From: Eubacteriaceae bacterium
Lineage (GTDB): Bacteria > Bacillota > Clostridia > Eubacteriales > Anaerofustaceae
Assembly (NCBI GenBank): GCA_017551505.1
Contig: JAFZLL010000040.1
Location: 1-32,474, forward strand
Length of the DNA stretch: 32,474 nt
Reading direction: 5' to 3'
The notes below the pieces were generated by a model. That model made no database searches, was not told the origin of the DNA, and saw nothing but the letters and a program-made list of their open reading frames with translations. Both the position numbers and the translations under genes were made by a program. This document shows positions 1-32,474 of the stretch, in pieces (the stretch's first letter is position 1; each line of letters opens with the position of its first letter).

Positions 1-2
1 AC

Positions 3-272
3 GAAATGCTGGATATGATAGTCTATTTCACCGCAGGCAAAAAGGAATGCCGTGCATGGCAGATAAAGAAAGGCACCAAAGCCCCGCAGGCCGCAGGCAT
101 TATCCACAGTGATTTTGAAAGAGGCTTTATCCGCGCCGAGGTGACCAAATTCGATAAACTGGTGGAAGCCGGTGATGATGTGAAAGCCAAGGAACTGGGA
201 TACACCAGGGTAGAAGGGAAGGATTATGTCATCGAGGACGGCGACGTGGTCTATTTCCGCTTCAACGTATAA
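3..272 (+). CDS. ychF: YchF/OLA1-type ATPase, C-terminal fragment (cut by window start)
   Basis: This is the last 89 codons of a redox-regulated ATPase of the YchF (Obg-like) family, a ribosome-associated P-loop protein that binds ATP rather than GTP. Only the C-terminal TGS-type domain is in the window; the P-loop domain lies upstream of base 1. The identifying stretch is YFTAGKKECRAW, followed by APQAAG and HSDFERGFIRAE, then GKDYVIEDGDVVYFRFNV at the end, which is the family's typical C-terminus. The frame is open to the window edge, so the ATG at position 6 is an internal methionine. A strong hairpin terminator follows at 359-394, so this gene probably ends its transcript. Confidence 0.93.
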   Translation, partial: EMLDMIVYFTAGKKECRAWQIKKGTKAPQAAGIIHSDFERGFIRAEVTKFDKLVEAGDDVKAKELGYTRVEGKDYVIEDGDVVYFRFNV

Positions 273-358
273 GAGTCCGTAAAGCCTTGAAGTTGCAGGC
301 CTTACGACAGATCGCGGCATGGCAGCCTAAGCAGGGTAAAATCAATAATAGATTGTTG

Positions 359-394
359 CACCCACTGAAGAAGTTTTTCAGTGGGTGTTGTTTT
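359..394 (+). terminator. Rho-independent terminator after ychF
   Basis: Arms CACCCACTGAA (359-369) and TTCAGTGGGTG (377-387) pair over 11 bp around a 7-base loop and are followed by a T-rich run (388-394). On the other strand no T tract follows, so it does not obviously serve the sirtuin gene that ends at 481. Confidence 0.85.
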
Positions 395-480
395 ATGCCT
401 GAAATTCTGTCAGGTAAGCATGAAGGCGCCGTTGCCGTCCAAATCAATGATATCTGCTGTTCAAAAGGTATGTTCTGATA

Positions 481-1212
481 TCAAATATCGACCTGGCTGA
501 GTATCTCTCCGATCTTTCCATGTATCACGATATCGGCATTTGCGTCGAAGCGCGTCGCCGATTTATTGATCAATATAAGATGATCGCCGTTGAAATGCCT
601 TAAAAGTCCTGCAGCGGGATAGACGTTCAGCGAAGTGCCGCCGACCAGCAGGACTTCGGCTTCTTCAACTTTCTTTACGGCATTGGAAAAGAGTACCTGG
701 TCTAAAGGCTCCTGGTACAGCACCACATCCGGTTTGATTATCCCTCCGCATTCGTCGCAGACGGGTTTTCTGGTGGTGTTTTTAAATTTGTAGATATATT
801 CCAAAGGAAAGAACTTTCCGCACTCCATGCAGTAATTCCTGTGGATGCTGCCGTGCAGCTCGAACACTATGCGGCTGCCGGCTGCCTGGTGGAGCCCGTC
901 GATATTCTGCGTGATGACGGCAGCGAGCTTTCCCGCTTTTTCCATCTCGGCAAGCTTCAGATGAGCCTGGTTTGGCTTTGCATCGGTGTATACCATCCTC
1001 TGGAAATAGAATTCCCAGAATACCTCCGGCCTTTTGGTGAAGAATCTGTGGGAGAGCACTGTTTCGGGCGGATAATCGAAAGCCACGCTGAACAGTCCGC
1101 TTTCACCGCGGAAATCGGGTATCCCGCTTTCGGTGGACACCCCGGCTCCGCCGAAGAATACCGTGTCCTTCGAATTCCTTAAAACTTCGTTCAGTCTCTC
1201 GATGTTGTCCAA
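481..1212 (-). CDS. cobB: Sir2-family NAD-dependent protein deacylase
   Basis: A 243-residue bacterial sirtuin that removes acyl groups from lysines using NAD+, yielding nicotinamide and O-acyl-ADP-ribose. Visible motifs, numbered from the TTG start: NAD-binding GAGVSTESGIPDFR (22-35), QNIDGLH (102-108), catalytic H120 in LHG, a Cys4 zinc site (C128, C131, C152, C155) and GTSL (192-195). The open frame runs on to 1326, but a TGGTATAAT extended -10 lies at 1255-1247 on this strand, so the upstream ATG at 1245 would sit before the transcript start. A TTG at 1212 has an ideal ribosome-binding site (GAAAGGG, 7 bases away) and gives the usual sirtuin length. The gene diverges from yigZ. Confidence 0.92.
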   Translation of the reverse strand: MDNIERLNEVLRNSKDTVFFGGAGVSTESGIPDFRGESGLFSVAFDYPPETVLSHRFFTKRPEVFWEFYFQRMVYTDAKPNQAHLKLAEMEKAGKLAAVITQNIDGLHQAAGSRIVFELHGSIHRNYCMECGKFFPLEYIYKFKNTTRKPVCDECGGIIKPDVVLYQEPLDQVLFSNAVKKVEEAEVLLVGGTSLNVYPAAGLLRHFNGDHLILINKSATRFDANADIVIHGKIGEILSQVDI

Positions 1213-1246
1213 TTCAGTACCCTTTCTTCGTTCAAAATGCGTCATT

Positions 1247-1255
1247 ATTATACCA
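1247..1255 (-). promoter_or_regulatory. Extended -10 promoter of the sirtuin gene
   Basis: On the minus strand TGGTATAAT (TGnTATAAT) predicts transcription starting near 1240, leaving about 28 bases before the TTG at 1212 with its GAAAGGG site. The -35 is weak (TATACA, 18 bases upstream). This element decides the start codon of the sirtuin. Confidence 0.6.
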
Positions 1256-1290
1256 AATGGGAAGCGCTTTGTATATTCGAACGGATTTTC

Positions 1291-1299
1291 TGTTATAAT
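1291..1299 (+). promoter_or_regulatory. Extended -10 promoter of yigZ-ruvAB-queA, near-leaderless
   Basis: A TGnTATAAT element (tgtTATAAT), where position 1292 g precedes the spacer base. Transcription is expected near 1306, only about five bases before the ATG at 1311. There is no Shine-Dalgarno-like sequence in between (taacgATG), so the transcript should be nearly leaderless. No convincing -35 is present. Confidence 0.55.
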
Positions 1300-1310
1300 T
1301 ACCTGTAACG

Positions 1311-1946
1311 ATGGAGTATAAAACATACCTTTCCGAAGCTGTCAGCGAGACAGAGATAAAGCGCTCACGCTTCATCGCCTATTTGAACCACGTTGAATCT
1401 GCGGCAGAGGCTGAAGCGATACTGGAAAAACTGAAAAAAGAGCATTGGAAGGCCAATCATGTCTGCTACGGCTATGTCCTCGGGATCAACGGCGAGACCA
1501 TGAAGTTCTCGGATGCGGGCGAGCCTTCCGGCACAGCCGGTAAGCCGATACTCTCCAGCCTTACGGCGAACGGCCTGACGTTCGTACTTGGCAGCGTGGT
1601 CCGTTATTTCGGAGGGATCAAGCTGGGAGCCGGAGGCCTGACAAGAGCCTATGCGTCGGTGATGGGATCCTGCCTCGAGCAGTGCCTCTTCTCACGCATG
1701 GTCTACTGCCCTCTGGTAACAGTGAAAGCAGCATATTCCGATTACGGCAGGATAGACGCTCTGATTAACAGGCACAGCCTGAAACGCGCTGAGATGGATT
1801 TTGCGGACGAGATAACAATCAGCGCATATTTACCGGAAGAAAGCATAAAACCGTTCCTTGACGCCCTGAGCGAAGCTACGGGAGGCAACTACAGCTTCGA
1901 GCAGAATGAAGGAACGTTTATAGAGGATACAAGGCAAAATGTATGA
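1311..1946 (+). CDS. yigZ: YigZ/IMPACT family protein
   Basis: A 211-residue protein of the YigZ/IMPACT (UPF0029) family, cytosolic. The bacterial members are conserved but poorly defined biochemically; the eukaryotic relative IMPACT regulates the kinase GCN2. The N-terminal IMPACT domain shows KRSRFIAYL (about 18-27), FSDAGEPSGTAGKPIL (about 66-81) and VVRYFGGIKLGAGGLTRAYA (about 96-115), and the C-terminal half fits the DUF1949 ferredoxin-like fold. Length is normal. The ATG follows an extended -10 almost immediately and has no ribosome-binding site. It overlaps ruvA by 8 bases and so heads an operon with ruvA, ruvB and queA. Confidence 0.92.
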   Translation: MEYKTYLSEAVSETEIKRSRFIAYLNHVESAAEAEAILEKLKKEHWKANHVCYGYVLGINGETMKFSDAGEPSGTAGKPILSSLTANGLTFVLGSVVRYFGGIKLGAGGLTRAYASVMGSCLEQCLFSRMVYCPLVTVKAAYSDYGRIDALINRHSLKRAEMDFADEITISAYLPEESIKPFLDALSEATGGNYSFEQNEGTFIEDTRQNV

Positions 1947-2538
1947 TTATATCAAAGGGACATTGGTCGAGACCGGTGATGAGGGAATAGTTATCGAGTG
2001 CGCCGGGATAGGCTACACGATCTCTGTCTCATACAACTCGCTGATCCGTTTTCAGAATGAACGCAGCGCAGAAGTGAAAGTCTATACCGTATTCTCCGTA
2101 AGGGAGAACGCCGTCGAACTGTTCGGATTTGCTGACAAGCAGGAACGCGCGATGTTCGAGACGCTGACTGATATCACAAAGGTCGGTCCCAAAGCCGCCA
2201 TGTCAATACTGTCGCTGTTTACGCCCGAGCAGCTGGTGGCTATCGTCAACACCGGGGACGCAAAGAGTCTGACCAGGGCGGCAGGTATCGGCAAGAAGCT
2301 GGCGGAGACCGTCATCTTCAACCTGAAGGATAAGTTTACGCAGGCGGACAGTACGGACCTGCCTGCTTACGAGCAGATAGATATGGGCACGGTAAAAGAC
2401 GAAGCACTTATGGCACTGTCCTCGCTCGGCTTTGACAGGGCTTACTCCATCAAACTGATCAATGAGGTGTACATGGAAGGCATGGACGTTGAGGAGATCG
2501 TAGGTCTTTCGCTGCGCTCCGCAGGAGATGAGAAATGA
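1939..2538 (+). CDS. ruvA: Holliday junction branch migration protein RuvA
   Basis: A 199-residue RuvA, the tetrameric subunit that binds four-way junctions and loads RuvB for branch migration in recombinational repair. The N-terminal OB-fold begins [11 protein letters not shown] and carries [17 protein letters not shown]; two helix-hairpin-helix motifs follow ([13 protein letters not shown] near 76-88 and [15 protein letters not shown] near 114-128); the C-terminal RuvB-binding domain contains [12 protein letters not shown]. It overlaps yigZ by 8 bases and ruvB by 4, indicating translational coupling. No ruvC is seen in the window. Confidence 0.96.
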
Positions 2539-3596
2539 ACGACAGACGGATAGTTACCAGCAGAGAGACTGCATCGGATCTCGATCTGAACAATACACTG
2601 CGTCCCACTCGCCTGAAAGACTATATCGGGCAGGCGTCGGTAAAAAAGCGCATGGAAGTGTTCATAAACGCTGCCAGGGCGAGGGGAGAAGCGCTGGATC
2701 ACGTGCTGCTCTACGGACCGCCTGGGCTCGGGAAGACGACGTTGTCGCATATAATCGCCAATGAACTCGGGGTAAACATAAGGATCACCAGCGGGCCGGC
2801 TATCGAGAAGACCGGGGACCTTGCTGCGATGCTCACTTCGCTTAAAAAGAATGACGTCCTGTTCATTGACGAGATACACAGGCTCGATCGGTCCGTGGAG
2901 GAAGTTCTCTATCCGGCCATGGAGGATTATAAGCTCGATATCATCATCGGCAAAGGGCAGGGCTCCAAAGCGATCAGGCTCGACCTCCAGCCTTTCACCC
3001 TGATAGGAGCCACCACAAGGGCCGGACTTCTTTCCTCACCGTTAAGGGACCGTTTCGGGATCATAAACCGTCTGGAATACTACAGCACCGACGAACTGAT
3101 AACGATAATAAAGCGCAGCGCGTCCATCTTAGGCTACGACATAGACGGCTCCGGCGCGGCAGAACTGGCGAAGCGTTCCCGCGGGACGCCGAGGATAGCG
3201 AACCGTTTCCTGAAGAGGGTACGGGATTTCGCGCAGGTCACGGGAGACGAGAGGATATCTCTTGATACGGTCAATTCGGCGCTGTCCCTTTTGGAGATCG
3301 ATCCCATAGGGCTTGATAAGACTGATATACTGCTGCTGTCGACGATCATAGAGAAGTTTTCGGGCGGGCCGGTAGGCCTGGAGACTATATCGGCTGTGAT
3401 CGGTGAGGAGAAAGAGACCGTGGAGGAAGTCTACGAGCCTTATCTGATGCAGATAGGCTTTCTCAACAGGACTCCCAGAGGCCGCGTTGCGACCAGACGG
3501 GCATATGAGCATTTCGGCATCGCCTATGACGGCACGGTCAGTACAGACGATAAACAGCAGACTTTCTTCAATAATGAAAGCGGCACGGCAAAATGA
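2535..3596 (+). CDS. ruvB: Holliday junction branch migration ATPase RuvB
   Basis: A 353-residue AAA+ motor that drives branch migration of Holliday junctions with RuvA. Motifs: [11 protein letters not shown] near the N-terminus, Walker A GPPGLGKT (61-68), Walker [10 protein letters not shown], sensor GATTRAG followed by the arginine finger region PLRDRFG, and the C-terminal winged helix with [18 protein letters not shown]. Length is as expected. It starts in the last codons of ruvA (4-base overlap) and its stop overlaps the queA start by 4 bases. An SOS box was not seen upstream of the operon. Confidence 0.97.
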
Positions 3597-4618
3597 AGAC
3601 AGAAGACTTTGATTATTATATGCCCAAGGAGCTCATCGCCCAGCACGCCTTTGAACAGAGGGACCAGGCGCGCATGCTGGTAGTCAACAGGGCAGACGGT
3701 ACTTTCACCGACAGGCATTTTTATGAGATCATAGATTATATGTCTGCCGGGGATATCGTTGTACTCAATAATTCGAAGGTCATCCCGGCGAGGATATACG
3801 GGACGAAAAGGGAGACCGGAGCGCATATCGAATTCCTGCTGCACAAAAGATTCTCGGAGCATGACTGGGAAGTAATGGCCAGACCCGGCAAGAGGCTGAA
3901 GATCGGTACGGCCATCGATTTCCCCGGGGGGCTTTCCGCTGTCGTCAAGGCAAAAAAGGAAGACGGGCTTATCGACGTGACCTTTGAATACCAGGGCGAT
4001 TTCTTTGCGATACTCCATGATATAGGACAGATGCCTCTGCCTCCGTACATCAAGGAGAAGCTTAAGGATAAGGACTCCTACAATACCGTATATGCCAGCG
4101 TAGACGGTTCCAGCGCCGCCCCGACCGCAGGGCTGCATTTCACCGAGGAACTCCTCGAAAGGATCGAAGACAAAGGCATAAAGCTGGTCTGTGTCACGCT
4201 GCATGTCGGGCTTGGCACCTTCCTGCCTGTCAGCGATGAGAATATCGAAGAGCATATCATGCATACCGAGTATTACGAGATCAGCAAGGAAGCTGCCAGG
4301 ATTATAAATGAGACCAAGGACAACGGGGGAAGAGTATTCTGCATCGGGACGACGACGGTCCGCACCCTCGAGGCGAGCGCATCGAACAACGGGGGAAGGG
4401 TCGCTCCGGAATGCAGAGAAACGAATCTGTTCATATATCCCGGATTCGAATACAAGGTCGTTGACTGTCTGCTGACCAACTTTCACTTGCCAAAGTCGAC
4501 CCTGCTGATGCTGGTATGCGCTTTTTATAACAGGGAGAAGATACTGGAAGCATACAATTATGCCGTCAGGGAGAAGTACAGGTTCTATTCTTTTGGAGAC
4601 GCGATGCTGATAATATAA
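3593..4618 (+). CDS. queA: S-adenosylmethionine:tRNA ribosyltransferase-isomerase QueA
   Basis: A 341-residue enzyme that transfers and isomerises the ribosyl group of S-adenosylmethionine onto preQ1 in tRNA position 34 to give epoxyqueuosine. Family signatures are present from end to end: [17 protein letters not shown] at the start, [14 protein letters not shown] (about 55-68), [13 protein letters not shown] (about 176-188), [10 protein letters not shown] (about 201-210) and the C-terminal [15 protein letters not shown]. It is the last gene of the yigZ-ruvAB-queA operon, and the next pathway enzyme, QueG, is encoded 5 kb downstream in this window. Confidence 0.97.
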
Positions 4619-4631
4619 GCAGCACTTTTTT
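4605..4631 (+). terminator. Weak candidate terminator at the end of queA
   Basis: TGCTG (4605-4609) and CAGCA (4620-4624) can form a 5-bp stem with a 10-base loop, followed by a run of six T (4626-4631). The stem overlaps the queA stop codon and is short, so this is tentative. Confidence 0.25.
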
Positions 4632-5111
4632 AATACCTGTATTACGAATAGTTTATATAAGCCGTTTATTGCACATATACGTTACTGGATCCGATATTTC
4701 CTTTTGGAGAAGATTGTGGAAACCTTCTTGCTGGGGACAGTTATAGCTGAAGGAAATTGGATCGATTGTACTGAAGAACGCAATGGACTCCAGAATCGAT
4801 TTGATGATTTTGAAGAGAAATATCCCTGAGCAATGATTCAACTCTTAGCAAAAATAACAACGGACGATCTCGAAAGATATGAAACCGAAAAAACAAGCGA
4901 GCCGATGAGCATTACAGTTTATCGGCTTTTGGTTATTCAAATGCACAAAACGGAAAAGCATGCCAAAAAGTGCAGTCTTGGGTAAAGCGGATACATCAGA
5001 TTTGAAGCAGTTTGAGGCAGAAGCCGAAAGTATTATACAGATATATGATACACTTGTAATGTCATAGGAGGCAAATCGGCTTTTAGCAGACAGAATGTTC
5101 ATTCTATATAC
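4632..5111. other. Long intergenic stretch, possible remains of a gene
   Basis: About 480 bases without a convincing gene. On the plus strand one frame is open for roughly 70 codons up to TGA at 4827-4829, then in the same frame ATG 4833 opens another 50 codons (MIQLLAKITTDDLE...) to TAA 4983-4985. A second frame continues with protein-like sequence (LGKADTSDLKQFEAEAES...) to TAG 5065-5067. One stop plus one frame change over about 150 codons would fit a decayed gene, but no family is recognised and chance is not excluded. An orphan AGGAGG at 5067-5072 has no start codon at a suitable distance. Confidence 0.25.
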
Positions 5112-5123
5112 AGGAGGATACAA

Positions 5124-6320
5124 ATGAAAAGACCACTTTCGATCAAATCTCAGAGCATAGTTCCTTCAGCCACGCTCGCTCTTTCAGCTCTTACAAAGGA
5201 GCTTCAGGCTAATGGCGAAGATATTATCTCCTTCGGAATCGGCGAACCCGATTTCAACGTGGATCAGGTCATAAAGCAGGCTGCTATTGATGCGATCAGC
5301 AGCGATTTTTCGCATTATACGGAGGTCAAAGGCATCTATGAACTGAGAGAGGCTATTGCAGAAAGACTGCTCAGTGAAAATGGCCTCAAGTATTCCCCTG
5401 ACGACATCATCGCGACTTCCGGCGCAAAGCACGCCTTGTTTACAGCCTTGCAGACGCTCGTTTCCGAAGGCGACGAGGTGATCGTGCCACTGCCTTATTG
5501 GGTCAGCTACTCGGAAATGATCAAACTCGCCGGAGGGGTCCCAGTCCTGGCAAAGACCGATTTTGCAAACAGTTTTCTGCCGGATGCGGACATCATCAGA
5601 GAACTCATCAACGATAAGACCAAAGCAGTGATCATAAACGATCCTGTCAACCCGACAGGAGCCGTAATGGATAAAAAGAGGCTCAAAGGGATAGTCGAGG
5701 TCTGCGTCGAAAACGGAGTATATATCATTTCCGATGAAATCTATGACAAGTTCCTGTATGACGGCGCCAAGCATTATTCCGCAGCCGCATTCGGCAAAGA
5801 GGCAAGCGATATCACCATCACTGTCAACGGGTTCTCAAAGACATACGCGATGCCTGGGTGGAGATTGGGTTATGCGGCCTCCTCGAACAAGGATATCGTC
5901 AAGGCAATGAGCGGTATCTCGGGGCACTGCATCTCGCATCCTTCCAGCATAGTGCAGAAAGCCGGAGCAGCAGCCCTGAGAGCTGAACAGGGTTTTGTAT
6001 CCAAAATGGTCAAAGAGTATGACAGAAGGAGGCAGTATATGATGACACAGCTCAATAAAGCCGAGAACCTGAGATTCGTACTGCCCAAAGGAGCCTTCTA
6101 TATGTTCGTGGACATTTCCGCATATTCCGGCGACAGCAGTGATTTCGCCATGGATATGCTGAAGAACGGCAAAGTGGCCGTAGTGCCAGGCAGCGCTTTC
6201 GGACTCGAAGGCTTCATCAGGCTCTCCTATGCCTGCAGCTTTGATGACATCGTGAAAGGAATGAACAGATTCACATCATATCTGTCAAATATGCATGAAC
6301 AAACGAATCCTGATTATTGA
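5124..6320 (+). CDS. Pyridoxal-phosphate aminotransferase, probably aspartate aminotransferase
   Basis: A 398-residue class I/II (fold type I) aminotransferase, closest by motif to the bacterial I-gamma/AspB-type aspartate aminotransferases, interconverting aspartate and oxaloacetate with 2-oxoglutarate/glutamate. Seen: SFGIGEPDF (36-44), FSHYTEVKG, ATSGAKHAL, the VNPTG loop (176-180), ISDEIYDKF (202-210), PLP lysine K239 in NGFSKTYAMPGWRLGY and the substrate-carboxylate arginine in FIRLSYA. The usual N-S-P before NPTG reads N-D-P. A perfect AGGAGG at 5112-5117, six bases before ATG, fixes the start. polA begins 26 bases inside this gene. Exact substrate (aspartate, prephenate or other) cannot be read from sequence. 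Confidence 0.88.
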   Translation: MKRPLSIKSQSIVPSATLALSALTKELQANGEDIISFGIGEPDFNVDQVIKQAAIDAISSDFSHYTEVKGIYELREAIAERLLSENGLKYSPDDIIATSGAKHALFTALQTLVSEGDEVIVPLPYWVSYSEMIKLAGGVPVLAKTDFANSFLPDADIIRELINDKTKAVIINDPVNPTGAVMDKKRLKGIVEVCVENGVYIISDEIYDKFLYDGAKHYSAAAFGKEASDITITVNGFSKTYAMPGWRLGYAASSNKDIVKAMSGISGHCISHPSSIVQKAGAAALRAEQGFVSKMVKEYDRRRQYMMTQLNKAENLRFVLPKGAFYMFVDISAYSGDSSDFAMDMLKNGKVAVVPGSAFGLEGFIRLSYACSFDDIVKGMNRFTSYLSNMHEQTNPDY

Positions 6321-8892
6321 TTCCTACTCCCTTCTATATAAGGCATTCTTCGGGGTGAGGCGCATGACCGCTTCAGATGGGACTCCGACCAATGCGGTAT
6401 ACGGCTTTGTCAGCATGCTCTCACGGCTGATAAAGGACTATGAGCCGGATTATGTCTTCGCAGCTTTCGACGAGGGGATACCGACTTTCCGTCATGAGGT
6501 ATATGCCGACTACAAAGCCGGCCGGGATCATATGCCGGAGGATATGAGATCCCAGATCCCTATCGTTATGGACATCCTGAAGGCTGCCGATATCGAAAGC
6601 CTTTCCTGTGAAGGTTATGAGGCTGATGACGTAATAGGCAGTGTCGCTTCCTTATGCGAAAAGAATTCCGACAAACTGTTCATCGTCACCGGAGACAGGG
6701 ATTCTTTCCAGCTGGTCTCCGATGACGTCACCGTACTGTACGCTAAAAGGGGGGTGAGCAGTCTGGAAGCTGTCGATGAGGAGTATATCCGGAATGAGTA
6801 TTCATTGACGCCGAAAAAGATGATAGACCTTAAGGCTCTGATGGGGGATTCCTCCGATAATATCCCCGGCGTAAAGGGGATAGGTGAAAAGACCGCCTTA
6901 ACACTGCTGGCTGAATACGGATCTCTGGACGGAGTCTATGACAATATCGAGAACATCAAAGGCAAGCTGAAGGATAAGCTTGCAGAAGGGAAGGAGAACG
7001 CTTATCTGAGCTACGAGCTTGGTACGATCAAACGTGACCTCCCTCTGGCTCCTGACCTTAACAAAGCCGATGATTTCAGCCTTTCTTCGAAAGCTGTGCT
7101 CGATATACTGTCGGCATTGGATATGGAAGCCCTGGTCAAAGCTCTCGGAGGCAGGACAGACGTTCAGGAAAACAAAGAACCTCTTGGTGAATATGAAAAC
7201 GATCTGCCGGATATCGGAACACTGAAGGGAAAAGAGATCTCACTCGTGCTCGATATGGACGCAGGAGGGGCAGCTATTTCTTTCGAAGGCCGGACATACT
7301 CCTCCGCCGATGTTTCCGCCGAATATATCGAAGCGCTTTGCACCGACGGATCGGTCTTGAAGAACGTCCATGATCTGAAGAGCCTTCTGGAAAAGGCACA
7401 CGCGAAGGGCATCGAACTTAATGGATTCGTATTCGACACATGCGTAGCCGCTTACGTGATCGATCCGACAGACGGAAGATACGATCTGGCTTCACTTGCA
7501 AAGAAATACCTGAACGTGACCTTATCTTCCCCGGAAACAAAGAAGCAGCGCAGTTTTTTCGATACGCAGGAGAGTACCTTCGAAGCGTCCCGTGCCGCCC
7601 AGCAGGCCGGGTGCATATCGGCACTCAAGGAGCTCTTCATAAATAAACTGGAGGAAGACAGCGAAAAAGAGCTTTACGATGATATCGAGCATAAGCTCAT
7701 CTTCGTCCTTGCTGGCATGGAGGAATACGGTTTCACAGTAGACCCCGGGATGATCGAAAGTCTTGGCAGGGAATTTGACAGCAGGATCACAGAGATCAAT
7801 AACTCTATCGCCGCATTTGTTCCGGAGGATATGCCCTCATTCAATGTCAATTCCACGAAGCAGCTGGGTGAGCTTCTATTCGACAGGATTGGCCTTCCCG
7901 TGGTGAAAAAGACGAAGACAGGCTATTCTACCGATATCGACGTGCTCGAAAAGCTTAAGGATAAACATCCTTTGATACCACTGATCATTCAGCAGCGTCA
8001 GCTGACCAAACTGAATTCCACATATATACGTGGTCTGACCAAGTATATAGCCGGCGACGGGAGGATACATTCCAATTTCAACCAGACGATGACTGCGACC
8101 GGGAGGATCTCATCCTCAAATCCCAATCTGCAGAATATACCCATCAAGACGGAGGAAGGGAAGATCATACGCAAGGTCTTCATACCTTCCGACAGTGATC
8201 ACCTGATAGTATCCGCCGACTACTCGCAGATAGAGCTGAGGGTGCTTGCGCATATCTCGGGAGACGAAAACATGATCGCTTCCTTTAAGGGCGGGCTCGA
8301 TATCCACAGAAAGACAGCCTCCGAGATCTTCGGCGTCCCCTTTGAGGAAGTGACCAGCGCGCAGCGCTCCAGCGCAAAGGCCGTAAACTTCGGGATAGTC
8401 TACGGGATAAGCGACTACGGACTCAGCCAGAACACCGGGATCTCCCGGAAGGAAGCAGCAAGATATATCGAAACATATCTGGACAAATTCCCGCAGGTCA
8501 AAGCATATATGAAAAATATCGTGGAATACGCGAGGGAAAACGGTTATGTTTCAACTATGTTCGGCAGAAGGAGATATATACCGGATATAGCCTCCTCAAG
8601 CTTTACCGCGCGTTCCTTTGCCGAACGTACGGCGCTTAATACCCCGATCCAGGGCAGCGCAGCCGATATCATAAAGATAGCGATGATCAACGTGGCCGAC
8701 CGGCTAAGAAAAGAAGGTTTAAGGAGTGCTCTGATGCTGCAGGTGCACGATGAGCTGATAATCGACTGCCTGATCAGCGAACGTGATAAGGTGAGGGCTG
8801 TCCTTCAGGAAGAGATGGAGAATGCGGCTGAGCTGAAGGTCCCGCTGGTGGCGGAAGTTGTTGAGGGAAATAACTGGTATGAGGCGAAATGA
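6295..8892 (+). CDS. polA: DNA polymerase I
   Basis: An 865-residue family A polymerase for Okazaki-fragment processing and excision repair. Order of domains: 5'-nuclease (about 1-290; DSYSLLYKAFFG, VTGDRDSFQL, helix-hairpin-helix GVKGIGEKTA), a degenerate 3'-5' exonuclease domain (about 300-460) and polymerase (about 480-865; motif A SADYSQIELRVLAHISGD, motif B RSSAKAVNFGIVYG, motif C QVHDEL). In the exonuclease domain the DxE motif is replaced by LVLDMDAGG and the NLKYD motif by NVHDLKS, so proofreading is most likely absent, as in many Bacillota. The gene starts 26 bases before the end of the aminotransferase gene and overlaps coaE by 4 bases. Confidence 0.96.
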   Translation: MNKRILIIDSYSLLYKAFFGVRRMTASDGTPTNAVYGFVSMLSRLIKDYEPDYVFAAFDEGIPTFRHEVYADYKAGRDHMPEDMRSQIPIVMDILKAADIESLSCEGYEADDVIGSVASLCEKNSDKLFIVTGDRDSFQLVSDDVTVLYAKRGVSSLEAVDEEYIRNEYSLTPKKMIDLKALMGDSSDNIPGVKGIGEKTALTLLAEYGSLDGVYDNIENIKGKLKDKLAEGKENAYLSYELGTIKRDLPLAPDLNKADDFSLSSKAVLDILSALDMEALVKALGGRTDVQENKEPLGEYENDLPDIGTLKGKEISLVLDMDAGGAAISFEGRTYSSADVSAEYIEALCTDGSVLKNVHDLKSLLEKAHAKGIELNGFVFDTCVAAYVIDPTDGRYDLASLAKKYLNVTLSSPETKKQRSFFDTQESTFEASRAAQQAGCISALKELFINKLEEDSEKELYDDIEHKLIFVLAGMEEYGFTVDPGMIESLGREFDSRITEINNSIAAFVPEDMPSFNVNSTKQLGELLFDRIGLPVVKKTKTGYSTDIDVLEKLKDKHPLIPLIIQQRQLTKLNSTYIRGLTKYIAGDGRIHSNFNQTMTATGRISSSNPNLQNIPIKTEEGKIIRKVFIPSDSDHLIVSADYSQIELRVLAHISGDENMIASFKGGLDIHRKTASEIFGVPFEEVTSAQRSSAKAVNFGIVYGISDYGLSQNTGISRKEAARYIETYLDKFPQVKAYMKNIVEYARENGYVSTMFGRRRYIPDIASSSFTARSFAERTALNTPIQGSAADIIKIAMINVADRLRKEGLRSALMLQVHDELIIDCLISERDKVRAVLQEEMENAAELKVPLVAEVVEGNNWYEAK

Positions 8893-9491
8893 TGATAAGA
8901 ATTGGTGTTACGGGCGGTACAGGAAGCGGCAAAAGCACTTTTGCCAAATATCTGGCAGAGTATCTGGACTGTCCGGTGATAGATGCTGACGTCCTTTCAC
9001 GGCGTGCTTCAGCTGACAAAGACGTACTTGAGACCATACGGACGACATTCGGAGATGAATACATCGCCGAGGACGGAAGTATGGACAGGAAAAAGATGGG
9101 CGCTCTAGTGTTTTCCGATGACGCCAGCCGAGAAAAGCTCAATGGCATCATTCATCCTGAGGTCAGGAGAATGTATTTCCGGGATTGCGCCAGGTTCGAG
9201 GAGGACGGCGAGGCTTACGTGATCTATGACTGCCCGCTGCTGTTCGAGTGCGGCCTTCAGGGCGACGTGGACAAGACGGTTCTGGTATATACCGATGACG
9301 CCCTGCGCAGAGAGAGGATAATGGCGAGGGATTCTCTGACCTATGAACAGGCCGAGAGCCGCATGGCATCTCAGATGGATCAGGATGAGAAACTTCCTCT
9401 GGCAAATATCGTTGTTTATAACGACTCTTCGCTGAGCGACCTTGAAAAGGCAGCTGAACTGACAGCTCAAGAGATCAAAAATGATCGATAA
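8889..9491 (+). CDS. coaE: Dephospho-CoA kinase
   Basis: A 200-residue kinase for the last step of coenzyme A synthesis, phosphorylating the 3'-hydroxyl of dephospho-CoA with ATP. The P-loop GVTGGTGSGKSTFAKYL starts at about residue 6, followed by VIDADVLSR (about 31-39), HPEVRR and the YDCPLLFE motif of the family near residue 113, then the lid segment ARDSLTYEQAESRMASQM. Length is typical. Start and stop overlap the flanking polA (4 bases) and queG (11 bases), so it belongs to the same operon; polA-coaE adjacency is common in Bacillota. Confidence 0.95.
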   Translation: MMIRIGVTGGTGSGKSTFAKYLAEYLDCPVIDADVLSRRASADKDVLETIRTTFGDEYIAEDGSMDRKKMGALVFSDDASREKLNGIIHPEVRRMYFRDCARFEEDGEAYVIYDCPLLFECGLQGDVDKTVLVYTDDALRRERIMARDSLTYEQAESRMASQMDQDEKLPLANIVVYNDSSLSDLEKAAELTAQEIKNDR

Positions 9492-10386
9492 CAGTCTTCT
9501 GTCCGAAAAAGCAGGGGAATACGGTATAGACCTTGTCGGGATAGTCAGCAAGACTCTTCTATCAAGCATTAAAGAACAGGTAATATCTGCCAATGCCGGG
9601 CGCAAGCTGGCGTTTTTCAACGGGGACATTTCCGATCGGATGGATTATAAAAAAGAGATGGAAGATGCCGAAGGCATCATTGCTTTCGGAATCTCCTACG
9701 CGTCTTCCTTAAAAATGCCTGACGATGGGGAGGATAGGCTCAGGATATCCAAATGCGCTTACGGTGAAGACTATCATAAAGTCCTCATACGGGCCGGCAA
9801 AGCCCTCGCAGAGGATATATTCTCGGATTCGGGAGCAAAATACAAGGTCTTTGCGGATACGGGGATATTTCTGGACCGGATTGCCGCTTACTGTGCAGGG
9901 CTCGGTTTCTATGGCAAAAACAATTTCATAATCAACGAAAAATACGGTTCTTTAATATTCCTCGGCCACATTCTCACGGATATGCCGCTTGATTGCGATG
10001 TTTCTCCCGTACCAAATCTTTGCGGAAACTGCAGGAGATGCCTGACATCTTGCCCTGTCAAAGCATATGATGACAGCGTCTTGGATTACGGAAAGTGTAC
10101 TTCCTATATCACTCAGAAGCATGGAGGATATGGAAAAGGAGGATATATATACGGATGCGATGTCTGTCAGGATGTCTGCCCGTTTAATCTCACGGCTCCG
10201 AAGGATCTTCATAAAAGCTTCTCAACGACAGTAGATAAGGCATTCCCTAAAGCTGAGACTCTCGTAACTATGAACATAGATGAGTTTAATGAAACGTATG
10301 GCAATTCATCTTTAGCCTGGAGAGGCTTTGAAAGAATCAAAAACAATGCAATGGTGTACCTGTCAGACAAAAATCATATGTCCTAA
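9481..10386 (+). CDS. queG: Epoxyqueuosine reductase QueG
   Basis: A 301-residue cobalamin- and iron-sulfur-dependent enzyme that reduces epoxyqueuosine to queuosine in tRNA. The N-terminal cobalamin-binding part carries RISKCAYGEDYH and the segment FADTGIFLDRIAAYCAGLGFYGKN; two [4Fe-4S] clusters are indicated by CGNCRRCLTSCPVKA and GCDVCQDVCPFN. At about 300 residues it is the short form, lacking the C-terminal HEAT-like repeat of E. coli QueG. It overlaps coaE by 11 bases and ends the operon. Its B12 requirement links it functionally to the cobamide gene cobT at 15274 and its substrate is made by QueA at 3593. Confidence 0.94.
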   Translation: MIDNSLLSEKAGEYGIDLVGIVSKTLLSSIKEQVISANAGRKLAFFNGDISDRMDYKKEMEDAEGIIAFGISYASSLKMPDDGEDRLRISKCAYGEDYHKVLIRAGKALAEDIFSDSGAKYKVFADTGIFLDRIAAYCAGLGFYGKNNFIINEKYGSLIFLGHILTDMPLDCDVSPVPNLCGNCRRCLTSCPVKAYDDSVLDYGKCTSYITQKHGGYGKGGYIYGCDVCQDVCPFNLTAPKDLHKSFSTTVDKAFPKAETLVTMNIDEFNETYGNSSLAWRGFERIKNNAMVYLSDKNHMS

Positions 10387-10669
10387 ACGATATTTATACT
10401 TGTATAAGAATTGATCGTGTGGGAATAATCACTGAAAACGAGAAACAATGCAGGCTGCAAGAATCGATCTGAACGGGCCTACTTCAGTTTGATCCTGGGT
10501 CTAACCTTTGGAGTCGCTTCAAACAGTGGGTGTTTTGATTATTGCGACGATTATTTATGGAATTCTATGGAATTATGCTTGAGTTGAGCAATAATCCTTA
10601 ATCATGAAAAGATGCCCTGGATTATAAAAGACAGGGTACATATTATTACGTGCAACGCACATAAATACA
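10387..10669. other. Intergenic region between queG and the decayed toxin-antitoxin locus
   Basis: About 280 bases with no gene. GTTTGA and TCAAAC flank a structured stretch near 10489-10530 that is followed by GTGTTTTGATT, which could be the queG terminator, but the stem is short and interrupted. The boundary between the conserved operon and the AT-rich accessory island lies here. Confidence 0.3.
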
Positions 10670-10697
10670 TTAACAATTCCTTTGATACTAGTATAAT
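10670..10697 (+). promoter_or_regulatory. Promoter with overlapping palindrome for the dinJ-like gene
   Basis: TTAACA (10670-10675), 16-base spacer and TATAAT (10692-10697). A perfect 10-bp palindrome ATACTAGTAT (10685-10694) overlaps the -10, the usual position for autoregulation by RelB/DinJ-type antitoxins. GGTGAGG precedes the ATG at 10718 by 7 bases. Confidence 0.55.
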
Positions 10698-10717
10698 GTA
10701 GCTGGTGAGGCGATAAC

Positions 10718-10983
10718 ATGAAAAATGTGAATGTAACTCTTCGTGTTGATGAAGACTTGAAAAACAGGCTGAAACCCTTTTCGCCGAACTTGGTCTGAAT
10801 TTGACGACTGCATTTAATATATTCCTTAGACAGTCTGTCCGTGAGCAGCAGATTCCTTTTAAAGTGAGCAAGAATGTGCCAAATACGGTCACCTTTGTAG
10901 CTATAGAAGTAGCTGAAAGAGGAGAAGACCTATATAGACCTTGTGACAACATTTCAAATCTAATGAAGGCGCTTGACGCTTAA
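10718..10983 (+). pseudogene. dinJ: RelB/DinJ-family antitoxin, frameshifted
   Basis: The first frame reads MKNVNVTLRVDEDLKN, a standard ribbon-helix-helix start of RelB/DinJ antitoxins, and then hits TGA at 10796-10798 after 26 codons. The next frame continues exactly where the family should: AETLFAELGLNLTTAFN then IFLRQSVREQQIPF, ending at TAA 10981-10983. One base lost in or near the run GAAAAACAGG (about 10759-10767) explains the shift. Promoter, ribosome-binding site and both halves are otherwise well preserved, so the lesion is recent or a sequencing error in a short A run. It is followed directly by a yafQ-like toxin fragment. Confidence 0.75.
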
Positions 10984-11092
10984 GGCTGATTTTACCGGCC
11001 AGTTCAAGAAGGACTATAAGATCGCCATCAAAAGAGGCTGCGATCTGAATGAAATGAAAAGTGAAGCGATTACGGCAGGAATGAATTCATGA
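10973..11092 (+). pseudogene. YafQ-family toxin, truncated to its N-terminus
   Basis: About 39 codons from a possible TTG at 10973 read LKADFTGQFKKDYKIAIKRG, matching the N-terminal strand-helix of YafQ/RelE-family mRNA interferases (FKKDYKLAxKRG). After DLNEMKS the match is lost and the frame ends at TGA 11090-11092. A full YafQ is about 90 residues, so the catalytic C-terminal half is missing. The frame overlaps the end of the dinJ-like gene, the usual antitoxin-toxin arrangement, and its stop overlaps the ATG of the nuclease gene. The toxin cannot be functional in this form. Confidence 0.65.
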
Positions 11093-11841
11093 TTTTGAAA
11101 CGGACGTATCATGCCGATAACGAGAAGCGACGGAAGCTGCGAAAACGAGCAATCACCGTTTCTGTTGCAGTTGTAATCTGCACTATTTGTTTATTGGGCA
11201 TATCGATCGCTTATCGTAGAAGTAATAAGACACCTGATAATGCAGAAACGATTGATTTTGTCATTCCTTCCTATAAAGGCGCTGTGTATGTTGAAGTTAA
11301 CGGTAATAAGCCGTTCTTTCAAAACGTTGCCATGACGACTGAAGTCTATCAACAGTACAGTCCATTGGATTCGTTAGGAAGATGTGGCCCCGCAATAGGT
11401 TGTCTGGGCCGAGAGACTATGCCTACAGAAGAACGAGGCCCGATAGGCATGATCAAGCCTTCTGGATGGCATACAGTCAGGTATGACGACCTTATAGAAG
11501 ATAAGTATCTATACAATCGTTGTCATTTAATAGCGTATACTCTATCCGGCGAAAACGATAATGCATTAAATCTAATAACCGGAACTCGGTATTTTAACAA
11601 ATTCGGAATGTTGCCTTTTGAGATAATGGTAGCTGATTATATCATGTACACCGGAAACCATGTTATTTATCGTGTGACTCCGATATTTGAAGGTGAAAAT
11701 CTTGTCGCAAGTGGCGTTTTAATGGAAGCGAAGTCTGTCGAAGATCATGGTGCCGGGATCCAGTTTAATGTGTACGTGTTTAATATTCAACCGGGCATTG
11801 AGATCGACTACCGGACGGGCGATAGCAAAAGGATATTATAG
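11089..11841 (+). CDS. Membrane-anchored or secreted DNA/RNA non-specific endonuclease
   Basis: A 250-residue nuclease of the beta-beta-alpha-metal type resembling streptococcal deoxyribonucleases. Residues 1-20 are strongly basic and 21-42 are a hydrophobic segment (AITVSVAVVICTICLLGISI), so the enzyme is anchored with its catalytic domain outside or released as an uncleaved-signal protein. The active-site motif reads NRCHLIAY with catalytic H146 in place of the commoner DRGH; NALNLITGTRYFN (158-170) supplies the metal-binding asparagine region, and GMLPFE, GNHVIYRVTP and EGENLVASGV complete the match. It begins inside the stop codon of the truncated toxin; GCAGGA eight bases upstream may serve as ribosome-binding site. 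Two terminators follow. Confidence 0.85.
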   Translation: MILKRTYHADNEKRRKLRKRAITVSVAVVICTICLLGISIAYRRSNKTPDNAETIDFVIPSYKGAVYVEVNGNKPFFQNVAMTTEVYQQYSPLDSLGRCGPAIGCLGRETMPTEERGPIGMIKPSGWHTVRYDDLIEDKYLYNRCHLIAYTLSGENDNALNLITGTRYFNKFGMLPFEIMVADYIMYTGNHVIYRVTPIFEGENLVASGVLMEAKSVEDHGAGIQFNVYVFNIQPGIEIDYRTGDSKRIL

Positions 11842-11863
11842 CCATAATCCCATGAAGCAAAAG

Positions 11864-11902
11864 AGAGACTTTTTCAATTATTGAGAAAGTCTCTTTATAT
11901 AT
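11864..11902 (+). terminator. Strong terminator after the nuclease gene
   Basis: AGAGACTTTTTCAA (11864-11877) pairs with TTGAGAAAGTCTCT (11881-11894), 14 bp including one G-T pair, with a 3-base loop and TTTATATAT behind it. Confidence 0.85.
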
Positions 11903-11933
11903 CTGTCGTACTATCTCTATGATACTGTTTCAG

Positions 11934-11968
11934 AGCCAGTCTACTTTCCCATAGTAAGCTGGCTTTTT
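11934..11968 (+). terminator. Second tandem terminator
   Basis: AGCCAG (11934-11939) pairs with CTGGCT (11959-11964), extended inside by TACT/AGTA across a small bulge, and TTTTT follows. It lies 40 bases beyond the first terminator and isolates the AbiE locus from upstream transcription. Confidence 0.7.
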
Positions 11969-12201
11969 ATCATATCATTTATTTCGCCAAGGATATCAGA
12001 TAAATGGTTGAAGATTAACTAAATAACCGAAGCTGAACTAGCGCTCTTATCTGTGCTGTGGCACCGCATAGTCAAATATCAGAGCATTAAAAGCACTGAA
12101 AAATGTTGGAGAAAGGTTGAAAACGGTGCAGAAAGGATAACGCTTGTTTATGATTGAACAAAAATAGATCGCAGATGATCTAATGTGCGTAAATATTAAA
12201 C
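11969..12201. other. Intergenic region upstream of the AbiE locus
   Basis: No complete gene. One plus-strand frame is open for 44 codons from 12023 to TGA 12155-12157 and reads like protein (TEAELALLSVLWHRIVKY, then EKCWRKVENGAERITLVYD), but it has no start codon or ribosome-binding site. It may be a gene remnant or chance. Confidence 0.25.
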
Positions 12202-12230
12202 TTGACATATACTGTAAAGGATGGTATAGT
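12202..12230 (+). promoter_or_regulatory. Promoter of the AbiE operon
   Basis: Consensus TTGACA (12202-12207), exactly 17 bases, then TATAGT (12225-12230). Transcription should begin near 12237, giving a leader of about 63 bases that contains the dyad at 12241-12272. Confidence 0.8.
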
Positions 12231-12240
12231 TTAAATATAA

Positions 12241-12272
12241 CTCATATTAGACTGCATTAATGCTATTATGAG
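12241..12272 (+). promoter_or_regulatory. Nested dyad symmetry in the AbiE leader, candidate operator
   Basis: CTCATATTAG (12241-12250) and CTATTATGAG (12263-12272) are inverted copies with one mismatch, and between them lies the perfect palindrome GCATTAATGC (12254-12263). AbiEi antitoxins are known to repress their own promoter by binding inverted repeats; this is the natural candidate site. It could also fold as an RNA hairpin just upstream of the ribosome-binding site AAGGTG. Confidence 0.5.
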
Positions 12273-12299
12273 TAAATTGTAAACTAAGAAGGTGCTGAT

Positions 12300-13070
12300 A
12301 TGGATGTATATACGGCAATGGCAAAACGCCCTGTCTTCTCTGTGGATGATGTTGATCAATATTATAACAATATCGGCAGTGCACGTTCAGCAATAAAAAG
12401 ACTGATGGCATATCATAAAGTGATGAAGATCCGCAACAATATGTATACTTGTGTCAGCCCGCAAACAGGCGGACCTATTGCCAGTCGTTTTCAGATTGCT
12501 AGCAGTATTTCCCCAACCTCTTATGTTTCGCACTATTCAGCAATGGATTACTACGGGACAACAGACCAGGTTTTCTATGATGTCTATGTTTCGTCAGAGA
12601 CAAAGTTTAATGACTTTGAATTTGACGGTTATTCATACCATTTTATATCCTCGCCCTTTTTAGAAGGTGTTGAGTATCCGGAGCTAAGCGGCGGAATACG
12701 TGTCACCAGCCGAGAGCGAACTGTAGCTGACTGTCTCAAGGATATGGATAAGATCGGAGGTTATGAAGAAGTCGTTGCAGAACTAGGAATATTGAACGGT
12801 ATTGATGAGAACAAGCTGCTGCTGATCCTTAATATATATGACAATCAGTTTCTGTATCAAAAAACCGGCTATCTACTGTGGCCTCTGCGGGATTCTCTGG
12901 GACTTTCCTCGGATTTCTTCGAACAATGCCGTTCCAGAATTGGAAAGAGCAAACGATATCTGTCCAAGGATATCAAAGAAGGAATCTATAATAATGAGTG
13001 GAGGCTGGTCGTTCCTGGCCAAATGTATGCCCTGAAGAATGGATGGATGATTTCTGATGCCTCGATATGA
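12300..13070 (+). CDS. abiEi: AbiEi-family antitoxin / transcriptional repressor
   Basis: A 256-residue protein matching type IV toxin-antitoxin AbiEi antitoxins. The first 60 residues form a winged-helix domain (PVFSVDDVDQYYNNIGSARSAIKRLMAY, then VMKIRNNMYTCV, given here in pieces), which in the family binds the promoter; the rest is the AbiEi C-terminal domain, with SPTSYVSHYSAMDYYG (about 78-93) and SRERTVADCLKDMDKIGGYEEV (about 140-161). ATG follows AAGGTG by 8 bases. It has its own consensus promoter and a leader dyad. The last 14 bases overlap the toxin gene. Antitoxin reading frame is intact although the toxin frame is split. Confidence 0.85.
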   Translation: MDVYTAMAKRPVFSVDDVDQYYNNIGSARSAIKRLMAYHKVMKIRNNMYTCVSPQTGGPIASRFQIASSISPTSYVSHYSAMDYYGTTDQVFYDVYVSSETKFNDFEFDGYSYHFISSPFLEGVEYPELSGGIRVTSRERTVADCLKDMDKIGGYEEVVAELGILNGIDENKLLLILNIYDNQFLYQKTGYLLWPLRDSLGLSSDFFEQCRSRIGKSKRYLSKDIKEGIYNNEWRLVVPGQMYALKNGWMISDASI

Positions 13071-14006
13071 TAGATTCGAATTGGACAGGATAGCCAGAGA
13101 ACAGGGATTTGTGCGTGACACATTTGAAAAGGTGCTTCGATTAAAGCAAATTCTTGGCTATTTATATCAGCATGAATTCTTGAGGGATCATTTGCTTCTG
13201 AAAGGCGGCACAGCAATAAACCTTACGGTTTTTCAGCTTCCACGGCTTTCTGTAGATATTGATTTAGACTTACACCCAATAAGCCCAGAGAAGAAATGCT
13301 GACTTCAAGGGAAAAGATTGACGGAATCATCAGATCATATATGCAATATGAAGGCTATGCTCTTTCGCCAAAATCAAGATTTTCCCATAGTCTGGACTCG
13401 TATTATTACAACTATACAAATGTCGGCGGGAATCCAGATATTATAAAGATTGAACTGAATTATTCGCTCCGATCTCATATCCTTGAAGCAGAGGAAAGAA
13501 GAATCACGACAGATGCTTTTGGAAACAGCATTAAAGTAATAACGCTGGATCCCATGGAAATCTATGCAGCAAAAGCAAATGCTCTGTTGTCACGTGCGGC
13601 GGCGAGAGATCTATACGATTTTGAAAAAATGATTCAGAAAGATTTGTTTTCGCAAAAGAGAGATATGTTTCGAAAATGTATCGTCTTTTACGCAGCAGTA
13701 TCAGCAGAAGTCATCAACAAGACCTTTTCAACCGACGCAATAGAGACGATTACTTTCAAGAAGATACGACGGGAGTTATTTCCTGTTTTACGGCAGGAAG
13801 AACGTACACAACAATTCGACATCAATGAAAAGATCCATGTGGTAAAGCAGTATCTCAAAACTCTTATGAAGCTTACGGATTCGGAGAAGGAATTCCTGGA
13901 CAAGTTTGAAAGGAAAGAATACGAGCCTGGATTATTGTTTGACGACGAGACTATACAAAAACGGATCGCAGAACATCCGATGGCATTGTGGAAGTGCCGT
14001 AAATAA
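13057..14006 (+). pseudogene. abiEii: AbiEii-family nucleotidyltransferase toxin, frame split in two
   Basis: Two consecutive frames together give one AbiEii/AbiGii toxin of the DUF1814 nucleotidyltransferase family. The first (13057-13302, 81 residues) holds motif I LLKGGTAINLT (G50-A53) and the metal-binding DID (D67, D69) in LSVDIDLD. The second (13296-14006, 236 residues) starts in the correct place, REEMLTSREKIDGII, and holds KIELNYSLR, LDPMEIYAAKANALLSR, AARDLYDFEKM and the family's C-terminal HPMALWK. The shift fits one lost base near 13265-13275. ATG 13296 overlaps the first stop as ATGCTGA and has a weak purine-rich AGAGAAG before it, so reinitiation into two polypeptides is conceivable. 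Most likely a disabled toxin. Confidence 0.8.
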
Positions 14007-14102
14007 TTATGCATTGATATTGGATCAGGCAAAAGAATCCTTACAAACTATTATGCACCAAGAATCCTGGCTACTGCTTACAGCACATTGAAATGGCTAG
14101 AA

Positions 14103-14948
14103 TCACTCCATGTTTTTAACGAATAACACAAAGTATATCGAATTCTTGCTCCTTCCAGTCTTCTTGGCGACTGACTGAAGTGCTCCTTTTCTATCCATGC
14201 CTTTGGAAATGAGTTCATCGAACATCTCCTTGATCTCTTCGTCAGAGAATTCTTTATCCAAGGCGTAATTCTGATTCGGTGAGATAGTAAGCGTGTATTC
14301 GCCTTTTATCTCTTCACCAAGATCGTCATTTATCATCGATGCAGTACCGCGATAAATGTTCTCATAATACTTTGTTAGTTCTTTTGCGAGGGAGAGCATC
14401 CTATCCGGTGCAATTTCTTCTAATTCGTTCAGAACTCTTCTTAACTCATGCGGTGAAACGTAAAGTACTGTAGCGCATGAACTCTTAAGATACTCTGCAA
14501 GCTTAATGCTTCTCTCTTGTTTTTTCGAGGGTAGAAAGCCGGCGAAATGGAATTCATTCATATCAAAACCGCTCATGATGAGGGAGGGAAGAAGAGCGTT
14601 TGCACCGGGAAGGACACAGAATGAGATGCCTGAACTTATCATGGTCTTGACCAGTTTTTCGCCTGGATCGGATAACAGGGGAGTGCCGGCATCGGAAACC
14701 AGGGCGGCTTTTTCTCCTGAAGAGATCCTGTCGATTACTTCCTGCTGCATTTCAGCCTCATTAAATTTGTGATAACTGACAAGAGGTTTCTTGATCTCAT
14801 AATGATTTAACAGCTTTACAGTCTGCCTGGTGTCCTCGCAGAGTATGAAATCAACGGTCTTCAGTATTCGTAAAGCCCTTAATGTGATATCCTCCAGATT
14901 TCCGATGGGTGTTGAAACGATATAAAGATCGAAGGTTCTCTCTTCCAT
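14103..14948 (-). CDS. rsmI: 16S rRNA 2'-O-ribose C1402 methyltransferase RsmI
   Basis: A 281-residue SAM-dependent tetrapyrrole-methylase-fold enzyme that methylates the ribose of C1402 in the 30S P site. From the chosen ATG it begins MEERTFDLYIVSTPIGNLEDIT, the classic RsmI start, with DFILCEDTRQTVKLLNHY, ALVSDAGTPLLSDPGEKLV, CVLPGANALLPSLIMSG and FAGFLPSKK following in order, and a C-terminal helical domain (GMDRKGALQSVAKKTG). The frame extends 19 codons further upstream to 15005, but that segment contains the extended -10 TGTTATAAT (14963-14955). Transcription should start at or next to the A of ATG 14948, so the mRNA is predicted to be leaderless. It diverges from cobT. Confidence 0.94.
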   Translation of the reverse strand: MEERTFDLYIVSTPIGNLEDITLRALRILKTVDFILCEDTRQTVKLLNHYEIKKPLVSYHKFNEAEMQQEVIDRISSGEKAALVSDAGTPLLSDPGEKLVKTMISSGISFCVLPGANALLPSLIMSGFDMNEFHFAGFLPSKKQERSIKLAEYLKSSCATVLYVSPHELRRVLNELEEIAPDRMLSLAKELTKYYENIYRGTASMINDDLGEEIKGEYTLTISPNQNYALDKEFSDEEIKEMFDELISKGMDRKGALQSVAKKTGRSKNSIYFVLFVKNME

Positions 14949-14954
14949 GAACTG

Positions 14955-14963
14955 ATTATAACA
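14955..14963 (-). promoter_or_regulatory. Extended -10 promoter of rsmI, predicted leaderless
   Basis: Minus-strand TGTTATAAT (TGnTATAAT) is followed by only six bases before the ATG at 14948-14946, and no ribosome-binding site is present. No good -35 was found. Confidence 0.55.
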
Positions 14964-14998
14964 TCGCAGCAAAGGATAAACACTTTGTTCAGATATTA

Positions 14999-15027
14999 TT
15001 GACATTGTTTTTCATATTCGGTATTAT
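14999..15027 (+). promoter_or_regulatory. Promoter of the cobalamin riboswitch/cobT transcript
   Basis: TTGACA (14999-15004), exactly 17 bases, TATTAT (15022-15027). Predicted start near 15034, just before the riboswitch aptamer. Confidence 0.8.
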
Positions 15028-15039
15028 TTGAATATAAAG

Positions 15040-15192
15040 ATCAGGTGCCCCGAAAGGGGAGAATAGGGAACCGGGTGATAATCCCGGACGGACCCGCCGC
15101 TGTGTTGCGGAGCTCTGCGCATTATGCCATTGCCCTTGTGGTGAGAAGGCGCGCGTGAGTGTTGATGCTCAGTCAGAAGACCTGCCCGATCC
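15040..15192 (+). promoter_or_regulatory. Cobalamin (B12) riboswitch aptamer
   Basis: The leader contains the hallmarks of the cobalamin riboswitch in order: GGTGCCCCGAAAGGGG with GAGAATAGGGAA, the GC-rich hairpin CCGGGTGATAATCCCGG, the CCGCCGCTGTG segment corresponding to the conserved GCCACTG region, and the B12 box AGTCAGAAGACCTGCC (15171-15186), which differs from the consensus at a single internal base. It lies between a consensus promoter and a terminator hairpin upstream of cobT, so B12-bound RNA is expected to stop transcription. Confidence 0.92.
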
Positions 15193-15214
15193 GTTTTATA
15201 ATGTAAGTTAAGGT

Positions 15215-15247
15215 AACGCTTGCAGATGGTATCTGTAGGCGTTTTTT
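15215..15247 (+). terminator. Terminator of the cobalamin riboswitch expression platform
   Basis: AACGCTTGCAGAT (15215-15227) pairs with ATCTGTAGGCGTT (15231-15243), 13 bp with two G-T pairs and a GGT loop, with six T at 15242-15247. It starts some 25 bases after the B12 box and 26 bases before the cobT start, the expected position for a regulated attenuator. Confidence 0.85.
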
Positions 15248-15273
15248 CGACTGAAGTCGGGAAAAGGAGTAGT

Positions 15274-16371
15274 ATGGACAACGAATTGAAAAAAACGGTA
15301 TTTGCGTACGTGGACGGGATTTCCCCCGCAAATGAGAAAGCGATCGAAGATGCGAAGGCATTTTCACTGGATCTGCTGAAGATCCCCGGCAGCCTCGGAA
15401 GGCTCGAAGATATCTCCTATAAACTGGCAGGTATCACCGGAGAGATCAAAAAGACTTTCGGCAAAAAATGTGTTATCATAATGAGCTCGGATAACGGTAT
15501 CGTCGATGAGGGAGTCTCATCTGCTCCTCAGTCGATCACCAAGACGATGACCGAGGTATTCACACGCTTCGGGTCCGGCGTCGGCGCTATCTCAAAGGCT
15601 TACGGGAATGACCTGATCGTGTACAATATCGGCGTTAAGCCTGACATAGATGATCCCAATGTCATCAATGTCAATCTCATGCGTTCCACCAACGATTTTG
15701 CCAAAGGTCCCGCGATGGATTACGACACAGCTCTAAAGGCGGTCCTGGTCGGGATCAACGCTGTCAAAGACGCTGTCGATAAAGGTTACGAGGTCATCGG
15801 GACCGGAGAGATGGGGATCGGCAATACTTCAACGTCGACAGCCGTCATCTGCACGCTGGCCGGCCAGAGCGTGGATAACGCCGTCGGCAAAGGGACGGGA
15901 ATGACGGATGATGAAGCATTCGAGCATAAGAAAGCCATTATCCAGCAGGGAATCGACATTAATAATCCGGATAAGGATGACCCCATTGACGTACTCGCGA
16001 AAGTCGGCGGTCTCGACATTGCAGCTATGGCTGGAATGTTCATCGGCGCCGCATATTACAGGGTACCTATCGTGATCGACGGCTACATCTCCTCGGCTGC
16101 TTATTATGCCGCATATAAGCTCAATAAACTGGTAGCTGATTTCGCCATCGAATCTCACAAGACAGAAGAGCCTGGTTACGCGATAGTCCAGAGGGAGACC
16201 GGTGTCAGGCCGATGTTCGATATGAACATGCGTTTGGGCGAGGGGAGTGGGTGCCCGTTCACGTTCTTTGCCATCGACTGCGCCCAATCCGTGATGAACA
16301 CAATGTTCACTTTCGAGATGGCAGAAGCAAGCACCGAATATACCGACAAGATCAACGACCTCAAATTCTGA
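15274..16371 (+). CDS. cobT: Nicotinate-nucleotide-dimethylbenzimidazole phosphoribosyltransferase
   Basis: A 365-residue CobT that activates the cobamide lower ligand base, joining it to phosphoribose from nicotinate mononucleotide to form an alpha-riboside phosphate. Motifs: LKIPGSLGRLEDIS near the N-terminus, IIMSSDNGIVDEGVS, the GTGEMGIGNTSTSTA segment (about 173-187), GLDIAAMAGMFIGAA and the catalytic glutamate in MRLGEGSGCPF near residue 325. The upstream in-frame ATG at 15220 falls inside the riboswitch terminator, so ATG 15274, preceded by AAAAGGAG, is the start. No other cobamide gene lies next to it, suggesting salvage or remodelling, or that the rest is elsewhere. Confidence 0.94.
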   Translation: MDNELKKTVFAYVDGISPANEKAIEDAKAFSLDLLKIPGSLGRLEDISYKLAGITGEIKKTFGKKCVIIMSSDNGIVDEGVSSAPQSITKTMTEVFTRFGSGVGAISKAYGNDLIVYNIGVKPDIDDPNVINVNLMRSTNDFAKGPAMDYDTALKAVLVGINAVKDAVDKGYEVIGTGEMGIGNTSTSTAVICTLAGQSVDNAVGKGTGMTDDEAFEHKKAIIQQGIDINNPDKDDPIDVLAKVGGLDIAAMAGMFIGAAYYRVPIVIDGYISSAAYYAAYKLNKLVADFAIESHKTEEPGYAIVQRETGVRPMFDMNMRLGEGSGCPFTFFAIDCAQSVMNTMFTFEMAEASTEYTDKINDLKF

Positions 16372-16393
16372 GGATACTTTAGACAACCACTGA

Positions 16394-16428
16394 AGCCGTC
16401 AGGAGAGCCTTTTCCGGACGGCTTTTTT
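16394..16428 (+). terminator. Terminator after cobT
   Basis: AGCCGTC (16394-16400) pairs with GACGGCT (16417-16423), with further GGA/TCC pairing inside, followed by six T. Confidence 0.85.
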
Positions 16429-16441
16429 AAGTTCATTTACG

Positions 16442-16470
16442 TTGTTTTGAATTTATATAGAGTGTATAAT
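16442..16470 (+). promoter_or_regulatory. Promoter of pheST
   Basis: TTGTTT (16442-16447), 17 bases, TATAAT (16465-16470). Expected start near 16477, giving a leader of only about 33 bases, too short for a T-box element. Confidence 0.7.
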
Positions 16471-16509
16471 TTCTCTTAAGAATATTTACGTAAAGGCAAG
16501 GGTACACAT

Positions 16510-17529
16510 TTGGAAACTCAATTAATGAAGATCAAGGAACAGGTGCTCTCCGCAATTGAGTCCGTCGGCGATCTGGCCTCTATCGAGAACCTCAGAGTAG
16601 AGTATCTCGGGAAGAAAGGCAAATTGACGTCGATACTCAGAGGAATGGGCTCCTTAAGCGCTGATGAGAGGCCCAGGATCGGGAAACTCGCAAATGAAGT
16701 GCGCGAAGCTATCGAAACTGCGCTCTCGGAAAAAAAGAAGTATTTTGAAGAAAAAGCCGTTGAACTAAAGCTGTCCAGCCAGTTTATCGACATCACTCTG
16801 CCCGGCAAAAAGCTTGCGTCCGGTCATGAACATCCGCTTTATCTGGTGATCGATGAAATGCTGGATATCTTCGGCCAGCTCGGATTTTCAGTCGTCGAAG
16901 GACCCGAAATCGAATGGGTAAGAAACAACTTCGACAACCTGAACGTCCCGCTCGAACATTCTTCAAGGGACTACAGCGATACCTTTTACTTTACGGATGA
17001 TATTCTCTTAAGGACACAGACTTCTCCCGTGCAGGTCAGGGCGATGACGGGGAACCAGCCGCCCATAAAGATCGTCTCGCCCGGAAAAGTCTACAGAAAA
17101 GATGAGATCGATGCCACCCATTCACCGATGTTCCATCAGCTGGAAGGCCTTATCATCGATGAAGGCATAACCATGGCTGACCTTAAGGGCACTTTGGATT
17201 ACGTTGCAAAGCTTATGTATGGAGAAGATACGCAGACCCGCTTCCGTCCGCATCAGTTCTATTTCACTGAGCCGAGTGCTGAAATGGACGCCAGCTGCTT
17301 CGCCTGCCACGGCAAAGGCTGCCGCATCTGCAAAGGCACCGGATGGATCGAGATACTCGGCTGCGGGATGGTACACCCCCATGTGCTGGAGATCTGCGGC
17401 ATAGATCCGGATAAATATACGGGATTCGCATTCGGAATGGGTCTGGACCGCATGGCGATGCTTAAATACGATATAAATGACCTGCGTCTTCTGTTCGGCA
17501 ACGACACCGAATTCCTTGAGCAGTTCTAA
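16510..17529 (+). CDS. pheS: Phenylalanine-tRNA ligase alpha subunit
   Basis: A 339-residue catalytic subunit of the heterotetrameric class II enzyme charging tRNA-Phe. It has the N-terminal coiled-coil (about 1-85) and the catalytic core with HPLYLVIDEML, LLRTQTSPVQVRAM (motif 2 region), VYRKDEIDATHSPMFHQLEG and the motif 3 stretch FGMGLDRMAMLKY. A Cys-rich insertion CFACHGKGCRICKGTGW (about 262-278), found in many clostridial PheS, probably holds zinc. The start is TTG at 16510, chosen because AAGGG lies 7 bases upstream; an in-frame ATG five codons on has no such site. pheT follows after 11 bases. Confidence 0.96.
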   Translation: METQLMKIKEQVLSAIESVGDLASIENLRVEYLGKKGKLTSILRGMGSLSADERPRIGKLANEVREAIETALSEKKKYFEEKAVELKLSSQFIDITLPGKKLASGHEHPLYLVIDEMLDIFGQLGFSVVEGPEIEWVRNNFDNLNVPLEHSSRDYSDTFYFTDDILLRTQTSPVQVRAMTGNQPPIKIVSPGKVYRKDEIDATHSPMFHQLEGLIIDEGITMADLKGTLDYVAKLMYGEDTQTRFRPHQFYFTEPSAEMDASCFACHGKGCRICKGTGWIEILGCGMVHPHVLEICGIDPDKYTGFAFGMGLDRMAMLKYDINDLRLLFGNDTEFLEQF

Positions 17530-17540
17530 GGAGGACTTGA

Positions 17541-19928
17541 ATGATAACCTCAATTACATGGGTCAAAGATTATACTGAAATTCCCGATGATATGAAGTCC
17601 TTCGCAGAGAGGATGACGATCACCGGCACTATATGCGAGAATTACGAATACAGGGGAGGCCTGATCAGCAATATCGTCACCGCCAAAGTGAACAGCATCG
17701 AGAGCCACCCCGACTCCGACCACTTATGGGTATGCAAAGTCTTCGACGGCGAGAAAGAATATACTATCGTCACCGGGGCCCAGAATGTCAGACAGGGCGA
17801 CATCGTCCCGCTCGCCAGAAACGATTCCACATTACACGACGGGCGTGAGATCAAGACCGGGGTCTTAAGAGGCATCGAAAGCCAGGGGATGCTGTGCTCC
17901 GCCGGTGAGCTCGGCATCAAGGCAGGGATCGCTCCAAAAGCAGCAGAAGAAGGCATCTACATACTGCCCGAGGACACTAAGCTCGGAGTCGATATAAAAG
18001 AAGTACTTGGGCTTGATGACTATACTACCGAATTTGAACTGACCAACAACAGGCAGGACTGCAACAGCGTTCTGGGCATTGCCAGTGAAGTCGGAGCCGC
18101 ATTCGGAAAGAGATTTGTCTTCCCTGCATATGAGTTCGATTCTTCGAAGAACGATATCGATAATTACCTTACGGTCAGTGTTGAGAACCAGAACCTCTGC
18201 AGAAGATACACAGCGAGGATGGTCAGAATAAAGAAGATCGAACCGTCTCCCATGTGGATGCAGGTCAGACTTATGGGCTCGGGTATGAGGCCTATCAATA
18301 ACGTCGTTGATGTCTCTAACTTCGTCATGATGGAGACCGGACAGCCGCTGCATACCTTCGATTTCGACAAACTGGCAGACGGAAAGATAGTCGTCCGTAC
18401 CGCCGCAAAGGATGAAAAGTTCATTACCCTGGACGGCGTTGAAAGAGTGCTTGACGAGGATATGCTCATGATCTGCGACGGGCAGAGAAGCGTTTGCGTC
18501 GCAGGTGTGATGGGGGGAGAAAACTCCGACATTACGGATGACACAAAAGTCGTAGTCATAGAAGCCGCGAACTTCAACGGCACCAGCGTCAGGAACACAT
18601 CGAAGAAACTCGGACTGCGCACGGAATCCAGCGCGCGTTTTGAAAAGGGCATAAGCCCGTTCCTGACGAAATACGCCTGTGACAGGGCTGCCAGCCTGCT
18701 CGTGGAGATCGGCGCAGCTGAATACATAGACGGTGTGATCGATGTAAAGGGAGAGATAGCCGAACCCAGTGAAGTATCCATGGACATGGATTGGTACAAC
18801 TCCTTCATCGGAATAGACCTTACCCCTCAAAGGGCGGCCGGATACCTCGATCTTCTGGGATTCGACACTGTGATCGACGGTTCGGTGATAACCGCCAAAA
18901 CTCCCAGATTCCGTCAGGACATCGCAATAAAGGAAGATCTTGCGGAAGAAGTCACCCGCATGTTCGGTTATGACAATATACCGCAGACGAGGATGGAAAC
19001 GTCGAATTATATCTCGCCGAGGAACGAATACTACTCGTTCAAGCAGAAACTCAAACAGCTGCTTATCGGTATCGGCGGACATGATATACTGACTTATTCG
19101 TTCGACAGCCCGTCCAGGATCAAGGCTTTCGGATTTGACCAAGACGATAAGCGCAGCCAGCCCGAGGTCATCGTAAACCCGCTCGGAGAGGATACTTCCG
19201 CGATGCGCACGACGATCCTCACGGGGCTGCTGTCCACGCTCAAGCTCAACTCCAGCAAGAAAAACGAAGCTAGACTGATGTTCGAGATCGCATGCGCATT
19301 CCTGAAGAACGAGGATAAGAACGATCTTCCCGAAAGCATCGACAGACTTGCCGTAGGCAAATATGATTCTGATTTCTATGAGATCAAGTCAGTTATCGAG
19401 TATATCGCAGACGTGCTTAAGATCTCAGGACTTGATTACGAAAGAGCAAAAGAGCCTTTCCTCCATCCGGGAAGAAGCGCGTATGTTCTTCTGAACGGGA
19501 ATAGGATAGGCTGCTTCGGACAGATACACCCGGGGCTTGCCAAATACTATGAGGCGCCGGAAAGCGTATGCATTGCGGAGATCGATGTTGAGCCTTTGTA
19601 TGAAGCCTATAATGGTCATACTGTGCACATGAGACCTGTGGCAAAGTATCCCGCAGTACACAGGGATCTGGCGCTGGTAATGGATGAGGATACTCCGGCA
19701 GGAGATATCGGCAAAGAGATCTTATCAAGCGGGGGAGACAACCTGATCTCCTGTGACGTATTTGACGTCTATGTCAGCGATGTGATAGGTAAGAACAAGA
19801 AGAGCGTTGCGTATAACCTGGTCTTCCGCAGCGAAGAATCAACTCTTACCGATGAAATGATCGAAGAAGCTGTGAATAACATACTGACACATCTGAAAGA
19901 TAAATACGGCATCACGATCAGGGAATAA
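17541..19928 (+). CDS. pheT: Phenylalanine-tRNA ligase beta subunit
   Basis: A 795-residue beta subunit. Domains in order: an EMAP-type tRNA-binding domain (about 40-150; VNSIESHPDSDHLWVCKV, VTGAQNVRQGD), B3/B4 editing domain (about 210-370; MRPINNVVDVSNFVMMETGQP, and FNGTSVRNTSKKLGLRTESSARFEKG in pieces), B5 DNA-binding-like domain (about 400-475; ITAKTPRFRQDIAIKEDLAEEV), a catalytic-like core and the C-terminal ferredoxin-like anticodon-binding domain (about 700-795; MRPVAKYPAVHRDLALVMD). GGAGG precedes the ATG. Length is typical of the long bacterial form. A near-perfect hairpin terminator follows at 19941. Confidence 0.96.
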   Translation: MITSITWVKDYTEIPDDMKSFAERMTITGTICENYEYRGGLISNIVTAKVNSIESHPDSDHLWVCKVFDGEKEYTIVTGAQNVRQGDIVPLARNDSTLHDGREIKTGVLRGIESQGMLCSAGELGIKAGIAPKAAEEGIYILPEDTKLGVDIKEVLGLDDYTTEFELTNNRQDCNSVLGIASEVGAAFGKRFVFPAYEFDSSKNDIDNYLTVSVENQNLCRRYTARMVRIKKIEPSPMWMQVRLMGSGMRPINNVVDVSNFVMMETGQPLHTFDFDKLADGKIVVRTAAKDEKFITLDGVERVLDEDMLMICDGQRSVCVAGVMGGENSDITDDTKVVVIEAANFNGTSVRNTSKKLGLRTESSARFEKGISPFLTKYACDRAASLLVEIGAAEYIDGVIDVKGEIAEPSEVSMDMDWYNSFIGIDLTPQRAAGYLDLLGFDTVIDGSVITAKTPRFRQDIAIKEDLAEEVTRMFGYDNIPQTRMETSNYISPRNEYYSFKQKLKQLLIGIGGHDILTYSFDSPSRIKAFGFDQDDKRSQPEVIVNPLGEDTSAMRTTILTGLLSTLKLNSSKKNEARLMFEIACAFLKNEDKNDLPESIDRLAVGKYDSDFYEIKSVIEYIADVLKISGLDYERAKEPFLHPGRSAYVLLNGNRIGCFGQIHPGLAKYYEAPESVCIAEIDVEPLYEAYNGHTVHMRPVAKYPAVHRDLALVMDEDTPAGDIGKEILSSGGDNLISCDVFDVYVSDVIGKNKKSVAYNLVFRSEESTLTDEMIEEAVNNILTHLKDKYGITIRE

Positions 19929-19940
19929 GAATAGTTTTAC

Positions 19941-19977
19941 AAAAGATGCACTAAATATATATTTAGTGCATCTTTTT
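19941..19977 (+). terminator. Terminator after pheT
   Basis: GATGCACTAAAT (19945-19956) and ATTTAGTGCATC (19961-19972) form a perfect 12-bp stem around ATAT, with AAAA before and TTTTT after, so it could work in both directions. Confidence 0.9.
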
Positions 19978-19978
19978 A

Positions 19979-19987
19979 TGTTATGAT
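19979..19987 (+). promoter_or_regulatory. Extended -10 promoter of the degenerate recombinase gene, near-leaderless
   Basis: TGTTATGAT (TGn plus TATGAT) lies directly after the pheT terminator. Transcription should start near 19994, about three bases before the ATG at 19997, with no ribosome-binding site between. Confidence 0.45.
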
Positions 19988-19996
19988 ATAACTGTA

Positions 19997-20863
19997 ATGG
20001 AAAAATCATATTCTGAATATCTGAAAAAGGAATATCCGTCCGATACGGCCAAAGGATACTTGTACGATGTCCGGGGATTCGAGCGATTCCTGAGACAGCG
20101 CTATGATGACGAAAACAGCGTTCTTGAAAATGCCGCCGCTGCCGATGTGATAGCGTATATGAACTGGCTGAGCGCATCAAATAATTCCGAAGCCATGATC
20201 AACAGGATGCTTTCATCACTGAGGAACTATTATGACTATCTGCAGGATCTGGGGGTAATAAATAATTCTCCCGTTAAGAATGTGAAGTCATTGAAAGTCA
20301 GTACTGAAAATAAACAGCCTCTGCTCATTGACGAATGCAGAAAGCTGCTTGAAAGCATAGATGGAAGGAATTCTCTGAGAGATCAGCTTATAATCCTGAT
20401 GAATATCAACTGCTGCCTCACTGCTTCGGAGCTGGCATCCATCAGAACGGCAGATATCACTGATGAGTGCCTCATCATACGCGATAATGACAAAAATGAG
20501 AGAATGATCCCTTTGGATGACGCTCTGAAATCGATTTTAAGGCGTTTTTTATCGGACGAACGTATACGAACACGTAAATTCCTTTTCAGCGGGAATGACG
20601 AACCGATGCCTCTGAGGACCATCCAGCTTATAGTTACAAACCGGCTGAAAAAAAGCGGTATCTACAGGAAGGGGATGTCTACAGTCACTCTGAAACTTAC
20701 CGGAGCATATATCCTGAAAAAATACTGTTCGGTCGGCAATGAAACTCTCAGTACAGTCTACGGTATAAACAAACCCGAAAACATCATAGTCAGCAGAGAT
20801 GAATTTCCGGTCGGGGAAAATATCAATAAAAATCCTCTTGTAAAACTGGCGGGGCAGGAGTAA
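19997..20863 (+). CDS. Tyrosine recombinase-like protein lacking all catalytic residues
   Basis: A 288-residue protein with the layout of XerC/XerD: an N-terminal SAM-like core-binding domain (about 1-100, with MINRMLSSLRNYYDYLQDLG) and a C-terminal catalytic-fold domain (about 105-270). It aligns along its length with Xer proteins, but each catalytic position is changed. The arginine of the family's TGLRVSEL is T142 in CLTASEL; the beta-hairpin lysine of GKGNKER reads DNDKNER; the HxxR pair falls on L232 and T235 in TLKLTGAY; the LGH histidine is N248 in VGNETLST; the nucleophile tyrosine falls on I257, with Y255 two residues off. The frame has no lesion, suggesting a kept structural role. 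It precedes an active-looking recombinase by 59 bases. Confidence 0.75.
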   Translation: MEKSYSEYLKKEYPSDTAKGYLYDVRGFERFLRQRYDDENSVLENAAAADVIAYMNWLSASNNSEAMINRMLSSLRNYYDYLQDLGVINNSPVKNVKSLKVSTENKQPLLIDECRKLLESIDGRNSLRDQLIILMNINCCLTASELASIRTADITDECLIIRDNDKNERMIPLDDALKSILRRFLSDERIRTRKFLFSGNDEPMPLRTIQLIVTNRLKKSGIYRKGMSTVTLKLTGAYILKKYCSVGNETLSTVYGINKPENIIVSRDEFPVGENINKNPLVKLAGQE

Positions 20864-20922
20864 AATAACTACAGATATCTTTCCGTTAAAGACAGCTTTA
20901 ATGTAAATATGGAGTAGAATTT

Positions 20923-21999
20923 ATGCCAAACAACTACACTAAGGAAAAAAACGCAGAATACACTGTCAAATTAAGAAATATGCTGGAATTGCTGCCCGCG
21001 TTCGCGTCGGACTTTTTCCGCGGAATCACTGATACGACTCAGATCCGGACAAGGCTTGCTTATTCATACGATCTGCGTATCTTCTTTTATTATCTGAAAA
21101 ATGTAAATGATAAATTCCATGATAGAAAAGATGAGAGGGATTTTACCGTTAAAGATCTGGATCTGATCAAAGCTGTAGATTTAGAAAAATACTCTGAATT
21201 CCTCTCCTATTATCAATTGCCGAATTATAAGGACCCGTCGAAGATGATGACCTATACAAATTCAGCAAACGGAAAGATGCGAAAGCTTGCTACGCTGCGC
21301 AGCTTCTATAAATACTATTTTAAACGCGAACTGATCCAGACAAACCCTGCGGAACTGGTCGATCTCCCGAAAATCCACGAAAAGCCTATCGTCCGGCTGG
21401 AAGTTAATGAAGTAGCCGATCTGCTTGACGGCGTGGAAGACGGTAATAGATTATCAGAAACTGCAAAGAGATTCCATGAGAAAACCGCTCTCAGGGATAC
21501 AGCGCTGATAGCGTTGATGCTCGGAACAGGGATCCGTATCAGCGAGTGTATTGGGCTTAATATATCGGATTTCGATTTCTCGAACAACAGTTTTATCGTC
21601 ACGCGAAAAGGCGGCGATAAAGCCATACTCTATCTATCCCAGGAAGTTGCAGATATACTTACAAATTACCTTAAAGAATATCGAAATAAGATAGAAGGAA
21701 TCAGGCCGGGCGACGAAGATGCTATGTTCCTTTCTCTCCAAAAGAAACGCATGGGTGTCAGCGCCGTTGAAAAAATGGTTAAAAAGTATACGAGAAGCAT
21801 TGTGCCGTTGAAAAACATCTCTCCGCATAAATTCAGGAGCACGTTTGGTACAAATCTGTATCTCGAGACGGGAGATATCTACCTTGTGGCGGATGTGTTA
21901 GGCCATAAAGATGTCAATACCACCAGAAAACATTACGCGGATGTAGAAGAAGACAGGCGTAAGCAGGCAGCTAAAGTGATAAAGCTGAGAAAAGATTAA
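20923..21999 (+). CDS. XerC/XerD-type tyrosine recombinase
   Basis: A 358-residue tyrosine recombinase with an intact active site: R205 in GTGIRISEC, lysine K229 or K233 in TRKGGDKAIL, H302 and R305 in SPHKFRSTFG, H328 in LGHKDVNTT and nucleophile Y338 in KHYADV. The N-terminal core-binding domain (about 1-150) is longer than in XerC/D, with MRKLATLRSFYKYYFKRE. GGAG stands 8 bases before ATG. Such genes next to lexA occur in clostridia and probably act at dif-like sites or in DNA rearrangement; which role applies here cannot be told. Its stop overlaps the convergent LysM gene by 4 bases and no phage genes surround it. Confidence 0.88.
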   Translation: MPNNYTKEKNAEYTVKLRNMLELLPAFASDFFRGITDTTQIRTRLAYSYDLRIFFYYLKNVNDKFHDRKDERDFTVKDLDLIKAVDLEKYSEFLSYYQLPNYKDPSKMMTYTNSANGKMRKLATLRSFYKYYFKRELIQTNPAELVDLPKIHEKPIVRLEVNEVADLLDGVEDGNRLSETAKRFHEKTALRDTALIALMLGTGIRISECIGLNISDFDFSNNSFIVTRKGGDKAILYLSQEVADILTNYLKEYRNKIEGIRPGDEDAMFLSLQKKRMGVSAVEKMVKKYTRSIVPLKNISPHKFRSTFGTNLYLETGDIYLVADVLGHKDVNTTRKHYADVEEDRRKQAAKVIKLRKD

Positions 22000-22304
22000 T
22001 AGACAGGCAACTCTATCGTCTGTCCGGTGTAAATGAGTCCACCCTTTTGCAGTCCGTTTATCTGGCATATCTCGAATACGACTTGAGGAAGTCTCATGTC
22101 ACTTGGACATATTGCTTCAGCTAAAGCCCATACAGTATCGCCATCGCGAACTACATAAGGCATGGTCCGTGTTAACGTAGATCCGTTGGCTCCAGTAAAT
22201 GGGATAAAGAAAGCAAAGAATATAACAAGCACAACGAATGCTATAAAGAGTTTCTTATATATTGCTACTGCAGATTTCTTGAGGTGTATCGAACGTTTTT
22301 TCAT
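21996..22304 (-). CDS. YneA-like LysM protein, probable SOS cell-division inhibitor
   Basis: A 102-residue protein with a basic N-terminus, one membrane segment (about 18-37, KLFIAFVVLVIFFAFFIPF) and a C-terminal LysM domain (about 48-102: YVVRDGDTVWALAEAICP, then YTGQTIELPVY). It matches the size and plan of YneA, which delays division during the SOS response in Bacillus. Position supports this: it diverges from lexA, has a good promoter (TTGACA-17-TACACT) and a LexA box over its transcript start. GGGAG lies five bases before the ATG. Sequence identity to YneA outside LysM is not evident, so the symbol is withheld. Confidence 0.82.
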   Translation of the reverse strand: MKKRSIHLKKSAVAIYKKLFIAFVVLVIFFAFFIPFTGANGSTLTRTMPYVVRDGDTVWALAEAICPSDMRLPQVVFEICQINGLQKGGLIYTGQTIELPVY

Positions 22305-22318
22305 ATTAACTCCCTAAT

Positions 22319-22332
22319 CGAACATTTGTTTA
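22319..22332. promoter_or_regulatory. LexA (SOS) box
   Basis: CGAACATTTGTTTA matches the Bacillota box CGAAC-N4-GTTCG/GTTYG except near its end. It covers the predicted transcript start (about 22331) of the LysM gene. Confidence 0.75.
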
Positions 22333-22337
22333 GCACA

Positions 22338-22366
22338 AGTGTACGATAAACCGATTAAATTGTCAA
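22338..22366 (-). promoter_or_regulatory. Promoter of the yneA-like gene
   Basis: Minus-strand TTGACA (22366-22361), exactly 17 bases, TACACT (22343-22338); start near 22331, inside the LexA box. Confidence 0.75.
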
Positions 22367-22373
22367 GATATTT

Positions 22374-22387
22374 AGAACAAATATTTG
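22374..22387. promoter_or_regulatory. Degenerate second LexA-like site at the lexA promoter
   Basis: AGAACAAATATTTG keeps the GAAC half but has ATTT for GTTY. It touches the -35 of lexA, a plausible place for autoregulation; weaker than the site at 22319. Confidence 0.35.
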
Positions 22388-22413
22388 ACAAGACATACTG
22401 CCATATGTATAAT
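22385..22413 (+). promoter_or_regulatory. Promoter of lexA
   Basis: TTGACA (22385-22390), exactly 17 bases, TATAAT (22408-22413): a full consensus sigma-A promoter. Start near 22420, ribosome-binding site AAGGTGG 7 bases before ATG 22444. Confidence 0.85.
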
Positions 22414-22443
22414 GTAATTGAAAATTAGTAAGGTGGTTTTCCC

Positions 22444-23061
22444 ATGTACGAAGATCTATCTGGTATTCAAATCGAAATTCTTGAGTATCTCAAGGACGAA
22501 ATGAAAAAGCACAGCTACTCACCCTCTGTTAGAGAGATAGGTGCAGCTGTTGGATTGAAATCAACATCTTCTGTCCAGTATCAACTGAACAATCTTGCAC
22601 AACTGGGCTATATCCGCCGCAATCCGCTTAAACCAAGAACCATCGAGATTATCGATGATGATGAACCTATTCCAGAGACAGAGATGATCTCTGTTCCTAT
22701 CGTAGGTAAGGTCGCTGCAGGTGCCCCGATCCTTGCCGTTGAGAATTATGAAGACTATTTCCCTCTGCCTGCTTCATTTTTGGGCCGTGGTGAAAGTGAA
22801 TGCTTCATGCTCATGGTACAAGGGAGCAGCATGATTAATGCCGGCATCTTTGACGGAGATTATGTGATCGTCCGTCAGCAGAATACCGCAAGAAATGGTG
22901 AAATAGTCGTTGCCATGATTGATGATGAGGCAACGGTCAAGACCTTCTACAAAGAAGAGAACAGCATCCGCCTGCAACCGGAGAATCCGATGATGGCTCC
23001 TATATATGCCAGAAATGTTACTATACTGGGGAAAGTTATCGGGGTAATCAGAAAACTATAA
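22444..23061 (+). CDS. lexA: SOS-response repressor LexA
   Basis: A 205-residue repressor that cleaves itself when RecA filaments form, releasing SOS genes. The N-terminal winged helix (about 1-65) has SPSVREIGAAVGLKSTSSVQYQL, given here as the recognition region around 26-48; the C-terminal peptidase domain has the cleavage site A92-G93 in KVAAGAP, catalytic S129 in VQGSSM and K166 in ATVKTF. All three functional elements are intact. It shares a regulatory region with the divergent LysM gene; CGAAC-type boxes there imply autoregulation. It is converged on by the ATPase gene after a terminator. Confidence 0.96.
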   Translation: MYEDLSGIQIEILEYLKDEMKKHSYSPSVREIGAAVGLKSTSSVQYQLNNLAQLGYIRRNPLKPRTIEIIDDDEPIPETEMISVPIVGKVAAGAPILAVENYEDYFPLPASFLGRGESECFMLMVQGSSMINAGIFDGDYVIVRQQNTARNGEIVVAMIDDEATVKTFYKEENSIRLQPENPMMAPIYARNVTILGKVIGVIRKL

Positions 23062-23125
23062 GAAGGATTAATCAAACATCTGCAATAGGGATATATTCAA
23101 AGAATAAAAAGTGATATTAGCCTTG

Positions 23126-23158
23126 AACCGGGCCCGCAATCAGCGAGCCCGGTTTGTG
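23126..23158 (+). terminator. Terminator after lexA
   Basis: AACCGGGC (23126-23133) pairs with GCCCGGTT (23147-23154), with CGC/GCG inside, followed by a short TGTGATTTT. The T tract is poor, so efficiency is uncertain. Confidence 0.6.
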
Positions 23159-23162
23159 ATTT

Positions 23163-24377
23163 TCAATCCCATTTTTCAGCAAGAAGGAAGTCACGGATAT
23201 TCCTGTGTTTGATGCCGTCTCTGCTCATATCATAGTCATCCATAGAGATTACATATTTGGGGTAATTATCCCGAATGGCGTCATATGCGCGGAATTCACG
23301 CTCAACTGTGTCCTGTGAACTGAGAAGATATGCCACTTGGACGTAAATCTTCTCGTTGCCGCTTTGCGCGACGAAATCAACTTCTTTATCCATGACCTTT
23401 CCGATAGTAACAGTATAGCCGCGTCGTATCAGCTCCATACATACGATGTTTTCCAACAGCTGATCCATGTTACGGGTAGTACCTCCGTATACAGCTTCAC
23501 GAATGCCGTGATCGACAATATAGTATTTCTCATTGACGGAGAGAATCTTCTTCCCCGCAATATCTTCTCGGCTGAGTTTGAAGAATAGATAAGCGTCACA
23601 ACACGCCTTTATATAATTCAGTATCGTTTCTGGGGCAACTCTGCGGTTTTCACTCTTGAAATAGTTCGAAATGCCCCTGGCGCTGAACGTGTGGCCTACG
23701 TTTGCAAGAACATAGGTAATAATGCGCTCAAGAAGATCAACATCTCGGATATTGTTGCGCTTCACCACATCTTTGAGGATGACGGAATTGTATAAATCCC
23801 GAAGATACTGCAATGACGCTGTTCTGTCACCGTAAAGATTGGTCAGAAACGGCATACCACCAAGGTCAATATAGTTTTTGAATTCGTCCGGTATGGAAAG
23901 CAGCGTCTGGTCCTGTTTTCTGCATTCAAGATATTCCTCAAAAGAAAATGGGTAAATCAGGAACTCCACGTAGCGACCACCCAGATAGGTTGCAAGCTCA
24001 CCGGACAGCAGCTTGGCATTAGAGCCGGTAATATAAATATCGCAGTCAAAATCCATTCTTGCGGAATTGATGCATTTCTCCCAACCATCAACTTCCTGTA
24101 TTTCGTCAAAGAAAAGATAGCTTTTCTCGGATATGTCGGAAACTCGTTTGTCCAGTTCCTTATATAGAGCGTCCGACGTACAATATTTCGCATTCGCCAG
24201 AGATTCAAAATTAAATGTAATAAACTGTGTATCAGATATCCCCTGCTCACGCAGCTCTTCTTTGATGAGTTCAAGCATAACAGATTTGCCGGATCTGCGG
24301 ATGCCGGTAAGAACTTTAATTAGCTCAGTGCCAATAAAGGGGCGAATCCGCTGTATGTAACGTTCGCGTTTGATCAT
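23163..24377 (-). CDS. AAA-family ATPase with DUF4143 C-terminal domain
   Basis: A 404-residue ATPase of the COG1373 group. Numbered from ATG 24377: Walker A GIRRSGKS (25-32), Walker B YLFFDEIQ (87-94), a sensor-like YITGSNAKLLSGELATYLGGR segment near 120-140, then a winged-helix stretch (TFSARGISNYFKSENRRVAPETI, quoted only as its region near 250) and the DUF4143 nuclease-like fold with EVDFVAQSG and YVQVAY. The biological role of this widespread, often mobile family is unknown. An alternative GTG lies three codons upstream, but AAGGCGG is correctly spaced (8 bases) for ATG 24377. It has its own promoter set in a 13-bp inverted repeat. Confidence 0.85.
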   Translation of the reverse strand: MIKRERYIQRIRPFIGTELIKVLTGIRRSGKSVMLELIKEELREQGISDTQFITFNFESLANAKYCTSDALYKELDKRVSDISEKSYLFFDEIQEVDGWEKCINSARMDFDCDIYITGSNAKLLSGELATYLGGRYVEFLIYPFSFEEYLECRKQDQTLLSIPDEFKNYIDLGGMPFLTNLYGDRTASLQYLRDLYNSVILKDVVKRNNIRDVDLLERIITYVLANVGHTFSARGISNYFKSENRRVAPETILNYIKACCDAYLFFKLSREDIAGKKILSVNEKYYIVDHGIREAVYGGTTRNMDQLLENIVCMELIRRGYTVTIGKVMDKEVDFVAQSGNEKIYVQVAYLLSSQDTVEREFRAYDAIRDNYPKYVISMDDYDMSRDGIKHRNIRDFLLAEKWD

Positions 24378-24411
24378 GATCCTCACCGCCTTAGACTTTT
24401 AGTATGCCTAG

Positions 24412-24440
24412 AATATAACACATTTATAACTGACATTCAA
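24412..24440 (-). promoter_or_regulatory. Promoter of the DUF4143 ATPase gene
   Basis: Minus-strand TTGAAT (24440-24435), exactly 17 bases, TATATT (24417-24412). Predicted start near 24405. The -35 and spacer overlap one arm of the inverted repeat. Confidence 0.65.
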
Positions 24441-24468
24441 CTTAAATAATAAGAAAATGTCAGTTATA
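24425..24468. repeat. Perfect 13-bp inverted repeat at the ATPase promoter
   Basis: TATAACTGACATT (24425-24437) and AATGTCAGTTATA (24456-24468) are exact inverted copies separated by 18 bases. One arm overlaps the ATPase -35 and spacer, the other lies just upstream, so a dimeric or looping regulator is suggested. There is no T tract fitting a terminator. Confidence 0.75.
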
Positions 24469-24571
24469 TCTTCCAAAATACCCATCATGGTTAATAACAT
24501 CAACCATACGTTACACAGTACTACTATTTAATGTCGATTTCTGATGGATATCGCCAGCGTTCCGGTCAAAT
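24469..24571. other. Intergenic spacer between the ATPase promoter and the operon terminator
   Basis: No gene, promoter or hairpin of note. Together with the flanking regulatory elements this makes up the gap of about 340 bases between the ATPase gene and ynbB. Confidence 0.4.
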
Positions 24572-24613
24572 AAAAAAACAAACGGTATAGCATAATGAAC
24601 AGCTATACCGTTT
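24572..24613 (-). terminator. Terminator of the miaB-mutSL-miaA-ynbB operon
   Basis: On the minus strand AAACGGTATAGC pairs with GCTATACCGTTT over 12 bp (24602-24613 with 24580-24591) with a 10-base loop and is followed by GTTTTTTTA. It lies 105 bases beyond the ynbB stop codon, leaving an unusually long 3' untranslated region. Confidence 0.85.
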
Positions 24614-24718
24614 CAAATTGTCTTGTCATATCTTCAACATGGGTTGGCTTTTGTTTCTGTTGTGTTTTCTGCCAAATTGGAACAGAAAAAAACCTCTCCC
24701 CTACCCTGTTACCTGTGT

Positions 24719-25969
24719 TTACATCAGCTTCAAAGAAACTATCGCATTATAAAGAGCGATTTTTACATGTTCGTATGTAAGTCCTCCCTGCTGATAAACG
24801 ATGAACGGTTCTTTCATGGGAGAATCAGCGCTGAGTTCTATCGATGAGCCCTGGATGAAATTTCCTGCAGCCATGATGATCTGATCCACATATCCCGGCA
24901 TATCCCAGGGCTCCGGTGAAACATACGAATCAACAGGCGAAGAAAACTGTACTGCTTGACAATAATCGATAAGCTTCTGTCTGTCATTCAGGACCACTGC
25001 CTGGATGATATCACTGCGGTCATCATCGAACTTCGGGAATACTTCAAATCCCAGTCCAGATAAGGCTTTTGCGGTGAGTATTGCCCCTTTTACCGCAGAA
25101 TTGACTACACTTGGAGCGATAAAGAAACCCTGCATGTAATTTCTGGTGGTGCCGGAAGGCATCGCGCCTACCTCAAATGCAATGGAAGGCATCGTAAGCC
25201 TGCCTGCCGCCAATTCCACCAGGTCGCTCCTGCCGACTATATAGCCTCCGCTGGCAGCCAAACCTCCGCCCGGGTTTTTGATAAGGGAACCTGCGATAAG
25301 GTCTGCATCCACGTCACATGGTTCTTCTTTTTCCAGAAATTCCCCGTAACAGTTGTCCACTATGACTATGATGTCTTTCTTTACTGCCTTAATGGCCTCA
25401 ATAGCTTCTTTCAGAGTGTCTATGGTCAAAGCAGTGCGCATGGAATATCCTGTCGATCTCTGGAAAAAGACTGCTTTTGTGTTTCCATCGACAAACTCCC
25501 GGAACTTGTCGAAATCGAGTTTTCCTTCGGGTGTAAATTCTATCTGCTTATAGCCGATCCCGAAATCAGCCAACGTGCCTTTATCCTTGCAGGTATCTGA
25601 TACTCCGATATTCGAGTAGATCGTATCATAGGGCTGGCCTGTCATCGATATGAAGTTGTCGCCCGGACGGAGAACGGCATACAGGCAAAGTGATACGGCA
25701 TGTGTCCCCGAGACTATCTGGGGCCGTACGAGAGCGGCTTCTCCGCCGAATACATCCGCATAGATCTTTTCAGTGACATCACGTCCGTCGTCATTGTAAC
25801 CGTAGCCGGTCGATCCGGTGAAATGCCGTTCAGCCAGTTTATGCCTCTGCATCGAGGCAAGCACTTTCGCCTGATTATACAGCGCGATCTCATCACGCTT
25901 TTTGAAGATATCCCTGACGCTTTCTTCGCATTCGTTTATATAATCGAAAACTGCTCTGTTATCAAACAT
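24719..25969 (-). CDS. ynbB: Methionine gamma-lyase family / aluminium-resistance-type PLP protein (YnbB)
   Basis: A 416-residue fold type I PLP protein of the Met_gamma_lyase family (COG4100; B. subtilis YnbB). Visible: HFTGSTGYGYND (49-60), VRPQIVSGTHAVS (81-93), QRSTGYSMR (170-178), VDNCYGEFLE (204-213) and the PLP lysine K231 in SLIKNPGGG. Catalysis of C-S bond cleavage is inferred from the fold; the true substrate is not established and older 'aluminium resistance' labels are historical. It overlaps miaA by 8 bases and ends the operon. In Bacillus and many clostridia hfq lies between miaA and this gene's neighbourhood; here there is none. Confidence 0.9.
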   Translation of the reverse strand: MFDNRAVFDYINECEESVRDIFKKRDEIALYNQAKVLASMQRHKLAERHFTGSTGYGYNDDGRDVTEKIYADVFGGEAALVRPQIVSGTHAVSLCLYAVLRPGDNFISMTGQPYDTIYSNIGVSDTCKDKGTLADFGIGYKQIEFTPEGKLDFDKFREFVDGNTKAVFFQRSTGYSMRTALTIDTLKEAIEAIKAVKKDIIVIVDNCYGEFLEKEEPCDVDADLIAGSLIKNPGGGLAASGGYIVGRSDLVELAAGRLTMPSIAFEVGAMPSGTTRNYMQGFFIAPSVVNSAVKGAILTAKALSGLGFEVFPKFDDDRSDIIQAVVLNDRQKLIDYCQAVQFSSPVDSYVSPEPWDMPGYVDQIIMAAGNFIQGSSIELSADSPMKEPFIVYQQGGLTYEHVKIALYNAIVSLKLM

Positions 25970-26888
25970 TTCTGCCCCCCTTGAAGATCATATCGGCGAT
26001 CTGCGCGCTGTTCATCTCGTCAGCATCGATCCAGCGTACGTCTTTATTTGCGTTGAACCAGGTGTACTGCCTTTTGGCGTAATTCCGGCTTCGTTTCTTT
26101 ATCAGCCTGACTGCCTCATCAATGGTGGTCTCTCCCTCGATTGCACTGATAAGCTCTTTATACCCGATAGCTTTGAATGCGGTCAGGGATCTGTCCGGAT
26201 AGTCCCTGTACAGCTCCTGGACTTCCTGAGCCAATCCTTCCTCCATCATCCTGTCCACCCTTGCATTTATCCTCTCGTAAAGAAGAGGCCTGGATACTGA
26301 CAGAGCATAATACTGTGTATTGGGGAAACGCATGACCCGTTCCTGTTTGGCTGAACTCATCTTATTCCCGGTATCATGATGGAATTCCAGCGCTCTCATT
26401 ACGCGTTTGATATTGTTCTTATGGGTCGAAGCGGCATATTCTGGATCGACTTCCATGAGTTTGGCGTACAACGCATCGGCTCCTCTGGCCTCGGCGATCT
26501 CAGTCAGATATCTTCGATATGAAAGATCGGTGTTTTCGCCTGAGAACTCATAGCTGGAGTAAACGATGCTGTCGATATAAAGACCGCTTCCGCCGGTAAG
26601 AATGACCGTACGGTTTCCTAATGAGCCCATGTAATCCAGAGCCCTGTGCGAATAATCGAATGCCGTGACCGGATAAGTCACGTCATATTCATCGATCATA
26701 TAATGGCGTATATGCTCTGTCATGTATTTCGGGGGCTTTGCCGTTCCGATATCCATACGCCTGTAGCATTGATAACAGTCGGCTGAAACGATGACGCCGG
26801 CGGTCAGTTCTGCAAGAGCATAAGCGGCATCGGTCTTTCCGGAAGCGGTCGGTCCCGCCATGACGATAAGTCTGCCGGAGAAGCTCAT
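25962..26888 (-). CDS. miaA: tRNA dimethylallyltransferase MiaA
   Basis: A 308-residue enzyme that adds a dimethylallyl group to A37 of tRNAs reading UNN codons. The P-loop AGPTASGKTDAAYAL begins at about residue 11; then SADCYQCYRRMDIGTAKP (about 35-52), which carries the usual D-x-x-Q-x-Y substrate region, LTGGSGLYIDSIVY (about 97-110), NNIKRVMRALE and the C-terminal RNYAKRQYTWFN. Its product is the substrate of MiaB, whose gene opens the same operon. It overlaps mutL by 4 bases and ynbB by 8. Confidence 0.96.
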   Translation of the reverse strand: MSFSGRLIVMAGPTASGKTDAAYALAELTAGVIVSADCYQCYRRMDIGTAKPPKYMTEHIRHYMIDEYDVTYPVTAFDYSHRALDYMGSLGNRTVILTGGSGLYIDSIVYSSYEFSGENTDLSYRRYLTEIAEARGADALYAKLMEVDPEYAASTHKNNIKRVMRALEFHHDTGNKMSSAKQERVMRFPNTQYYALSVSRPLLYERINARVDRMMEEGLAQEVQELYRDYPDRSLTAFKAIGYKELISAIEGETTIDEAVRLIKKRSRNYAKRQYTWFNANKDVRWIDADEMNSAQIADMIFKGGRNV

Positions 26889-28705
26889 TTTATTCTTTCA
26901 AACACTTTCATAAAATACTTTTCGCTGATCTTCCCGAGTATCGGCCTGCCGTGGGGACAGGTAAACGGCATGTCCGTTTCGTACAGTTGCCTTAAGAGAT
27001 ATCTGCTCTCCTCCCCGCTTATGTTTTCCCTCCCGCGCACAGCATCATGACAGGCGCATCTTATCAGCAATGCGTTCCTGCCGGCCAGGTCGGTCGATGA
27101 ACCGAAGCTCTCTATTTCACCGGATATCTGTCGTATTATTTCTGCGATATCCTTGTCGTTCAGATACATCGGAATGCTGCGCACAAGGATGCAGTTGCCA
27201 GAATACTCCTCCACGCCAAAACCCAGTTCCCCTAACTGATCAGCGTTTGCCGTTATCAGAGCACACCTCTTCGGGGAGAGCTCGACGTATACAGGCGTCA
27301 TCAGCTCCTGTACTGCTATGGAATGAGAATTGAAGGCTTTCAAATACTTCTCGTATAGTACGCGTTCATGAGCGGCATGCGTATCCATGGCATACAGATC
27401 GTCACCGTATTCTATCAGTGCGTAAAGCCCGAAAGCGTTGCCGATGACCTCCATGTTCGACAGCTTCAGAAGAATGTCTTTATTCAGAACAGCAGTATCA
27501 GGTTTTCCGATTTCTGTCTCGGTCTTACTGGATCTATCAACGGTGAGCATATCGGATATCTGATACGCGGAAGCATCGGAGTAACTTGGTGCGTTATCCT
27601 TAACCGTACCATAATCCCTATAAGCTGCGGGCATATATTCACGCAGTGAGTCGAAAACCATCGCTTCTGAATGCCAGCCTTCCTCTTCGGGGATATCATC
27701 AGGGGAACTGTGTGTCTTTATCTCGATCTGACTGGCAAGGCAGTCTTTTACTCCCTGTTTGACCAGCATGCATATCAGGGATTCATTCATGAAGCGCACG
27801 TTCTTCTTCGCCGGATGGATGTTTACGTCCACCATCGAATACGGCAGGGTCATATTGAGGATGAACTGGGCGCTGCTCTTCCCGGTCAGCTCATTATACG
27901 CGCTGTCCACTGCCCTGTTGACGCTGACGCTCTCGATGTAGCGCCCGTTAAGGATCACGATCCTGTAGGAAGGTCTATCCTTGATAAAGGCGGGAGACAC
28001 GATCAGGCCGCTGATATACAGCGGGTCGTCAGTGAATTCCATCTCCATCATCCCGCGGAGGGCGTCCCTGCCGTAGACGCATACTGCAGCATTCTTCAGC
28101 GAACCGTCTCCTGGCGTAGTAAATACTGTCTTGTTATCGTTTATGAGCGTTACCGAGATGTCAGGCCTGCTGATAGCTATCTTCCCGACTGTGTCTATTA
28201 TCTGGGCCGCAGCGGTATTGTCCTCACTTATGTGCTTTTTCCTGGCAGGCAGGTTATAGAACAGATCAGTAACGCGTATCGTCGTGCCCCGGTTGGCTGA
28301 AACGGCTTTTTCACTGACTATGCGGGCTTCCTCCGCCTCAACGGACGTGCCGAGTTCGCTGTCAGAAGTTCTTGTGATAAGAGTGATCCTGGATACCTGC
28401 GCGATGCTTGCAAGAGCTTCGCCCCTGAATCCCAGGGAACTAATGGCCGAGATATCGTCCCTGATCTTACTGGTTGCATTGCGCAGGAATACTTTAGGGA
28501 TATCGTCCGTAAAGATCCCGCTTCCATTGTCAGCGACTTCGATCAGCTTCTTGCCTGCCTGGCTTATCTTTACCCTGACAGAAGTGCTTCCGGCATCGAT
28601 GGAGTTCTCCATGAGCTCCTTGACGACAGAAGAGGCATCAGCGACGACTTCCCCTGCTGCGATCTTATTTACTGTTTCTTTTGAAAGGATATTGATTATA
28701 CCCAT
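26885..28705 (-). CDS. mutL: DNA mismatch repair protein MutL
   Basis: A 606-residue GHKL ATPase that couples MutS mismatch recognition to strand excision. N-terminal motifs: ENSIDAG (near 34-40), DNGSGI, GFRGEAL and NRGTTIRVTDLFYNLPARKK, then the transducer domain. The C-terminal domain has DTHAAHERVLYEKY, equivalent to the DQHAxxE(x)4E nuclease motif with T in place of Q, plus ACHDAVRG and CPHGRP, the metal-site motifs of endonuclease-active MutL. This is therefore an intrinsic-nickase MutL as in most bacteria without MutH. It overlaps mutS by one base (TGATG) and miaA by four. Confidence 0.96.
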   Translation of the reverse strand: MGIINILSKETVNKIAAGEVVADASSVVKELMENSIDAGSTSVRVKISQAGKKLIEVADNGSGIFTDDIPKVFLRNATSKIRDDISAISSLGFRGEALASIAQVSRITLITRTSDSELGTSVEAEEARIVSEKAVSANRGTTIRVTDLFYNLPARKKHISEDNTAAAQIIDTVGKIAISRPDISVTLINDNKTVFTTPGDGSLKNAAVCVYGRDALRGMMEMEFTDDPLYISGLIVSPAFIKDRPSYRIVILNGRYIESVSVNRAVDSAYNELTGKSSAQFILNMTLPYSMVDVNIHPAKKNVRFMNESLICMLVKQGVKDCLASQIEIKTHSSPDDIPEEEGWHSEAMVFDSLREYMPAAYRDYGTVKDNAPSYSDASAYQISDMLTVDRSSKTETEIGKPDTAVLNKDILLKLSNMEVIGNAFGLYALIEYGDDLYAMDTHAAHERVLYEKYLKAFNSHSIAVQELMTPVYVELSPKRCALITANADQLGELGFGVEEYSGNCILVRSIPMYLNDKDIAEIIRQISGEIESFGSSTDLAGRNALLIRCACHDAVRGRENISGEESRYLLRQLYETDMPFTCPHGRPILGKISEKYFMKVFERIK

Positions 28706-31344
28706 CAGTTACTTTTCAGATCCTTCTGTATTTTCGCGATATAATTGAACACTTCCATGGGGCTCATCTCCTCAAGAGGAAGCGAGGCTATCTCGTCTTT
28801 CAGATTGCGTTCGATATAGTTGAGAAGATTGGATCCGGCTTCCACAGCCACCGTTCCTGTCTTCTTCTTTTTTGAAGAGATCTTTTTTCCTTTTGGTTCT
28901 TCCGAAGCCTCGAGCATCTCCAGTATATCCTCGCTGCGTTCGATGACGGGATCCGGAAGTCCTGCAAGCCTGGCAACTTCGATGCCGTAGCTCTTATCTG
29001 CAGCACCGGGTTTGATCTTATGAAGGAAAACTACGCTGCCGCCTGTTTCGGCGATATCGATATGGAGGTTTTTGACGCCTTCTATCTCGCCCATCTGCGT
29101 CAGCTCGTGGTAATGCGTGGCGAACAGGGTCTTGCACCCTATAAGTTCCCTGTCTAAAAGGAATTCCGCAACTGCCCGCGCGATGCTGAGCCCGTCAAGC
29201 GTACTGGTGCCCCGGCCGACTTCGTCGAGTATGACGAGACTGTCAGATGTCGCGTGGCGCAGGATGTTGGCGACCTCGCTCATCTCGACCATGAAGGTGC
29301 TCTGCCCTGCGGCAAGGTTGTCGCTGGCGCCGACACGGGTAAATATCCTGTCCACTATGCACATATCAGCGGATTCACACGGCAGGAAGCAGCCGATCTG
29401 GAACATTATGGAAAGGAGCGCGCACTGGCGTATATAAGTGGATTTTCCCGCCATATTGGGTCCGGTGATTATGTTCAGGCGGCTGTCGGTAAGGTTGAGC
29501 TCTATATCGTTCGGGATGAACGGTATATCCTCGTTTATCCTCTCTATCACGGGATGGCGGCTGTCGCGGACTTTTATCACTCCGACGTCGTTTATCGACG
29601 GGCGTACATAATGGTATTTCACGCTTACATAGGCCAGGGAGCACAGAGCATCCAATATGCCGATATTCTCCGCACTTTTCTGTATACGGACGACTTCGCC
29701 GAGGATCCTGTCATTTATCTCGTTGAACAGCTCGACTTCTATCCTTTCGGACTCCTCCTGCGAGGTGAGGATCTTCTGTTCGATATTTTTAAGTTCTTCG
29801 GTATAGAAGCGCTCCGCATTGACAAGAGTCTGCTTCCTGACGAAATAATCAGGCACGCTGGAGAGGTTGCTCTTGGAGACTTCAAAGTAATAGCCGAAGA
29901 CCTTGTTGTATTTGATCTTCAGATTCTTTATGCCCGTGGCATCCTTTTCCTTCTGTTCAAGTTCGGCGAGAACAGCCCTTGAGTTGAGCCTGAATTCCCT
30001 GGCTTCGTCAGCCTCTTTGCTGTAACCGGGCTTTATTGTGTTCGAATCCCTGATATCAGCGGTGCAGTCTTCGTTGATGGCTGAATCGATAAGCCCGTAG
30101 ATATCGGCAAGGTCGTCAGTGCCGTCCCTCAGATCGGCAAGCAGACCGTATGATACCCCTTTCATCAGGTCCTTGATCTTCGGTATCAGGGAGGCTGTCT
30201 CTTTGAGCGACAGCAGGTCTCTGCCGTTTGCAGTGTGCATGGCGATCTTAGAACAGAGCCTCTGTATGTCTCCTGTGCGCTTCAGATAATACTGGATATC
30301 CTCCAGTCGCATAATATCCGACGTAAGCTCGCTTAACGCGTCCAGACGGCGCAGGATCGAGTTTTTATCGATAAGCGGTTCATTGATCCAACCTGCCAGA
30401 GTCCTGCCTCCTACGTTCGTAGCGGTCTTATCCAGTACCCATAGCAGGGATCCTTTTTTTTGTGCTCCTCGGAGCGTTCTGGAGAGCTCAAGATTGCGCT
30501 TGGTGGCATAATCCAGATTCATTACTCCCCGGTCATTGACTGTCCTTATCGCATTTATATGCTTTAGCGCATTTTTCTGTGTCTGCCTCAGATACAGGAA
30601 CAGCGCCCCGCAGGAACGTATCATCTCGTCGCACTCCTCGATCCCTGCGGCATCCATCGAATATACGGAAAGCTGCTCCAGTATCTCGGAGGAGCATCTG
30701 TCATAGGCGAATTCGGAAGATGAAAGCAGCGTGAGCGGCCTCCCGGTTATCAATTCAGCTTTATCCTTTATATCCTGTGACTGGTACAATACGCCGTTGA
30801 CTATGATCTCAGCCGGGCTTACCGCAGACAGTAGGTTATAGAAACGGTCCTCGGCATCAGTTCCATCGATCTTCTGGCATATGACCTCTCCGGTGGTGAT
30901 GTCACAGTAACTGACACCGAAGGAGAGCTTATTGTAGTATATGCACATCAGGAAGTTGTTTTCGTCTTCCTTTATGAATGATGAGTCCGTTACTGTTCCG
31001 GAGGTGACGATACGCGTGATCTCTCTTTCCACAAGGCCTTTTGAAACTTTCGGATCACTCATCTGGTCGCATATGGCGACTTTATAGCCCTTATCCACCA
31101 GGCGGGAGACATAGGAATCCACAGCGTGATACGGCACGCCGCACATCGGAGCCCTTTCATCAAGGCCGCAGTCTTTGCCTGTGAGTACCAGATCCAGTAT
31201 CTTCGATGCCTTGACGGCGTCATCAAAAAACATTTCGTAAAAGTCCCCGACGCGGAACATCAGAAACGCATCGGGAACGCTTTCGTGTATCTTCAGATAC
31301 TGCTGGATCATCGGGGACAGTTTGCCCGTATTGACTTCAGTCAT
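28705..31344 (-). CDS. mutS: DNA mismatch recognition protein MutS
   Basis: An 879-residue MutS1. The mismatch-contacting Phe-x-Glu lies in FRVGDFYEMFF (about 25-35) of domain I; then connector, lever and clamp domains; the ATPase has Walker A GPNMAGKSTYIRQ (near 623), the QSTFMVEMSEVA segment, DEVGRGTSTLDG and FATHYHEL, followed by a C-terminal helical region with a Lys-rich linker (GKKISSKKKKTG). All core elements are present and length is normal. AGGAG precedes the ATG by 9 bases. It starts 8 bases inside the miaB end. Confidence 0.97.
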   Translation of the reverse strand: MTEVNTGKLSPMIQQYLKIHESVPDAFLMFRVGDFYEMFFDDAVKASKILDLVLTGKDCGLDERAPMCGVPYHAVDSYVSRLVDKGYKVAICDQMSDPKVSKGLVEREITRIVTSGTVTDSSFIKEDENNFLMCIYYNKLSFGVSYCDITTGEVICQKIDGTDAEDRFYNLLSAVSPAEIIVNGVLYQSQDIKDKAELITGRPLTLLSSSEFAYDRCSSEILEQLSVYSMDAAGIEECDEMIRSCGALFLYLRQTQKNALKHINAIRTVNDRGVMNLDYATKRNLELSRTLRGAQKKGSLLWVLDKTATNVGGRTLAGWINEPLIDKNSILRRLDALSELTSDIMRLEDIQYYLKRTGDIQRLCSKIAMHTANGRDLLSLKETASLIPKIKDLMKGVSYGLLADLRDGTDDLADIYGLIDSAINEDCTADIRDSNTIKPGYSKEADEAREFRLNSRAVLAELEQKEKDATGIKNLKIKYNKVFGYYFEVSKSNLSSVPDYFVRKQTLVNAERFYTEELKNIEQKILTSQEESERIEVELFNEINDRILGEVVRIQKSAENIGILDALCSLAYVSVKYHYVRPSINDVGVIKVRDSRHPVIERINEDIPFIPNDIELNLTDSRLNIITGPNMAGKSTYIRQCALLSIMFQIGCFLPCESADMCIVDRIFTRVGASDNLAAGQSTFMVEMSEVANILRHATSDSLVILDEVGRGTSTLDGLSIARAVAEFLLDRELIGCKTLFATHYHELTQMGEIEGVKNLHIDIAETGGSVVFLHKIKPGAADKSYGIEVARLAGLPDPVIERSEDILEMLEASEEPKGKKISSKKKKTGTVAVEAGSNLLNYIERNLKDEIASLPLEEMSPMEVFNYIAKIQKDLKSN

Positions 31345-32473
31345 GAAGCATCTCTCCTAAAAGATAATAAGGCTTGGCTTCTGTGATCCTGACATCGACC
31401 GTATCGCCTATATTGCAGTTACCTGCGAAATTGACGAGCTTATTGGACTTTGTACGCCCGCTCATCATCATGTCATTGCTGCGTGAACTGCCGTCCACTA
31501 TGACTTCCTGGACCGTATCGGCATAAAGCTGCGATTTTGCGGCAATGATCTCCTGAAGAGTGTCTACTAGTGCCTGGAAACGCGGCTTGATGACTTCATC
31601 GGGCAGCAGTTCCATAGAAGCTGCCTTTGTGCCGACTCTGGGAGAGTATATGAAAGTAAAGGCGGAATCGTAGGCACATCTGCGTACGAGGTCAAGAGTA
31701 TCGGCAAAATCTTCATCAGTCTCAGTCGGGAACCCCACGATAATATCGGTCGAGATCGTGACACCGGGGATCCTGTCCCTGATCTTATCGACCAGTGAGA
31801 TATAATGCTCCCTTGTATAATGACGGTTCATGAGCTTGAGAACGCGGTTGGATCCCGACTGGACAGGCAGGTGTATCGAATTGCAGATATTGTCTCTTTC
31901 CGCGATGACATCGATGAGCTCATCAGAAAGGTCCTTCGGGTGGGAGGTCATGAAGCGGACGCGTTCGATGCCGGAGATGTCGCTGACCTTGCTTAATAGT
32001 TCGGCAAAGGATATTCTTTCGTCGAGTCCCTTGCCGTAGGAATTGACGTTCTGTCCGAGCAGCATGATCTCCTTGCAGCCGTCCTCGGCCAGACAGCTGA
32101 CTTCTTTCAGGATATCTTCCGGCCTGCGGCTCTTTTCCCTGCCTCTCGTGTAAGGAACAATGCAGTAGCTGCAGAAATTATCGCAGCCAAATGCTATGCT
32201 GACATAGGCTTTATGTTTAAAGGCTCTTTTGGTGGGAACGCTTTCGGGGATATCAGGTGTGTCTTCCAGTACACTGACCAGCTTTTTATGTGATGCTTTG
32301 TAACGATCCAAAAGCTCCGGGAATTCCGATATGTTATGAGTACCGAAGATGATATCGACGAATCGGTATTTCTCCTTTATCTCGTTACGGAAAACTTCCT
32401 GCTGCATCATGCATCCGCAGACACATATGACAGTTTCGGGCTTTGCCTGTTTGAGCTGCTTGAGCTGGCCCAA
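31337..32473 (-). CDS. miaB: tRNA-i6A37 methylthiotransferase MiaB, cut by window end
   Basis: The last 378 or so codons of the radical SAM enzyme that converts i6A37 to ms2i6A37 in tRNA. The frame stays open to the window edge, so roughly the first 60-100 residues are missing and the methionine at 32473 is internal. Visible: part of the UPF0004 domain with cysteines in VCVCGCMMQQE, the radical SAM motif CDNFCSYC in FGCDNFCSYCIVPYTRG, LLGQNVNSYG, HLPVQSGSNRVLKLMNR, TDIIVGFPTETDEDF and the C-terminal TRAM domain (SGRTKSNKLVNF). Its partner MiaA is in the same operon. The stop overlaps mutS by 8 bases. Confidence 0.96.
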   Translation of the reverse strand: MGQLKQLKQAKPETVICVCGCMMQQEVFRNEIKEKYRFVDIIFGTHNISEFPELLDRYKASHKKLVSVLEDTPDIPESVPTKRAFKHKAYVSIAFGCDNFCSYCIVPYTRGREKSRRPEDILKEVSCLAEDGCKEIMLLGQNVNSYGKGLDERISFAELLSKVSDISGIERVRFMTSHPKDLSDELIDVIAERDNICNSIHLPVQSGSNRVLKLMNRHYTREHYISLVDKIRDRIPGVTISTDIIVGFPTETDEDFADTLDLVRRCAYDSAFTFIYSPRVGTKAASMELLPDEVIKPRFQALVDTLQEIIAAKSQLYADTVQEVIVDGSSRSNDMMMSGRTKSNKLVNFAGNCNIGDTVDVRITEAKPYYLLGEMLHD

Positions 32474-32474
32474 C

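Follow-up and report, generated by a model that had tools for sequence, protein, structure and literature searches.

The stretch of DNA analysed here (the window, 32,474 bp) lies on contig 36 of a 1.56-Mb draft genome, G000, and harbours two adjacent Xer-type genes, whose products are the only PF00589 proteins of that genome. We term these genes and their proteins A and B, the palindrome upstream of A the A-site, and the site of B difB; genomes, genera and families are labelled G, g and f, respectively, the family of the window being f1. The features of the locus are as follows.

17541 to 19928, + strand: pheT, an open reading frame located immediately before A in three f1 genera; the order pheS-pheT-A is also found in G007 and G011.
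19936 to 19963, + strand: promoter-like TTTACA-16-TATATT, overlapping the A-site.
19943 to 19974, no strand: A-site, a perfect 13-6-13 palindrome, AAGATGCACTAAA-TATATA-TTTAGTGCATCTT, the proposed operator and former recombination site of A.
19997 to 20863, + strand: A, a Xer-type protein of 288 aa predicted to be catalytically dead (open reading frame, domain matches, alignment, fold).
20878 to 20909, + strand: difB, a dif-like site, TCTTTCCGTTAAA-GACAGC-TTTAATGTAAATA, between A and B, with arms matching at 10/13 positions.
20923 to 21999, + strand: B, a predicted active XerS-like tyrosine recombinase of 358 aa (model scores, catalytic residues).
21996 to 22304, - strand: YneA-like LysM protein (open reading frame), found between B and lexA in relatives too.
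22444 to 23061, + strand: lexA, an open reading frame named from its sequence.

The promoter-like sequence is a weak candidate because such matches occur in the region at chance level. Next to B at the terminus are the yneA-like LysM gene and the SOS-response gene lexA (21996 to 23061), an arrangement common to many relatives. An earlier note on this DNA had suggested checking whether the dead copy recurs beside the active gene and lexA; lexA adjoins B in many relatives. The assembly of the sister species G001 (L031, L279) is interrupted from within pheT to the start of B, a gap that covers exactly the A gene.

We found that A is encoded by an intact open frame without stop or frameshift, and that it matches the Pfam families Phage_int_SAM_1 (5.6e-11) and Phage_integrase (1.2e-7), in agreement with the two-domain Xer layout that the earlier note had read from the sequence. 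A scores below the NCBIfam cut-offs for both XerC (91 versus 335.15 bits) and XerD (86.2 versus 329.6 bits). When A is aligned to intact orthologues, all six catalytic positions are changed: R1 to T142, K to N164, H1 to V230, R2 to K233, H2 to I257 and Tyr to I264, the placement of I257 and I264 resting on the alignment of a divergent tail. The earlier note was therefore right about T142 and about the total loss, and its later register (L232/T235, N248 and I257) was shifted. With no catalytic residue left, A is strongly expected to have lost recombinase activity.

An AF2 model of A built from four sequences (pLDDT 68, with residues 239-288 poor) matches XerA, XerD and XerH with a Foldseek probability of 1.00. 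The best structural matches are archaeal Xer proteins (4a8e, Z 19.2; 5hxy, Z 17.9), and the model also matches phage repressors, namely MrpR (8a0a, VIA Z 12.0) and an SroF-Sar entry (VIA Z 13.0). Single domains superpose at about 2 Å (2.1 Å over 134 residues for the catalytic domain against XerD 5dcf, and 2.1 Å over 94 residues for the N-terminal domain against 3nrw), and the whole-chain rmsd is large (12-16 Å), presumably because the domains are oriented differently. According to this model A is a protein of the two-domain, core-binding plus catalytic Xer/tyrosine-recombinase fold, and not one of the unrelated fold that the earlier note had wanted checked.

The best model for B is XerS (NF003462), with 159.5 bits, below the cut-off of 267. 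Its catalytic residues R205, K229, H302, R305, H328 and Y338 are all intact, as the earlier note had stated, and invariant in eight B orthologues. Judged from its sequence, B is an active XerS-like tyrosine recombinase, and it probably resolves chromosome dimers at the terminus. The 13-6-13 difB site is unique in its own genome, and most of the searched genomes that carry B have a counterpart close to that gene. In the single-contig genome G016 (f5), the orthologous difB site, at 115.4 kb, coincides with the peak of the cumulative GC skew (116-kb bin); the same is true of G009 (f1), with the site at 434.9 kb and the peak in the 434-436-kb bin. Uniqueness, together with orthologues located at the GC-skew peak, gives difB the properties of a dif site. 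The cumulative GC skew of the window itself peaks at about 23 kb.

The orientation of difB relative to the B gene is inverted in f5 (L033, L043, L045, L037) compared with f1 (the window, G007, G004), f2 and f4. We also observed that many Lachnospiraceae (L131-L205; for example Blautia luti, Enterocloster bolteae and Faecalicatena contorta) have an XerS-like B with a nearby 13-6-13 near-palindromic site, which may represent a widespread single-recombinase system below the XerS cut-off.

The A-site ends 22 bp before the start codon of A and is present as a single copy in its own genome at up to 3 mismatches. Furthermore, a near-perfect palindrome is found shortly upstream of nearly every A gene, dead or intact. 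Among dead A genes, 12/12 have an upstream palindrome matching at 11-13/13 positions, with at least 12/13 in 10/12 of them, versus 22/614 control genes. The 20-bp core CACTAAATATATATTTAGTG, searched at up to 3 mismatches in 2.9 Mb of DNA, matched nothing but the f1 A-sites and a position before tex in genus g3; the palindrome of G011 (f1) is more divergent (TGCACCG core) and falls outside this shared core, and the spacer of the f5 A-site is 8 bases, versus 6 in the window. In A-lacking genomes, no A-site was seen near B.

The copy before tex is a second A-type palindrome, located 24-30 bp before a 714-aa tex gene in 3/3 g3 genomes (L038:5852-5871, L041:14729-14748 and L042:8542-8561), each of which has exactly two A-type sites genome-wide. 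As a putative second target, tex was seen in g3 only. In the G009 copy before tex, both arms carry an identical change, which would be expected if a symmetric dimer binds there.

The palindrome lies directly 3′ of pheT in the window, G007 and G011. The A-site of the window scores as a terminator and could double as that of pheT, as could its counterparts in G011 or G007. As a general explanation, a terminator-only role of the A-site was rejected, because the 20-bp core spans different gene contexts and most A-sites are without a T run.

Next we consider how A and B relate to each other. The earlier note had suggested a structural partnership of the two proteins, which our results speak against: many genomes have B with its own near-palindromic site and without A, and intact A has its own palindrome and, in genomes that lack B, is itself the recombinase gene at the terminus. 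Specifically, in ten B-less f3 genomes the A-site occurs once per genome with the same spacer, TGTAAG, and in two complete f3 genomes without B the GC-skew peak coincides with the A locus. With its own palindrome and a terminus position without B, intact A therefore looks like a separate single-recombinase/dif module. On the sequence evidence, the partnership reading is mostly wrong, and A and B look like two separate single-recombinase modules lying side by side at the replication terminus.

The dead state of A goes beyond a chance occurrence, as dead A orthologues were found in 12 genomes from three families of the order: six in f1 (four genera), five in f5, which includes Alkalibacter mobilis and Alkalibaculum bacchi, and one in f4. 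K, H1 and H2 are missing in 12/12 of these proteins, R2 is kept in 11/12 and Tyr in six. Intact A orthologues occur in f2, where they adjoin an intact B, in f3 and in other Clostridia. Recent decay, which intact orthologues in relatives could have indicated, is ruled out: such orthologues do exist in f2 and f3, but the dead state is common to three families. In the tree the dead A rows form one group on long branches, and at this modest support (77/93) the pattern may reflect several independent losses of catalysis rather than a single origin of the dead clade. That the dead copy recurs beside the active gene holds in part, since it does recur near B, but the two are 5-11 kb apart in g3, and three f1 genera (g4, g5 and g2) carry B without detectable A. 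In G002 (L047:5505-7690), no A remnant was recognisable upstream of B and its site, where about 1.8 kb is without a long open frame, and no relic of A or of the A-site was recognised after pheT in A-lacking genomes. An Alkalibaculum bacchi MAG (G032; L049:5856-6800 and 4451-5257) has a truncated dead A together with a divergently oriented second A that has all catalytic residues and its own palindrome.

To what extent A is under selection was estimated by dN/dS (Nei-Gojobori with codon bootstrap), which for three pairs in g3, a genus other than that of the window, gave 0.06-0.14, 0.10-0.28 and 0.12-0.31. These values, well below 1, indicate that A is under purifying selection, albeit weaker than that on B; identity between genera is about 30% for A versus 57-73% for B. 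The slowest-changing part of A in g3 is the C-terminal tail. In G007, G027 and G032, A is truncated and the dead protein lacks this tail. Collectively, the dead state in 12 genomes, the low dN/dS and the Xer fold support the earlier proposal that A is kept for a non-catalytic job, probably a DNA-binding one.

The anatomy of the modules, the lost catalytic residues, the conserved sites and, in relatives, the location at the terminus were all observed. From these we propose, with a probability of roughly 0.58, that A is a resolvase that has been demoted, using the site at which it once recombined DNA as an operator to control its own gene. The ancestor of A would have been a one-protein Xer/dif system at the terminus, with its palindromic recombination site directly upstream of the gene. 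The XerS-like module of B and difB would then have replaced it as the resolver of chromosome dimers at that position; A would subsequently have lost its active site, and selection would have retained it as a protein that binds DNA sequence-specifically. We infer that dead A binds the old palindrome before its own gene, probably as a dimer, and that it exerts regulation from this operator, autorepression being the most likely mode; autoregulation is suggested because the A-site is promoter-proximal. In genus g3, A would probably control tex too. More tentatively, and at slightly less than even odds, we suggest that a chromosomal dimer resolvase, supplanted by a second Xer/dif module at the terminus, has been exapted as a regulator: its former dif would serve as operator, and the dead enzyme would link the expression of terminus genes (itself, and tex in one genus) to whether a site next to the working dif is occupied.

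The main rival to the regulator reading is an accessory role of A at difB, in which dead A would be an architectural factor of the reaction of B, bound at a palindrome about 1 kb from difB and aiding synapsis, topology or timing, much as PepA and ArgR act at accessory sites of plasmid Xer sites. The gene arrangement is compatible with such a role: wherever the A-site and difB could both be resolved in a dead-A genome, they flank the A gene and are about 0.9-1.4 kb apart, an order that holds even in g3, where B moved 5-11 kb away but difB stayed with A, and the difB orthologues are at the terminus. However, many genomes have B without A or an A-site, the second g3 site is placed as an operator before tex, and almost all A genes, among them the intact ones of B-less genomes, have the A-site in a promoter-proximal position; we therefore regard an accessory role as doubtful.

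Quite unlikely, in our view, is that dead A forms the non-catalytic half of a mixed complex with B, occupying one difB arm like XerC beside XerD. All genomes that carry A have unequal difB arms (8-10/13), whereas the arms match at 12-13/13 in the A-less f1 genomes G004, G005 and G010, and the slow evolution of the C-terminal tail in g3 would also fit a partner protein. Yet the arms are unequal in G002, G017, G023 and G030, which have no detectable A, and at some B-only Lachnospiraceae sites too; A has its own palindrome, and three dead A proteins (G007, G027, G032) lack the C-terminal tail. If unequal difB arms marked A binding, A should be found elsewhere in the genomes with asymmetric sites, which was not borne out, so that the arms hint only weakly at a partner role: profile searches found no A in G002, G023 and G030, and only a conventional XerD-like protein of about 300 aa in G017 and G085. 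It is very unlikely that A is simply a decaying relic made redundant by B. Its truncation in G007, G027 and G032, its absence from several relatives and its much faster evolution than that of B would be in line with decay, but its reading frame stays open across genera that share only about 30% identity in A, dN/dS in g3 is well below 1 and the palindromes are conserved.

Taken together, these results favour the regulator reading. Dead recombinases acting as DNA-binding regulators are so far known from phage proteins, and A is probably a chromosomal case. It offers a traceable passage from enzyme to DNA-binding regulator, as intact, dead, truncated and absent versions are found in related families and the site can be tracked alongside. 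The A/B locus furthermore suggests how one Xer/dif system may replace another at the terminus, and the idea of the MrpR authors that the recruitment of tyrosine recombinases as transcription factors is commoner than assumed would extend to a core chromosomal gene. It also carries a warning that similarity-based Xer annotation can name non-recombinases.

Among known systems, the XerC/XerD pair likewise has two Xer proteins with a dif-like 11-6-11 site between, but the sites of A and B are separate, each is found without the other, and A is predicted to be dead. The B/difB module resembles XerS/difSL of streptococci and lactococci in having a single recombinase of the 356-aa type linked to its site. 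The difSL site of streptococci has the left half TTTCCGAAAA and an 11-bp centre (PMC5357621); TTTCCGAAAA resembles TTTCCGTTAAA, whereas the centre of difB is 6 bp and B, at 159.5 bits, falls short of the XerS cut-off (267 bits). Archaeal XerA/dif provides the top structural matches of A, and intact A scores 215.5 versus 220 bits on the XerA model; A is, however, bacterial, below the curated cut-off and apparently dead in the lineage of the window. For the regulator reading the closest parallels are MrpR and phi3T SroF, which share the tyrosine-recombinase fold and are both structural matches of the A model, a likeness of fold and lost catalysis rather than of close sequence relation. MrpR (YopR), the master repressor of the SPbeta prophage, has this fold, shows no recombination activity and represses promoters; it keeps 3 of 7 catalytic residues and binds repeated promoter elements with a 15-bp motif across a phage regulon (PMC10516654). 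This precedent indicates that the change from recombinase to repressor does happen. In contrast to this phage protein and its short motif, A is a chromosomal Xer protein at the terminus, and its proposed operator is a 32-bp dif-like palindrome that would stem from its recombinase past.
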